Origin: an uncultured Prevotellaceae bacterium
Lineage (GTDB): Bacteria > Bacteroidota > Bacteroidia > Bacteroidales > Bacteroidaceae
Assembly: GCA_947304115.1 (NCBI GenBank)
Contig: CAMZAE010000001.1
Span: 124,001-188,000 of the forward strand
Reading direction: 5' to 3'
DNA length: 64,000 nt
The stretch's first letter is position 1. Each line of letters starts with the position of its first letter. The notes under the pieces are model-generated. The model searched no databases and had not been told where the DNA came from. It worked only from the letters and a program-made list of their open reading frames with translations. Of the stretch, positions 1-64,000 are shown one piece after another. Position numbers and translations under genes: made by a program.

Positions 1-1
1 G

Positions 2-829
2 GCGGGCGACATCATCACGCTTGTCCTCGACCATCCGAAGCGCGACTGGGAAATCATTCCCGAAGACCTGCCCCTTGATGTTGTCTATGAGGATGATGCC
101 CTGCTCGTCATCAACAAGCCGGCGGGCTTGGTTGTGCATCCAGGTTGCGGCAACTACAGCGGGACGCTCGTCAACGCTCTTGCCTGGCATCTTCGTGACG
201 ACAAGGGCTTCGATCCAAACGATCCGACGGTAGGTCTTGTGCATCGTATCGACAAGGACACAAGCGGCCTGCTGGTCATCGCAAAGACGGCAGACGCAAA
301 GACGAACCTGGCAAAGCAGTTCTTCTACCATACCTGCCGCCGAGAATATAATGCCCTCGTCTGGGGACCATTCGCCGACGACGAGGGGACCATTACGGGC
401 AACATCGGCAGGCACGCGAAAGACCGCTTGCAGATGGATGTCTATCCGATGGACGGAGAGGTGGGGAAGCCAGCCGTCACACATTACCGAGTGCTGGAAC
501 GCTTCGGCCCCGTCACGCTTGTGGAGTGCCACCTTGAGACAGGCCGCACGCATCAGATTCGTGCCCACATGCGGCACATTGGGCATCCGCTCTTTGCCGA
601 CGAGCGTTACGGAGGCTGCCAAATCCTTCGGGGCGAGCAAACGGCTTCCTACAAAGCCTTCATCCACAACTGCATGGAGCTTTGCCCCCGACAGGCACTT
701 CATGCCAAGACACTCGGCTTCGTCCATCCCACGACAGGTGAGGAGATGTTCTTCTCGTCGGAACTGCCCGATGATATGGAAGCATTACTGAATAAATGGA
801 GAAGAAGAACAGCCCCAATAAATAGTTAA
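2..829 (+). CDS. rluD: RluA/RluD-family 23S rRNA pseudouridine synthase (5' truncated by window edge)
   Basis: Frame open from base 2 (AGDIITLVLDHPKRDWEIIPEDLPLDVVYEDDALLVINKPAGLVVHP) continuing into GLVHRIDKDTSGLLVIAKT, the HRLDxxTSG-type catalytic motif. Confidence 0.93.
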   Translation, partial: AGDIITLVLDHPKRDWEIIPEDLPLDVVYEDDALLVINKPAGLVVHPGCGNYSGTLVNALAWHLRDDKGFDPNDPTVGLVHRIDKDTSGLLVIAKTADAKTNLAKQFFYHTCRREYNALVWGPFADDEGTITGNIGRHAKDRLQMDVYPMDGEVGKPAVTHYRVLERFGPVTLVECHLETGRTHQIRAHMRHIGHPLFADERYGGCQILRGEQTASYKAFIHNCMELCPRQALHAKTLGFVHPTTGEEMFFSSELPDDMEALLNKWRRRTAPINS

Positions 830-869
830 ATAGTAAATAAATCGTAAATAGTAAATCATCAAATAGTAA

Positions 870-1883
870 ATGAAGAAGACAATTGCAATAGTTTGTGGAG
901 GCGACAGCTCGGAGCATGATGTGAGTATGCGGAGCGCGGAGGGTATCGCCTCGTTCATCGATTCCGCGCGTTATAATATATATAAGGTAGAGATTCGTGC
1001 TGGCAAATGGGAGGCCCTGCTTCCCGATGGCAGTCGCTCGAAGGTTGATAAGGATGACTTCAGCTTCGAGGTCGAGGGCAAGAAAGTTCGTCCAGACTTC
1101 GCCTATATCACCATTCATGGCGCTCCAGGCGAGAACGGCATACTGCAAGGCTACTTCGACCTCATCGGGATGCCATACTCAACTTGCGGCGTGCTCGTGG
1201 AGGCCATGACCTACGACAAGTTCGTGCTCAACAACTACATGCGGGCATTCGGCGTGTCGGTGGCGGACAGCCTGCTCGTCAAGATAGGTCACGACACAGA
1301 GGTCACAGACGAAGAGATTGTCTCCCGCATCGGCCTGCCTTGCTTCGTGAAGCCCTCCAGAGGCGGCTCTTCCTTCGGCACGACGAAGGTGAAGACCATC
1401 GAAGCCCTTCGTCCGGCCATCGACCTTGCCCTGAAGGAAGGCGAGGACGTGATGGTGGAGGCTTTTATGGACGGTATGGAACTAACCTGCGGCTGCTACA
1501 AGACGCGGGAGAAGAGTGTCGTGTTCCCCATTACGGAAGTGGTCTCCAAGAACGAGTTCTTTGATTATGCTGCCAAGTACAATAATGAGAGCGACGAGAT
1601 TACGCCTGCCCGCATCAGCGACCGCCTTGCCGAGAGAGTCTCGAAACTGACCTCTATGCTCTACGACCTGCTGGGCTGCTACGGCATCATCCGTATTGAC
1701 TACATCATAACGGCTGGCGAAAAGATTAACCTGCTGGAAGTCAATACTACGCCGGGTATGACGGCCACGAGCTTCATTCCGCAACAGGTCCGTGCCGCAG
1801 GGCTGGACATCAAGGATGTGATGACGGATATTATAGAGGATAGCCTCACCCCCGCCCCCTCTCCGAGGAGAGGGGAGAATTAA
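870..1883 (+). CDS. ddl: D-alanine--D-alanine ligase
   Basis: CGGDSSEHDVSMRSA, CFVKPSRGGSSFGTTKV, LLEVNTTPGMTATSFIPQQ; unusual C-terminal tail EDSLTPAPSPRRGEN. Confidence 0.95.
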   Translation: MKKTIAIVCGGDSSEHDVSMRSAEGIASFIDSARYNIYKVEIRAGKWEALLPDGSRSKVDKDDFSFEVEGKKVRPDFAYITIHGAPGENGILQGYFDLIGMPYSTCGVLVEAMTYDKFVLNNYMRAFGVSVADSLLVKIGHDTEVTDEEIVSRIGLPCFVKPSRGGSSFGTTKVKTIEALRPAIDLALKEGEDVMVEAFMDGMELTCGCYKTREKSVVFPITEVVSKNEFFDYAAKYNNESDEITPARISDRLAERVSKLTSMLYDLLGCYGIIRIDYIITAGEKINLLEVNTTPGMTATSFIPQQVRAAGLDIKDVMTDIIEDSLTPAPSPRRGEN

Positions 1884-1905
1884 ATTGTAAATGGTAAATT
1901 ATCAA

Positions 1906-3081
1906 ATGGCAAATGACTTTGATGAGATCCGCCCCTTTGCTGAGGGCGAAATAAAGCAAGCCGTCGAGAGCCTTCTTGCCGACAGGCAGTTCTCGCGGAT
2001 GCTGAAGGGCTTTGTGCCTTGGATGCCGAAGTGGATGCGGAACGGCTTGATGCGCTTGGCTTTCGTCGGCGTCAATACGCCCCTGCAGTTCCAACTCCGT
2101 TTTATGAAGCCTGTCGTGAAGCACATCCTTCGCAAGTGCAGCAGTGGCTATAGCTTTTCCTATAGCGGCATTGCGCCTGGCCCGGAGCGTTACACCTTCA
2201 TCAGCAATCATCGTGACATCGTGCTCGACAGCGCCATCCTCGACCTGATGCTCTACGAACATCATTTCCCAACGACCTGCGAGATAGCCATCGGCGACAA
2301 CCTGCTCATCTATCCATGGATAAAGACACTCGTCAAGCTCAACAAGGCCTTCACGGTGAAGCGAGGTCTCAGCCCCCGGGAACTTTTGGAGAGCAGCCAA
2401 AAGATGAGCCGCTACATGCACTACGCCATTACGGAGAAGCACGAGAACATCTGGATTGCGCAGCGCGAAGGGCGGGCCAAGGACAGCAGCGACCAGACGC
2501 AAGAGTCTCTGCTCAAGATGCTTGCAATGGCTGGAGAGGGCAGCGTCATCGACCGCCTCAAGGAGATCAATCTCGTGCCGCTCAGCATCAGCTACGAGTA
2601 CGATCCCTGCGACTACCTTAAGGCGCAGGAGTTCCAGCAGAAGCGTGACAATCCAGCCTTCAAGAAAAGCAAGCAGGACGACCTGGACAACATGAAGACA
2701 GGCATCCTTGGCAAGAAGGGACGCATCCACTACGAAGCCATGCCTTGCATCAACACTTGGCTGGACGAACTTGCAGAGTTGCCCAAGACAGAAGTCTTTG
2801 GCGAGATAGCCCGCCGCATCGACCAGCAGATACATTCCGGGTACTGTCTTTTCCCTGGCAATTACATTGCCCTCGACTTGCTTCAAGGCACTTCAACCCA
2901 TGCTGACAAGTACACTCAAAAAGAAAAGCAAACCTTCGAGGTCTACCTGCAGAACCGCATCGACCTCGTGCAGATAGAGAACAAGGACGAAGCCTTCCTG
3001 CGGGAACGCATCCTGACGATGTACGCCAATCCGGTCATCAATAAGCAAAAAGCATTGAACAGAATTAAAGCAGTTAAGTAG
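1906..3081 (+). CDS. 1-acyl-sn-glycerol-3-phosphate acyltransferase-like protein
   Basis: FISNHRDIVLD (HX4D-like acyltransferase block), WIAQREGRAKDSSDQT; ORF open from 1891 but an ATG at 1906 looks more likely. Confidence 0.8.
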   Translation: MANDFDEIRPFAEGEIKQAVESLLADRQFSRMLKGFVPWMPKWMRNGLMRLAFVGVNTPLQFQLRFMKPVVKHILRKCSSGYSFSYSGIAPGPERYTFISNHRDIVLDSAILDLMLYEHHFPTTCEIAIGDNLLIYPWIKTLVKLNKAFTVKRGLSPRELLESSQKMSRYMHYAITEKHENIWIAQREGRAKDSSDQTQESLLKMLAMAGEGSVIDRLKEINLVPLSISYEYDPCDYLKAQEFQQKRDNPAFKKSKQDDLDNMKTGILGKKGRIHYEAMPCINTWLDELAELPKTEVFGEIARRIDQQIHSGYCLFPGNYIALDLLQGTSTHADKYTQKEKQTFEVYLQNRIDLVQIENKDEAFLRERILTMYANPVINKQKALNRIKAVK

Positions 3082-3095
3082 CTATCGCTTCGCTG

Positions 3096-3142
3096 GTAGT
3101 TAAGCCAAATGTATCGGCTGCCAAATGTATCGGCTTAACTAC
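3096..3142. repeat. Intergenic word-repeat palindrome
   Basis: GCCAAATGTATCGGCT twice in tandem (3104, 3120), flanked by inverted GTAGTTAAGCC / GGCTTAACTAC. Confidence 0.8.
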
Positions 3143-3166
3143 TTAACTACTGACTACAGATAAACG

Positions 3167-3769
3167 ATGAATTCTAAATACCTCTTTTCCCTTCTTCTCC
3201 TTCTTTTCTCTTGCAAGGGCGACAACACTTCGGACTTCTATCCCAACGTCATAACAGAGTTCGCTTTGGTAAAGACCGACGTTTCGGGAACGATGACGGA
3301 GCTGACCACCGATGACAACCGAACCTATACCATCAGCAATCCGCAAGGTGGCTATAAAAAGGACTATATCTATCGGGCTGTCTGCGGCTTCGTGCCCGAC
3401 GGACAAACCGCAACCCTCTATAGCGCTACGGCTGCCCACATCCTGCGCGACTCTACATCTCTGGCATACGAACCCGATGTCATCAAGGTGACAAGCGTAT
3501 GGCAATCAGGCCGCTTCATCAATATGCATCTATCCCCTCTCACGCAAGGCGGCACGCAATACTGGGGCTACCGCATCGACGGTGTGAGCGGGAATACCAC
3601 CCACATCAGCCTTCATCACCGGCAGAACGGCGACCCGCTGTCCTACACCCAAACCGTCTATGCCAGCATCCTCTTAGATAACTTCGAGACCGTTCCCTCT
3701 GGCGACAACATCGCCCTCCACATCAAGACCTTCGCCGGAAACAAAGTCTGGACTTTCAAAAAACCGTAA
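3167..3769 (+). CDS. Putative lipoprotein, NigD-like
   Basis: Signal peptide with lipobox-like LLLLFSC; overall layout resembles NigD-like proteins. Confidence 0.5.
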   Translation: MNSKYLFSLLLLLFSCKGDNTSDFYPNVITEFALVKTDVSGTMTELTTDDNRTYTISNPQGGYKKDYIYRAVCGFVPDGQTATLYSATAAHILRDSTSLAYEPDVIKVTSVWQSGRFINMHLSPLTQGGTQYWGYRIDGVSGNTTHISLHHRQNGDPLSYTQTVYASILLDNFETVPSGDNIALHIKTFAGNKVWTFKKP

Positions 3770-3780
3770 GCCGCAACAAC

Positions 3781-3840
3781 ACATGTGTCGTTGGCAATCT
3801 TAACGTATGTCGTAACCACTTAACGTACCTCGTTAGAAAC
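3781..3840. repeat. Intergenic array of three degenerate 20-22 bp words
   Basis: TTAACGTA at 3800 and 3820; TGTCGT/CCTCGT at 3786, 3808, 3828. Confidence 0.55.
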
Positions 3841-3884
3841 GATAGCGGCAGGAAGTTGAAACGATTAACGCAGAATAAAGATTT

Positions 3885-4928
3885 ATGAGGAAAACAATCA
3901 TAACCATCATGCTCAGTCTCGTTGCAATGGTAGGACAGGCGCAAATACATTATCGCATAGAAGGAAACATCGGCAAGCCTGGCTTCACGGGGAAGGCCGA
4001 AATATGCAATGTAATGAAAGCCATTGTGAGTGACACAATAGATGTTGTGAATGGCATTGTAGTTCCCAAAGAGGGCGACTTGCCAGAGATGGCATTCTGC
4101 GTTTTCAAGGAAATTATGCCAGAGGGTGAGGAAGAGAACACATCGGGGCCGCCATATCTTTTCCTGTTCATCGACCAAGGTACTACGCGCTTGGAAGGAA
4201 CAGACGAGAACGGATGGCTTCGTTACGACGGCACACCCATCTGCGAAGAGATAAAGACCTTCAAGACAACCTTCCGCTTTGACAAGAGCCAGAAAATGTC
4301 CGACTATCTCTACGACCTTATCAGCCGTCATGCTTCTGATGTCTATGGTCTCTACATCCTAATAAACGAAGCGCGTGCCAGCCTCAAGCCCGCCGTATGG
4401 CTGGAGCTTTACGACAAGCTATTGCGTTCCAACGGAGATTATATCAAAGCCACGCCTTACCTTTCAATAGACTTGGAAAAGACAAAGAGCAAGATGGAAA
4501 AGGTGCCGACTACCGATGAAGGCAGCAAGTTCGTGGACTTCGCTGTAGAGTACGACGGCAAGACAACTCGCCTTAGTGATTATGTGGGCAAAGGGCAGTA
4601 TGTTCTCGTTGACTTCTGGGCTTCGTGGTGTGGTCCTTGTCGTGCAGAGATTCCCAACCTCATCGCCGCCTATAATAAATATAAGGATAAAGGATTGGAG
4701 GTGGTGGGTATTGCAGCATGGGACAAGCCCGAAGCCACTCTGAAAGCCATCGAGGAAGAACAAATTCCCTATCCGCAAATCATCAACTCGCAGCAGATAG
4801 CCTCCGACATCTATTTCATCACAGGCATTCCCCACATCATCCTCTTTGCCCCCGACGGCACCATACTCAAGCGAGGCCTTCGCGGCGATACCATCGAAAA
4901 GACGCTCGAAGGAGTCTTCGGACAATAA
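3885..4928 (+). CDS. TlpA-family thioredoxin-like disulfide reductase (N-terminal DUF4369-like region)
   Basis: VLVDFWASWCGPCRAEIPNL, signal peptide, GIPHIILFAPDGTI. Confidence 0.88.
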   Translation: MRKTIITIMLSLVAMVGQAQIHYRIEGNIGKPGFTGKAEICNVMKAIVSDTIDVVNGIVVPKEGDLPEMAFCVFKEIMPEGEEENTSGPPYLFLFIDQGTTRLEGTDENGWLRYDGTPICEEIKTFKTTFRFDKSQKMSDYLYDLISRHASDVYGLYILINEARASLKPAVWLELYDKLLRSNGDYIKATPYLSIDLEKTKSKMEKVPTTDEGSKFVDFAVEYDGKTTRLSDYVGKGQYVLVDFWASWCGPCRAEIPNLIAAYNKYKDKGLEVVGIAAWDKPEATLKAIEEEQIPYPQIINSQQIASDIYFITGIPHIILFAPDGTILKRGLRGDTIEKTLEGVFGQ

Positions 4929-5141
4929 TATACGCTTGCCAACACTTCGGCAAAAGCAAACTTTAACACAGGCGAACCTGCCGCTGCGTCGGAAAGAATG
5001 AACGGACATGGCTTTAACCTTTATTTCCGAAAAAAGCTGCCCGAAGGCTTCGATTGCGAGGCGAGTTCAATTCAAAATAACTATGTTCAAAATCCAAAAT
5101 AAAGTGCGGTAGCAAATTCTTCATTCTTCATTTTTTTGTCG

Positions 5142-5149
5142 TACCTTTG
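5142..5149 (+). promoter_or_regulatory. Bacteroidetes-type -7 box TACCTTTG
   Basis: tttttttgtcgTACCTTTGc upstream of a 44-codon ORF. Confidence 0.45.
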
Positions 5150-5167
5150 CAAATGCAAAAAAGAGAT

Positions 5168-5302
5168 ATGACAAAAGAGAATAAATACCTCCTAATGAAG
5201 TTGCTTCGGCAACATATGGAGTTGGGCATTTCAGAACAAATAGACTACGGCAGCAGGAAGTTATTGAAGCAATTAGCGCGAATAACGATTTATGAGGAAT
5301 AA
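5168..5302 (+). pseudogene. 44-aa ORF, possible remnant of a Fic-family N-terminus
   Basis: MTKENKYLLMKLLRQHMELGISEQIDYGSRKLLKQLARITIYEE; ELGISEQIDY resembles the start of Bacteroidales Fic proteins; tail resembles DNA upstream of 3885. Confidence 0.3.
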
Positions 5303-5373
5303 TTTTCTTAATCGGACAGGCTCACATTTCATTTTTTTTTCTAATTTTGCAGAGAGAAACAGGACTTAAGACA

Positions 5374-6063
5374 ATGATTGGAAAGGATGATGTGCTAAAG
5401 AAGTTGCCCGAATTGGACAAAGTTCTGATGCCGGAAGAACGCGAACAGGTATTGGATGAGATGCAGGTTCGGACGTATCGAAAAAACGAAATCATTTACT
5501 GCGAGGGGGACGTGCCTTCGCATCTTTTGTGCCTCTTCAGTGGCAAGGTGAAGATATACAAAGACGGCGTGGGCGGCAGGCCGCAAATAGTGCGCGTGAT
5601 AAATGCCGTGGAGTGTTTCGGATACCGTGCTGCCTTTGCCGAAGAGAACTATGTGACAGCCGCTGCTGCTTTCGAACCATCGACTATTGCCAGTATCCCT
5701 ATTGGACTTATTCGCCGACTTATCATGCGAAACCCCGCCCTGTCCTGTTTCTTCATGCGACGTCTGGCTATCGCGCTGGGCAGAAGCGACACCAGAACAG
5801 TAAACCTCACACAGAAACACATTCGCGGCCGATTGGCAGAAAGCATACTCTTTCTCAAAGAAAGTTACGGAGCAGGGAATGACGGCAAGACGCTGAATGC
5901 CCGTCTGAGCCGCGAGGATATGGCGAATCTGAGTAATATGACCACAAGTAACGCCATCCGCACGCTGAGCGTCTTTGCGCAGGAAGGGCTTATCGAACTC
6001 GACGGGCGCAAGATAAAGATCCTTGATGAACCGGCCCTGCAGAAAATATCTCGCATGGGATAA
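5374..6063 (+). CDS. Crp/Fnr-family transcriptional regulator
   Basis: cNMP-binding-like domain (EIIYCEGDVPSHLLCLFSGKVKIYKDG) and C-terminal HTH (LSREDMANLSNMTTSNAIRTLSVFAQEGLIELDGRKI). Confidence 0.92.
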   Translation: MIGKDDVLKKLPELDKVLMPEEREQVLDEMQVRTYRKNEIIYCEGDVPSHLLCLFSGKVKIYKDGVGGRPQIVRVINAVECFGYRAAFAEENYVTAAAAFEPSTIASIPIGLIRRLIMRNPALSCFFMRRLAIALGRSDTRTVNLTQKHIRGRLAESILFLKESYGAGNDGKTLNARLSREDMANLSNMTTSNAIRTLSVFAQEGLIELDGRKIKILDEPALQKISRMG

Positions 6064-6128
6064 TCTCATTTACCATTTGACTTCTATACATTATATTATC
6101 TATATAACTCTCAATTTGACTATTTCCC

Positions 6129-8213
6129 ATGAAACGACATGATTTGTTTATACTTCTTTGGACTATTTGTCTCTGTTGCTTTGGCGAGCCTGGAAAAATT
6201 GTCGGGACTATTGGCGACAAGGCCGTGAAGACCTATCGAAAGAAGATTCCCCTGCAGGCTGAAGGCTATTACATAAAGGTAACTCCGAAGGAAATTGTAG
6301 TGGCAGGCAGAGACGAGAGCGGCCTCTTCTATGGGAAACAGGCATTAAAGACGCTCTCTAACACTTCCTTAAAGGGAGAGGACCTTTTCAAATTTCTAAA
6401 GTCCCAATATAAAGAAGTCTCTCCTTTAAGGGGAGATTCTGATGGGGCCTTTGAAATCCGTGATTGGCCGAGCGTCAGTTGCAGAGGCGTCATCGAGGGC
6501 TTCTACGGCAATCCTTGGAGCCACGAGGACAGGCTTCGGCAATTCGACTTCTACGGCAAGCACCGTCTGAACATCTATGTATATGGTCCGAAGGATGATC
6601 CTTATCATCGTGCGCATTGGCGCGAACCTTATCCCGAGGCAGAAGCTGCAAAACTGAAGGAACTTGTCGAGGCTGCGCATCGTAATAGGGTGCAGTTCGT
6701 TTGGGCCATTCATCCCGGAGGCGACATCAAGTGGAACCTTCAGGATAGCTTGGCCGTGGTGAAGAAACTTAACCTCATGTACGACCTCGGCATACGCACC
6801 TTTGCCGTCTTCTTCGATGACATCGGGGGCGAGGGCGCAAGGGGCGAGAAGCAGGCCGGCTTGATGAACTACCTGACCGACAACTTCGTCCGCAAACACA
6901 AGGATGTGGAGCCGCTCATCATCTGTCCAACGCAGTATAACAAAGCGTGGAGTGGCGGCGACTATCTCTCCACGCTTGGCACAAAGATGTACCCAGAGGT
7001 GCGCATCATGTGGACGGGCAACAGCGTGGTCGATATGATAGAGCGCGACGATATGGAGTGGATAAACGCGCAAATTAAGCGCAAGGCGTTCATCTGGCTC
7101 AACTATCCTGTCAACGACTACTGCCAGAGCCGCCTGCTCATGGGCAAGACCTACGGCAACGGCCTCGACATCGCAGACCTTGTATCAGGCTTCTGCAGCA
7201 ATCCGATGGAATACGCCGAAGCCTCGAAAGTCTCGCTCTACAGCATTGCCGACTACTGCTGGAACATGCCAGCCTACGATGCCGAGAAGTCCTGGGAAGA
7301 TGCACTCGACGAGTTAATGCCTACAAGCCGCGAGGCCTTCCGCTTCTTCTGTGAAAACAATGTCGATTTAGGCAAAACATATCATGGTTTGCGTCGCGAT
7401 GGCGAAAGTCCTGAGTTTAGGAAGGTCCCGAATGACGTCTATTTTAGTCGGCTTGTAACAGAAGCCGACGCTCTTCTTGCCGATAGCCTCTCACAGCCGG
7501 AGATGCTTAGGGAGATTGCACCGTGGGTGGAAAGTATGCGAGTGCTTGGGCAGAGAGGCTTGCAGGTGATGGCGATGCAAAAAGCACTGGAGGCGGCAGA
7601 CACCGTCGGCTTCATTGCCCATTACCGTGCAGAGCAACGACTCGAAGAAAAGCAGAAGTCCATCATCAGTCGCAACTACGAAGGTTCCGTCGTCAAGGCA
7701 AAGCCCATCGTTAGCGGCACCATAGTTACACCTTGGGTGAACGAAGAAACGCTTCAACTTGTCAAGAATTACAAGAAGAACTTTGCTTATGGTCTTGAGT
7801 TCCTTCCCCAGCAAGTCATCGAAGACGGAGCATACTTCATCAAAGCCAACGGGAAGTTCTTGACTGATGTCAATGCTTCAGCAGAAAGAACGGGCGATTG
7901 TCCTGTTTTTGTGGCGGAAGCCGACACCATCAATCCGCAGAGACAACTCTGGAACATCGAATTAATACCTGCCACGGGCCGCTATAAGATAACTAACGTA
8001 CAGGATGGACGCTATTTGAATGAACGCGGAACTTTTTGGCAGGACAAAGCCCAGAATCCTTTCGATGCAGACTGGCACACTTTCGTCATTGCAAAGACAG
8101 AGGGAGGCTACACCATTCAGTGTGGAGGTCGTGGAGGTTCTGGCTATTGGGTTACAGAGAAAGACCGCATCAAAAATGATAAGAAAGGAACTGTATTCCT
8201 GATAGAAAAATAA
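6129..8213 (+). CDS. GH84 beta-N-acetylglucosaminidase (O-GlcNAcase-like), secreted
   Basis: RGVIEGFYGNPWSHEDRLRQFDFYGKHRLNIYVYGPKDDPYHR, VWAIHPGGDIKW, FFDDIGGEG. Confidence 0.93.
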   Translation: MKRHDLFILLWTICLCCFGEPGKIVGTIGDKAVKTYRKKIPLQAEGYYIKVTPKEIVVAGRDESGLFYGKQALKTLSNTSLKGEDLFKFLKSQYKEVSPLRGDSDGAFEIRDWPSVSCRGVIEGFYGNPWSHEDRLRQFDFYGKHRLNIYVYGPKDDPYHRAHWREPYPEAEAAKLKELVEAAHRNRVQFVWAIHPGGDIKWNLQDSLAVVKKLNLMYDLGIRTFAVFFDDIGGEGARGEKQAGLMNYLTDNFVRKHKDVEPLIICPTQYNKAWSGGDYLSTLGTKMYPEVRIMWTGNSVVDMIERDDMEWINAQIKRKAFIWLNYPVNDYCQSRLLMGKTYGNGLDIADLVSGFCSNPMEYAEASKVSLYSIADYCWNMPAYDAEKSWEDALDELMPTSREAFRFFCENNVDLGKTYHGLRRDGESPEFRKVPNDVYFSRLVTEADALLADSLSQPEMLREIAPWVESMRVLGQRGLQVMAMQKALEAADTVGFIAHYRAEQRLEEKQKSIISRNYEGSVVKAKPIVSGTIVTPWVNEETLQLVKNYKKNFAYGLEFLPQQVIEDGAYFIKANGKFLTDVNASAERTGDCPVFVAEADTINPQRQLWNIELIPATGRYKITNVQDGRYLNERGTFWQDKAQNPFDADWHTFVIAKTEGGYTIQCGGRGGSGYWVTEKDRIKNDKKGTVFLIEK

Positions 8214-9728
8214 TCACCCCTTTAGTTTACGAGCCAAGCCCTTCATGCTGTCCGAGCGGTGAAGAAGCTGATACAAGCTCAAAGCAGATGCTACGACAAA
8301 GGCAATGGCACCTGTTACATATTTCTCCTCTTTAGAAGGAGAGACGAGGTAACAATACTCCACTGCCACCAACAAACAGACAAATTGTCCAAGGCAGAAA
8401 AGCAATGTGCTTTTGCGGAACACAAATCCATAGCGGAAATGGCAGTAAAGGAAATAGACCACTACATCGTATAAGGCTCCTGCAGAGAAAGCAATTCCTG
8501 CGCCAACAAGCCCGAATGAATTATAACACCACCAAACCAGCAGGCCAAAGAACACATCATAACACACCTCCAGCGCCAGATATGCGATACTATGTCCTTT
8601 GGCAAGGATGCTGTAACCCATAGGCAGTGAGATACAACGCAGAAAGGAATAGAAAACGGAAAGCGTAGCCATACCCGTTACGACCAAAAATTCCTCTTTG
8701 TAAAGTATGTTCAAAACAAGAGGCATGAACACAACAAGCAGGATGAGCATTGGAGTAAGAATGAGCGTACAAACGTCAATCTGTTGATTGATGGTGTCGT
8801 TCATTCGTTGATTATTATTGTTGACGGAAGAAAGTCTCGGGAAATAATCCGACTCCAAAGCAAGGAAAACGAGACCAGAATAGCCGACCATCAGCTTCCA
8901 ACCAGCACTATAGTGTCCCAACTCGGCTTCCGAATGGCTGGAAAGGATAATAGCAACGATAACCATCGGCAGGAAGGAATTGGCAACGCCTGCAAGCACA
9001 TAAGGAATGCCTACCTTGATGAGCGGCAAGCCCTCGCAGAAAGTCCTTTGGGAAAGAGGTTTCACCTTATACGAAACCAAACGGAGCGAGAAAGAAAAAT
9101 GCACCACAGCCGACATGAAACCGCAGGCGATAAGCCCCAAGATGACACCGCGAATGCCCAACAGATAATACATCGGAATGGTGCAAAGCAATGTTCCGAG
9201 TGCCAAAATCGTCTCGATAATTGCCACCTTTCTCACTTGTCGTAAACCCTTCAGGATGGCACACTCGCCCTCGGCAATGATATTGCTCACAGCCACAAGC
9301 GAGGTAAGCATTACTACAGGCCAGCGATGCCAGTCATGGTCGAAGTAGAAATAACTGATGATGGGCGAAAAGAAAAGGCAGATGAACACTGAAAGGAGTG
9401 CCGACCAAAGCACCCAAGTACGAATCACCATTACCTGATGCTCAATATCTTCCTCTGTACCGTTCTCGAAAAGCTCACCTGTCTTTCGCGTCGCATTTAA
9501 GGGAATACCCATATTGCTGGCATTGTTAAGAAACTCATAGACAGAGTTATAAGCAGTAATAAGACCTATTCCCCAACCACCGAGAAGAAGAGCAGTAAGC
9601 TTCTCGCGTATGACGCTGACAAGCATCTTCAAGCCTTGCACGCCGCCAAAGATGCCTGTGTACTTCAGGACATGGTCATAAGAGGTGTCATTCGTCTCGG
9701 CATTATGAAGATTCTTTAGTTCGTCCAT
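8214..9728 (-). CDS. Polysaccharide/O-antigen flippase (MATE/Wzx-like)
   Basis: Multi-TM protein: GIFGGVQGLKMLVSVIREKLTALLLGGWGIGL; multiple hydrophobic segments. Confidence 0.85.
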   Translation of the reverse strand: MDELKNLHNAETNDTSYDHVLKYTGIFGGVQGLKMLVSVIREKLTALLLGGWGIGLITAYNSVYEFLNNASNMGIPLNATRKTGELFENGTEEDIEHQVMVIRTWVLWSALLSVFICLFFSPIISYFYFDHDWHRWPVVMLTSLVAVSNIIAEGECAILKGLRQVRKVAIIETILALGTLLCTIPMYYLLGIRGVILGLIACGFMSAVVHFSFSLRLVSYKVKPLSQRTFCEGLPLIKVGIPYVLAGVANSFLPMVIVAIILSSHSEAELGHYSAGWKLMVGYSGLVFLALESDYFPRLSSVNNNNQRMNDTINQQIDVCTLILTPMLILLVVFMPLVLNILYKEEFLVVTGMATLSVFYSFLRCISLPMGYSILAKGHSIAYLALEVCYDVFFGLLVWWCYNSFGLVGAGIAFSAGALYDVVVYFLYCHFRYGFVFRKSTLLFCLGQFVCLLVAVEYCYLVSPSKEEKYVTGAIAFVVASALSLYQLLHRSDSMKGLARKLKG

Positions 9729-9799
9729 CTGTTTATGACATTGGGGCTGCAAAGGTACGAAATTATTCGTTACTTCATTCAGAATTCATAATTATTTTG

Positions 9800-9807
9800 T
9801 ACCTTTG
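9800..9807 (+). promoter_or_regulatory. Bacteroidetes-type -7 box TACCTTTG
   Basis: attattttgTACCTTTGtgcg upstream of the GT2 gene. Confidence 0.5.
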
Positions 9808-9836
9808 TGCGAGAATTGGTAAATGCTAAATGATAA

Positions 9837-10823
9837 ATGGCAAATCTCCCAAACCTCATATCCGTCATTGTATGCACCTATAACCAACAGGATACGATTA
9901 GCCGGACGATTGAAAGCATTCTGTCGCAGAAGTGCCATCTGCCAATAGAAATCGTCATAGGTGAGGACTGCTCTACAGATGACACCCTGGCCATCTGTCA
10001 TCGGTATCAGAAACTGCATCCTGACACGATTCGCATTCTGGCAAACAAGCCCAACAAAGGTCTTGTGAAGAACTATTTTGACTGCATCCGCGCTTGCAGG
10101 GGGAAATATATTGCTGATTGCGCTGGCGACGACTTCTGGATAGACGACCTGAAACTTGAACAGGCTTCCCTCATTTTAGAGCAAAACGAGGATGTGGGCA
10201 TTGTGCATACTGATTGGCTTAGGTACAATGAGAAGACGGGAAAGCTGACTTCACCAGGAGGGGGAAGCAGAAAAGCAGAGTTGGCAGACATCCTTATGCC
10301 GAAAGAACGACCAGCCATTCAACTATGTACTTCTCTTTATCGTAATGACTGGATACTGCAAGCAATGCAGGATTATCCGCAATTCTTCAACCCAGAAACA
10401 TACCTATGCGAAGACTTACAGATTGCATTTTTCCTTGCCCGGATGGGCGACGTGGCTTACATCGACCGCCCTACCCTTGCCTATTCCTGCGGCGGCACAA
10501 CCATCTCCAATCCCGATAGTGAAGAAAAACAGTTCTACTTCTGGGCAAACGTCACACGCCTCTCCTTCGACCTGGCTCAAACCTTTGACATAAAAGACAG
10601 CCGACTTGACGAGTTTTTTCAGACTCGCATCCACAAACTCCTGATGCATGCCTTCCGTAGCGGCAAATCATCCTTGCAGTCAAAGGCTTTGCAGATGCAA
10701 CAGGAGATGAACGTCGCCGACAATCGTCAAATTCGTTTTACAAAAGTCCTTCTGCTTCCTATTGTTTGGCCGATAATGCGTTTCTTTAGAAACGTCTTGA
10801 AATCCTCAAAAACACGAAAATAA
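9837..10823 (+). CDS. Glycosyltransferase family 2
   Basis: ISVIVCTYNQQDTISRTIESILSQ, GEDCSTDDT, DDFWIDD. Confidence 0.92.
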   Translation: MANLPNLISVIVCTYNQQDTISRTIESILSQKCHLPIEIVIGEDCSTDDTLAICHRYQKLHPDTIRILANKPNKGLVKNYFDCIRACRGKYIADCAGDDFWIDDLKLEQASLILEQNEDVGIVHTDWLRYNEKTGKLTSPGGGSRKAELADILMPKERPAIQLCTSLYRNDWILQAMQDYPQFFNPETYLCEDLQIAFFLARMGDVAYIDRPTLAYSCGGTTISNPDSEEKQFYFWANVTRLSFDLAQTFDIKDSRLDEFFQTRIHKLLMHAFRSGKSSLQSKALQMQQEMNVADNRQIRFTKVLLLPIVWPIMRFFRNVLKSSKTRK

Positions 10824-10877
10824 GCACTTTGGCAAGAAAAAAGTCTTGCTAATGCTTGTAGAATAATGAAAAAGTTG

Positions 10878-11032
10878 TACCTTTGCACGCCGATTATTAT
10901 CAAAGGGGCACAAAACTGTCCCTTCGAAGCGTGTGAATAGTCCGCATCATTGGCCTGAACGGACGGTTCGTGAATCGCAACGAAACAAGAGAAATAACTT
11001 AGGTAGAAACAAAAACAAAAGTAAGACAAAGA
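10878..11032 (+). promoter_or_regulatory. Promoter and structured leader upstream of rplM (candidate r-protein leader)
   Basis: TACCTTTG at 10878-10885; hairpin AAGGG..CCCTT about 10903-10924; GTCCG (10940-10944) / CGGAC (10960-10964). Confidence 0.5.
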
Positions 11033-11494
11033 ATGGATACTTTGAGTTACAAGACCATCTCAATGAACAAGGCTACCGTAAAGAAGGAATGGGTAGTAGT
11101 TGACGCTACTGACCAGGTTCTCGGTCGCCTCTGTACTAAGGTGGCAAAATTGCTGAGAGGCAAGTACAAGGCAGAGTTCACTCCCAATGTGGATTGCGGT
11201 GACAATGTAATCATCGTGAATGCCGATAAGATTATCATCACTGGTAAGAAGATGACAGACCGTACTTATCTGTCCTACACAGGCTACCCCGGTGGCCAGC
11301 GCGCTACAACTCCTGCCGATATTCTGGCTAAGCCAAATGGAGCAGACAAGTTGATTCGCCGCACAGTAAAGGGTATGTTGCCCAAGAACAAGCTGGCTGA
11401 CAAGCTCATCACCAACCTCTATGTTTATGGTGGTGCAGAGCACAAGCAGCAGGCACAGAGCCCCAAGGCTATTGATATTAACCAGTATAAATAA
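11033..11494 (+). CDS. rplM: 50S ribosomal protein L13
   Basis: VKKEWVVVDATDQVLGRLCTKVAKLLRGK, YTGYPGGQ. Confidence 0.97.
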   Translation: MDTLSYKTISMNKATVKKEWVVVDATDQVLGRLCTKVAKLLRGKYKAEFTPNVDCGDNVIIVNADKIIITGKKMTDRTYLSYTGYPGGQRATTPADILAKPNGADKLIRRTVKGMLPKNKLADKLITNLYVYGGAEHKQQAQSPKAIDINQYK

Positions 11495-11503
11495 TCACCA
11501 AAC

Positions 11504-11899
11504 ATGGATACGAAATACATAGCTAATGCGCTGGGCCGCCGCAAGTGCGCCGTTGCCCGCGTCTATGTCAAAGAAGGTAATGGTAAGATTACCATCAACA
11601 AGCGCGACCTTACCGAGTACTTCCCCAGCACCATCCTGCAGTTCGTAGTTAAGCAGCCTCTGGCTCTGCTTGACGTGGTTGAGAAGTACGACATCAACGT
11701 CAACCTCTACGGTGGCGGCTACACAGGTCAGTCTCAGGCCCTTCGCCTGGCTATTGCCCGCGCCCTCGTGAAGATTAACGCTGAGGACAAGAAAGCACTC
11801 CGTGCCGAAGGCTTTATGACACGCGACAGCCGCGAGGTCGAGAGAAAGAAGCCCGGACGTCCAAAGGCACGCCGTCGCTTCCAGTTCAGCAAGCGCTGA
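11504..11899 (+). CDS. rpsI: 30S ribosomal protein S9
   Basis: ALGRRKCAVARVYVKEGNGKITIN ... RKKPGRPKARRRFQFSKR. Confidence 0.97.
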   Translation: MDTKYIANALGRRKCAVARVYVKEGNGKITINKRDLTEYFPSTILQFVVKQPLALLDVVEKYDINVNLYGGGYTGQSQALRLAIARALVKINAEDKKALRAEGFMTRDSREVERKKPGRPKARRRFQFSKR

Positions 11900-11904
11900 T
11901 ACTA

Positions 11905-11929
11905 TTTACTATTTGACGATTTACAATTT
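11905..11929. repeat. Dispersed intergenic repeat TTTACTATTTGACGATTTACAATTT
   Basis: Identical to 55272-55296. Confidence 0.85.
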
Positions 11930-12052
11930 ACATTTTATTTACGATTGGACTATTGAGTCTTTTATTGGAAGCAATAACCAAGTCACTAAATTGTCAATAA
12001 ATAGTAAATGGTAAATTGTCAAATTGTGAAATCAACGAAGGTTTAGTATCTA

Positions 12053-12112
12053 AATCTGCCTGACTCCCCCTTATATATTATATATAATGTATAGAGGGAC
12101 TACTCGCAGATT
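12053..12112 (+). promoter_or_regulatory. Stem-loop in rpsB 5' region (candidate leader)
   Basis: AATCTGC (12053-12059) / GCAGATT (12106-12112) enclosing TTATATATTATATATAA palindrome. Confidence 0.4.
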
Positions 12113-12171
12113 GGTTCTAACACAAAAGAATTAACAAAGAAAGTAAACAACAATCAAAACAAACAAGAACA

Positions 12172-12981
12172 ATGTCAAGAACTGATTTTGAGACTTTATT
12201 GGAGGCCGGATGTCACTTCGGCCACCTCAAGAGAAAGTGGAACCCCGCTATGGCTCCTTACATCTTCATGGAGCGCAACGGCATTCATATCCTCGACCTG
12301 CACAAGACTGTTGCTAAGATTGACGAGGCTGCAGAAGCTATGAAGCAGATTGCCAAGAGCGGTAAGAAAATCCTCTTTGTCGCTACCAAGAAACAGGCCA
12401 AGCAATGCGTTGCCGACCTCGCCACCTCTGTAGGCATGCCCTACGTTATCGAGCGCTGGCCCGGCGGTATGCTTACCAACTTCCCCACAATCCGCAAGGC
12501 TGTGAAGAAGATGACCACCATCGATAAGCTCATTGCCGACGGAACATTCAGTAACCTCTCCAAGCGTGAGATTCTGCAGGTTAGCCGCCAGCGTGCCAAG
12601 CTCGAGAAGAACCTCGGTTCTATCGCTGACCTCAACCGTCTGCCCTCTGCCCTCTTCGTTGTTGACGTACTGAAGGAGCAGATTGCAGTTCGTGAGGCAA
12701 ACCGCCTCGGCATTCCCGTGTTCGGTATCGTTGATACCAACAGCAATCCCGACAACATCGACTTCGTCATCCCCGCTAACGATGATGCAAGCAAGAGCAT
12801 CGAAGTAATCCTCCAGGCTTGCTGCGCAGCAATCAACGAGGGCCTTGAAGAACGCAAGATTGAGAAGGCCGATAGCGATGCAGCTTCTGAGCAGGAAGAC
12901 CAGCCCGTAAAGAAGGGCCGTCGCAGTGGCAAGGCTCGCGAGGCAGAGGCTGAAGTTGAAGAAGCTCTTGAGGCTGAATAA
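12172..12981 (+). CDS. rpsB: 30S ribosomal protein S2
   Basis: LLEAGCHFGHLKRKWNPAMAPYIFMERNGIHILDLHKT. Confidence 0.98.
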   Translation: MSRTDFETLLEAGCHFGHLKRKWNPAMAPYIFMERNGIHILDLHKTVAKIDEAAEAMKQIAKSGKKILFVATKKQAKQCVADLATSVGMPYVIERWPGGMLTNFPTIRKAVKKMTTIDKLIADGTFSNLSKREILQVSRQRAKLEKNLGSIADLNRLPSALFVVDVLKEQIAVREANRLGIPVFGIVDTNSNPDNIDFVIPANDDASKSIEVILQACCAAINEGLEERKIEKADSDAASEQEDQPVKKGRRSGKAREAEAEVEEALEAE

Positions 12982-13017
12982 AGAAACCAATAATAACTTT
13001 TAATTATTATTTGTACT

Positions 13018-14010
13018 ATGGAAGTTACAATGAATGATATCAAGAAGCTCCGCGAAATGACGGGCGCTGGTTTGGCAGACTGCAAGAAGGCTCTGGCAGA
13101 AAGCGACGACATGGACGGTGCTGTAGCATACCTGCGCAAGAAAGGTCAAGCTGTTGCTGCTAAGCGTAGCGACCGCGAGGCTGCCGAGGGTTGCGTGCTC
13201 GTAAAGGCAGAGAACGGATTTGGTGCTATCATCGCCCTCAAGTGCGAGACCGACTTCGTGGCTAACAATGCCGATTTCGTAGCTCTCACCAAGCAGATTC
13301 TCGACGCTGCCGTTGCAGCAAAGTGCAAGACGCTCGACGAGGTGAAGGCCCTGCCTATGGGCGAAGGAACCGTCCAGGACGCAGTTACGGCTCGCAGCGG
13401 TATCACTGGCGAGAAGATGGAACTCGACGGCTATTGCACCATCGAGGGCGAGAACATCGCTACCTACAACCACATGAACCGCAACGGCCTCTGCACCATG
13501 CTCAACCTGAGCAAGAAGGTTGAGGACGAGACTGTAGGTAAGAACATTGCCATGCAGATTGCAAGCGCTTCTCCTGTGGCTATCGATGAGAGCGGTGTGC
13601 CTCAGAGCGTTAAGGACAACGAGCTGGCTGTTGCCATCGAGAAGTCCAAGAGCGAGCAGGTTCAGAAGGCTGTAGAGGCTGCCATCAAGAAGGCTGGCTA
13701 CAACCCCGCACACTTCGACAGCGAAGACCACATGGAGAGCAATCAGACTAAGGGTTGGATCACAGCCGAGGACGTTGCCAAGGTGAAGGAAATCATCGCA
13801 ACTGTATCTGCGGAGAAGGCTGCGAACCTCAACCCCGCAATGATTGAGAACATCGCCAAAGGTCGTTTGAATAAGTTCCTTAAAGAGAACTGCCTGATGA
13901 GTCAGGAGTACATTTGGGACAAGAACCTTACCGTTGCCTCATATCTTCAGAGCATCGACAAGGGACTCACCGTCACCGACTTTAAGCGCTTCACTCTCCG
14001 CGCCGAGTAA
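13018..14010 (+). CDS. tsf: Elongation factor Ts
   Basis: IKKLREMTGAGLADCKKALAESDDMDGAVAYLRKKG. Confidence 0.98.
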   Translation: MEVTMNDIKKLREMTGAGLADCKKALAESDDMDGAVAYLRKKGQAVAAKRSDREAAEGCVLVKAENGFGAIIALKCETDFVANNADFVALTKQILDAAVAAKCKTLDEVKALPMGEGTVQDAVTARSGITGEKMELDGYCTIEGENIATYNHMNRNGLCTMLNLSKKVEDETVGKNIAMQIASASPVAIDESGVPQSVKDNELAVAIEKSKSEQVQKAVEAAIKKAGYNPAHFDSEDHMESNQTKGWITAEDVAKVKEIIATVSAEKAANLNPAMIENIAKGRLNKFLKENCLMSQEYIWDKNLTVASYLQSIDKGLTVTDFKRFTLRAE

Positions 14011-14033
14011 GCAACAAGCTCGTCGCAAATAAC

Positions 14034-14067
14034 AAGAGGGGATATACCGATTGGCATATCCCCTCTT
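14034..14067 (+). terminator. Intrinsic terminator hairpin after tsf
   Basis: AAGAGGGGATAT / ATATCCCCTCTT perfect 12-bp stem followed by ATTGT. Confidence 0.8.
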
Positions 14068-14127
14068 ATTGTATTGGTTCATAAGCATTACATATCGCAC
14101 AATGCTTTTGAGAAATCTCTATACCTG

Positions 14128-15003
14128 TTAGTAATAGAGATGCTTTCCTGCGGCAAGGGTGTTGAGCATAAGCATACAAATCGTCATAGGGCCAACGCCT
14201 CCAGGAACGGGAGTGATGTAAGAACAGAGCGGCGCAACGTTCTCGAAGTCAACGTCGCCGCAAAGACGGAAGCCGCTCTTACGCGAGGCATCGGGTACGC
14301 GGGTGGTGCCCACATCGATGACGACAGCCCCAGGTTTCACCATATCCGCCTTCAGGAAGGCTGGCTGACCGATGGCTGCGATAATGATGTCTGCCTGGAG
14401 GCATTCCTCTTTGAGCGTTCTGCTACGACTATGACAAACGGTCACGGTGCTGTCGCCATACTGCTTCTGCATCATCAACTGTGCCATTGGTTTGCCTACG
14501 ATGTTGCTACGGCCAAGGATAACGCACTTCTTGCCACTGGTCGGAATCTCATAACGACGAAGCAACTCAAGGATGCCCTTCGGCGTGGCACTGATGTAAC
14601 AAGGCAGACCGATAGCCATGCGACCTACATTGATGGGATGAAAACCATCCACGTCCTTCCTATAGTCGATAGCCTCGATGACCTTCTGTTCGCTGATGTG
14701 CTTAGGCAAAGGAAGTTGGACGATGAAACCGTCCACAGACTCATCCTTGTTAAGCTTCTCGACTTCCAAAAGCAACTGCTCCTCTGTGATATCGTCTTCG
14801 AAGCGTAGCAAAGTGCTTTGAAAGCCACAAGCCTCACATGCCAATACCTTGTTGCGGACGTATGTCTCACTGCCCCCGTCGTGGCCTACGAGAATGGCTG
14901 CCAAGTGTGGACACTTGCCGCCCTTCGCCACGATGTCTTCTACCTCTGCCTTAATCTCTGCCTTGATGGTGGCAGCCGTTTGTTTACCGTCAATTAATTT
15001 CAC
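14128..15003 (-). CDS. folD: Bifunctional methylenetetrahydrofolate dehydrogenase/cyclohydrolase
   Basis: [59 protein letters not shown]. Confidence 0.97.
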
Positions 15004-15038
15004 AATCTAACTATTATGCGATTTGACAATTGAGTTGG

Positions 15039-16376
15039 CTAAAAGGGAGCACGACCTTTCATCATGCCTGCCATTTGTTGCATTTTGCTTTTGTCCGTCA
15101 CCATCTTCATCATCTTGCGTGTCTGGTCGAACTGCTTGATGAGCTTGTTCACCTCCTGGATGTTTGTGCCAGAGCCTTTGGCAAGGCGCATCCTTCGGCT
15201 CGTGTTGAGGCATTCGGGATGAGTACGTTCCTTGGGTGTCATGCTCAGGATGATGGCTTCGATGTTCTTGAAGGCGTTGTCGTCGATGTCCAAGTCCTTG
15301 ACGGCTTTGCCCACGCCGGGAATCATGCCGACCAAGTCCTTCAAGTTGCCCATTTTCTTTATCTGCTGAATCTGCTTGTAGAAGTCGTTGAAGTCGAACT
15401 GGTTCTTCTTAATCTTCCTTTCCAAGCGACGGGCTTCTTCTTCGTCATACTGTTCTTGTGCTCTCTCGACAAGCGAGACGATATCACCCATTCCAAGGAT
15501 GCGGTCGGCCATTCGGCTTGGATGGAAAGGATCGAGTGCCTCCATCTTCTCGCCCGTACCGACAAACTTGATGGGCTTGTTGACAACACTGCGGATGCTG
15601 AGGGCAGCGCCGCCACGGGTGTCACCGTCAAGCTTGGTGAGGATGACGCCTGTGTAGTCGAGCCTGTCATTAAACTCCTTTGCCGTGTTAACGGCATCCT
15701 GGCCTGTCATGGCATCAACGACGAAGAGAATCTCATCGGGCTGCACGGCATCGCGAATGTCTTGTATCTGCTGCATCAACTCCTCATCGACGGCCTGACG
15801 ACCAGCGGTATCAATGATGAGGACATCATGCCCCTTGGCCTTTGCATGCTGTATGGCGTTCTTGGCGACGCTGACAGGATCGGTAGCACCTTCCTCGATA
15901 TAGACGGGCACGCCCACCTGTTCGCCCAGCACGCGCAACTGCTCCATAGCGGCAGGGCGGAAGGTGTCGCAGGCAGCCAGCAATGGATTCTTTCCGCGCT
16001 TCTCATGCAGGAGCTTTGCCAGCTTTCCGCTCATGGTTGTCTTACCAGCACCATTCAAGCCTGCCATGAGGATGATGGCGGGATGCCCCTTGAGGTTCAT
16101 GTCGGTGGTCTCGCCACCCATGAGTTCTGTCAATTCATCGTGAACTATCTTCACCATCAACTGCTGTGGCTTGATGGCTGTCAAGACGTTCTGTCCCAAG
16201 GCTTTCTGCTTGACGGTATCGGTGAAGGTCTTTGCCACCTTGTAGTTGACATCGGCATCGAGCAAAGCCCGACGCACATCCTTCAGCGTCTCTGCGACAT
16301 TGATTTCGGTGATTTTGCCTTCACCTTTCAGGATTTTGAACGACCTCTCCAATCGTTCACTTAAGTTTTCAAACAT
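15039..16376 (-). CDS. ffh: Signal recognition particle protein
   Basis: LMAGLNGAGKTTMSGKLAKLL, LLAACDTFRPAAMEQL, DTAGRQAVDEELM, C-terminal Met-rich M domain. Confidence 0.97.
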   Translation of the reverse strand: MFENLSERLERSFKILKGEGKITEINVAETLKDVRRALLDADVNYKVAKTFTDTVKQKALGQNVLTAIKPQQLMVKIVHDELTELMGGETTDMNLKGHPAIILMAGLNGAGKTTMSGKLAKLLHEKRGKNPLLAACDTFRPAAMEQLRVLGEQVGVPVYIEEGATDPVSVAKNAIQHAKAKGHDVLIIDTAGRQAVDEELMQQIQDIRDAVQPDEILFVVDAMTGQDAVNTAKEFNDRLDYTGVILTKLDGDTRGGAALSIRSVVNKPIKFVGTGEKMEALDPFHPSRMADRILGMGDIVSLVERAQEQYDEEEARRLERKIKKNQFDFNDFYKQIQQIKKMGNLKDLVGMIPGVGKAVKDLDIDDNAFKNIEAIILSMTPKERTHPECLNTSRRMRLAKGSGTNIQEVNKLIKQFDQTRKMMKMVTDKSKMQQMAGMMKGRAPF

Positions 16377-16406
16377 CTACTTTATCTACTATTTGACGAT
16401 TTACTA

Positions 16407-17030
16407 TTATCTTTTCACTTCGAGGCTTGCCTCAACCAGTGGCATCACGACCTTGCTCAGCACCTTGTCGTTGAGGAAGTGTTCGCCATCGAAAAGCACC
16501 ATCTGCTCCTTGCCGTAATGCTTCACGAAGTCGGCCTGGCAGTTGACAAGGTTGTCCTGCCTGCCGAAGAGTCCCCACACAAGGGCTTTCTCCTTTGCGT
16601 CTATACCCTTGAAGCTATCCTTCTCCAACTGCTGAAACTCTTGTATCATCTGCTTATCGACCTTGAACTCCGTCGCGCCGTCCTGCCGCTTGTTGCGGAA
16701 CTCGCGCTTTCCCAAGCCACGAAAGGTCAGCAGCCGCGCCATGTGGAAGGAGGGGTTGACCAGTATCCTGGGGAAGCCTTTGAGTTGTTCGGCATAGAGT
16801 GCCCCCATGCTGGTGGCAACGACGAGGGTTGGCTGTTCTCTTCCTACGAAGTCTTTCAGGAATGACATGGCTTCAAGCGGTTCGACAGGGACGTCCGGAC
16901 TTATCACCTGCACACCCTTCGGATAGAGGTGATTACGCATCTGAGTGGCAGAACCTGTGCTGCCTGCAGATGCAAAGCCATGTATATATAAAACCTTCTT
17001 CACGGGTGCAAAGATACGAAAATAATTCAA
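16407..17030 (-). CDS. YqiA/UPF0227-like alpha/beta hydrolase
   Basis: VLYIHGFASAGSTGSA, TLVVATSMGALYAEQL. Confidence 0.75.
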   Translation of the reverse strand: MNYFRIFAPVKKVLYIHGFASAGSTGSATQMRNHLYPKGVQVISPDVPVEPLEAMSFLKDFVGREQPTLVVATSMGALYAEQLKGFPRILVNPSFHMARLLTFRGLGKREFRNKRQDGATEFKVDKQMIQEFQQLEKDSFKGIDAKEKALVWGLFGRQDNLVNCQADFVKHYGKEQMVLFDGEHFLNDKVLSKVVMPLVEASLEVKR

Positions 17031-17162
17031 GAATAAAGAACCATGATATAAGAATTTGCAATTAAGGACCTACTAAGTGCCCCAATACGAGTTGTCCCCC
17101 GAGGGCAAAAACCTTCGAGGGACAATCTCACTCTCTCCCCGTGGGGAAAAGAAAAGGTGTCT

Positions 17163-17363
17163 TTACTTCAGTGTGACAGTCACTACCTTTTCGGACTCTG
17201 CGATTGTCACCTTGTCCTCGCGAAGCAACCAGCCAAGAGCCAGGAACAAATCCTTGTCGGTCTTGATCTTGGCAACCTTCTTAAGGTCCTTGGTGTTCAA
17301 CGCACCATTCTCATTGAGGGCAGTCCATACGGCACCTGCCAACGTTCCAACTGTTTCAGCCAT
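17163..17363 (-). CDS. Small winged-helix protein (DUF2582-like)
   Basis: TVGTLAGAVWTALNENGALNTKDLKKVAKIKTDKDLFLALGWLLREDKVTI. Confidence 0.8.
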   Translation of the reverse strand: MAETVGTLAGAVWTALNENGALNTKDLKKVAKIKTDKDLFLALGWLLREDKVTIAESEKVVTVTLK

Positions 17364-17541
17364 TTTTCTTGTGTTTTGATTATTATTCTTTTATCAATCC
17401 TAATCAGAGATTTAACTCTCTCGTGTGCAAAGGTACTATGACTTCTGAAATCTGACAAGTATTAAGGGTATTATTTTATGTTATTTGGCATATTATTGAC
17501 ATTTATCAAGAGACAAGGGGCGTTTGTTTCAAGAAAAAGTA

Positions 17542-17549
17542 TATCTTTG
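17542..17549 (+). promoter_or_regulatory. Bacteroidetes-type -7 box TATCTTTG
   Basis: aaaaagtaTATCTTTGcgg upstream of 17572 ORF. Confidence 0.55.
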
Positions 17550-17571
17550 CGGCTCGACTTAATCAAAGATT

Positions 17572-17985
17572 ATGCGCATTAAGAAGGTTTTAGCTGTCGC
17601 CTGCATCGGCGCAATGACAGTCTGCGGTTCATGCAAACGCGAGACGAAGGACGAGAAGTTCAAGCGCGACTTCGAACAGTTCACGCTGAAGGAATGCCCT
17701 AAATTCATGGATGCCTGCACTCGCATGGACAGCGTCTGCTACGACATAGAGAGCCGGACATTGACAGAATACTACACCGTTTTGGACAAACTCGATGTTG
17801 ATTCTATCTATACTGACGAACAACTCATCAGCACTTTCAATGAAACATTGCTGAAAGGGCTGAAAAGCAGCATCCAACTCAAGCAATACAAAGACGAAGG
17901 CATCACCTTCCGCTACACCTACCGCAGCCTTTCGACAGGTAATACGCGGCTCGAACTCACCTTTACCTCTGAAGATTATAACTGA
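17572..17985 (+). CDS. Hypothetical lipoprotein
   Basis: Short signal peptide with lipobox-like TVCGSC; promoter upstream; directly followed by 17988 gene. Confidence 0.6.
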   Translation: MRIKKVLAVACIGAMTVCGSCKRETKDEKFKRDFEQFTLKECPKFMDACTRMDSVCYDIESRTLTEYYTVLDKLDVDSIYTDEQLISTFNETLLKGLKSSIQLKQYKDEGITFRYTYRSLSTGNTRLELTFTSEDYN

Positions 17986-17987
17986 CG

Positions 17988-18701
17988 GTGCAGAAAGTCA
18001 TCAATTACGCCGACTTGCTTGTCGATAGCGCCTCGCATCTGGTCTTTCAGTCGGGCAAAGCTGTGACGCTTACCGACACAGAATACCGGCTGCTAACCTA
18101 TTTGCTGAGACATCAAGGCATCGTGTGCCGACGCGATGACATCATCGAAGGTGTCTGGGGAGAGCGGTTCCTTTATGACACTGGCACGCTCGACGTGCAC
18201 CTCTCTTCGCTCCGCCACAAGCTGGGATGGACCAAGGAAGGTCCCGTGCGAGCCATCCGAGGCGTAGGACTCATCCTGCCACACGAAGCACCAGCATCGG
18301 GCGTAGTGAAGATAGACGCTTTCCTGCGGGAGCTGCTGATGTGCCACGAAGATGCGTTGCGCGAGAAAGACATCCGCTGCTACCTCCGCCTCACACCCTT
18401 CGTCTATGAGATTATGATAGACGAAGCCATCCTGCGGCAGATATTCTCCGCCGTCTTTTCCCTCTTTTTGCAATATGCCCCAAATGGTGCCAGATGGGAG
18501 ATTGTATCGCAGTTGACAATGCGCGATTACACCCTGACACTGACCTCATCAGGCTCCTGCCCCGACTTTACCGACATGCAGGCGGCCCGGCAGCAGGCAG
18601 CCTTTCTCGGCATACCCATCCGCATGGGCAACAGGCACACAGATGAGGGGGACATCATGGGCGTTGAGCTTGCAATCCCAATGGAGAGCACAGATTCTTA
18701 A
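17988..18701 (+). CDS. Orphan OmpR-type winged-helix DNA-binding protein with degenerate HATPase-like C-terminus (GTG start)
   Basis: TDTEYRLLTYLLRHQGIVCRRDDIIEGVWGERFLYDTGTLDVHLSSLRHKLG...IRGVGLIL; no receiver domain; IDEAILRQIFSAVFSLFLQYAPNGARWEI...GVELAIPM. Confidence 0.75.
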   Translation: MQKVINYADLLVDSASHLVFQSGKAVTLTDTEYRLLTYLLRHQGIVCRRDDIIEGVWGERFLYDTGTLDVHLSSLRHKLGWTKEGPVRAIRGVGLILPHEAPASGVVKIDAFLRELLMCHEDALREKDIRCYLRLTPFVYEIMIDEAILRQIFSAVFSLFLQYAPNGARWEIVSQLTMRDYTLTLTSSGSCPDFTDMQAARQQAAFLGIPIRMGNRHTDEGDIMGVELAIPMESTDS

Positions 18702-18734
18702 GGCAATCTTAAGACAAAACTGAATCTTTTGTCG

Positions 18735-18742
18735 TATCTTTG
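18735..18742 (+). promoter_or_regulatory. Bacteroidetes-type -7 box TATCTTTG
   Basis: aatcttttgtcgTATCTTTGcgg before the TonB receptor gene. Confidence 0.6.
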
Positions 18743-18771
18743 CGGGCAGTTATAAAAATTCATCATAAATA

Positions 18772-21138
18772 ATGAACGCAAGACTTTCTCTACTGTTGCT
18801 TTTTTCTCCCACCCTACTCCTTGCCAACGAAATGGACACCCTCTCCGTCCACAACCTGGACGAGGTGGTCATTGTTAGCACACCAAAAGAGCACGCCTCT
18901 CTCCGCGAGCAACCCCAGTCGTCCACATCAATCGGCACCACACAATTGCAGCAGAAAGGTATCAACAACATCAAAGACCTGACAGCCCACATCCCTGGTC
19001 TCTTCATCCCCAACTACGGCAGCCGCCTGACAAGCAGCATATACCTTCGAGGCGTGGGCAGCCGCATCGGAACGCCTGCCATCGGCATGTACGTCGATGA
19101 CATTCCCTTGGCAAACATGAGCAGTATGGACCAGGACCTCAGCGACGCCGACCGTATCGACGTGCTGCGAGGCCCGCAAGGGACGCTCTACGGGCGTAAC
19201 ACCATAGGCGGACTCATTCGCGTCTATACGAAGAACCCTATGAACTATCAGGGCACGGACATCATGCTTGGTGGTGCTACATATAATAATTATCGCGCGC
19301 GCGTGACACATTATCATCGTCCGGCAGACAAATTCGCTTTCAGTGCAGGCGTCAGCTACGAACACCTTGGTGGTTTCTACAAGAACCAAGCCCTCGGAGG
19401 GCATCATGCCGACAAGGGCGACGACCTGGCAGCCCGTTGGAGGGGCATCTTCATCCCGTCAGACAAAGTCCGCCTCGACCTCTCTGCCCGCTACCAATGG
19501 ACAAAGCAAGGCGCCTATCCATACGCCGCCAAAGAGGGCGGCGATGCAGGCGAAGTGGCTTATAACCGCGCTTCCCACTATCGCCGGAACCTGCTCTCCG
19601 TCGGTCTCAACGCAGAGCACGACCTTGGCCGCATCATGATGACCAGCACAACAGGCTTCCAATTCCTCAAGGACGACATGCTCATGGACCAGGACTTCTC
19701 GCGCCAAGACCTCTACACGCTCCAGCAGAAGCAGAACAGCAAGAGCGTCAGCGAAGAGATAGCCGTGAAGTCAAAAGGGGACAAGCGCTGGAAGTGGACA
19801 AGCGGTGTCAACTTCCAGTACCAATGGCTTAACACCAATGCGCCCGTCACTTTCTATCAGGAAGGCGTTGACTGGCTCTCAGAAACCATCAACGGCGATC
19901 TGCCAGACCTCACCGCCCAAGGCATGGGACCGATGTCCATCACACTGAACAACAACACGCTGTCTATGGGCGGAACCTTCGACACGCCTACCCTCAACTT
20001 CGGTCTCTTCCATCAGTCAACCATAGAGATTGTCAAGAACCTCTCCCTGACAGCCGGTGTGCGATTGGACGACGAGCATCACAAAATGGTGTACGACGCA
20101 CCGGGCAATGTTGACTTCAACTTCGCCATCAACAGCGCCAGGCCACAAAACACCGTCATGCTCAACGACCTCAACATCACGCCTTCCTTTCACGGCAAGA
20201 CAAGCAATCACCATTGGCACGTGCTGCCAAAGGTTTCACTGAAGTACGACTTTGGGGAGACTGGCAACATCTATGCTTCCGTGAGTCGCGGCTACCGTTC
20301 TGGAGGTTACAACGTGCAGATGTTCAGCGACCTGCTGAAAAAAGAGATGCGTCGCCAGATGATGAGTGCCATTGATGCCGGAACGGAAGCCTACCTGAAC
20401 AATCTTTTTGCAAACAATCCCCGCATCCCCGCAGGACATGTCGATATGATTATGGGACGCATTCGCAGCAATATGCCTACAATCGAATCACCCGACGTGG
20501 CACAAGATGCCTACTACAAACCCGAGACAGCATGGAACTACGAGATAGGCACACACCTCAACCTCTTCGATGGCAAGCTCAAGGCCGACCTCGCCGCCTA
20601 TTGGATTGAGACACGCGACCTCCAGCTCAGCCAAATGTCGGAGAGCGGCATGGGACGTGTCACGGTCAATGCAGACAAGAGTCGAAGCATCGGCATGGAG
20701 GCATCGCTGACAGCTTCCCTCACCAACGAACTCTCCATCAATGCGGGTTATGGCTACACCCACGCCACACTCAGGCATTCTGGCAACAACGAGCACCCTT
20801 CCGACTACTTGGTTCCCTTTACTCCAGAGCACACGATGTCTTTGGGAGTGTTACATGTCTGGCAAACCAGCGGCTGGGCACAGCACATCAGTCTCTACAC
20901 TGGGTATAAAGGCACCGGACGCATCTACTGGACTCGCGAGAACGACCTCTCACAGCCTTTCTATGCTATGCTCGACGCAAAGCTTACAGTAACACACGAC
21001 AATCTTGAGCTTGCATTTTGGGGCAACAACCTGACCAAAACACGCTACGACGCCTTCTGCTTCGTAACGCGCAACCAAGTCTTCGCACAAAAGGGCACTC
21101 CCCTACAAGTCGGCCTCGACTTAAGGTTGAAATTGTAA
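18772..21138 (+). CDS. TonB-dependent outer-membrane receptor
   Basis: Plug domain (LREQPQSSTSIGTTQLQQKGINNIKDLTAHIPGLFIPNYG), DRIDVLRGPQGTLYGRNTIGGLI, C-terminal beta-barrel. Confidence 0.95.
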   Translation: MNARLSLLLLFSPTLLLANEMDTLSVHNLDEVVIVSTPKEHASLREQPQSSTSIGTTQLQQKGINNIKDLTAHIPGLFIPNYGSRLTSSIYLRGVGSRIGTPAIGMYVDDIPLANMSSMDQDLSDADRIDVLRGPQGTLYGRNTIGGLIRVYTKNPMNYQGTDIMLGGATYNNYRARVTHYHRPADKFAFSAGVSYEHLGGFYKNQALGGHHADKGDDLAARWRGIFIPSDKVRLDLSARYQWTKQGAYPYAAKEGGDAGEVAYNRASHYRRNLLSVGLNAEHDLGRIMMTSTTGFQFLKDDMLMDQDFSRQDLYTLQQKQNSKSVSEEIAVKSKGDKRWKWTSGVNFQYQWLNTNAPVTFYQEGVDWLSETINGDLPDLTAQGMGPMSITLNNNTLSMGGTFDTPTLNFGLFHQSTIEIVKNLSLTAGVRLDDEHHKMVYDAPGNVDFNFAINSARPQNTVMLNDLNITPSFHGKTSNHHWHVLPKVSLKYDFGETGNIYASVSRGYRSGGYNVQMFSDLLKKEMRRQMMSAIDAGTEAYLNNLFANNPRIPAGHVDMIMGRIRSNMPTIESPDVAQDAYYKPETAWNYEIGTHLNLFDGKLKADLAAYWIETRDLQLSQMSESGMGRVTVNADKSRSIGMEASLTASLTNELSINAGYGYTHATLRHSGNNEHPSDYLVPFTPEHTMSLGVLHVWQTSGWAQHISLYTGYKGTGRIYWTRENDLSQPFYAMLDAKLTVTHDNLELAFWGNNLTKTRYDAFCFVTRNQVFAQKGTPLQVGLDLRLKL

Positions 21139-21140
21139 AA

Positions 21141-21190
21141 GGATTAGGGATTAAGGATTAAGGATTAGGGATTAAGGATTAGGGATTAAG
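21141..21190. repeat. Heptamer-like tandem repeat GGATTAA/GGATTAGG
   Basis: ggattagggattaaggattaaggattagggattaaggattagggattaag; overlaps 3' end and stop of the fimbrial gene. Confidence 0.85.
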
Positions 21191-22105
21191 ATTTATTATG
21201 TCTGCCCACTTCGTGTCCCAATAAAGGTTGATGCCTGTATCGTAAGCTTCAACGTCTGAGGAGGATGACTCCTCGAAGAATCTTCCCTGCCACTGCGTCA
21301 AGACATTGATGCGAAGCGGCACATCCCTAAATCGCCTCTCATAAAGCACTTTGTCTCCCTGCCCAAGAGCCTGAACGGTATAGTTGCCAGCAGACTGTTC
21401 CTCGAGCAGGAAAAGGTACGAAGTGAACATTCCTGGCTTGCCTACGCTGTCAGCAGGAACGACAATCTCTGAAGTCCTGCCCTGGTTCTGCGGCGTGAAT
21501 CCTGTTGTTGCGTCCAAGACAGTACCGCCCACGGAGCTGCTGAAACGCATCTTCTTGAGTTCGGAAGGAATAGCATCCTCTGTCTCTATACGGAAAGCGG
21601 TAACGACATGCCGAAGCGTAATCTGCTGGTCGGGGTTGGTATTCTTGTCGAGTGTAAAGCCATTGCAATAAAGGAACGTATTGGGCACATAGTTATCTTC
21701 CCATGAGATATGGTTGAGCGAGGCAATTTCGCATTCTCTGGAGCCATTGAACCCAAGAGCAAGTATGCGATATTGACCATAAGGCAGCGTCACAGAGAAC
21801 TTTGGATAGACATCGTTTTGTTTCGTATAATCCTTTTGATCATGTCGTACAAAACAAACCTGCTCGCCAGTTTCCTCATCATAGACAGCAACCAACAGAT
21901 GAGCCAACGTTGCAGGATGGTCACTTGGTACGGCTCTGCTCATTGCCGATGTCGCGAGGTCGTCAAAGCTGATTTGTTTATAGTTGCTGACAGAGAAGGT
22001 GACAGTGCATTGTCCTTCGGGGTTGGCTGTGCCGTCAAGCCCTGACTGGCATGACATTAACAGGCTGACACAAAGGAGTATGCAATAACAACAATATTTA
22101 TTCAT
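21179..22105 (-). CDS. FimB/Mfa2-family fimbrial subunit lipoprotein
   Basis: MNKYCCYCILLCVSLLMSCQ lipobox, LAHLLVAVYDEETGEQV, LPYGQYRILALGFN. Confidence 0.8.
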   Translation of the reverse strand: MNKYCCYCILLCVSLLMSCQSGLDGTANPEGQCTVTFSVSNYKQISFDDLATSAMSRAVPSDHPATLAHLLVAVYDEETGEQVCFVRHDQKDYTKQNDVYPKFSVTLPYGQYRILALGFNGSRECEIASLNHISWEDNYVPNTFLYCNGFTLDKNTNPDQQITLRHVVTAFRIETEDAIPSELKKMRFSSSVGGTVLDATTGFTPQNQGRTSEIVVPADSVGKPGMFTSYLFLLEEQSAGNYTVQALGQGDKVLYERRFRDVPLRINVLTQWQGRFFEESSSSDVEAYDTGINLYWDTKWADIINLNP

Positions 22106-22253
22106 GCGTCTTAGGGGAATTATCTCGGTTTTGTCGTTTCTGTATGCAAAGTTACACTTATTCTCCCAACCTTGCAAGAGAAAGGCATTTTTATATTAGG
22201 AGAAATCGCTCGCCTCGTTAAGAGAATCCCCCTCCCGCCAAATGAGTTCTTCA

Positions 22254-22334
22254 TTTTACGACGTAAATTGTACAAATTACGACGTGAATTGTACGTTTTA
22301 CGTCGTGAAATATACAATTCACGTCGTAAAACAA
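22254..22334. repeat. 21-bp-period array with two direct and two inverted units
   Basis: ACGACGT at 22258 and 22279; ACGTCGT at 22300 and 22321; exactly 21 bp apart. Confidence 0.85.
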
Positions 22335-22411
22335 ACTTCTCTGGCAATCGCAAACGGTTTCTCCTGCTATTATTTTTCTTTTCTCCGTGTCCTCTTTTCA
22401 TTTTTTTGTCG

Positions 22412-22419
22412 TATCTTTG
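22412..22419 (+). promoter_or_regulatory. Bacteroidetes-type -7 box TATCTTTG
   Basis: tttttttgtcgTATCTTTGcag. Confidence 0.55.
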
Positions 22420-22437
22420 CAGAAAGAATAACACGGC

Positions 22438-22584
22438 ATGGATTTCACTATGATGATACTGCTTGCTTGGGGCGTATTCCTCTGTCTTGTCTATGTGTTG
22501 CTGTGGGGCGACACGTTCTACTACAGGTACAACCTGCCCAAGGTCTGCAAAAAGGTTCTGGATGCTTTTACGGAAGAGGAATAG
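22438..22584 (+). CDS. 48-aa small membrane protein
   Basis: MDFTMMILLAWGVFLCLVYVLLWGDTFYYRYNLPKVCKKVLDAFTEEE; promoter box 19 bp upstream; below the ORF-track length cutoff. Confidence 0.5.
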   Translation: MDFTMMILLAWGVFLCLVYVLLWGDTFYYRYNLPKVCKKVLDAFTEEE

Positions 22585-22585
22585 C

Positions 22586-23113
22586 ATGGCACTGATTTGT
22601 CTGCTGCTTGCCTGTTGTCAGAAGATTGACCTGACCGCAGAGCCGGAGGACACTGGTGTGGCAGACGATTCGGAGAAACCTGTCGCAATTGTCGGCACGG
22701 GAGAAGGCACTGCGGAGTGTCCCTACACAGTGACGGACATAAGCTCCCTGTCTCTCTCCGAGACCGAAGAGGTTTGGGTGATAGGCTATATGGTGGGGAC
22801 TGCGCCACGCTCGCTGAACAATGCTGTCTTTACTGCCGATGCCGGGAACCAATCCAACATTCTGCTCTCCTCTGACTCCCTTTGCTCCGACATTGACAAT
22901 TGTATTCCTGTGGAGCTTCATACAACCAAGCTAAAAGACAGCTTTTCTGTGCCTGCCAACAATGAGCACTTCCGCAAGTGCCTGGTCGTGAAAGGCATTC
23001 CCAAGACGTATCTGTACAAAAATGGCCTGCGGAACGTATCCGCAGGCCACTGGCTGGATGGCTTCGACATTTCTTCCGTCGCGCCAACGATATGGGGATC
23101 TATTACTTTGTAG
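22586..23113 (+). CDS. Lipoprotein, DUF6359-like
   Basis: MALICLLLACCQ signal; GTAECPYTVTDI...EEVWVIGYMVGTA; start immediately follows the small ORF. Confidence 0.6.
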   Translation: MALICLLLACCQKIDLTAEPEDTGVADDSEKPVAIVGTGEGTAECPYTVTDISSLSLSETEEVWVIGYMVGTAPRSLNNAVFTADAGNQSNILLSSDSLCSDIDNCIPVELHTTKLKDSFSVPANNEHFRKCLVVKGIPKTYLYKNGLRNVSAGHWLDGFDISSVAPTIWGSITL

Positions 23114-23921
23114 CAAGCACGACAATTGCAAGCACGGAGGAGACAACGCCCAGGATGGCAGAGCCTGCCCCCAGGAAGGTGTAGAAGGCACTGCTCTTGA
23201 TACTCTGGCTCTTGTTAGGCTCTATGTAAATCATATCGTTCTGCTGCACGTAATAGGCTGGGCTTGAGAAGATGTCACAATCGGTGAGGTCTAAGGAGTA
23301 TTTCTTGCGCTCACCGTTCTCTTCCCGATAAAGTGAAACCTTCTTGCGCAGACCTGTGTCAGCAATATCACCGCAACGGGCAAGGACATCAACAATGGTA
23401 TTGCGCTCGCTCGTCAGTTCAACGACACTCGGGTTCTTCACTGCACCAAGCACAGACACTCTGCCATTGAGCAGGCGGACAGACACCTCCGGATCCTTTA
23501 TGAGGTTGGCGTCAATGATGCTCTGCTCGATGAGACGGGCAGCTTCGTCCGACGTGCGGCCGCCCACTTTAATCGGCCCGACGGCAGGCAGCGTGATAAT
23601 GCCTTCGGTGCTGACAGTATAGCCATACGCATTGTTCATCGAGCTGCCGGACGTGACACTTGACTGGTTTGCACCTCCTCCAGAAGAACCCATCACGACA
23701 TCCTGGGCAAAGATGGAAAGCAGTTCAGGCTCGCTGCAAGTGACTTTGACAAGCACCTGGTCGGCAGGTTTCAGGCGCATCTCATACTGTTGCATGATTT
23801 GCTGCGTCTGTTTGAACAGTTCGTCAGAATCCTGGAAATAGACAATCTTCTTAGTTGACACACAGCTCGACATCATCAGCACGGCTAACAGTGCGAGCAG
23901 AAGGGATGTTGACTTTTTCAT
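23103..23921 (-). CDS. Polysaccharide biosynthesis/export (Wza-like) lipoprotein
   Basis: LMMSSCVSTKKIVYFQD, poly-export signature LKPADQVLVKV, SLBB-like VSVLGAVKNPSVVEL. Confidence 0.9.
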   Translation of the reverse strand: MKKSTSLLLALLAVLMMSSCVSTKKIVYFQDSDELFKQTQQIMQQYEMRLKPADQVLVKVTCSEPELLSIFAQDVVMGSSGGGANQSSVTSGSSMNNAYGYTVSTEGIITLPAVGPIKVGGRTSDEAARLIEQSIIDANLIKDPEVSVRLLNGRVSVLGAVKNPSVVELTSERNTIVDVLARCGDIADTGLRKKVSLYREENGERKKYSLDLTDCDIFSSPAYYVQQNDMIYIEPNKSQSIKSSAFYTFLGAGSAILGVVSSVLAIVVLATK

Positions 23922-24018
23922 TTGTTTCCTTGTTTTTTTTTCTGCGCAAAGGTACGTTTTTTTCTCTTATCTGCAAAAAATCTTAACCCTTAATCCTTCA
24001 TTCTTCATTATATTTTTG

Positions 24019-24026
24019 TACCTTTG
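24019..24026 (+). promoter_or_regulatory. Bacteroidetes-type -7 box TACCTTTG
   Basis: tatttttgTACCTTTGtcc upstream of 24058 gene. Confidence 0.55.
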
Positions 24027-24057
24027 TCCCAAGAAAAGCCAAAGAACAAACAAAGAT

Positions 24058-24477
24058 ATGACCATAGCTGTTGACTTTGACGGTACAATCGTCGAGCACC
24101 GATACCCTGAAATCGGGCGGGAACTGCCTTTTGCCACACAGACCTTGAGAATGCTCATCGAAGACCGCCACAAGCTCATTCTCTGGAGCGTCCGCGAAGG
24201 CCAATTGTTAGAAGATGCAGTGGAATGGTGTCGTCAGCGCGGCGTGGAATTCTATGCCATCAACAAGGATTTCCCAGAAGAGGACATAAACAAGAACCAA
24301 AGCTTCAGCCGCAAGCTCAAGGCTGATGTCTGGATTGACGACCGCAACATCGGCGGCCTGCCCGACTGGGGAACCATCTACCAGATGATTACCGAGCGGA
24401 AGACCTACGAACAAGTGCTCATGGAGCGTATGGCGCTCAGCGAACCAAAGCCGCAAAAGAAGTGGTGGCAGTTCTGA
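24058..24477 (+). CDS. HAD-like hydrolase
   Basis: MTIAVDFDGTIVEHRYPEIG, ILWSVREGQLLEDAVEWC, ADVWIDDRNIGG. Confidence 0.85.
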   Translation: MTIAVDFDGTIVEHRYPEIGRELPFATQTLRMLIEDRHKLILWSVREGQLLEDAVEWCRQRGVEFYAINKDFPEEDINKNQSFSRKLKADVWIDDRNIGGLPDWGTIYQMITERKTYEQVLMERMALSEPKPQKKWWQF

Positions 24478-24547
24478 AAGAATGAGAAAAATGAGAAAAT
24501 GAAGCGAAAAAAAACCTTTCATTCCTTCATTCTTTCATTTTTTCATT
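24477..24547. repeat. Low-complexity inverted word repeat (aatgaga/tcattc), likely terminator region
   Basis: aaagaatgagaaaaatgagaaaatgaag vs cttcattctttcattttttcattg. Confidence 0.6.
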
Positions 24548-24589
24548 GTATTTTTGCAGTGCAAACAATAAAAACGACATACTACTACT

Positions 24590-24757
24590 ATGAATTTGAA
24601 ACAGAATTTAGGCATCCTCCTCATTGTGCTGGGCGCACTGATGCTCATCATCAGCTATTTTGCTGACCTGACGGACTACAACTTCTATAACATCGGCGCA
24701 CTGATCATCATCATTGCAGGTCTTGTGACGCACATTGTTATGACGAAGCGGTCATAG
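24590..24757 (+). CDS. 55-aa two-TM small membrane protein
   Basis: MNLKQNLGILLIVLGALMLIISYFADLTDYNFYNIGALIIIIAGLVTHIVMTKRS; TATTTTTG box at 24549. Confidence 0.7.
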   Translation: MNLKQNLGILLIVLGALMLIISYFADLTDYNFYNIGALIIIIAGLVTHIVMTKRS

Positions 24758-24793
24758 CCCCCTGTTTCCTTATTTGTTACAACCTTCGTAGCC

Positions 24794-25441
24794 ATGAGAC
24801 TCTTACGCTTTACTATGGCTCTCTTTGTCGTACTCTGCCTTGGCCCCAGTGCCTGGGGACAGTTCGATGACGACTATGCAGTGGAGGAATGGACATTGGA
24901 CGATTTTGAGGAGGAGGCTCCGAAGCCACAGCACAAGGAATACAAGAACGCTCTTTACTTGCAGTACTCGCCCTCGCGCTACAAAGTAGGCGACAACAGC
25001 CGCCTGCGCTTCAACGAAATCCTGCTGGGCTACAGCCGCATCATGCAGGTTGTGGAAGACACGCCCTACTTCGTGGAAGCCGGAGCCAGCGTCAAGTTCT
25101 CATGGACAAAATGCGAGGCAGATGCCCGCGCCCTCACGTTCCGCGTCCCTGTCAACGTCCTCTATAAAATTTATCTCTCGAAGAAGAAGGACTATGCCAT
25201 TGCCCCCTTTGCCGGTGCCTCCGTCCGCGCTATCGCTGTGGCCCGCGACTACTCTGGCAACCAGAACACCAACCTCCTGTGTGACGGCGGTTGGAAGAGT
25301 TTCCAAGTTGCATGGCAGGCTGGTGTGCGCTTCTATCTAAACCGTTATTTCCTCGGCATCAGCTATTCGCGCGATTTCCGCGACTCAAGCAAATACCCAG
25401 GTGTGCGCGAGTGCGGCGTACATTTAGGCTATTGTTTCTGA
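24794..25441 (+). CDS. Outer-membrane beta-barrel family protein
   Basis: Signal peptide, alternating beta-strand pattern ending in aromatic residue (HLGYCF). Confidence 0.6.
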   Translation: MRLLRFTMALFVVLCLGPSAWGQFDDDYAVEEWTLDDFEEEAPKPQHKEYKNALYLQYSPSRYKVGDNSRLRFNEILLGYSRIMQVVEDTPYFVEAGASVKFSWTKCEADARALTFRVPVNVLYKIYLSKKKDYAIAPFAGASVRAIAVARDYSGNQNTNLLCDGGWKSFQVAWQAGVRFYLNRYFLGISYSRDFRDSSKYPGVRECGVHLGYCF

Positions 25442-25459
25442 ACCCGTTTTAAGCTGGAA

Positions 25460-25669
25460 CTACCTTTGCTTGCGGCGTGCCAACGGATCGCCGCAATTGC
25501 TGTCTCCCATATTTTGCTCCATCTCCGGAACAATCTCAAATATCTTGCCGTCCCGACATACAACAAGGCTCTGCCGCGCAGCACCTGCACGCTGCAAGAG
25601 GCGAAGCTGGGCACGACGCACGCCTTCATCTATCAGACGCTGCATCTCAAGTATCTCTTTTTCCTTCAT
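25460..25669 (-). CDS. Small hypothetical protein, downstream partner of zeta-toxin-like gene
   Basis: 69 aa; 4-nt overlap with the upstream zeta-like gene. Confidence 0.55.
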   Translation of the reverse strand: MKEKEILEMQRLIDEGVRRAQLRLLQRAGAARQSLVVCRDGKIFEIVPEMEQNMGDSNCGDPLARRKQR

Positions 25670-26274
25670 GCCTTTTCGCCCTCCTCCGGCTTGTTGTATT
25701 TGTCCTGAAGCATTCGGAATGCCTTCTCATCATAAACCACAACCTTGTCTCCGCCAAGGCCGGACGCGATGTGAACTGCAGGACAGTCACTGTTGTCATA
25801 GAGCGACCAACTGTCAACAACAGGCATATATAGCTGGAACAGATTGCTCAAGCCAGCCTCGTAGCGACGAAGGATAACGTCGGTCGGTATGTTGTGTCCG
25901 CCCATTGCCACACGCTTTGCCACACGAGCCACAGCCTGTTCAGGAGTGCTCAGCAGAAAGAAAAGCAGCGTCACAAAATAGCCGCGCTTCTGGGCTTGCC
26001 TGATCAGTTTCACGTATGACCGCGTAGCCAATGTCGTCTCGAAGGCAAAAGTCTCGCCCTCCTTCAGTAAATATATGACGCGGTCAATCATCAATCGGCC
26101 TGCTTGTATGGCCACCCCCTCTGGGTTGAAGGGAGAGAGGCCTGCTGCTATCTCGTCGGCATTGACGAATTCGCGGCAACCCAACATCTCGGGCAGAACG
26201 GTGAACGAGGCAGTTGTCTTGCCCGCCCCATTGCAGCCAGCAATGATGTATAGGTTCATTTTCTTTTTTTCCAT
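25666..26274 (-). CDS. Zeta-toxin-like P-loop NTPase
   Basis: LYIIAGCNGAGKTTASFTVLP, EFVNADEIAAGLSPFNPE, FAFETTLATRSY. Confidence 0.85.
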   Translation of the reverse strand: MEKKKMNLYIIAGCNGAGKTTASFTVLPEMLGCREFVNADEIAAGLSPFNPEGVAIQAGRLMIDRVIYLLKEGETFAFETTLATRSYVKLIRQAQKRGYFVTLLFFLLSTPEQAVARVAKRVAMGGHNIPTDVILRRYEAGLSNLFQLYMPVVDSWSLYDNSDCPAVHIASGLGGDKVVVYDEKAFRMLQDKYNKPEEGEKA

Positions 26275-26310
26275 ATCTTTACCTTTTAACGCTTTAACTT
26301 TTTAACTTTT

Positions 26311-27000
26311 TCACCTCTTCCCCTTTCCTTCAAGCAGGTCAGGGCGAAGTCGCTGCGTCCTTTCCAAACTCTGCTGCAATTCCCATTCCTTTATCAGACG
26401 CTCGTTGCCGGAAAGCAAAATCTCTGGCACCTTCCAACCTTTGTACTCGGCAGGACGTGTATAGACAGGAGCCGCCAACAGATTGTCCTGAAAGGAGTCG
26501 GACAGGGCACTCTGCTCATCACCAATGGCACCAGGAAGGACACGAACAATGGCATCTGCCATGACTGCCGCTGCCAACTCTCCGCCTGTCAAGACATAGT
26601 CGCCTATGCTCACTTCCTTGGTAATGAGATGCTCACGTATGCGGTAATCAATGCCTTTATAATGGCCGCAAAGGATAATGATGTTCTCGCAGAGAGAAAG
26701 GCTGTTGGCCATCGGCTGGTCGAACTGCTCACCATCTGGGGTAGTAAAAATGATTTGGTCGTAATGTCGCTCAGACGTCAAAGCCGAGATGCAGCGGTCG
26801 ATGGGTTCGCACTGCATGACCATTCCCGCAAAACCGCCAAAAGGATAGTCGTCCACGCGCCGCCACTTATCTAAAGTGTAGTCGCGAAGGTTGTGGATGT
26901 GTATTTCCGCCAAGCCCTTCCTTTGTGCTCTGCCGACGATGGACTCCTGCATGAAGCCCTGTATCAGCTCAGGCAATACGGTTATAATGTCTATTCGCAT
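26311..27000 (-). CDS. trmD: tRNA (guanine-N1)-methyltransferase
   Basis: [60 protein letters not shown]. Confidence 0.97.
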
Positions 27001-27908
27001 ATACCTATAATCTCTTTTACACTCTTGAAGCTATGCTTCTCAAGGTATTCGTCAATGCCTTGAACCACCTTGACGCTAATGGTCGGATCAAGGAAATTGG
27101 CTGTTCCTATCTCTATCGCAGATGCTCCAGCCAGCAAGAACTCTATTGCATCCTTCGCGTTGCTGATGCCGCCAAGTCCGATGACAGGCACCTTAACCGC
27201 ACGAGCAACCTGATAGACCATGCGCAGGGCGACGGGCTTGATGCAAGGGCCGCTCAAGCCGCCTGTCCCGATACTTAATATACGCTTGCGCTTCTCTATG
27301 TCGATAGCCATGCCCATCAAGGTATTGATAAGGCTTACGGCATCGGCACCGGCATCCTGAACGGCAAGGGCAATATCGGTTATGCTTGTCACATTTGGCG
27401 AAAGCTTCACGATGAGTGTCTTCTTGTAAGCCTCGCGCACAGCCTTCACCACACTGGCAGCACCTTCGGTCGTTGTTCCGAAGGCCATGCCGCCGTGTTT
27501 GACGTTTGGACAGGAGATGTTGAGTTCTATTGCAGGAATGCAGTCGAGTTCATTGATTCGTGCCGCACATTCTGCATAGTCCTCTGGGCTGTTGCCGGAC
27601 ACATTTACAATCATATTGGTCTTGATGTCCTTTATCTGAGGATAGATATGCCGGCAGAAATAGTCCACGCCCTTGTTCTGAAGACCTACACAATTGAGCA
27701 TACCCTGTGCCGTCTCCGCCATTCTGGGATAAGGATTGCCTTCACGAGGCTCAAGCGTAGTGCCTTTGACAATGATGCCACCCAGTAGACTAAGGTCAAC
27801 AAAGTCTTGGTACTCCAACCCGTAGCCAAAGGTGCCGCTTGCCGTAAGAACTGGATTGGCAAGCCTCAGCCCTGCTATATCTACACACAAATCAGCCATA
27901 ATTTCCAC
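26991..27908 (-). CDS. pyrD: Dihydroorotate dehydrogenase, catalytic subunit (class 1B)
   Basis: [61 protein letters not shown]. Confidence 0.96.
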
Positions 27909-27911
27909 TCT

Positions 27912-28685
27912 TCACCATTTTAACTTTTCAACGCCGAAGACCGGCCCTTCCTTGCAGACACAGACGTTGCCGTCAAGCGTGTCTTCAACACAGCACAGGC
28001 AAGCACCCAGGCCGCAGGCCATCATGTTTTCCAAGCTCACCTCACACGGTATTCCCTTTGACTTTGCATAGGAAGCCATTGACATCATCATGGGCTTAGG
28101 CCCGCAAACTGCAATATTATCGAACTTCTCTTTCTGCAATATGCTGTGCTGCGTGACAAACCCCTTTTCGCCTTCCGAGCCGTCTTCTGTGGTGATATAT
28201 ACATCACCGCAGGCACGATAGGCGTCAAGCCTGAGCAAATCCGACTTGCTTCGTGCGCCAAGCAGGAACACAGGTCGGGCACCCTGCCTCTGCATTGCCT
28301 CTCCCATAAACAGGAGGGGAGCGATACCGACACCGCCGCCAACGAGCAGGAAACGCTGTTCCGGCGACAACGGCATGGTGAAGCCCTTGCCCAAAGGAAG
28401 AATAGCATTAAGCGTCGAACCAGGCTGTTTTTGCCAAAGTGAAGCGGTTCCTTTTCCTACCTTCTGCACGAGGAAGCAAACCTCATTCTTTTCATAATCA
28501 ACACTATGCAGGCTGATTGGGCGACGCAGGAAAGTCTCCTTACTGTCATCGATGCGAAGCTGTGCAAACTGCCCCGGGCGCATCTCCGGAAGAGGCCCTA
28601 CAGGATTCGTCGCAGCAAGCAAGACGTATCGCTCGCTCAACCGCTCGACAGAGGTGACTTGCAAGTCCAAAACGCACTTCATCAT
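27912..28685 (-). CDS. pyrK: Dihydroorotate dehydrogenase electron-transfer subunit
   Basis: FLLVGGGVGIAPLLFMGEAM, C-terminal Cys cluster CGLGACLCCVEDT; adjacent to pyrD; ORF open from 28721. Confidence 0.94.
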   Translation of the reverse strand: MMKCVLDLQVTSVERLSERYVLLAATNPVGPLPEMRPGQFAQLRIDDSKETFLRRPISLHSVDYEKNEVCFLVQKVGKGTASLWQKQPGSTLNAILPLGKGFTMPLSPEQRFLLVGGGVGIAPLLFMGEAMQRQGARPVFLLGARSKSDLLRLDAYRACGDVYITTEDGSEGEKGFVTQHSILQKEKFDNIAVCGPKPMMMSMASYAKSKGIPCEVSLENMMACGLGACLCCVEDTLDGNVCVCKEGPVFGVEKLKW

Positions 28686-28756
28686 ATACATTATTATATA
28701 TAACGCGATGCAAAGATACAAAAAAAACGGAACATACGTTTATGTTCCGGCACTTT

Positions 28757-29212
28757 TCACTGCTTTGCAGAGAAAGTTTCAAAGGTTCCGTCGTCATAAA
28801 AAACTCTTATCTCGGCGATACGACGGGACATTTTGTCAATAATTTTCGCGTCAGAAGGCAAATAGGAAGACTGGAAAGGCATCTGTTGGGAGCCTGCAAC
28901 CTGTTCCATAAAACCAGACTGAATGGGGATGCCAGAAAGCTGTGCTGCGATGGCCGACGGCCTTGTCTCGTTTGGTTCGTTCTGTGCCAAAGCAGAGGCC
29001 GGCGAAGAGAACATCTCCCCATTTCCATTCATCAGCCAATCCATATTAACCTCAGCAAAACGCTCGTGGATGTTATTGAGCGTATTAAGGGTTGGCTTGT
29101 TTCTGCCACTGAAGATGCTCGAAAGCGTTCCCTCCGAAATACAGATTTCGTTGGCGAACTCCTTTTGCGACATCCCGAAATGTTTCATAAGAGTCCTGAT
29201 ACGATCTTTCAT
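28757..29212 (-). CDS. XRE-family HTH regulator
   Basis: IRTLMKHFGMSQKEFANEICISEGTLSSIFSGRNKPTLNTLNNI. Confidence 0.88.
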   Translation of the reverse strand: MKDRIRTLMKHFGMSQKEFANEICISEGTLSSIFSGRNKPTLNTLNNIHERFAEVNMDWLMNGNGEMFSSPASALAQNEPNETRPSAIAAQLSGIPIQSGFMEQVAGSQQMPFQSSYLPSDAKIIDKMSRRIAEIRVFYDDGTFETFSAKQ

Positions 29213-29987
29213 AAATCCTTACCTATACTTGTTAAACATGGGTCTTTACAATCTTAAACCGTCCGCAAAGATACAACAAAAGTTTCGATTTACAAAACTT
29301 TATGTTTGGAAATTCAAAGAAGCGCTGTGCGTTTTGCTTTGCAAAGACATAATTCACGCCCCCAAACGCCAGTCGCTGCAAAATTCTCTTTTCAAAACTA
29401 CGCATCGCGCTGTGCTGCAGAATACAATTAAAGCAACCTGGTTTTGCAAAACCGCATAATCTTTTGGGTTAAAGAGCGTAATGTCAGTCTTTACGTTACT
29501 GAATCAGACCTGCTATCGCCCGTTTTTACACACGGGTGTCTTTTTGCGCAACCTTCCGCGCCGCCATGTTTAACAAACCCTCGTTTCCTTCTGGCTTATA
29601 ACACCTTATACTTGTTATTCGTTTATGCATAATGTTGCATTTAGTTATGCGAACACATACCTTTCCCCCCTGTTAGGCCTATTTGCAAACGCAAATATCG
29701 CCTTGCCGCACATAAGGGTTTTGTAAATTCCGTAGCTTTTCCTTTTAATCCCCTGTCGCCTTTATGGTGTTTTGATTTACAAACCAAAACAAGGCATAAA
29801 CAACAAAACAACTGGAAAAACGACAGGAAACAAGGAAAATCGCAGAAAAAAGCCTTCCTTCCGCCCGAAGGCAACGACGCAAAAATCCGTGCGATTCTCG
29901 GAGGGGCACAATCCTATATAAGATGTTTTATATCAAGAGATAAAGGCCTAAATTCTGCTTCACGGAGCGAAACAGTTTTGGAAGGAA

Positions 29988-31013
29988 TCAGTGCAAAATA
30001 AAGAAGATTAAGTCTTGCAAAAGCTCCTCGTGGGGTGTTCTTACGCCCCCTACTCCCTTACTTTGGGCATCAGTTTTGCGTATTTCGCTCAAAATTTGCA
30101 TTACCTTTACGCCGGAGTAATTCCTTCGTGCAGGCCCGACATCCTGGCGCACCTTCCACTCACTCTTTCCGAGCCAGGCTGCAATGCCTGCATCTGTCCT
30201 GTCTGGCGCATAGTATGCAAGCATAACGTCGGAAAAAAATGTAAATAAATTTGTAAGTGTTCTGCCGATGAAGAAACTGCGGGGATTGCCTTGATAGTAT
30301 TTGACGATTTGGTTGGCGCGGAAGATATTTCTTTGTGCAAGGGCAGCCATCAGTTCAAAGTCGTTGAAATCCTTGCTCATGCCAGTCAGCTCTTCCACGA
30401 GGGCAGTCCCCACTACCCTATTTCCCCGGGGCAGCGCAATAAGGAGCTTGTCCATCTCTGTCGTCAGGCGGTTCAGGTCCGCCCCCACATGCCCGGCAAG
30501 CATTTGAATGGCCTGCGGTTCGATGTCGGCATTGCGCTGATGCAGATATTGCGAGATGAACGGCGGCAACTGATTGTCGTAGAGTCTTTTGCTCTCGAAC
30601 ACCACCCCCGCCTGCTGCAGGTTTTTGGCAACAGCCTTGCGTGCGTCCAGCCTGCCGTGCTTGTGGCAGAAGACGAGAACCGTTGTAGGCGTAAGATGGG
30701 AAAGATAAGCGTCAAGGCCGTCCAGAGAGCGGATTGCCTGCGCCTCACGCACAAGCACCACACGCCGCTCCGCCATCATAGGATAAGCATGAGCCAGCTC
30801 AATGACCTTGTTGATGTCTGTTTCCGCGCCATACACGATGTCCAGATTGAAATCCCGCTCATCTTTGCTTAGCACAGCATCGACCACGGCATCACTCAGC
30901 TTGTCAATATAATAGTCCTCATCCCCCATCAGATAATAGACAGGAGCTATCTTCTGTGCTTTCAGGTCGCGCAGGATATCGTCGTAGGTGATGCCTCTTG
31001 CCGCCATAATCAA
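29988..31013 (-). CDS. holA: DNA polymerase III subunit delta
   Basis: YLMGDEDYYIDKLSDAVVDAVL, VVLVREAQAI, LTTEMDKLLIAL. Confidence 0.92.
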   Translation of the reverse strand: MIMAARGITYDDILRDLKAQKIAPVYYLMGDEDYYIDKLSDAVVDAVLSKDERDFNLDIVYGAETDINKVIELAHAYPMMAERRVVLVREAQAIRSLDGLDAYLSHLTPTTVLVFCHKHGRLDARKAVAKNLQQAGVVFESKRLYDNQLPPFISQYLHQRNADIEPQAIQMLAGHVGADLNRLTTEMDKLLIALPRGNRVVGTALVEELTGMSKDFNDFELMAALAQRNIFRANQIVKYYQGNPRSFFIGRTLTNLFTFFSDVMLAYYAPDRTDAGIAAWLGKSEWKVRQDVGPARRNYSGVKVMQILSEIRKTDAQSKGVGGVRTPHEELLQDLIFFILH

Positions 31014-31786
31014 TAGTCGAATTTCAGGTGACGAACCGTCTTCTTTTCCTGCTTAATCATTTCGAGGGACTGGATGCCCATCTTCACATGGTTTATCACA
31101 TAGCTGGCTGTCACCTGCCGGTCGCTTTCGCCCGTCTTCACACCTTCAGGCGTCATCGGGTTGTCGCTGACGAGAAGGAGCGCCCCTGTAGGGATGTGAT
31201 TGGCGAAGCCACAAGTGAAAAGCGTTGCCGTCTCCATGTCCACCGCCATTGCTCTCGTAGTCCTTAGGTACTCCTTGAACTTGTCGTCATGCTCCCAGAC
31301 ACGGCGGTTCGTCGTATAAACCGTTCCTGTCCAGTAGTCGAAGCCGAGGTCTCGGATGGTACTGCTGACGGCACGCTGCAGCATGAACGCGGGCAGGGCA
31401 GGCACTTCCGGCGGGAAGTAGTCGTTGCTCGTACCCTCTCCTCTGATGCCCGCGATGGGCAGGACAAGGTCGCCGCGTTGCGTTTTCGTGGAGATGCCGC
31501 CGCATTTGCCCAGGAAGAGGCAGGCCTTTGGCTTGATGGCACTCAGCAGGTCCATGATGATGGCTGCATTGGGACTGCCCATGCCAAAGTTGATGATTGT
31601 GATGCCGTCTGCCGTTGCGCACCGCATATTAGACGTATAGTCTGGCTTTTCGAGGCCGAAGTTATCGCAGAAAATATCCACATAATTGTTGAAGTTTGTC
31701 AACAGGATATAAGTCCCGAAGCCTTCAAGCGGCATCTGTGTGTATCTTGGCAACCAATTCTCAACGATTTCTTGCTTTGTCTTCAT
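31010..31786 (-). CDS. amn: AMP nucleosidase
   Basis: ITIINFGMGSPNAAIIMDLLSAIKPKACLFLGKCGGI, AVDMETATLFTCGFAN. Confidence 0.92.
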   Translation of the reverse strand: MKTKQEIVENWLPRYTQMPLEGFGTYILLTNFNNYVDIFCDNFGLEKPDYTSNMRCATADGITIINFGMGSPNAAIIMDLLSAIKPKACLFLGKCGGISTKTQRGDLVLPIAGIRGEGTSNDYFPPEVPALPAFMLQRAVSSTIRDLGFDYWTGTVYTTNRRVWEHDDKFKEYLRTTRAMAVDMETATLFTCGFANHIPTGALLLVSDNPMTPEGVKTGESDRQVTASYVINHVKMGIQSLEMIKQEKKTVRHLKFDY

Positions 31787-31827
31787 CTTTTATGTATTTT
31801 TGCAGCAAATATACGAAAAAAAAAAAT

Positions 31828-32373
31828 ATGCAGGCACTGAACCTCCCGAAAACAGACCTTAAAATCATTACTAAGGACGGCAAGCAACAAGTTTTCGACA
31901 TTCTGAGACGGAAATATGTGGCTTTGACACCCGAGGAATGGGTTCGCCAGCACTTCGTACACTATCTGATAAGCGCGAAGGGTTATCCTGCCGAATGTAT
32001 TGGCAACGAGATATCCCTCACGCTGAACGGCACCAGGAAGCGTTGCGACACCGTTGTATATGGATGCAACGCGCAGCCAACAATGATTGTAGAGTACAAA
32101 TCTCCACACGTGGAGATAACGCAGAGGGTGTTCGAACAGATTAGCCGGTACAACATACGCATGAGAGTGAAATGGCTCGTCGTGAGCAACGGCCTTCAGC
32201 ACTACTGCTGCCATGTCGATTACGAAAGCGGCACCTGCCAGTTCGTCGAAGACATTCCCTCCTACAGCGACATTCTCCACGACGACAATAGCGCCTCCCC
32301 GCGCCCCAGCAAGTGCTCCGACTCAGGCGAAGGCGGAAGCAAGAGGCGCCAAACCATCCAAGATGTTAGTTGA
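31828..32373 (+). CDS. Solo type I restriction HsdR_N-domain protein
   Basis: ALTPEEWVRQHFVHYLI, CDTVVYGCNAQPTMIVEYKSP (PD-ExK core), ISRYNIRMRVKWLVVSNGLQHYC. Confidence 0.85.
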   Translation: MQALNLPKTDLKIITKDGKQQVFDILRRKYVALTPEEWVRQHFVHYLISAKGYPAECIGNEISLTLNGTRKRCDTVVYGCNAQPTMIVEYKSPHVEITQRVFEQISRYNIRMRVKWLVVSNGLQHYCCHVDYESGTCQFVEDIPSYSDILHDDNSASPRPSKCSDSGEGGSKRRQTIQDVS

Positions 32374-32390
32374 AAGGGGATGTTTTATCA

Positions 32391-32522
32391 CCCTCCACGT
32401 TACGTTGCCAATCTCCCCACGCTGCGATGCCAATCCCTCCACGCTGCGATGCCAATCCCTCCACGCTGCGTTGGCAATCTCCCCGTGGAGCGTTTTACAT
32501 TTCCCTGTGGAGCGTTTCGCCC
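32391..32522. repeat. 22-bp-period array (four plus two units)
   Basis: ccctccacgttacgttgccaat / ctccccacgctgcgatgccaat / ccctccacgctgcgatgccaat / ccctccacgctgcgttggcaat / ctccccgtggagcgttttacat / ttccctgtggagcgtttcgccc. Confidence 0.9.
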
Positions 32523-32644
32523 ATGCGGATTTCAAATCTGTCAGGACAGAACTTTCTGAACATGTTTTTCACTTTTCTTGGCAGCTTTAGCACGAAGCCG
32601 CACTTTTTATATGCGGAACATTTCTTCTTATTCACTTAATTTCG

Positions 32645-32652
32645 TATCTTTG
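32645..32652 (+). promoter_or_regulatory. Bacteroidetes-type -7 box TATCTTTG
   Basis: tttcgTATCTTTGcagacgg, about 280 bp upstream of mod. Confidence 0.45.
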
Positions 32653-32931
32653 CAGACGGTATGGGCAAAATAGGCCTCAGCGGAGGTGCCCATTCAAATC
32701 TTATTGGCAATAACAACAAGCGTTGGCTATTATACAAAGCGTTCAGAAACTTGCAGGTGAAAGAACATACAATGATTATAATGGTTGCGCTCACTGGAAT
32801 AGTGGGCGTTTTCCTGTTTTCATTGTATAGGTTTCCTGCAAGTACCTTGAACGTTGGACAGCGAAGGCGTCCACGTTTCGTGTCTAATGTCCGCGAGCTT
32901 GACTTGTGAACACTCGCAAAAAAGGCGTTAT

Positions 32932-35025
32932 ATGGCAGAGAGGAGGTACTTGCAGGAACTTTTGTTTATTGGCTCGACGCATTATAAGAAATATAATGCT
33001 ATGGCTAAATCATTGATTGAAGAGCTGCCGCGCATTGTGAGCGATGGCAGACGCGAAGCCGCACAGATACTGGAGCGGCTCAGTAGCGGCGCACAAATCG
33101 GGTTGCAGACAAACGAACTTGTGCTGCCAAGTAAGGACACCAGCGGGCTGTTCCGAGGCTTCACCCCGCAAATCCCCAATGCCTTCAATATGGCAGGCGG
33201 CAAAGGCGAATGGATGAACCGCCTTATCTATGGCGACAACCTTTTGGCGATGCAGGCACTTCTTGCAGGCGATGCCCAGACAGGCTTACCCTCGCTTCGC
33301 GGCAAAGTGGACCTCATCTATATTGACCCGCCATTTGATTCCAAAGCAGATTACCGCACAAAGATTTCCCTCCCAGGCACAGACATCGAACAGAAACCTA
33401 CAGTATTAGAGCAATTTGCTTACGCTGATACATGGGAAGAAGGAACAGTCTCGTACTTGAAGATGATATATCCGAGATTAATGATGATGAGAGAATTGCT
33501 TTCTGAAAAAGGAAGTATATATGTGCATATTGATTGGCATGTGGGGCATTATGTAAAAGTTATTATGGATGAAATTTTCGGAAAAGATAATTTCATCAAT
33601 GACATTGTTTGGAAACGTTCAAATGGTGTCACAGGTATTTCTGGAGGAATGAAGAACTTCGCAAGGTTGCAAGACAACATTATCTGTTACAGAAAAAAAC
33701 AACCTTATTTTAATGTTATATATTCCCCTTATTCTTCATCTACTTTAAGGATGTATAAAAACAATGATAACGATGGAAGAGGCCCATATCGGTTACAAAT
33801 ACTACGTAACTATTCGGAAACTTCGATTCAAGAAATGATAAATAATAACCGAATATATACTGACAGCAACGGCAAAAGACATTTAAAACAGTATCTATCG
33901 GATAAAGAAGGTGTAGTCATGAGTGATATTTGGGATGATATTCATCAAGTTCAAGCTTCGAGTAAAGAAAATACTGGCTATGCCACACAAAAGCCTGAAG
34001 CCCTTCTTGAACGCATTATCAAAGCCTCATCTAATGAAGGCGACCTTGTTTGCGACTTCTTCGGAGGCAGCGGCACGACGGCTGCTGTGGCGGAACGTCT
34101 GGGCAGGCGTTGGATTACCTGCGACATCGGGAAGCCTGCTTCGTTGGTGATGCGCAAACGCTTTATCGACCAAGAGGTCAAGCCGTTCCTCTATCAAAGC
34201 ATCGGCGACTATCAGAAGGAAGCTTTCCGCAACAACAAACGCTACAAGCACGTCGGCGACTTGAGCCAAGTGGTCTTGGGATTGTATGGCGCTCTGCCCT
34301 TCACTCCCGAACAGACAAACGACCGAAGCTTTGGATATATTAAAGGTACGCGCACGCTCGTAATGGCCGACTCGCCCAACCGCCTCACGACTGCCGCCAC
34401 TATCCGCAAGGCAGTAGAGGCAAAGGCTTCGTTGCTCGGCGGCGACTGGGAGAGAGTCGTGGTGCTCGGCTGGAACTTCGCCTTCGACATATCGGCAGCC
34501 ATTCAGAAGTATCAGGACTCTAAGGTGGAGGTGCTCGTCATCCCGCCCGACCTGCTTGACAAGCTGGCAAAGAAAGGCTTCAAGAAACTCATCGACGACC
34601 GCTCCGTCCGCTTCTCCTCCCTGCAATACCTCGTGGCAAAGCCCATCGTCACCACAAGACAAGGCGAGGGCGACGAGCTGGACATAGAGCTGGAGAACTA
34701 TGTGCTCCTCTCGCCCGACAACATTCCGCTTGACGAGAAGGACAAGGCATCGCTGCAAAAGGTGATGAACGACGACCCGCTATCCTTGATAGAGTACTGG
34801 AGCATCGACCCCGACTACGACGGCACGACCTTCCGCTCCACTTGGCAGGACTATCGGGAGAACACCGGCAACGACAACGACCCGCTGCACTGCGTCTATA
34901 AGACACGCCTCCGCGTCCCCCACAAGGAAACGCGCCAAGTCTGCATCAAGGCTGTAGATGTCTTCGGCTTCGAGAGCCAAGTGATAGAGACTGTGACAAG
35001 CATAACCACGGATTTATCGGATTAG
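32932..35025 (+). CDS. mod: Type III restriction-modification DNA methyltransferase (Mod, beta-class)
   Basis: [17 protein letters not shown] (motif IV) precedes [25 protein letters not shown] (motif I); ORF open from 32854, ATG candidates 32932 and 33001. Confidence 0.92.
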
Positions 35026-35146
35026 ACGGATTGAAAGTAATTACCTTAACCACAGATTTATCGGATTCCCTGCAGATTATAATCTGTTTAATTATGTTTG
35101 AAATTCTTCAAGGAATGAATCCGTTCAATCTGTTTAATCCGTGGTT
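35004..35146. repeat. Imperfect inverted repeat of ACGGATT words
   Basis: AACCACGGATTTATCGGATTAGACGGATT (35004-35032) vs AATCCGTTCAATCTGTTTAATCCGTGGTT (35118-35146), with another partial copy near 35047. Confidence 0.8.
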
Positions 35147-35166
35147 GTAATAATAAAACAAGTTTT

Positions 35167-38097
35167 ATGAAAGCAAATAATATATGTGCTTCGCTGGAGT
35201 TAGCTAAGCGACTGAGCGAAGCGGTGAATGCGGCTTGGGAAAGTGGCGAGATGATGGAAAAGGTCACGCCAACGACAGGAGAACTGCTTAAGTTCTGGTT
35301 TTCCGAGGAATACTGTTCGCTGCGGAGCCGCAACTTCCACGCAGGGCAACGGCAAGCCATCCTCAATATCATCTATCTGCACGAGGTGCTGGGCGTAAAG
35401 ACTGTCCTTGAATACTATCAGCAGATAACACCCGATTTGATGCCGATGCTCGACCTCGGCACGATGAGTCGGCAGAAATACCAGATGCCCAAGTATGCCG
35501 TAAAGATGGCTACAGGAACAGGCAAGACGTGGGTGATGCACGCCTTGCTGATATGGCAGATGCTGAACGCAAGGCATAGCCTCACCCCAGCACCCCTCCT
35601 CCCCGGGGGAGGGGGCTTCACAAAGAACTTCCTGATTGTGGCGCCTGGGCTTATCGTCTATGACCGCCTGCTGGATGCCTTCTGCGGAAGACAGGAGAGG
35701 GACAAGGAAGGCCGCAACATCGAGACCAACGACTTCTATCTGAACAAAGAGGTCTTTATCCCTGTCCACTTCCGTCAAGAGGTCTTTTCGTTCATACAGA
35801 ACAATGTCGTCACGAAGGAAGAGGGCATCGGACGCAAGACGACAGGCGACGGATTGATTGCCCTGACCAACTGGCATTTGTTTGAGAACCAAGCCCCCTC
35901 CCCCAATCCCTCCCCCGATGAGGAGGGGAGCGGGATGCTGAGTGTGCCGGAAATGATAGAGCGTCTGCTGCCCATCCGTCCGGGCAAGGCCGCAGGCAAC
36001 GACCTCGGGATGCTCGACCGCCGCTACCTCAAAGGCTCGGAACTGGAATACCTTGCAGGGCTGGACGACATCATGGTCATCAACGACGAAGCGCATCACA
36101 TCCACGAACTCAAGCGCAACGGCGAGACAGAGGAAGTGGAATGGCAGAAAGGCTTGAACGTCATCTCGGAGAAGAAAGGCGACCGCTTCTTCCAAGTCGA
36201 TTTCTCAGCAACGCCCTACGATATGCGAGGCTCAGGCAAGAACACCCAGAAGTCCTATTTTCCGCACATCGTCGTTGACTTTGACTTGGCTACGGCAATA
36301 CGCAAAGGTTTGGTCAAGACACTGCTCTTGGACAAAAGGCAGGAGTTGACAGACCTGAAAGACCTTGATTATAAGGCTGTGCGCGACGACCGCAACAAGG
36401 TCTGCGACCTGAGCGACGGCCAAAGGCTCATGCTCCGTGCTGGCTTGGCAAAGCTAAAGAAGCTGGAAACGGAGTTTACGGCTTTGGATGAGAAGAAGAA
36501 CCCGAAGATGCTGGTTGTCTGCGAGGACACCTCTGTGACACCTTTCGTTGCCAGACTGATGACGGACGAAGGCTTGGGACAGGAAGACGTTGTCGTCATC
36601 GACAGCAACGCCAAAGGCGAAGTCGGCGAGGAAGAATGGAAAGAGACAAAGAAAAAACTCTTCGACATCGACAAACACAAACGGCCCAAGGTCATCATCT
36701 CCGTGCTGATGCTCCGCGAAGGCTTCGATGTCAACAACATCTGCGTCATCGTACCTTTGCGCTCGTCGGAAGCGCCTATCCTGCTGGAGCAGATTGTAGG
36801 TCGCGGCTTGCGGTTGATGTGGCGCGAACAAGAATACCAAAGCACAAAAGAGGAAGAGCGCAAGCGTGTTATTCAACTACACGGCCAACCAAAGAACTAT
36901 CTCGATATGCTCAGCATCATTGAGCATCCCGCTTTCATTCGCTTCTATGACGAACTGCTTGCAGGCGGCTTGGCTGTCGAGGAAACAGAAGAAGTGGGCG
37001 AAGGCGGCTCCACAGGTGACATCCTTCGGGTTGGCTTGCGAGAAGGCTATGAGCAGTTCGACCTCGAATGGCCCATGATAACAAAGGATGCGGAAGAAGA
37101 ACTGGAAGATGCAGAGATAGACATCAACAGCCTTGAACCCTTCACGGCCTTCCCGCTGGAAAGGCTCCGGCAGTTCCTGGCACAAGACGGAGAGACGTTT
37201 ATCTCACAGGAAGCCCTCTCGAAGACACAGTTCGGCAGGTACAAGGTGACGGCCAACCTGTTCTCCGCCACCAGCTACAACGAGTATCTGCAAAAGCTGC
37301 TAAAAACCATCACCAAGCGTTTCGACAAGGTGTCAGCACATAAGGAAATGGAGGTGCCGAACATACAGATTAACGAAGCGAAGACGATTGCCGCTGTTGA
37401 CCAATACATCAGGACAAGACTGTTCGGGCAGCCCTTCAATCCCTTCAACGGAAGCGACTGGAAGATTCTGCTGTCCAGAGAGGCTGTCGTCACAAAGCAC
37501 ATCATCGAGGTCATGGCACGCGCCATCTTCCGCCTGCAAGAAAGAATCTTGACGACGGATGCCGAAGTCTTGCATACGAGGTTCTCTTCTGTAGAGGAAA
37601 TCAAGATGCGAGAAGCCTATTCGATGGAGACAACTAAGACCATCTACGAGCGGCAAGCCTTTCCCACTCATGGCGGAGGCTTGGAGCAGGCTTTCATCGA
37701 ATTCCTCGAAAAGGACGGCGAAGTGGAGCGATACCTGAAGATAAGCGAGAACCAACATCCCTTTGCCAGCATCTATTACATTCGCGGAGACGGACTCATG
37801 GCGACCTATCACCCAGACTTTATCGTTACGACTAAAGACAAGGTTTATCTCATCGAGACAAAGGGCAATGACAAGGTCTTTGACAAGAATGTCCGGCAGA
37901 AGCAGACGGCAACGGTAGAATGGACGCGGAAGATAAACAGCCTGAAATCAGAGGAAAGGATGAACAGGACTTGGGAATATGTCTTGCTAAGTGAAGACAA
38001 CTTCTACAGCCTTGCTGAAAACGGCGCCACGCTGACAGACATCTGCGAGCGGCTGAAAGTCTCGCTTTCGTTCCTCGTCGGAGACTTGTTCGCATAG
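35167..38097 (+). CDS. res: Type III restriction enzyme Res subunit (DEAD/DEAH helicase plus nuclease)
   Basis: KMATGTGKTWVMHALLIW (motif I), INDEAHHIHE (motif II), EQIVGRGLRLMW (motif VI), C-terminal YHPDFIVTTKDKVYLIETKG nuclease motif. Confidence 0.93.
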   Translation: MKANNICASLELAKRLSEAVNAAWESGEMMEKVTPTTGELLKFWFSEEYCSLRSRNFHAGQRQAILNIIYLHEVLGVKTVLEYYQQITPDLMPMLDLGTMSRQKYQMPKYAVKMATGTGKTWVMHALLIWQMLNARHSLTPAPLLPGGGGFTKNFLIVAPGLIVYDRLLDAFCGRQERDKEGRNIETNDFYLNKEVFIPVHFRQEVFSFIQNNVVTKEEGIGRKTTGDGLIALTNWHLFENQAPSPNPSPDEEGSGMLSVPEMIERLLPIRPGKAAGNDLGMLDRRYLKGSELEYLAGLDDIMVINDEAHHIHELKRNGETEEVEWQKGLNVISEKKGDRFFQVDFSATPYDMRGSGKNTQKSYFPHIVVDFDLATAIRKGLVKTLLLDKRQELTDLKDLDYKAVRDDRNKVCDLSDGQRLMLRAGLAKLKKLETEFTALDEKKNPKMLVVCEDTSVTPFVARLMTDEGLGQEDVVVIDSNAKGEVGEEEWKETKKKLFDIDKHKRPKVIISVLMLREGFDVNNICVIVPLRSSEAPILLEQIVGRGLRLMWREQEYQSTKEEERKRVIQLHGQPKNYLDMLSIIEHPAFIRFYDELLAGGLAVEETEEVGEGGSTGDILRVGLREGYEQFDLEWPMITKDAEEELEDAEIDINSLEPFTAFPLERLRQFLAQDGETFISQEALSKTQFGRYKVTANLFSATSYNEYLQKLLKTITKRFDKVSAHKEMEVPNIQINEAKTIAAVDQYIRTRLFGQPFNPFNGSDWKILLSREAVVTKHIIEVMARAIFRLQERILTTDAEVLHTRFSSVEEIKMREAYSMETTKTIYERQAFPTHGGGLEQAFIEFLEKDGEVERYLKISENQHPFASIYYIRGDGLMATYHPDFIVTTKDKVYLIETKGNDKVFDKNVRQKQTATVEWTRKINSLKSEERMNRTWEYVLLSEDNFYSLAENGATLTDICERLKVSLSFLVGDLFA

Positions 38098-38135
38098 AAC
38101 CTCTTGCCACCCTATACCATAGCCAGAGGGAACTT

Positions 38136-38190
38136 AAGACAGTAAGAGCATGGCTTTACGACAATATCGTCATGCTCTTACTGTCTTTTT
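38136..38190 (+). terminator. Strong intrinsic terminator after res
   Basis: GACAGTAAGAGCATG / CATGCTCTTACTGTC followed by TTTTT. Confidence 0.9.
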
Positions 38191-38276
38191 ACTTCTGTTT
38201 CCCTTCTTTATCGCACTAATTTGTCCGAAAGGCACTCAAAACATCTCTAGAATTTTTTTCATACGATTATTTTTTT

Positions 38277-38284
38277 TACCTTTG
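38277..38284 (+). promoter_or_regulatory. Bacteroidetes-type -7 box TACCTTTG for capsule operon
   Basis: attattttttTTACCTTTGccaattg upstream of the SLBB export gene. Confidence 0.55.
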
Positions 38285-38423
38285 CCAATTGTTACGACTT
38301 AAAAGATAAGACACAAACCGCACACAATAAAATATCCCTCGCGCGCGTTATATATATATAATGTATCTGAACGACATCTGCGAAGGCATCGCTGTACCAT
38401 TTGATAATAACAACAAAAACTAT

Positions 38424-40871
38424 ATGAACACAAAATCTCTTTTACTATTACTTTTCTTAGTTCTCCTTCCTTTCCTCTCTCCTGATTTTGGGGCAAAAGC
38501 TCAGAGCATGTCCGATGACCAGGTACTGAGCTATATTGCAAAAGAGGTCAAAAACGGCTCTTCGCAGAATGAGATTGCCATTAACCTGATACGTCAAGGT
38601 GTGACCATGACACAACTTCAGCGTGTGCGCCGCAAAGCAGAGCGCATAAAAGCGGAGGAGCAAACTGCGGTGGAGAAGATTGCCCACAAAAAGGAGGCAG
38701 GCATTGAAGATACTCCTATATCCGACGACAACAAAGATGCTGGCCAGGATCTTACCCTCCGGATGGACGCGAGGAACGACCGGCAGGTCTTCGGGCGCGA
38801 TATCTTTTCGGCGCACAATCTGACTTTTAAACCTTCGCAAAACATTGCCACCCCAGCAAACTACCTTCTGGGACCGGGCGACGAGGTTTCGATTAACATC
38901 TGGGGAGCAAGCCAGCAAACTATCCAACAGAGCATTACACCTGACGGCTACATCGTAATAAACAACATCGGGCCTGTCCGTCTGGCTGGTCTCACAATCA
39001 ACAAGGCCAAGGAGACGCTTCGTGAGAAGTTGGGACAAAGCTATGCCGACTGCCACTTCGACCTCTCGCTTTCGGGTGTGCGCTCCATACAAGTGCATGT
39101 AATGGGCGAAGTCCTACGTCCCGGCACTTACACCCTCTCCAGCCTTTCTTCTGCCTTCAACGCCCTCTATACCGCTGGAGGCATTAACGCAATCGGCACT
39201 TTGCGCAACATCCGTGTGTTCCGAGAGGGCACTCAGATTGCCTCCATTGATGTCTATGACTACATTCTACATGGTAATACGACGAAGGATGTCCGCCTCG
39301 CTGACGGTGATGTCATCATGGTTGGCACCTACGACTGTCTGGTGAAGATAACGGGACATGTGAAGCGCCCGATGTGGTACGAAATGAAGAAGGGCGAAAC
39401 ATTGAAGGACGTACTGGAATATTCGGGCGGCTTCGACGGCAAAGCATATACGAAAAGCCTGCGCCTGAAGCGCACGGTTGGCACAGAATACTCCATCTAC
39501 TCAATTGAAGAGTCGAAGGCAGGCACATTCCAACTGGCGGATGGCGACCTTGTAGAGGCCGACGAGAACATGGTCCGCTATAACAACATTGTCGAGGTGC
39601 GCGGTGCAGTGAAGCATCCCGGAGAATTTCAGCTTGGCGACCAGATACAAAGCATCAAAGACCTGCTCAGGGCTGCGGACGGCCTCGTCGAAAGTGCATA
39701 CACGAAACGGGCTATCCTGCACAGGGAAAAGGAGGACAAGAGCAGGGAGATCATCAGCGTTGACGCAGCCTCCATACTGGAGGGAACAGCCCCAGACATG
39801 CCTCTGCACAATGGTGATGTGCTTTTCATCCCCGACAAGCTTGACATGCAAGGCAACCTCACCATACAAGTGAATGGCGAAATCAATTATCCTGGCACAT
39901 ATCCTTATGCCGAACACACCACCCTCAGAGACATGATACTACTGGCAGGCGGCATTACACAAGCCGGCTCATTGGCCCGTGTGGATGTGTTCCGCAGACT
40001 GCGCGACATATATGCCACAGAAGACACGCCAAAGGCTGCAGAGCACTTCACCTTCGCTCTCAACGAGGACTTCAGCCTGGCAAAAGACACCGTCTTTGAA
40101 CTCAAACCCTACGACATTGTCTCTGTACGCAAGTCGCCTGCTTATGAGGCACAGAAGAACGTCAGCATTGTAGGCCAGGCCAACTTCCCCGGCACCTACA
40201 CCATGACAAAGAAGAACTACCGCCTTTCTGACCTCATTCGCGATTGCGGCGGCATCACCGACCAAGGATATGTTCGCGGAGCTTCGCTTCTGCGCACCAT
40301 GACCAAGGAAGAACGCAATCAGCGAGATGCCAACAACCTGCGCGCCCAAATAAGCATCTACGAAGAAGGCCTGCGCGAAGGCAAAGACCTGAACCTGCAA
40401 ATTGCCGATTCGCTCCTTGCCCTGAAAGCCATTACAGCCAACACATACGCCATTGCCGTCGATTTGGAGAATGCTCTTAAAAAGCCTGGAGACATCAACG
40501 ACCTTGTCCTGCGCGAAGGCGACGTTCTTCACATACCCCTCCCCGAATATACAGTGAAAGTGAGTGGCGAAGTGATGAGTCCTATCTCTATGCCTTATAA
40601 GAAAGGCAAAAGTGTCAAATACTATATCAAGCGTGCAGGCGGCTATGCCAACAGAGCATATAAGCGACACGCATACGGCATTCATATGAACGGCAGCGTT
40701 ATAAAGCTCTCGTCCAAAACTGCAAGCCATATAGAGCCAGGCACAGAGATTGTTGTGCCGTCTAAGGCCACTCGCAAAGGTATGACTACATCCGAAATCA
40801 TGGCTACCGCATCGACAACCGCCTCACTCTCATCCGTCATCGTGTCACTCATGCACATTATTACAAAATAA
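38424..40871 (+). CDS. Polysaccharide export protein with multiple SLBB domains
   Basis: Signal peptide at MNTKSLLLLLFLVLLPFLS; YLLGPGDEVSINIWGAS; repeated VMGEVLRPGTYTL / VRGAVKHPGEF / VNGEINYPGTYP; ORF open from 38361. Confidence 0.92.
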   Translation: MNTKSLLLLLFLVLLPFLSPDFGAKAQSMSDDQVLSYIAKEVKNGSSQNEIAINLIRQGVTMTQLQRVRRKAERIKAEEQTAVEKIAHKKEAGIEDTPISDDNKDAGQDLTLRMDARNDRQVFGRDIFSAHNLTFKPSQNIATPANYLLGPGDEVSINIWGASQQTIQQSITPDGYIVINNIGPVRLAGLTINKAKETLREKLGQSYADCHFDLSLSGVRSIQVHVMGEVLRPGTYTLSSLSSAFNALYTAGGINAIGTLRNIRVFREGTQIASIDVYDYILHGNTTKDVRLADGDVIMVGTYDCLVKITGHVKRPMWYEMKKGETLKDVLEYSGGFDGKAYTKSLRLKRTVGTEYSIYSIEESKAGTFQLADGDLVEADENMVRYNNIVEVRGAVKHPGEFQLGDQIQSIKDLLRAADGLVESAYTKRAILHREKEDKSREIISVDAASILEGTAPDMPLHNGDVLFIPDKLDMQGNLTIQVNGEINYPGTYPYAEHTTLRDMILLAGGITQAGSLARVDVFRRLRDIYATEDTPKAAEHFTFALNEDFSLAKDTVFELKPYDIVSVRKSPAYEAQKNVSIVGQANFPGTYTMTKKNYRLSDLIRDCGGITDQGYVRGASLLRTMTKEERNQRDANNLRAQISIYEEGLREGKDLNLQIADSLLALKAITANTYAIAVDLENALKKPGDINDLVLREGDVLHIPLPEYTVKVSGEVMSPISMPYKKGKSVKYYIKRAGGYANRAYKRHAYGIHMNGSVIKLSSKTASHIEPGTEIVVPSKATRKGMTTSEIMATASTTASLSSVIVSLMHIITK

Positions 40872-40875
40872 CATC

Positions 40876-41946
40876 ATGGAACAGAACAACAGTCAAGGTC
40901 AGATTATCGACCTCTCCAAGATAGCCAAGACGTTGTGGCATAAGCGCCGCAAATTCTATAAAGTGTGGGCATGGACGTTCATACTTTCCTGCATCTGGAT
41001 ATTTCCCCAGCCACGCTACTATATCTGCGATGTGAAGCTTGCACCTGAGATAAGTGGAGACATGAACATTGGAGGCTTCGCTAATTTGGCATCCTCCTTC
41101 GGCATCAGTGTCGGAGAGTCTGGCGGTCAAGATGCCATATATCCCGAACTATATCCGGAACTCTTCAAGAGTCCCGAGTTTATCGTAAATCTATATGACA
41201 TTCATGTTGAAACCAAAGAAGGCGACATCTCCACCGACTACTTCACCTACATTAAGAAGCACCAAAAGAAAAACATACTGACGCTGCCCTATTACACCCT
41301 GAGGGGATATATCAGCAAATTGTTTACCGAGGAAGACAAAACCCCAAGAGTCGAAGACGCAGGAGGAATCAATCCGTTTATGATGAACCGGAAAGACTAC
41401 GACCTTATGCTTGGAATCATGGGACGTATCAATTGCTCTGTTGACAAGAAGAACTATGTCATATCCATTAGCGTACAAGACCAGGACCCCCTAGTTAGCG
41501 CCATTATGGCCGACAGCGTGAAGCAACACCTGCAGGATTTCATCATACAATACCGCACAAGCAAATCCATCGAAGATGTCGCTCACTATCAGCTTTTACG
41601 CGACAGTGCAGAAATCGAATATAATTATGCAATGGAGCAATACAGCCGCTACTGCGACACACACCGGAACATCGTCCTCCAAAGCTATCAGGGCAAGCAA
41701 AACAAATTGGAGAATGAACTGTCCCTGAAGCAAAATGCACTTGGCGTATTAGAAACACAACTGACCGAAGCAAAAGTCAGGTTGCAGGAGAAAACACCAG
41801 CCTTCACAACACTTAAGAGTGCCACCGTTCCTGTGAAACCTGCGGGGCCAAAGCGTATGTTTTTCGTAATTGGCATGTTGATATTTGTCACTATCGGATA
41901 CTCATTGTGGTTGGTGCGTAAAATTCTATTTGTGTCAAGTGAATGA
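40876..41946 (+). CDS. Wzz/chain-length-determinant-like protein
   Basis: IDLSKIAKTLWHKRRKFYKVWAWTFILSCI N-terminal TM, coiled coil, C-terminal TM (PVKPAGPKRMFFVIGMLIFVTIGYSLWLV). Confidence 0.85.
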   Translation: MEQNNSQGQIIDLSKIAKTLWHKRRKFYKVWAWTFILSCIWIFPQPRYYICDVKLAPEISGDMNIGGFANLASSFGISVGESGGQDAIYPELYPELFKSPEFIVNLYDIHVETKEGDISTDYFTYIKKHQKKNILTLPYYTLRGYISKLFTEEDKTPRVEDAGGINPFMMNRKDYDLMLGIMGRINCSVDKKNYVISISVQDQDPLVSAIMADSVKQHLQDFIIQYRTSKSIEDVAHYQLLRDSAEIEYNYAMEQYSRYCDTHRNIVLQSYQGKQNKLENELSLKQNALGVLETQLTEAKVRLQEKTPAFTTLKSATVPVKPAGPKRMFFVIGMLIFVTIGYSLWLVRKILFVSSE

Positions 41947-43154
41947 ACCTGCTACGATTTGACATACAACAATCACGGCTGATACCATTCGTTGCTATAT
42001 CTTTGCTGACAACGCATCTGGCTGTTTCTTTTTTTGACATGGAAATGTATTCAGCCTCATACGCTGCATTGGCAGGAATGTCGCTAACCTTTCTTGTCGC
42101 ATTATTTTTACTAATTCGGAAAAAGACTCTCTATTCTTTTGATTTTGTAGTTTTATTATTTATCTTCATATTAGAGGGCATATCACTCTTAAATGGGACA
42201 GACTGGAAAAACTGGCTATACTCAATATTTGCCATCTCCTCATATCTTTTTCTATTCAACTTTTATAAGGAGAAATATCATATCTTAGTATTAGGAATCC
42301 TATTCGTCCTTTCGGTGGCCACATATTGCCAATTATATCAATGCATTACTCACCCGGAAATGTGGTTAATCGAAGAAGAAAAAAATTTCCATGGATTTAT
42401 ACTTGGCGGAAATTATAATGGAATGGGCATACGATTTATCATTGCGTTGACTATGGGCATCTTAAGCTTACAGTACAGCAAATGGTTTTGGCTCAACTTA
42501 ATTCCACTTTTCCTTTGCAGTTTTGCCATTCTTCTTATGGTAAGATCCATGACATCTCTTTCCTGCTTGTCTCTTCTGCTTATCTTCTTTCTTATCAGAA
42601 ACCAGAGGATTTTGTCATTGGGCATTGCTGGTATATACATAGGGGTATTGCTTTTTCAAACCTTAGTATGTTTTTCCGGAAAAGGTATTGAAAATAATGA
42701 CTTAGCGACCTGGTTTGTTATTGACATTCTGGGAAAAGACTTGACTTTTACTGGACGAACAGAGTTGTGGGATGCCTCAATTCGAATTTTCGCAGATTCA
42801 CCAATATGGGGATATGGATTTGTAGATGGTGATTGGTTCATTGCAAATATGTCTAGTCGTGCTGCCGGAGCGCACAATTTTATATTAAACACAATGGTAT
42901 ATGGAGGCATCATTTTACTGATACTTTATTTTACTATCATTTTTAAGAGTCTTCAGAATCTCTTACGCATCAATGACATCTATGCAAAAAGATTACTCTT
43001 AATTTTTGGAGTTATCAGTATTATGATGCTGTTCGAAGCATATCCAACGCCACTGGTATTCCTACTGTTGACAATAATGTTCTATTATCCGGGGCCGTAT
43101 CAACAATTAAATACAAATCCCTGTGACAGACAACAACTCCGTAATTACAAATAA
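41943..43154 (+). CDS. O-antigen polymerase/ligase-like (Wzy-type) membrane protein
   Basis: Multi-TM; FTGRTELWDASIRIFADSPIWGYGF, AHNFILNTMVYGG typical of the Wzy_C family. Confidence 0.82.
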   Translation: MNLLRFDIQQSRLIPFVAISLLTTHLAVSFFDMEMYSASYAALAGMSLTFLVALFLLIRKKTLYSFDFVVLLFIFILEGISLLNGTDWKNWLYSIFAISSYLFLFNFYKEKYHILVLGILFVLSVATYCQLYQCITHPEMWLIEEEKNFHGFILGGNYNGMGIRFIIALTMGILSLQYSKWFWLNLIPLFLCSFAILLMVRSMTSLSCLSLLLIFFLIRNQRILSLGIAGIYIGVLLFQTLVCFSGKGIENNDLATWFVIDILGKDLTFTGRTELWDASIRIFADSPIWGYGFVDGDWFIANMSSRAAGAHNFILNTMVYGGIILLILYFTIIFKSLQNLLRINDIYAKRLLLIFGVISIMMLFEAYPTPLVFLLLTIMFYYPGPYQQLNTNPCDRQQLRNYK

Positions 43155-43161
43155 AGATTCT

Positions 43162-44340
43162 ATGAACGTATTATATATTCTATGTTCAACACGAAGCGTG
43201 GGTGGGGCGAGCAAGGCTTTTCTGACGTTGGTTTCTGGCATGGTTGAAAAAGGCGTAACCCCCTTTGTTGTCACTCCAGACAAAGGGGATATGTTTAATA
43301 TCCTGCGTGATAAAGGCATTTTCGTTACAGCCATAAATTTACGTTCACGTATTTATCCAAACTTTAGCTCTGTCAAGGACAGATTATTTTTCTTCCCTCG
43401 GATATTATGTCGTATATTCATTGAGTGGAGGGCATCACGCCAGATATTCCATATATGTAAGAAACACAAAATCAACTTAATTCATGCCAATGTTAGTATA
43501 TTGTCTTGTGGATTTTATGCTTCCCGGAAATTACACATTCCTCACATTGTCCATGTCCGGGAATATATGGATGAAAGATCAGGTTTTCACTATTTCCCGA
43601 ACAAACGAGCATACTACAAGACTTTGAATACAAAAAATTCATACATGATATGTATAACACGCGGCATACAAGAATTCCTTCATTTAACAGATAAAAATTC
43701 CAAAGTGGTTTATGATGGTATAGAGCCACACATCAATAAGCAGCACAGCGAATTTCCCCAAGGTTCCTTTTTCCTTTTTGCGGGAAGGATGGAACCTAAC
43801 AAAAATCCTTTGCAAGTAGTTAAAGCCTTTCATATATTCTGCCAGCGTCATCCGGAGAACCACATGACACTAAAGTTGGCCGGTGCTGAAGAAGACATAG
43901 TCTATATGGCCAACTTAAAAGACTTTATCAGACAAAATAAGTTATCTGACAAAGTGCAATTTCTTGGGATTCGAAAAGACATCAGACGCCTTATGCTTGA
44001 TGCTCGCGCACTCATCGTCTCCTCCACCTTTGAAGGTTTTGGATTATGTTTACCAGAGGCCATGCTGTCAAAATGCCTGACTATAGGGAAAGACACGACT
44101 GGCACGAAAGAACAATTTGATAATGGCGTTAAATTGTTTGGCGAAGAAATCGGTTTACGCTATCAAACTACAGAAGAACTTGCAGACCGCATGGAAGAAC
44201 TATGGCCCGACATACCAGAACGATACGAAGCCATGAAAGAACGGGCTTATTCTGCTGTCAAAAAAATGTACTCCAAAGAGTCCAATGTCAACAATATTTA
44301 TTCGTTTTACCAAAATATCTGCGTGAATGGAACCTACTAA
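43162..44340 (+). CDS. Glycosyltransferase family 4
   Basis: RSVGGASKAFLTLVSGM, FLFAGRMEPNKNPLQVVKAFHIF, SSTFEGFGLCLPEAM; ORF open from 43123. Confidence 0.9.
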   Translation: MNVLYILCSTRSVGGASKAFLTLVSGMVEKGVTPFVVTPDKGDMFNILRDKGIFVTAINLRSRIYPNFSSVKDRLFFFPRILCRIFIEWRASRQIFHICKKHKINLIHANVSILSCGFYASRKLHIPHIVHVREYMDERSGFHYFPNKRAYYKTLNTKNSYMICITRGIQEFLHLTDKNSKVVYDGIEPHINKQHSEFPQGSFFLFAGRMEPNKNPLQVVKAFHIFCQRHPENHMTLKLAGAEEDIVYMANLKDFIRQNKLSDKVQFLGIRKDIRRLMLDARALIVSSTFEGFGLCLPEAMLSKCLTIGKDTTGTKEQFDNGVKLFGEEIGLRYQTTEELADRMEELWPDIPERYEAMKERAYSAVKKMYSKESNVNNIYSFYQNICVNGTY

Positions 44341-45847
44341 ACGAATTATCATAAACACTGGAGCGCAGTACATCAAAGCCGTACTTAGCATCTGCTTGTC
44401 CCTATATTCGACAAGGCTGATTCTTGATGCGCTAAGCATATCTGACTTTGGCATTTACACAGTGGTTGGCGGCGTAGTTGCTATGCTCGGCTTCATTACT
44501 AATGGACTTGTTGTCACAACTCAACGCTACATCTCCTACTATCATGGGCGTGGAGAACATTCATACGTAGCCAAGATTTTTACCAATAGTCTGATACTTC
44601 ATATTGTCTTTGGTTTGGCCATAGGCGTTGTTCTGGCGCTGCTGAAGCCGTTGTTGTTCGGAGGTGTGCTTAACATACCTTCAGATCGTATAGCAACTGC
44701 CATGAACGTTTTTTATATTACCCTTGCAATACTGTTTGTTACCATTATCATTGCACCTTTCAAGGCCATTTTTATTGCTCGTGAAAATATTGTCTATATT
44801 TCTATAGTAGAAGTATGCGATGGCATCATAAAACTATTCTTTGCCATATCCCTGGCATATGTAAGCCATGACCGTCTAATGGTATATGCCTTGATGATGC
44901 TTGCCATTCAGGTAATGAATCTTCTCGCTTTCACCATTTACGGGAGATTACGATTTGAAGAATGTTCCCTTACTATCCATCGGAGTAGTCTGTCAATGAG
45001 TGTGACACGTCAACTGATGGGCTTTGCCGGGTGGACTATTTATAGCATGGGTACACTAGCTGCAAGAAACCAAGGAATAGCTATAATCATTAACCATTTT
45101 TTAGGGACTGTCGTCAATGCTGCCTATGGCGTGGCTGCACAGGTAGATGGGGCAATCATGTTCATCAGTTCATCAATTGTGAATGCCATGAACCCTCAAA
45201 TAATAAAGGCCGAAGGAGAAGGCGAGAGGCAACGTGTGCTTGCGCTGGCTGGGCAAGAGAGCAAGTATTCCACCATACTGCTTTCTATCTTCGCAATCCC
45301 TATAATTGTTGAACTCCCAGAAATACTTCCCGTTTGGCTAAAAGAGGTTCCTAGCAACACCATCATGTTCTGTACGTTTGCTTTAGCAACATGCCTTGTG
45401 GATCAGATGACCATCGGTATGAATACCGTAAACAGAGCACAAGGTAAGATTGGCCTTTACACTTTACTGATGTTCACACCAAAGCTACTCTGCCTGCCAA
45501 TAGGATGGAGCTTGCTGTACACTGGGCATTCTTTAGAATCAGTGTTATGGACTTCATTCATCATTGAAGCAGTAACTTCTATTGCCCGAATACCTTACCT
45601 CAAAATAACCGCAGGTCTTAACGTATCAATATACATACGGCAAACCATTGCTCCAATTCTTCCACTCATAGGTGGATTGATTCTATGTAGTTGGGGGTTT
45701 GTATTTCTTCTGCCCTTTCATTTCCGTTTCCTTCTATCCATTCCGTTAACGATTATTTTCGGACTTATAATGACCTGGATATTCTGTTTACGGGGAAATG
45801 AAAAAGAATATATAACCAACCTTTTAAAATCAAAATTTAGGAAATAA
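44327..45847 (+). CDS. Oligosaccharide flippase (Wzx/MATE-like)
   Basis: Multi-TM; ISLSLYSTRLILDALSISDFGIYTVVGGVVAMLGFI. Confidence 0.88.
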   Translation: MEPTKRIIINTGAQYIKAVLSICLSLYSTRLILDALSISDFGIYTVVGGVVAMLGFITNGLVVTTQRYISYYHGRGEHSYVAKIFTNSLILHIVFGLAIGVVLALLKPLLFGGVLNIPSDRIATAMNVFYITLAILFVTIIIAPFKAIFIARENIVYISIVEVCDGIIKLFFAISLAYVSHDRLMVYALMMLAIQVMNLLAFTIYGRLRFEECSLTIHRSSLSMSVTRQLMGFAGWTIYSMGTLAARNQGIAIIINHFLGTVVNAAYGVAAQVDGAIMFISSSIVNAMNPQIIKAEGEGERQRVLALAGQESKYSTILLSIFAIPIIVELPEILPVWLKEVPSNTIMFCTFALATCLVDQMTIGMNTVNRAQGKIGLYTLLMFTPKLLCLPIGWSLLYTGHSLESVLWTSFIIEAVTSIARIPYLKITAGLNVSIYIRQTIAPILPLIGGLILCSWGFVFLLPFHFRFLLSIPLTIIFGLIMTWIFCLRGNEKEYITNLLKSKFRK

Positions 45848-45879
45848 CTCACCCATCCTGCTTAAAAACAAACCCTCAG

Positions 45880-46620
45880 ATGATAAACATTTTTTCCACA
45901 CTCCGATTCAACATTCAGGCTTTCGGACTTGTAAAAGGACTTCAATTCCCTGTATTCATATATGGGAAAATCAAAATAAGGGAAATTGGTGATATTCGTA
46001 TAGTGTGTCCTATCAGACGCAGACTACTCGTCATAGGTTCAAACCATAGTACCGTGGCAGCTCCATACACAGTATTCCATAACACAGGCATAATAGAAAT
46101 ACATGGCAGAGTTTTCCTTAACTACGGCTCCGTCCTGTCAAACAGCGGGTTGATTGTTTTTCATGGCAATAACCTTTTCGGCAATCAAACGGACATTAAC
46201 ATCGTGAACAGGATAGAATTTGGGAGAAACACCTCCATTGGCTTTGAAAGTCATATTACCGACAACGACCATCACTATGTGCTTGATGTCATGACCCACA
46301 AGGTCTCCCGTAATAACGCCCCCATCACCATAGGAAGTTTTAACTGGATTGGCAGTCATTGTTTTATCAAGAAAGGCACTATCACCCCCGACAATTTCAT
46401 AGTAGCATCACCATGTAGCATGCTCTCAAAAGACTATTCTTCACTACCTCCAAACACCGTAATGGCCGGATGCCCAGCTCATCCAGTGAAGCAGGGAATA
46501 CGACGCATTTATAACTTTCGTGAGGAAAAAAGAATAAAGGAGTATTTTATCAAACACCCCGAAGTTGAATACTTCCAGTACGACGAAGATGCCAATCTCG
46601 ATGAGATATGTAGACTATAA
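45880..46620 (+). CDS. Hexapeptide-repeat acyltransferase-like
   Basis: GRNTSIGFESHITDNDHHYVLD, GSFNWIGSHCFIKKGTITPDNFIVASPCSMLSKDY. Confidence 0.8.
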   Translation: MINIFSTLRFNIQAFGLVKGLQFPVFIYGKIKIREIGDIRIVCPIRRRLLVIGSNHSTVAAPYTVFHNTGIIEIHGRVFLNYGSVLSNSGLIVFHGNNLFGNQTDINIVNRIEFGRNTSIGFESHITDNDHHYVLDVMTHKVSRNNAPITIGSFNWIGSHCFIKKGTITPDNFIVASPCSMLSKDYSSLPPNTVMAGCPAHPVKQGIRRIYNFREEKRIKEYFIKHPEVEYFQYDEDANLDEICRL

Positions 46621-46648
46621 CAAATAACATTATTACATTGTTTCTGTC

Positions 46649-47287
46649 ATGGATTTCGCAAGAAAAATCATCCGATACTTTGCACGATTTGCACATTTAT
46701 GTATTAACCTGCGGACGCTGGATGCACTCAAGGCACCTTTCAAGGTATTCTATTATGAATGGGTTTCTGCAGAATTCAAATCATGCGGTACGCATAACTA
46801 TCTGGAAGGCTTCAGCAGGCTTTTGGGTGGGAAGTACATCTCAATAGGCTCTGGAATGTATGTGGGGAAAAGAGTCGTTTGGGAGGTTTACAAAGTAGAA
46901 GGCTTCCCCGACGGTACTCCCTCGCTGAGTTTCGGGGATAACTCCTCTTTCGGCGACGAGGGGCACATCACCTGTATCAATAAGGTACAAATTGGAAATG
47001 GAGTACGTATCGGGCGGAAGGTATTCATTACGGACAATGCCCACGGCGCTTCTGAACGCAAATTATTAGACATGCCAGCCATCAAGCGTCCTTTGGTAAG
47101 CAAAGGTCCTGTCATCATCGAGGATAACGTATGGATTGGGGAGATGACATGCATCATGCCCGGTGTTACTATTGGGCGGGGAAGCATCATTGGTGCAAAT
47201 GCCGTCGTGACGCACAACATTCCCCCATATTCTGTAGCAGCAGGAAACCCGGCGAAAGTTGTCAAACAATTAGACGATAACCAATAA
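46649..47287 (+). CDS. Hexapeptide-repeat acetyltransferase
   Basis: VIIEDNVWIGEMTCIMPGVTIGRGSIIGANAVVTHNIPPYSVAAGNPAKVVK. Confidence 0.9.
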   Translation: MDFARKIIRYFARFAHLCINLRTLDALKAPFKVFYYEWVSAEFKSCGTHNYLEGFSRLLGGKYISIGSGMYVGKRVVWEVYKVEGFPDGTPSLSFGDNSSFGDEGHITCINKVQIGNGVRIGRKVFITDNAHGASERKLLDMPAIKRPLVSKGPVIIEDNVWIGEMTCIMPGVTIGRGSIIGANAVVTHNIPPYSVAAGNPAKVVKQLDDNQ

Positions 47288-47301
47288 AGCAAATAAGAGA
47301 T

Positions 47302-48372
47302 ATGAAACCATTATTCCTATCATACTATCTTCCCCAGTATCACCCGTTCCCGGAGAATGACGAATGGTGGGGGAAAGGATTCACAGAGTGGACAAACGTA
47401 GCCAAGGCAAAGAAACTGTTCCCTGGCCATTACCAACCACGCATCCCTGCCGACCTGGGGTTCTATGACCTGCGTGTTCCTGAGACACGTAAGGCACAAG
47501 CAGAACTGGCGCGCGAGGCGGGGGTGGATTGTTTCTGCTATTGGCATTACTGGTTCAACGGACACAAGATGATGGAGCGTCCCTTCGAGGAAGTGGTAAA
47601 GACCGGTGAACCAGACTTCCCCTTCTGTCTGAGCTGGGCAAACCACTCATGGTTTGCCAAAACATGGAACAAGGACATCCCCGACAAGCTGCTTATCGAA
47701 CAAACCTACGGAGGAGTTGAAGAGTACACAGATCATTTCAATTATCTCCTCCCAGCTTTCCGCGACAAGAGGTATCAGCGACACAACGGAAAGTTGTTGT
47801 TTGGCATATACGATCCTTTTGGATTCTCCGACCTTAAGACATTCATGGACACATGGAACCGCTTGGCAAAGGAGAACGGACTTGAAGGGTTCCACTTCTT
47901 TGCACACACCTTCAAGGAAAAACAAATTGAGGAACTGAGGGGAATGGGATTCGAAACGATATTCATGGACTATACGTTCCACAAGCAAAGCCTGAAGAGA
48001 TGGTTCTACTGGCTTTTGGTAAAATTGCATCTCGCCCCGCAACTCATCCCATATCAGGATTATGTCAAAACCTACCTGCAACGTTTCCCCGATACCGAGG
48101 GAGTGGCACCTCACATCCTTTGCTCTTGGGATCATACGGCAAGAAGTGGCTGGCGTGGCTATCTGTTCACCGGCAACACTCCAGAACGCTTCGGACAGTT
48201 TGTCGATACGTTATTGAAAAAGATAAAACGGCAGAAACATGAAGTGCCATTCGTGATGATTAAATCCTGGAACGAATGGGGCGAAGGCAATTATCTTGAG
48301 CCAGACCTCAAGTATGGCAAGCGTTTCATCAACGAGCTTCGCAAGGCAATAGACAAGAACTATCAACAATAA
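47302..48372 (+). CDS. GH99-like / WbsX-family protein
   Basis: YYLPQYHPFPENDEWWGKGFTEWTNVAKAKKLFPGHYQPRIPADLGFYDLR, FVMIKSWNEWGEGNYLEPD. Confidence 0.9.
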   Translation: MKPLFLSYYLPQYHPFPENDEWWGKGFTEWTNVAKAKKLFPGHYQPRIPADLGFYDLRVPETRKAQAELAREAGVDCFCYWHYWFNGHKMMERPFEEVVKTGEPDFPFCLSWANHSWFAKTWNKDIPDKLLIEQTYGGVEEYTDHFNYLLPAFRDKRYQRHNGKLLFGIYDPFGFSDLKTFMDTWNRLAKENGLEGFHFFAHTFKEKQIEELRGMGFETIFMDYTFHKQSLKRWFYWLLVKLHLAPQLIPYQDYVKTYLQRFPDTEGVAPHILCSWDHTARSGWRGYLFTGNTPERFGQFVDTLLKKIKRQKHEVPFVMIKSWNEWGEGNYLEPDLKYGKRFINELRKAIDKNYQQ

Positions 48373-48376
48373 TGAC

Positions 48377-49093
48377 ATGCACATATTTGGATTTGAACTT
48401 GAATTCAATCACGAGACAATAAGGAAGAAGATTGAAGATTGCTGCCACAAACATGCTAAAGGATATGTCTGCATTGTGGACGGGCCAAGTCTTGTGCGTT
48501 CACATACCAATCCAGATTTTCTCCGTCTTCTGCAAGGAGCTTACTTCAACTCGTGCGACGGAGGCTCCGTGGCGGCTATGGCAAGCCGCCTCCATAAGCA
48601 AGACCTAAGGGCCTTCACCGGGCCTGAAATCTTTGCAGAATACATCACACGAACTGAGTTCCGACAAATAATACTTGGCAATACCGAAGAGATGTTCCAG
48701 AAAGTGGTTCAGAAAGTCCAGAATGTTCCACATTTGTCTCATATCCAGCTCCCGTTCTGCGAAGTAGAGGAGTTTGACTACAAAAGTATTGCTCAGGAGA
48801 TAGAGCACCTTGATGCCGATATTATCTGGGTAAGTCTTGGCGCCCCGAAACAAGAGTTCTTTATGCAGAAGCTGCTTCCACACTTGAATCGAGGACTTAT
48901 GCTTGGTGTGGGAGCCGCACTCGGCTTTTATCTTGGTGAGTTCAAAGACTACTCGTTCCGCATCGGAGAATATCGCTTCAACTGGATATACCGTATCTTC
49001 GTCGAACCCAAGAAACAGTTTGCCCGTGTCAGGACCATCTTTCGCTACTATCCACAAATATACCTTAAGGAAAAAAAGCGAATAAACAAATGA
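48377..49093 (+). CDS. WecG/TagA/CpsF-family glycosyltransferase
   Basis: ADIIWVSLGAPKQEFFMQKLLPHLNRGLMLGVGAALGFYLG, FRIGEYRFNWIYRIFVEPKKQFAR. Confidence 0.9.
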   Translation: MHIFGFELEFNHETIRKKIEDCCHKHAKGYVCIVDGPSLVRSHTNPDFLRLLQGAYFNSCDGGSVAAMASRLHKQDLRAFTGPEIFAEYITRTEFRQIILGNTEEMFQKVVQKVQNVPHLSHIQLPFCEVEEFDYKSIAQEIEHLDADIIWVSLGAPKQEFFMQKLLPHLNRGLMLGVGAALGFYLGEFKDYSFRIGEYRFNWIYRIFVEPKKQFARVRTIFRYYPQIYLKEKKRINK

Positions 49094-50553
49094 GGCATAC
49101 TTTCTGCATCATATTCTTTGCTCTTCTATCCTCCACAACAGATGCAGGAATAATAAGAGTCTGTACTCAGCAAGACTTCGACCTCCTGAGCGTAAGTATC
49201 CTTGATGCCATAAAAAAAGGAGAGAAGGACATTGTCGTGGAAATAGAAGCTCGTGAACTGACCTTTGCCGACAACCAGATTTCCCTGACAAGCGTCAAAC
49301 GCGATGATGTCAGCATCTCTATTCATGGGAAAGGGGTAAAGATAATGAGCCAGGGACATTATGTAAAAAAAGTGAGCAATCCATCCTATATGTATTTGAA
49401 GAACGGCAAATACTTCAATCCCTGGACAGAGTTCCAACAGCTTCAAGACACGATATCCATTATAGACAAGCCATCGCATCTGTGCCTCATCACAACTCCC
49501 GTGAAGAACAAGAAGAACAAACATCCTCAGAACAAGCACATCAACTACACATGCTGGTACACGTCCAGGACAAGTCCAATCAAAGAAATCAGCAAGAAAC
49601 GGATTACGTTTGACGCAGGAGACTGGGCTGTGGCTCGAAAGGAGAAGTCCCTCAACGTGAACATGGATTACTCCTATGCAAAGAAGTATCCACGTTACCG
49701 CCTGTTTGGGACAAAAAAGATAAAGGGCAAGATATACGAATGCACGGCCTCAACTTTGCTTAAGCTGGCCTTTTGCAACTTCAAGAGTTTTAGCATAGAC
49801 AGCATCAACGCCACAGGCTGCACAAATGAGAATGCCCTTATCATGGTCAACCAATGCCGAGCAAACTTTATAACCATTTCCGGCAGCACCTTCAGTTGCA
49901 TCGGAGGTTCCGTCCTTATTGATAGAAGATCGACAAATGTCTGCTTCACGGGCAACAAGGTTGATGCATTCGTGGGATATGGCATACAGAGCGAAGTGGG
50001 AAGTGTAGGAGCCAAAGTAACGAACAACACTTTCACAAACTGCACATTAGGGATGACGAATGGTTTTGCCATACAGATGCGAAGCAAAGACTTCATTGTC
50101 AGCGGCAACACCATTTCCGATTTCTGCTACGGCGGCATTGGCGTTGGTATCTGGGCAGGAACAAAAACCGAAGACAAATGCAGCGGAATAGTCAAGGACA
50201 ACGAGCTGTTCCTCACCCCACAGTTCCTGAGCAACACAAGTCAGAATACTCTGATGGACAGCGGCGCTATCTACACATGGACGAGAAGCGACGGCATTAC
50301 CATAAACCAAAACTACATCCATGACATATCCGGCATCAAAGATAATCGCGGCATCTTCCTGGACGACGGAACAAAGAATGTCACCCTATCCGAGAACAAG
50401 ATTGAACGGATAGAGAACAGCTACGACATTGACCTCAGGTGGAGTGAGATGTACAAAGAGAAAGTGCCTGACCACAACACGGGTAATCGGATGCTCAACA
50501 ACCAAACGACCGGAAAAGTTCGCTTCGAAACACAAAAGCCAAAGAAGAAATGA
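49090..50553 (+). CDS. Secreted right-handed parallel beta-helix protein
   Basis: Signal peptide; short beta-helix coils (NVCFTGNKVDAFVGYGIQSEVGSVGAKVTNNTFTNCTLGM, FIVSGNTISDFCYGGIGVGIW). Confidence 0.85.
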   Translation: MRHTFCIIFFALLSSTTDAGIIRVCTQQDFDLLSVSILDAIKKGEKDIVVEIEARELTFADNQISLTSVKRDDVSISIHGKGVKIMSQGHYVKKVSNPSYMYLKNGKYFNPWTEFQQLQDTISIIDKPSHLCLITTPVKNKKNKHPQNKHINYTCWYTSRTSPIKEISKKRITFDAGDWAVARKEKSLNVNMDYSYAKKYPRYRLFGTKKIKGKIYECTASTLLKLAFCNFKSFSIDSINATGCTNENALIMVNQCRANFITISGSTFSCIGGSVLIDRRSTNVCFTGNKVDAFVGYGIQSEVGSVGAKVTNNTFTNCTLGMTNGFAIQMRSKDFIVSGNTISDFCYGGIGVGIWAGTKTEDKCSGIVKDNELFLTPQFLSNTSQNTLMDSGAIYTWTRSDGITINQNYIHDISGIKDNRGIFLDDGTKNVTLSENKIERIENSYDIDLRWSEMYKEKVPDHNTGNRMLNNQTTGKVRFETQKPKKK

Positions 50554-51662
50554 AGAAAAAAAGGTTGCTCATATTTCATCCTTATCTTGCAACGTATCGC
50601 GTTGACTTATACAACAAACTCAATAAGAATTATGAACTGGAGGTTCTGCTGACCGGTGCACAAGCAGAATTAGATGACTTAGGATTCAATCTGGCAGATG
50701 TCAATGCCAAGGCAGAATTCAAATATACCTATTTCAATAAAGCCGCATACCTCGGACGTCACCCCATGTCCACAATCTTCTGGAAAAAGATAAAGGAATT
50801 CCATCCTGACATTGTGCTCGCCCATGAATACGGCATTAACACTCTGGCAGCAATTTTTGCAAAGCCTTTCTGCAATTATAAATTGTATCTGACATGCGAC
50901 GACAATGAGCAAATGGCGATGGAATACAGTCGGACAAGACGTTTGCTTCGCAAATATGTCGTCAGTCATGTCGATGGCTTCGTTTGTGTCAATCCCAATA
51001 CTGTCGAATATCTTAGGAACACATTCAAAGGCAAGAAGTGCCGGTTCTCGTATTTCCCGATTATTCAAAATGATGAAGTTCTGGCTTCTAAAATCTCAGA
51101 AGCTGAAGGCAAGGCACAGGAATACGAGACAATATACAAGCTTAAAGATAAGAAGGTCTTATTGTTTGTCGGAAGATTAGAACCTGTAAAGTGTATCAGC
51201 CTGGCTATTGATGCCTTTAAGACTGTGTGCAGGGATGATTGTCGTTTTGTGATAGTGGGAGGAGGCCAGTTGGAATACCAACTTAAAAAGCAAGTTGCTG
51301 ATTCTGGTCTTACAGAGTATGTGATGTTCACAGGTCCATTAAGCGGTCTTGACCTATACGGGTGGTATCGTCTCTCTAAATTGTTTGTCCTCCCCAGCGA
51401 CCATGAAGCATTCGGAGCAGTGGTAAACGAAGCTCTCGTTGGCGGTTGCCGCGTTATTGTCAGCGACCATTGCGGCGCGTCTGCCCTTGTGAATGAGAAC
51501 AATGGAACTGTCTTTGAAAGCGGGAACAGGCAACAATTGGAAGTGGCTTTAGATAAAGAGTTCTCTTCTATGCCTTCCATTAAATCACATGTAAGTAAAA
51601 TGCCTAAATCCTTTTCAGACTTTTATAAGGACTTTATCGAGCTGATAGATTCCGAGGCATAA
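50550..51662 (+). CDS. Glycosyltransferase family 4
   Basis: KVLLFVGRLEPVKCISLAIDAFKTV, VLPSDHEAFGAVVNEALVGGCRVIVSDHCGA. Confidence 0.9.
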   Translation: MKKKRLLIFHPYLATYRVDLYNKLNKNYELEVLLTGAQAELDDLGFNLADVNAKAEFKYTYFNKAAYLGRHPMSTIFWKKIKEFHPDIVLAHEYGINTLAAIFAKPFCNYKLYLTCDDNEQMAMEYSRTRRLLRKYVVSHVDGFVCVNPNTVEYLRNTFKGKKCRFSYFPIIQNDEVLASKISEAEGKAQEYETIYKLKDKKVLLFVGRLEPVKCISLAIDAFKTVCRDDCRFVIVGGGQLEYQLKKQVADSGLTEYVMFTGPLSGLDLYGWYRLSKLFVLPSDHEAFGAVVNEALVGGCRVIVSDHCGASALVNENNGTVFESGNRQQLEVALDKEFSSMPSIKSHVSKMPKSFSDFYKDFIELIDSEA

Positions 51663-51682
51663 ATAAGTAAGACACTAATAAT

Positions 51683-52279
51683 ATGAATAAGGAAATCACG
51701 AACCTTCGCCCTGGGCGTTCTGCCTTTATGTTCAGGATACGTGCCGTCGCTAATGTGTTTAGGAACTTAATATGGTTCCATTTCCTTTGCCCATACATGA
51801 AGAAGTCAGGGCTTGTGCGCATTCCCATGAACTGTGACATCTGGTCTCCCCACAAAGACATTACGTTTGGGCATAGGGTTCAGTTTGGCTACAACTGCGT
51901 CATAGCATGTGACATAGAGTTCAAGAACAGCATTCTCTGTGCAAAAAGCGTAAGCTTCGTCGGCAAGGACGACCACAGCACCGACATCCCACAGCAACTC
52001 ATCTGGGATTCTTCCAGGGGAGACACAGCAAAAACGATTGTCGGCAATGACACTTGGATAGGTCATGGTGCTATCATCCTGGCCGGAGTAAAGATAGGCG
52101 ACGGTGCTATTGTCGCTGCAGGCTCTGTGGTGACAAGAGACGTAGAACCCTGTACGATTGTTGCCGGCGTACCTGCCAAAAAGGTTAAGGACAGATTTGC
52201 CACCGAAGAGGAAAAGGCTGCACACCTCAAATACATTGAGTCATACGTCGCAAGCCTAATTCACAAACAAGTCTCTTGA
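51683..52279 (+). CDS. Hexapeptide-repeat acetyltransferase
   Basis: [55 protein letters not shown]. Confidence 0.92.
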
Positions 52280-52300
52280 TTATACCTTCTCGATGGACAA

Positions 52301-54388
52301 CTAATTGTAGCCCATCTGTTTGTCCATAAGCTCGATTTTGTCGCGTATCCATTGACGAACCCTTTCAACGCTGTCTTGCACACCGCCCTCATAGGGGAAA
52401 CTTGAATAGAACTTTTTGAATGGGGCGCCTACAAAGTTATCGGGACGTGCAACAGAGGTGTCATCTTTTACCACAGTGATATCCTGTGTCGCACGGAACA
52501 GATAGAAACTGCAATGTCCGTCGTATATTGTATCTCCTGCCTTGTATTTTCCCGGTTTGACAGTCATGTCCTGCCACCATAAGCCATCGTCCTCACCCGG
52601 CGCGTGACCGATATTGTTGTCTTGCAATGAAATATAGTATCGGTTATTATGCTTGCATGCTACACCCGATGAGTATTTTTTCCCCCTTAACCAGTTACTT
52701 GACGCTTCAGAATAGGTAATGTATGACACATTCTGCCATTCCCACCTGTCATCTATTTCTGGATTTCTGTCGCCGGGCGTTTCAGACCATCTTACCTTTT
52801 CCCTTTCGTAGTTCAAAGTCCCGATACTGTCAATCCATTTTTTCATTAGATTCCAAATTGTCTCATAAGAAATGGCACCTGCCTCTCTCAACTGCCGGTA
52901 ACGGGCTTTCATATCGCCGAGATAGTACGCCCAAACGTATCCGGCTGGCGTACTGAGCGACTTGCCGACGATGGTCTGCGCGGGTTTTAGGATATAGAAG
53001 CCCGTCGTAGAATGCACACCAAAACTTGAATCCAAATCATAAGGGTTGACATACCACCTCACTTTGCCGTCAATTTCGCCCCATGTTGTCCATTGCCAGT
53101 TCTTCGCCGTCCCATCCCAATTTTGGAGAATGTTCAAGAAAATGACATAGTCAATAAGGTACTCCATAGAGAATCGCCGTTCTATTTCCGATCTTAAAGT
53201 GGTCAGTGCTTCATCCTTGTTGTTTCCGGAGGCAGAATTATAGGCATTCTCAAACTGCTCGATTTCTTCCATGTATTTGCTCAATGCCACAATTTGGCTC
53301 TTCACCATTGCAGAATTGGTGCAACTGACATCGTTATTGTTGTAATACGGAGAGTCCGCTCCCATCAGTTCGGTGGGTTTGTCACCATCGTATGGTTCAC
53401 CATTCTGACACATCAACGTCCATTTGCTCGGTTTTGGGTCGGGATTTCTCACTTCAAAGGATGTCCAAGAAATGTTACCCTTCCAAATTTGATCGGTTCC
53501 CAAGGTGCCGTCAATATGTATGTGACTGGTGTTATTGCGGTTCATATTGTAGTTGTCTCTATGCTTCTTCAACTGCCAACTATATATGCCGTAAAACTTG
53601 CTGTTTAGGAACACTGCGCAGGGAAAGCCGTCCGGATAACATCGAGCATACTCGTCTTCAAGTCCATAATCCATGAACGGAAGCCGGCGACCTGCGGGCT
53701 TATTCTCCATGAACTTGTCGTAAAGCTTGTAGCCTACAGGACATTCCCCTTTCGTAAAACTGGTGTAGAAGGCCTTGAAGTGGAATGCGTCTTGCGTCAC
53801 CCAGTTGCCTATTACGATGTCTGTCGTTTTATTTCCTTTCCAATCATCCTCGCAGAACTTCACAGAGAAACCTTTCTTAACAAATACCGTCGAGGCGTTA
53901 CCTTGCAGTTTCACGATGGCTTTCTTCTTAAACCTAATCCCGTCAACACCTGTCAGAACCTCCACCCAAGCATGTGCTTCAATGTTCTTCTGAACCGGCA
54001 TGGCGTCTATTCCCATAATATTGATGATGGCAAGGCGAGGCTGTTCGGGAACAGAAATATAATTCGAGTCGTCCATTGAGTTTTCAACATAGTCCTCTCT
54101 GCCGAATGAAACACTGTCAATGAGGTTCAATGGCATCCTGAACTTGGCGTTCACCCCACCCATGTATATATAACTAAAGCACTGGGAATTATCCATTGAT
54201 TCTGACTTCTCTTCAGCAAACACTATGCTGTCAACTTCCGAACAGAAGAAGATGTCCCTGGTGCCGTCCTTTCGAAAAACAGAAAAAGCGTCATCCGGCA
54301 CTTGAGAAAAAGAATCAACACTGCACATCATACAAACAGTCATAAGACATATTGTAGAAATTACAGAAAAGACATGTTTGTTCTTCAT
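52301..54388 (-). CDS. CotH-kinase-family protein with apparent CBM5/12-like insertion
   Basis: KLQGNASTVFVKKGFSVKFCED, FLNSKFYGIYSWQLKKHRDNYNM, WYVNPYDLDSSFG; insert WLRGKKYSSGVACKHNNRYYISLQDNNIGHAPGEDDGLWW. Confidence 0.85.
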   Translation of the reverse strand: MKNKHVFSVISTICLMTVCMMCSVDSFSQVPDDAFSVFRKDGTRDIFFCSEVDSIVFAEEKSESMDNSQCFSYIYMGGVNAKFRMPLNLIDSVSFGREDYVENSMDDSNYISVPEQPRLAIINIMGIDAMPVQKNIEAHAWVEVLTGVDGIRFKKKAIVKLQGNASTVFVKKGFSVKFCEDDWKGNKTTDIVIGNWVTQDAFHFKAFYTSFTKGECPVGYKLYDKFMENKPAGRRLPFMDYGLEDEYARCYPDGFPCAVFLNSKFYGIYSWQLKKHRDNYNMNRNNTSHIHIDGTLGTDQIWKGNISWTSFEVRNPDPKPSKWTLMCQNGEPYDGDKPTELMGADSPYYNNNDVSCTNSAMVKSQIVALSKYMEEIEQFENAYNSASGNNKDEALTTLRSEIERRFSMEYLIDYVIFLNILQNWDGTAKNWQWTTWGEIDGKVRWYVNPYDLDSSFGVHSTTGFYILKPAQTIVGKSLSTPAGYVWAYYLGDMKARYRQLREAGAISYETIWNLMKKWIDSIGTLNYEREKVRWSETPGDRNPEIDDRWEWQNVSYITYSEASSNWLRGKKYSSGVACKHNNRYYISLQDNNIGHAPGEDDGLWWQDMTVKPGKYKAGDTIYDGHCSFYLFRATQDITVVKDDTSVARPDNFVGAPFKKFYSSFPYEGGVQDSVERVRQWIRDKIELMDKQMGYN

Positions 54389-54434
54389 CTTCTTAAATCC
54401 GGTTTAGGGTATCTCGTAAAACCAGAAGTAAGGT

Positions 54435-55262
54435 TTATTCCTCCTTCTTTTTCATCGTACGCTTGCGAGTGGTCTTCTTCGTAGCCTCCTGGTTCTCGGA
54501 AGGCAGTCCTGCAAGTTCGCGGTCAATCATAATGCGACCACAATACTCGCAAACGATAATCTTCTTGCGACTACGGATGTCAAGCTGGCGCTGGGGCGGA
54601 ATCTTGTTGAAGCAACCGCAGCAGGCGTCGCGCTGTACGGAGACGATGCCCAAGCCATTGCGGCTGTTGCGGCGGATGCGCTTGAAGGCGTTGAGCAGAC
54701 GCGGTTCGATGGTTATCTCCAGATTCTTGGCACGTTCACGGAGTTTTTCTTCCTCGGCCTTCGTTTCACTGACAATTTCCTCCAGTTCTTCTTTCTTCGT
54801 TTCGAGAAGCACGCGGCGGTCGTTGACCTCAAGATTGCAACGTGTCATCTCGGCAGTCTTTGCCTCGACAATTTCCTTTGCTTCACGAATCTTTTTCTCG
54901 TGGAGTTGATTGTCCAGCTCTGCATATTCCACCTGTTTTGTCAGACTGTCGTACTCGCGGTTGTTGCGGACATTGTCCATCTGCGTGGTGTAGCGCTCAA
55001 TGTTGGTCTTGTTTTCCGCTATTTTGCCATTACGCTCGTTGATCTCGCGCTTCAGTTCTGCGATGTCGGCACCAATCTTTTCAATACGGGTTGTCATGCC
55101 TTCGATTTCATCCTCAAGGTCTTGCACCTCAAGAGGTAATTCTCCGCGAAGTGTCTTGATACTGTCAATTTCCGAGAGCATACTCTGCAGAGCATACAGG
55201 TTCTTAAGCTTTTCTTCCACGCTATACTCAGCGGGAGCTTTCTTTACTTTTTCTTTTGCCAT
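54435..55262 (-). CDS. Coiled-coil zinc-ribbon (C4) protein
   Basis: Long coiled coil followed by CCGCFNKIPPQRQLDIRSRKKIIVCEYCGRIM. Confidence 0.88.
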   Translation of the reverse strand: MAKEKVKKAPAEYSVEEKLKNLYALQSMLSEIDSIKTLRGELPLEVQDLEDEIEGMTTRIEKIGADIAELKREINERNGKIAENKTNIERYTTQMDNVRNNREYDSLTKQVEYAELDNQLHEKKIREAKEIVEAKTAEMTRCNLEVNDRRVLLETKKEELEEIVSETKAEEEKLRERAKNLEITIEPRLLNAFKRIRRNSRNGLGIVSVQRDACCGCFNKIPPQRQLDIRSRKKIIVCEYCGRIMIDRELAGLPSENQEATKKTTRKRTMKKKEE

Positions 55263-55271
55263 AACTATATA

Positions 55272-55296
55272 TTTACTATTTGACGATTTACAATTT
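55272..55296. repeat. Dispersed intergenic repeat TTTACTATTTGACGATTTACAATTT
   Basis: Identical 25-mer also at 11905-11929; shorter versions at 16388-16404 and near 58799. Confidence 0.85.
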
Positions 55297-55324
55297 TCTA
55301 TTTATTTATCTTCACTCTTCATGC

Positions 55325-56140
55325 CTAAAGGTACTTTATCGGATTCGTGCAGACTGTCGTCTTAAAAAGCGGCAACCTGGGACACTTCTCGCCTATTACC
55401 TGATTAAAAATGTCCATTGTATATTGCTCGCTCTGATAATGTCCGAGCACACCTATCTGTATCTGTCCGTCGTGACCGAAGTACTGGTGGTAGTGCATTT
55501 CTCCCGTAAGGAAGGCATCCGCACCGGCTCGCAAGGCTTCATCCAAGAGGAAGTCCCCTGCCCCACCGCAAATGGCGACACTCTCTATGGGGCGGGCCAG
55601 CAGTTCATTATGCATCAGGCACTCCACACCAAAGGCTTGTTTCACTCTTTGCAGGAAAGCCAGCGAATCTTCTCCCTCTGGCAGATAGCCTATCACACCA
55701 GAACCCGCCTGCACGGTATGTGCTTCTTGTCCGGTACCGACGGGAACCTGTCGTGGCTGCAATAGCACGACATCCACAAGCCCAAGCCGCTCTGCCATCA
55801 TATAGTTGACACCATCCACAGCAGCATCCAGATTAGTATGGGCCGAATAGATGGCAATGTCGTTCTGCAAAGCCATTCGGACACACTTCTGCACAGCATC
55901 TGCATCAGTCAGGTGCTTTAATGCATGGAAGATGAGCGGATGGTGCGACACAATCATATTGCATCCCAAATCCTGTGCCTCTCGAATGACACTTTCGGTT
56001 ACATCAAGGCACAATAAAACCCCTGAAACTTCCGCTTCTGTCAATCCTACTTGCAAGCCAGCATTATCGTAGCTTTCCTGCAGAGGCAGAGGCGCGAAAT
56101 CTTCAAGGGCGTCGATAACGTCTTGAACTCTTACGCTCAT
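55325..56140 (-). CDS. Nif3-like dinuclear metal-centre protein
   Basis: SYDNAGLQVG, NMIVSHHPLIFHALK, AVDGVNYMMAERLGL, GEMHYHQ. Confidence 0.93.
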   Translation of the reverse strand: MSVRVQDVIDALEDFAPLPLQESYDNAGLQVGLTEAEVSGVLLCLDVTESVIREAQDLGCNMIVSHHPLIFHALKHLTDADAVQKCVRMALQNDIAIYSAHTNLDAAVDGVNYMMAERLGLVDVVLLQPRQVPVGTGQEAHTVQAGSGVIGYLPEGEDSLAFLQRVKQAFGVECLMHNELLARPIESVAICGGAGDFLLDEALRAGADAFLTGEMHYHQYFGHDGQIQIGVLGHYQSEQYTMDIFNQVIGEKCPRLPLFKTTVCTNPIKYL

Positions 56141-56275
56141 ACGAACAATGCAATTTGTTTAGAATTGCGCTGCAAAGATACAAATAAATTAAGAATTAAG
56201 AATTAAAAATTAAGAATTATTTCCTCTTTCTTCCGTTTTTCGCAATTATTCTTCAAAGAAAGCCCAAGAATGACA

Positions 56276-56560
56276 TTATCTTTCTTCACGAGCCAGACGG
56301 ATTTCCTCATTGATTTCTTCCATCGTTAGTTCTGGGCGGTCGCTTTCGGCAACAGCCCTGCGAAATGCATAGAAGTCCTTCATCACTTTGTCCTCAAACG
56401 GAAAAGCCGTGATTTTAAATGGAATACTACCGGTCTTCACCACTGCATTTGCGAAGACATTCATTGCAGCGTTAGCACTCATGCCAAACTGCTGGCAGAG
56501 TGAGTCGAAAGCGGCTTTGATGTCAGAGTCCATACGGACTGTCATAGATACTTGTGCCAT
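56276..56560 (-). CDS. RelB/DinJ-family antitoxin (no adjacent toxin)
   Basis: VSMTVRMDSDIKAAFDSLCQQFGMSANAAMNVFANAVVKTGSIPF. Confidence 0.88.
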   Translation of the reverse strand: MAQVSMTVRMDSDIKAAFDSLCQQFGMSANAAMNVFANAVVKTGSIPFKITAFPFEDKVMKDFYAFRRAVAESDRPELTMEEINEEIRLAREER

Positions 56561-56767
56561 AGTCTTATTGGTTTATTTAGTGCAAAGGTAAACATTTTGT
56601 TTCATTGTTTCATTCTGCAATCATTTTGGCGTAAATATTCGTCAAATCGCATTGCCATTAATGATTCAATAAGTTACTTTCGCCTGGGAATTAAAAGAAA
56701 AACTCTTTTTTCTTTTGTATTTAGCTCGCTTATTTGTACCTTTGCGCATCATATTACGCAGTCTTCT

Positions 56768-57844
56768 ATGCAAAACAGTCAAGTTTTCCTGCCTGCCGAG
56801 TGGCACGAACAGAGTGCTGTGCAGCTAACCTGGCCGCACAAAGCTACAGACTGGCGTTATGTCCTGAATGCTGTTACGTCTTGTTATATTGATATGACAA
56901 TGGCTTTGTCGTCGCGCGTTCACGTCATCATCGTCACGCCAAATCCCGACCAGACACACAGGCTGCTCAGAGAGCACTTGCCGATGAAGCACTTTCGGCA
57001 TATCTCATTCTGCAAAGCTCGTACCAACGACACCTGGGCACGCGATCATGGTTTCATTACGTTGCTCGCACCAGACGGCCCACGACTGCTTGACTTCAAG
57101 TTCAACGGTTGGGGGGAGAAGTTTCCTGCCAAGTTCGACAATTGCATTTGCCGAAGGATGGCTGAGAAGAAGATTGTGAAAGGGAAGTACGAAAAGCATC
57201 TTGACTTTGTCCTCGAGGGCGGCAGCATCGAGAGCGACGGCAAGGGAGCCATCCTGACCACCAGCCGATGCCTGCTCGCGCCACACCGCAACCAACCTAT
57301 GACGCAGGCACAAATCGAGGCACGTCTGCTCGAGGCGCTCCATGCCAAGCGCATTCTTTGGCTCGACCACGGCTATCTTGCAGGAGACGATACCGACTGC
57401 CACATTGACACGCTGGCCCGCTTCTGCCCCGACGACACAATTGCCTACGTGCAGTGCCTCGACAAGAATGACGAGCATTACGACGAGTTGCGTCTCATGG
57501 AGGCACAGTTGCAGGAGTTCCGCACGATGGAAGGCAAGCCGTACCGCCTCATTCCGCTACCGATGGCAAAAGCCGTCTATGACGAAGACAAGAACCGTCT
57601 GCCTGCCACATACGCTAACTTCCTCGTCATCAACGGAGCGGTTTTAATGCCCACCTACGGCGACCCCGACACAGACACCCAGGCAAAAGAACGGCTTCAG
57701 GAGGCATTCCCCAAGCACGACATCATCGGCATCGACTGCCGCATCCTCATCACCCAGCATGGCAGCCTGCATTGCTGCACAATGCAGTTCCCGAAAGATA
57801 TGAAGAATGAAGAAATTGCTACCGCCATTGACTTTATTCCCTAA
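56768..57844 (+). CDS. aguA: Agmatine deiminase family protein
   Basis: LPAEWHEQSAVQLTWPHKATDW, NDTWARDHGFI, LEGGSIESDGKGAILTT; ORF open from 56552 but ATG 56768 fits the family start. Confidence 0.9.
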   Translation: MQNSQVFLPAEWHEQSAVQLTWPHKATDWRYVLNAVTSCYIDMTMALSSRVHVIIVTPNPDQTHRLLREHLPMKHFRHISFCKARTNDTWARDHGFITLLAPDGPRLLDFKFNGWGEKFPAKFDNCICRRMAEKKIVKGKYEKHLDFVLEGGSIESDGKGAILTTSRCLLAPHRNQPMTQAQIEARLLEALHAKRILWLDHGYLAGDDTDCHIDTLARFCPDDTIAYVQCLDKNDEHYDELRLMEAQLQEFRTMEGKPYRLIPLPMAKAVYDEDKNRLPATYANFLVINGAVLMPTYGDPDTDTQAKERLQEAFPKHDIIGIDCRILITQHGSLHCCTMQFPKDMKNEEIATAIDFIP

Positions 57845-57881
57845 ACGACCAGTCCCCTAAACGACTAAACGACCAATATAA

Positions 57882-58769
57882 ATGAAAGTCGGCATCATCC
57901 AACAAAGTTGTACTGAAAGCGTTGCAGAGAACCGCAAGAAGCTTGCCGCAAGCATTGCCAAGTTAGCAAAAGACGGCGCACAGCTTGTCGTACTGCAAGA
58001 ACTGCACGACAGCCCATACTTCTGCCAAACGGAGGACACGGCAAACTTCCGCTATGCGCTTCCTATCCCCGGCGAGGCAACGGAGTTCTACGCAAAGGTG
58101 GCAAAGGACAACCGCGTCGTGCTCGTCACAAGCCTGTTCGAGCGCCGTGCCCCTGGCCTCTACCACAACACGGCTGTTGTCTTCGAGAACGACGGCAACA
58201 TAGCTGGTATGCACCGCAAGATGCACATCCCCGACGACCCTGCCTACTACGAGAAGTTCTACTTCACGCCCGGCGACCTTGGCTTCCATCCCATACAGAC
58301 AAGCCTTGGGAAGCTTGGCCTGCAGGTCTGCTGGGATCAGTGGTATCCCGAAGGCGCACGCCTTATGGCCCTTCAGGGTGCCGACCTCCTCATCTACCCC
58401 ACTGCCATCGGCTACGAGAGTAGCGATACGACCGCAGAGCAGCAACGGCAGCGCGAAGCCTGGATAACCATCCAGCGCAGTCATGCCATTGCCAACGGCA
58501 TTCCTGTCATCAGCGTCAACCGTGTCGGCCACGAACAGGACTTAAGCGGCGTGACAGGCGGCATACAGTTCTGGGGCAGCAGTTTCGTGGCAGGTCAGCA
58601 GGGCGAATTGCTCTATCAGGCAAGCGAGACAGAAGAGGAGACGGCCATCGTAGATGTTGACCTCGGACGCACCGAGACCGTCCGCCAATGGTGGCCCTTC
58701 CTGCGCGACAGGCGCATCGAGGAGTTCGCGCCCCTGGCACAAAGGTTCATTGATAATAGTTCGTTATAA
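57882..58769 (+). CDS. aguB: N-carbamoylputrescine amidase / nitrilase-family hydrolase
   Basis: VGIIQQSCTESVAENRKKL, KMHIPDDPAYYEKFYFTPGD, LGLQVCWDQWYPEGARLMALQGADLLIYPTAIG. Confidence 0.92.
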   Translation: MKVGIIQQSCTESVAENRKKLAASIAKLAKDGAQLVVLQELHDSPYFCQTEDTANFRYALPIPGEATEFYAKVAKDNRVVLVTSLFERRAPGLYHNTAVVFENDGNIAGMHRKMHIPDDPAYYEKFYFTPGDLGFHPIQTSLGKLGLQVCWDQWYPEGARLMALQGADLLIYPTAIGYESSDTTAEQQRQREAWITIQRSHAIANGIPVISVNRVGHEQDLSGVTGGIQFWGSSFVAGQQGELLYQASETEEETAIVDVDLGRTETVRQWWPFLRDRRIEEFAPLAQRFIDNSSL

Positions 58770-58815
58770 CAATATCACGTTATGACGTTATAACACCAAA
58801 TCGTAAATCGTCAAG

Positions 58816-61008
58816 ATGTCCAGCACACTAAGGTTTCAGATTGTAGGCGAGGCTTTCACCAAACGGCCTGTCGAAGTGCCGAACCGCAAGGACCGCCCCA
58901 GCGAGTTCTTTGCCAAATATGTATTCAACCGCCAGAAGATGTCGAAGTATCTGCCTGCCGATATCTACAAGAAGATGTGCGACGTCATCGACGGCGATGC
59001 TGCGCTCGACATGGCAACAGCCGATGCTGTGGCTGCCGGCATGAAGAAATGGGCGATGGAACTTGGTGCGACGCATTGCACGCATTGGTTCCAACCCCTG
59101 ACCGAAGGCACGGCCGAGAAACACGACGGCTTTGTAGAACACAATGGCAAGGGCGGCTTGATAGAGGAGTTCACGGGCAAGCAACTCGTACAGCAAGAAC
59201 CCGATGCCAGTTCGTTCCCAAGCGGCGGCATCCGCAGCACTTTCGAGGCGCGCGGCTACAGCGCCTGGGACCCGACAAGCCCTGTCTTCGTCATTGGCGA
59301 CACGCTGATGATTCCCACCATCTTCATCTCCTATACAGGCGAGGCACTCGACTACAAGGCTCCGCTCAAAAAGTCGCTCAAGGCTGTTGACAAGGCTGCC
59401 ACAGCCGTTGCCCGCTACTTCTATCCCGATGTCAGGAAGGTTGTCAGCAATCTGGGCTGGGAACAAGAATACTTCCTCGTAGATGAAGGGCTTTATACGG
59501 CACGGCCAGACCTACTGATGACGGGACGCACCTTGCTTGGACACAACAGCGCAAAGAACCAGCAGATGGACGACCACTACTTCGGCTCCATCCCCATGCG
59601 CGTGGCCTCGTTTATGAAGGACTTGGAGATACAGGCACTGGAGCTTGGCATCCCCTGCAAGACACGCCACAACGAAGTAGCACCCAACCAGTACGAGCTT
59701 GCCCCCATCTTCGAAGAGACAAACCTTGCCGTTGACCACAATATGCTGCTTATGGGCCTGATGAAGAAGGTTGCACGCAAGCACGGCTTCCGCTGCCTGC
59801 TACACGAAAAGCCCTTTGCCGGCATCAACGGAAGCGGCAAGCACTGCAACTGGAGTCTCGCCACAGACACGGGCGTACTGCTGCACGGTCTGGGCAAGAC
59901 ACCGCTCGACAATCTGCGCTTCGTGACCTTTATCGTCGAGTCGCTCATGGCTGTCTATCGTCACAACGGCTTGCTCAAGGCATCCATCATCAGTGCCACA
60001 AACGTGCACCGCCTGGGCGCAGCCGAAGCTCCACCTGCCATCGTGTCGAGTTTCCTGGGCAAGCAACTCAGCGACCTGCTCGAACATCTCGAAACGAGCA
60101 CCGACGACGAAATCATCAACCTCACGGGCAAGCAGACGCTCACCCTCGACATCCCTCAAATTCCCGAACTGACACAGGACAATACCGACCGCAACCGCAC
60201 CTCGCCTTTCGCCTTCACAGGCAACCGCTTCGAGTTCCGCGCTGTGGGCAGCCAACAGAACTGCGCCGCAGCCATGATTGTCCTCAACACAGCAATGGCA
60301 GAGGCTTTGACAGACTTCAAGACGCGCGTCGATGTCCTTATCAGCGAAGGCACCGAACCAATGAAGGCCATCCTTCGCACCCTTCGCGAAGACATCAAAA
60401 CCTGCAAGCCCATCCGCTTCGACGGCAACGGTTACAGCGACGAATGGAAACAAGAAGCAGCCCGTCGCGGCCTCGACACAGAAACCAGTGCACCCCTCAT
60501 CCTCGACCAGTACCTCACGCCAGAGACCGTAGAGATGTTCTCGCGCATGAACGTCCTGACAAAAGCTGAGTTGGAAGCACGAAACGACATCAAGCTTGAC
60601 ACCTACACGAAGAAGGTACAAATCGAGGCACGCATCTTCGGCGACATCTGCATGAACCACATCATCCCCATCGCAACACGCTATCAGACACAACTCGTCG
60701 ATAACGTACAGAAGATGAAAGCCATCCTGCCAGCCGACGAAGCCGAGAAACTCAACCGCACCAACCTGACTCTCATCAAGCAGATGGGCGAGCACAACAC
60801 CTTCATCATCGAGAACGTGGAACGCCTTATCGAAGCACGCCGCATAGCCAACCGCATCAAAGACAGTCGCGAGCGGGCCATCGCCTACCACGACACCGTG
60901 GCGCCGCTCATCGAGCAAATCCGTTATCACGTTGACCACCTCGAACTCATCGTTGACGACGAACTCTGGCCCCTGCCAAAGTACAGGGAAATGCTTTTCA
61001 TCCACTAA
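58816..61008 (+). CDS. glnN: Glutamine synthetase type III
   Basis: VPNRKDRPSEFFAKYVFNRQKM, EVAPNQYELAPIFEETN, NGSGKHCNWSLATDTGVLLH. Confidence 0.96.
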   Translation: MSSTLRFQIVGEAFTKRPVEVPNRKDRPSEFFAKYVFNRQKMSKYLPADIYKKMCDVIDGDAALDMATADAVAAGMKKWAMELGATHCTHWFQPLTEGTAEKHDGFVEHNGKGGLIEEFTGKQLVQQEPDASSFPSGGIRSTFEARGYSAWDPTSPVFVIGDTLMIPTIFISYTGEALDYKAPLKKSLKAVDKAATAVARYFYPDVRKVVSNLGWEQEYFLVDEGLYTARPDLLMTGRTLLGHNSAKNQQMDDHYFGSIPMRVASFMKDLEIQALELGIPCKTRHNEVAPNQYELAPIFEETNLAVDHNMLLMGLMKKVARKHGFRCLLHEKPFAGINGSGKHCNWSLATDTGVLLHGLGKTPLDNLRFVTFIVESLMAVYRHNGLLKASIISATNVHRLGAAEAPPAIVSSFLGKQLSDLLEHLETSTDDEIINLTGKQTLTLDIPQIPELTQDNTDRNRTSPFAFTGNRFEFRAVGSQQNCAAAMIVLNTAMAEALTDFKTRVDVLISEGTEPMKAILRTLREDIKTCKPIRFDGNGYSDEWKQEAARRGLDTETSAPLILDQYLTPETVEMFSRMNVLTKAELEARNDIKLDTYTKKVQIEARIFGDICMNHIIPIATRYQTQLVDNVQKMKAILPADEAEKLNRTNLTLIKQMGEHNTFIIENVERLIEARRIANRIKDSRERAIAYHDTVAPLIEQIRYHVDHLELIVDDELWPLPKYREMLFIH

Positions 61009-61056
61009 AGAGGTCGCTTTCTGTTGCTCACCTTTATCGGCCTGGCCTGTCCAAAT

Positions 61057-61126
61057 GTTTGCTCATACATGTAGAAGCGATTGCTCATACATGTATAAGC
61101 AATCGCTTCTACATGTATGAGCAAAC
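61057..61126. repeat. 28-bp perfect inverted repeat, 22-bp periodic
   Basis: GTTTGCTCATACATGTAGAAGCGATTGC (61057-61084) / GCAATCGCTTCTACATGTATGAGCAAAC (61099-61126); TACATGTA at 61066, 61088, 61110. Confidence 0.95.
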
Positions 61127-61164
61127 AATGTTATGATTTACAGCAGGCGCAAGGTGCTAAAGCA

Positions 61165-62277
61165 TCAATGTACGCGTACGGGCCGGACGCTATAACCATA
61201 GCGGCGGAAGGCATTGCCGGAGTCGCCGGTTAAGGAGAAACCGGCGCTGTAGAACATAAGGTTGTACGCGTGATAAGAGGTGTTCGTGTTGAGTGAACGC
61301 GACCAATAGTAGCCGTAGCCAGGTGAGTAGAGACGCGTGCTTATGCGCCCGTCCGTAGCTGGCAAGAAAATACTATTACCGTTGTTCTTGCTTGTTATCT
61401 TCCTACCTTTCACACCATTATGCGTCGTCCATGTAGTCGTTGCGTAGTTGTACAATTCTTTTATCTGGTCAGGGCTCGGCATCTGCCAACCGCTGCCCCA
61501 ATTCGCGGTCGCAGCATCGTCCTCAGGCTCAAGCTCAGTCTTGTTGTCCGTGAAGCCCTTGTAGCCGTCGTTGCTTCGAGTGCAGTACTTTGTCAACGTG
61601 TTAATCGAGCCATTGCACCATTTGTATGTGCTCCAGTTGTACTCGTTCTTCGGCTCCGTCTCGCCCCAGGCGAAGTAGTCGCCGTACTCCTCGGGCTTGC
61701 TGGCACCCACATTGCATGTCGCCCAAAGGGTGCCGCTTGGCAGGCCGAGGTCAACATACTCATGTTCATTACCAGTGTTTCCAGAATCACCGTTGCTTCC
61801 TCCTTCACTGTTATGACTTTCTTGTAGCCTGATGAATGTAAAAAGTCCGTATTCCTTTCTTTGCCCATCACTAATCTCATAGTAATCCTCATAGAACTCT
61901 GCTGTCAATACATTTCCAGCAACACGAGTTATTACCAAACGTTGGCTGCTGGCATCCCCACTACCAACACCTCTGTAGTCATTCGTACCCACTTGCTCAA
62001 AGTTTCCTGGAATGTCAGGGACCGTTGATGTTATGTGTAACTTCCCATCAACTTTAGTAATACTCAAACCTCGCGATGTGGTTTCGGCATACGTTTCAAG
62101 ATTGCCAGTAGGATCAATACCGCCTCCTTTAGTATATTTCGACCACGCTACCGACTCTACGCGCCATGTACCTTCCACTGTGGCACCCCCAGCACCGCTT
62201 TCGTCGTCACCATTATTGCAAGCAGCAAAACACATTGGCAATACAGCCAATAACAATAAATAGTAATACCTTTTCAT
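61165..62277 (-). CDS. Lipoprotein with FISUMP (Fibrobacter succinogenes major paralogous)/C-type-lectin-like C-terminal domain
   Basis: MKRYYYLLLLAVLPMCFAACNN lipobox; EYVDLGLPSGTLWATCNVGASKPEEYGDYFAWGETEPK...NWGSGWQMPS...IFLPATDGR...YYWSRSL...GYSVRPVRVH. Confidence 0.82.
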   Translation of the reverse strand: MKRYYYLLLLAVLPMCFAACNNGDDESGAGGATVEGTWRVESVAWSKYTKGGGIDPTGNLETYAETTSRGLSITKVDGKLHITSTVPDIPGNFEQVGTNDYRGVGSGDASSQRLVITRVAGNVLTAEFYEDYYEISDGQRKEYGLFTFIRLQESHNSEGGSNGDSGNTGNEHEYVDLGLPSGTLWATCNVGASKPEEYGDYFAWGETEPKNEYNWSTYKWCNGSINTLTKYCTRSNDGYKGFTDNKTELEPEDDAATANWGSGWQMPSPDQIKELYNYATTTWTTHNGVKGRKITSKNNGNSIFLPATDGRISTRLYSPGYGYYWSRSLNTNTSYHAYNLMFYSAGFSLTGDSGNAFRRYGYSVRPVRVH

Positions 62278-62349
62278 TTTAATTAATCTCATTTTGTTTA
62301 ACATTTAATTGCTTCTTCATAATATAATTGTTTTAGAATGTTTATCAAA

Positions 62350-62520
62350 CAGGGTACAAAAAGAAAACGTGGACTTCTTCGTCTACGTTTCCCAGGTATC
62401 GCCAAACACCTAACAGTCATATACGAGTAAAAGCCCACGCCTTGGCGTGAGCATCCGTGCTTTTACTCTTGACTGTTTCTTCAATTGGCGATTTGGGAAA
62501 CAAGAATCTAAGCGGACGCT
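62350..62520 (-). ncRNA. Compact structured RNA/DNA element between ORF6N and FISUMP genes
   Basis: Minus strand: GTTTCCCAaATCGCCAA / TTGGCGATaccTGGGAAAC; CAGTCA..GAGTAAAAGC / GCTTTTACTC..TGACTG; GCTCACGCC-AA-GGCGTGGGC; terminal AAACGTAGAC-GAAGAA-GTCCACGTTT followed by TCTTTTT. Confidence 0.65.
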
Positions 62521-62589
62521 TCTTTATGTATGTCTCAATTCTTTTGTTTACTTCATTGGCAGGACAAAATTGGAAATGAAATTATGGTT

Positions 62590-63162
62590 TTAGGACTCTT
62601 CTTCTGGAATATGGAATCCGATGGGACGATGAGGCTTTCTTGGCGTTGTCTGCATGGCAGCCAGTGATTGATTAATCAGTTCCAATTGCACACGAGTATC
62701 TTCATTAATCTCGTTCTGGTCTGCAAGGATATCGTTCACCTCTTCTCGTAAAGCCTTTATGCCCTCTGTCAACTCTTGAAGTTTGGCAGGCAGTGCAGGA
62801 ATCGTGAGAATGGTTCGCATTGCAACAAAGGCACGAGTTATTTTTATGCTCATATCTATAGCAATCTCACTCCTTAATACGCTTGCAAGCATGAGCGCAC
62901 CATGTTCCGTAAATGCAAGAGGAAGAGCCGATTTGGGGCGTTTTAGTCTTGATGTCATCACAAATTGTGACGAGATAAACGACCATTCCTGTGGCGCGAG
63001 CTGGAACATAAAGTCTGTGGGGAACCGCCTTATATTACGTTTGACAGCCTGGTTTAACACACGTGTCTCAACACAATATAATGCTGCCAAGTCAAAGTCA
63101 AGCATCACACGCTGCCCGCGTATTTCGTATATCTTGTTTTGTATAACCTGAACTTCATCCAT
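62590..63162 (-). CDS. ORF6N-domain DNA-binding protein
   Basis: IYEIRGQRVMLDFDLAALYCVETRVLNQAVKRNIRRFPTDFMFQL, FTEHGALMLASVL. Confidence 0.92.
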   Translation of the reverse strand: MDEVQVIQNKIYEIRGQRVMLDFDLAALYCVETRVLNQAVKRNIRRFPTDFMFQLAPQEWSFISSQFVMTSRLKRPKSALPLAFTEHGALMLASVLRSEIAIDMSIKITRAFVAMRTILTIPALPAKLQELTEGIKALREEVNDILADQNEINEDTRVQLELINQSLAAMQTTPRKPHRPIGFHIPEEES

Positions 63163-63248
63163 TTTGCATTTCTTGGCAACTCGTTCTGCAAAGATAACGA
63201 ATTATCTGATACGAGCAAAGAAAAGGGCAGTAAAGTTTAACCTTTCCC

Positions 63249-63959
63249 TTATTCTATCCAAGCCTCGACCTCATTATTCCTGATACGGAACTTGACTTCC
63301 TGGCCTGCGAAAGGCATCACATAGACGCGGTCGGCATCGTTGTGATAGTGAGGACGGGGATCGGAAGCAAGGATTTCTCTTAAAGCGGAAAGCCTATCGG
63401 AGTCAAAGGCTGCGAGAATTGAGGGTTGAAAGATGAATGTTGAAAGCTCTGCTTCGGTTCTCCCCTCTCCCCTTGGAGAGGCGTCGGTGGTGAGGCTGCC
63501 CTTGGCGTCGGGATGACAGTCGGTAAAAGGCAAGTAGGGCTTGATATCAAAGATGGGGGTGCCGTCCATAAGGTCGGCACCCTCCACTGTTATTACAGGA
63601 CCTTCTGATGTATGAAGGTCGATGCTCAGGATGCGGACGGAGGAAAGCCCGATGTGGTTGGGGCGGAAGGGGCTGCGCGTGGCCCAAACACCCATGCGAC
63701 GGTTGCCGCCAAGACGTGGCGGACGGACGGTGGGTTGCCACTTGCCGCCATCGCGCCGCGCTTCGCTGAAATCCCATAGAAGCCAGATGTGGCTAAAGCC
63801 TTCCAAGCCTCGCAAAGCCTCAGGGTTGCGATATTCGGGCTGAAAGACAATCCTGCCTTTCAGTCCTTTTACAAGTCCGCTCTGCCGCGGCACACCAAAC
63901 TTCGTAGGGAAGTCTGTCCTGATTGAGGCGATTGCCTTCAACTCGTAACTCTCCATCAA
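63249..63959 (-). CDS. trmO: tRNA (N6-threonylcarbamoyladenosine37-N6)-methyltransferase TrmO
   Basis: FPTKFGVPRQSGLVKGLKGRIVFQPEYRNPEALRGLEGFSHIWLLWDFSEA, ATRSPFRPNHIGLSSVRI. Confidence 0.92.
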   Translation of the reverse strand: MMESYELKAIASIRTDFPTKFGVPRQSGLVKGLKGRIVFQPEYRNPEALRGLEGFSHIWLLWDFSEARRDGGKWQPTVRPPRLGGNRRMGVWATRSPFRPNHIGLSSVRILSIDLHTSEGPVITVEGADLMDGTPIFDIKPYLPFTDCHPDAKGSLTTDASPRGEGRTEAELSTFIFQPSILAAFDSDRLSALREILASDPRPHYHNDADRVYVMPFAGQEVKFRIRNNEVEAWIE

Positions 63960-63974
63960 CCCTTGGTATGTTTT

Positions 63975-64000
63975 ATAACCACGAATTGCACGAATTACAC
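63975..64000. repeat. Start of ACGAATT-word repeat (cut by window end)
   Basis: aaccacgaattgcacgaattacac. Confidence 0.55.

Follow-up and report, generated by a model that had tools for sequence, protein, structure and literature searches.

A large RNA family of Bacteroidota that looks like an on/off switch for outward-facing genes

Introduction

In attenuators of the trp and his type, 1:2 and 3:4 pairing of the leader segments alternates with 2:3 pairing. Antibiotic-resistance genes of the ABC-F class have attenuators with very short upstream open reading frames (uORFs), encoding MIN for VmlR, MR[I/M] for CplR and MAGN for LsaA (PMC10201436). For the fthC motif (uORFC-39-1) of Streptococcus, the rate of initiation was proposed as the signal (PMC11109978). 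FopS, a trans-acting small RNA family of Bacteroides, consists of a single-stranded 5' stretch and one terminator hairpin (PMC11697453).

Here we analyzed a window of 64,000 nucleotides from an uncultured Prevotellaceae bacterium (contig CAMZAE010000001.1, positions 124,001 to 188,000). Its minus strand carries a structured element at 62345-62556, and all features of the element described below are on that strand. We compared the element with its homologues and find that it looks like an unrecognized, widely used on/off switch for outward-facing genes.

Results

The element belongs to a large RNA family absent from Rfam

An earlier note on this DNA had described three stems and a second hairpin, and all of these are present in the window copy. 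The element extends further 5' than that note had drawn it and reaches a start-stop mini-ORF at 62548-62556, giving an RNA leader of about 230 bases. The 211-nt region folds at -71.7 kcal/mol, compared with -45.4 +/- 4.1 kcal/mol for dinucleotide shuffles (z = -6.4, 0/200 shuffles). The structure of the window copy is genuine and far beyond chance.

The homologues place the window element in a large RNA family that is missing from Rfam 15. No Rfam 15 family matched the window element or its divergent copies. Low-threshold matches to Rfam miRNA families in the region fell mostly on a neighboring palindrome, and the others were weak. Elsewhere in the window, an L13-Bacteroidia ribosomal protein leader (10904-10976) scored above the Rfam gathering score. 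Another locus with a copy of the element (L193) holds two matches to DUF805 RNA (RF03081; 3380-3445 and 4344-4412), one of them directly after the element.

The window genome contains four strong copies, the other three being 77-88% identical to the window copy. Covariance-model searches of this genome added weaker copies, and one further copy is degenerate (G000:C37, locus L011, about 7566-7740). Within the genus, 71/121 genomes carry the element. The covariance model R1 detected it in 94/151 genomes of the family, 70/198 of the order, 35/197 of the class and 19/198 of the phylum sample (E up to 1e-5, or 1e-4 for the phylum; the genome samples partly overlap). Among the named species, Paraprevotella clara, Prevotella disiens and Hoylesella buccalis (strain ATCC 35310) carry copies. 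These homologues across genus, family and order bear out the suspicion that this is a recurring Bacteroidales intergenic element.

In the viral contigs of IMG/VR, which may be free phage or host DNA, a strict pattern gave no match. A looser search preselected 39 loci by a 16-mer of the element, and 19 of these were confirmed by the covariance model. Bacteroides phage BS-TP1 has a weak covariance-model match (42.7 bits), and a search of plasmids found no copy. We found no description of this RNA in open-access PMC text; published lists with thousands of candidate RNAs (e.g. PMC8040213) may hold fragments of it.

Two mutually exclusive folds are backed by covariation

Comparison of the copies reveals two mutually exclusive predicted folds, each backed by covariation: a terminator fold with 1:2 and 3:4 pairing (OFF), and an antiterminator fold with 2:3 pairing (ON). 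The ON fold is rod-like and comprises P1, P1b, P2b, P2a and P3, plus a small P0 and a local hairpin. P1 pairs 62494-62501 with 62387-62394 and covaries in 7/7 pairs counted. P1b pairs 62485-62491 (TCGCCAA) with 62399-62405, with C-G in 70 and G-C in 24 copies at one pair. P2b pairs 62470-62477 with 62412-62419 and covaries in 6/6 pairs counted. Segment 2 (62444-62471) includes the 5' strands of P2a and P3, and segment 3 (GGCGTGGGCTTTTACTCGT, 62423-62441) supplies their 3' strands. Across 95 copies aligned at a mutual identity below 86%, 93.7% of cells in the ON fold are paired, compared with 34-42% in a slid control, and there are 391 double changes against 124 +/- 14 after shuffling. Double changes occur at every counted pair of P1 and P2b, so these stems differ among the copies of one genome and the shape is kept.

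For the OFF fold, 93.1% of cells are paired, with 81 double changes against 27 +/- 4 after shuffling. Here segment 1 (GAAGCGTCCGCTTAGATTCTTG, 62501-62522) pairs with segment 2, and segment 3 becomes the 5' arm of a predicted terminator whose 3' arm is segment 4 (ACGAAGAAGTCCACG, 62368-62382). A U-run recognized by sequence (TTTTCTTTTTGT, 62356-62367) directly follows segment 4. The terminator is tipped by hairpin H4 (GGTG-TTTGGCGA-TACC, 62395-62410), in which GGU/ACC and GGC/GCC covary and whose loop contains the 3' strand of P1b. The earlier note had proposed competing, riboswitch- or attenuator-like folds, and double changes far above shuffles in both folds support that proposal. It had placed the competition at AAAC; the folds do compete, and the competition involves the whole element rather than AAAC alone.

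We also exchanged partner segments between copies, a statistic that ignores how the copies are related. Among 67 divergent copies, the exchange strongly weakened 1:2 (z = -11.4), 2:3 (z = -13.2) and 3:4 (z = -16.7) pairing. The control pairings 1:3 and 2:4 showed no effect in these copies, and the control 1:4 was weakly non-random (z = -3.2, 2/2000). A separate second test also backed 3:4. Among close copies, 1:2 (z = -9.9) and 2:3 (z = -3.5) were affected. Covariation of 3:4 is absent in the close copies, where segments 3 and 4 barely vary, so this set is uninformative on 3:4.

The two folds of the window copy are nearly equal in energy (-57.5 and -56.9 kcal/mol). Over 110 close copies the ON fold is the more stable by a mean of 4.4 +/- 4.8 kcal/mol, tertiary contacts being left out. 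The P3 variants comprise 57 G.U cells and a single A.C cell, a bias that points to the transcribed strand as the one under selection. The excess over all helices is small (G.U 127, A.C 92), partly owing to the imperfect alignment of P1 and P2b.

The better-supported terminator candidate is long-range, segment 3 with segment 4 directly before the U-run. The local second hairpin (AAACGTAGAC/GTCCACGTTT) was rejected as the sole terminator, as it retains an A.C mismatch in most copies and the core 3:4 pairing has none. Mismatch-free pairing of the arm of this hairpin with segment 3 would explain why the mismatched C is retained. We dropped a reading of GGU/ACC as an H-type pseudoknot over P1b because the linker of about 1 nt is too short for a 7-bp stem, and we now take it to form H4 of the OFF fold. 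Since the H4 loop is the P1b 3' strand, P1b may persist in the OFF fold as a loop-loop helix. A third pairing, of segment 4 with the bases just before the start codon, was found in divergent copies (0/5000). It lacked support in close ones (59/2000) and was therefore kept out of the core model.

A probable transcription attenuator with a start-stop mini-ORF

We consider it probable that the element acts in cis, as a transcription attenuator within the 5' leader of the surface-protein gene that follows it. In the OFF state, pairing of segment 1 with 2 would leave segment 3 free for segment 4; the resulting long, GC-rich hairpin and the U-run behind it form a predicted terminator that would end transcription ahead of the gene. 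In the ON state, pairing of segment 2 with 3, together with P1, P1b and P2b, would block the terminator and RNA polymerase would read through. By sequence, the terminator-like hairpin and U-run lie between promoter and gene, and the antiterminator and terminator pairings exclude each other. Comparative data on helices 1:2, 2:3 and 3:4, on the mini-ORF of Bacteroidales, on the leader position and on the link to exported proteins are all consistent with this model. We infer that the hairpin and U-run terminate transcription and that some input regulates the choice of fold.

The mini-ORF (AUG, 0-2 codons and an in-frame stop; ATG AAG TAA in the window copy) is present in 121/126 close copies, compared with 10 and 30 for the other two frames. 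Its context is typically GCCTATG, about 40 nt before segment 1. The stop is TAA in 90 copies, TAG in 17 and TGA in 17, and ATA replaces ATG in 7 copies. The use of three stop codons in one conserved frame argues for translation of the mini-ORF. In 28/69 divergent copies (15.7 expected), a mini-ORF lies within 75 nt, most often 25-41 nt upstream of the element, and outside Bacteroidales it is often absent. Our best guess is that the input is the translation state at this start-stop mini-ORF, which lies close to the 5' end of the mRNA, and that a helper protein may take part. The very short uORFs of antibiotic-resistance attenuators (PMC10201436) make such translation sensing plausible. The median distance from the mini-ORF stop to UUCUUG in segment 1 is 42 nt, so a ribosome on the mini-ORF is not expected to reach segment 1, and the classical covering mechanism is not directly applicable.

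The hexamer GACATA (62529-62534), located between the mini-ORF and segment 1, is conserved and unpaired in close copies. This would suit a protein or RNA acting on the leader, and it is possible, if doubtful, that the fold is set by an RNA-binding protein or by an RNA acting in trans, with segment 1 or GACATA as conceivable binding sites. Bacteroides offers a precedent in RbpB with its multicopy RNA partner FopS (PMC11697453). However, we found no candidate gene, and GACATA is absent from many divergent copies.

A ligand-binding riboswitch would be the same attenuator with a different input: P1/P1b/P2/P3 would form an aptamer for a small molecule (e.g. a second messenger), segments 3 and 4 would be the expression platform, and the mini-ORF would have another role. 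The complex fold with conserved unpaired bases, the ON/OFF logic and the many copies over unrelated accessory genes fit this reading. We nevertheless regard it as rather unlikely, as the downstream genes have no common metabolic theme, the strong conservation of the mini-ORF frame speaks for translation, and the P1b sequence is exchanged wholesale in divergent copies, which is unusual for a ligand pocket.

The element is a leader of the gene downstream

Position relative to the promoter and linkage to the downstream gene favor the regulatory leader, one of several roles that had been suggested for this element. A Bacteroidetes-type promoter box (TAnnTTTG) is found 25-70 nt before the mini-ORF in 54/124 copies, mostly at 30-39 nt; in the window copy this box is imperfect (CAATTTTG). 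In close copies, the median distance to the next start codon is 57 nt. Similarity of flanking regions between copies was seen downstream in 175 pairs, upstream in 64 and on both sides in 8, so the element goes with its downstream gene. The downstream protein is exported in 105/123 close copies (p = 4e-31) and 41/62 divergent copies (p = 7e-8), against a background of 250/810 (31%) for the 810 genes of the same loci, export being called by a crude signal-peptide rule.

Families downstream of close copies include BspA-type leucine-rich repeat (LRR) proteins (34/114), dockerin proteins and outer membrane barrels. Divergent copies precede TonB-dependent receptors, response regulators and restriction-modification proteins, and the genes downstream in viral contigs encode an HsdR-like protein, an LRR protein and lipoproteins. 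Several class-level (L201-L228) and viral (L246, L254) copies precede restriction-modification rather than surface-protein genes. At three divergent loci (L162, L165, L173), a reading frame starting like MIHIGKLIEEELHRQERSV directly follows the element; by eye it encodes a small regulator, in contrast to the exported proteins found at other loci.

In the window, the downstream gene (61165-62277, minus strand) most likely starts at 62277 (MKRYYYLLLLAVLPMCFAAC) and encodes a lipoprotein-like surface protein. It had been called a FISUMP lipoprotein gene: the lipoprotein character holds and the product resembles FISUMP by eye, but it has no Pfam or NCBIfam match. A 13-codon frame (MKKQLNVKQNEIN, 62279-62320) ends one base before the likely start. 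After the gene lies a near-perfect palindrome (TGCTCATACATGTAGAAGCGATTGCTTATACATGTATGAGCAATCGCTTCTACATGTATGAGCA, 61055-61129), whose repeat family has 57 matches in this genome, both strands counted. The degenerate copy on G000:C37 precedes another surface-protein gene, the end of which resembles FISUMP.

The promoter box in many copies and the terminator-like end could also belong to a free-standing small RNA with its 3' end at the U-run and a role in trans, in which case the downstream gene would be transcribed from a start of its own. Such an RNA would hardly call for the consistent short distance to an exported-protein gene or for flank similarity that is mainly downstream. A promoter box in the 60 nt after the U-run was found in just 3/126 copies and was missing in 123, which makes this main role improbable.

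A mobile element or single-stranded-DNA recombination site, perhaps recognized by ORF6N as had also been suggested, would suit a multi-copy, palindromic sequence that is often near contig ends and occurs in viral contigs, but we reject it as very improbable: the copies of one genome all differ, with compensatory changes in their stems, the P3 bias points to selection on the transcribed strand, the mini-ORF frame is conserved, neighbor similarity is mostly downstream, near-identical copies moved independently of their neighbors (as in MITE-like elements) were not found, and ORF6N lies upstream in only 4/126 copies and downstream in 0/121. These counts also speak against any general link between the element and ORF6N.

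Discussion

If the attenuator model is right, one family of RNA switches lies ahead of surface-protein and restriction genes in much of the phylum Bacteroidota, which dominates the communities of gut, rumen and mouth. The element often occurs in several copies per genome and has been outside Rfam. Its targets would include BspA-type LRR proteins, dockerin proteins, lipoproteins, TonB receptors and restriction systems, providing a handle on the regulation of what these bacteria display to hosts and phages. It would also be a clear case of a role for a bacterial AUG-stop mini-ORF. With hundreds of natural variants that have predicted ON and OFF folds, the model is directly testable. More speculatively, and with less confidence than we place in the attenuator itself, the family might be an orphan sensor RNA found throughout the phylum and linked to translation by its start-stop codons. 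Bacteroidota and their phages would use it to turn a scattered regulon on and off, made up of genes for surface proteins, secreted proteins and defense against phages.

Like the element, FopS is a multicopy RNA family of Bacteroidaceae with a terminator hairpin at its end. FopS is in Rfam and acts in trans, whereas the element is outside Rfam and would be a two-fold leader acting in cis. We reject identity with FopS because the element does not consist of a single-stranded 5' seed and one hairpin, its fold differs and it has no Rfam match.

The fthC motif shares with the element a structured leader, an AUG with a nearby in-frame stop, and a terminator stem. It concerns one gene in one genus, whereas the element is a family across Bacteroidota ahead of many different genes. 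The ABC-F attenuators likewise have a very short uORF, alternative folds in the leader and premature termination, which is predicted here. Their uORFs have 3-4 codons and control resistance genes, whereas the element has 1-3 codons with an immediate stop, ahead of surface and defense genes.

With the trp and his attenuators the element shares four segments, antiterminator and terminator pairings that exclude each other, a leader ORF close to the 5' end and a predicted terminator before the gene. Unlike theirs, its mini-ORF lacks regulatory codons and does not overlap segment 1, which begins about 40 nt further downstream, so that the trp-type arrangement of an overlapping leader ORF rich in such codons is not found. 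Its ON fold adds P1, P1b and P2b, and its targets are many unrelated surface and defense genes. The element appears to represent a new, attenuator-like RNA family, with a start-stop mini-ORF and a set of putative targets not seen in regulators of that kind.
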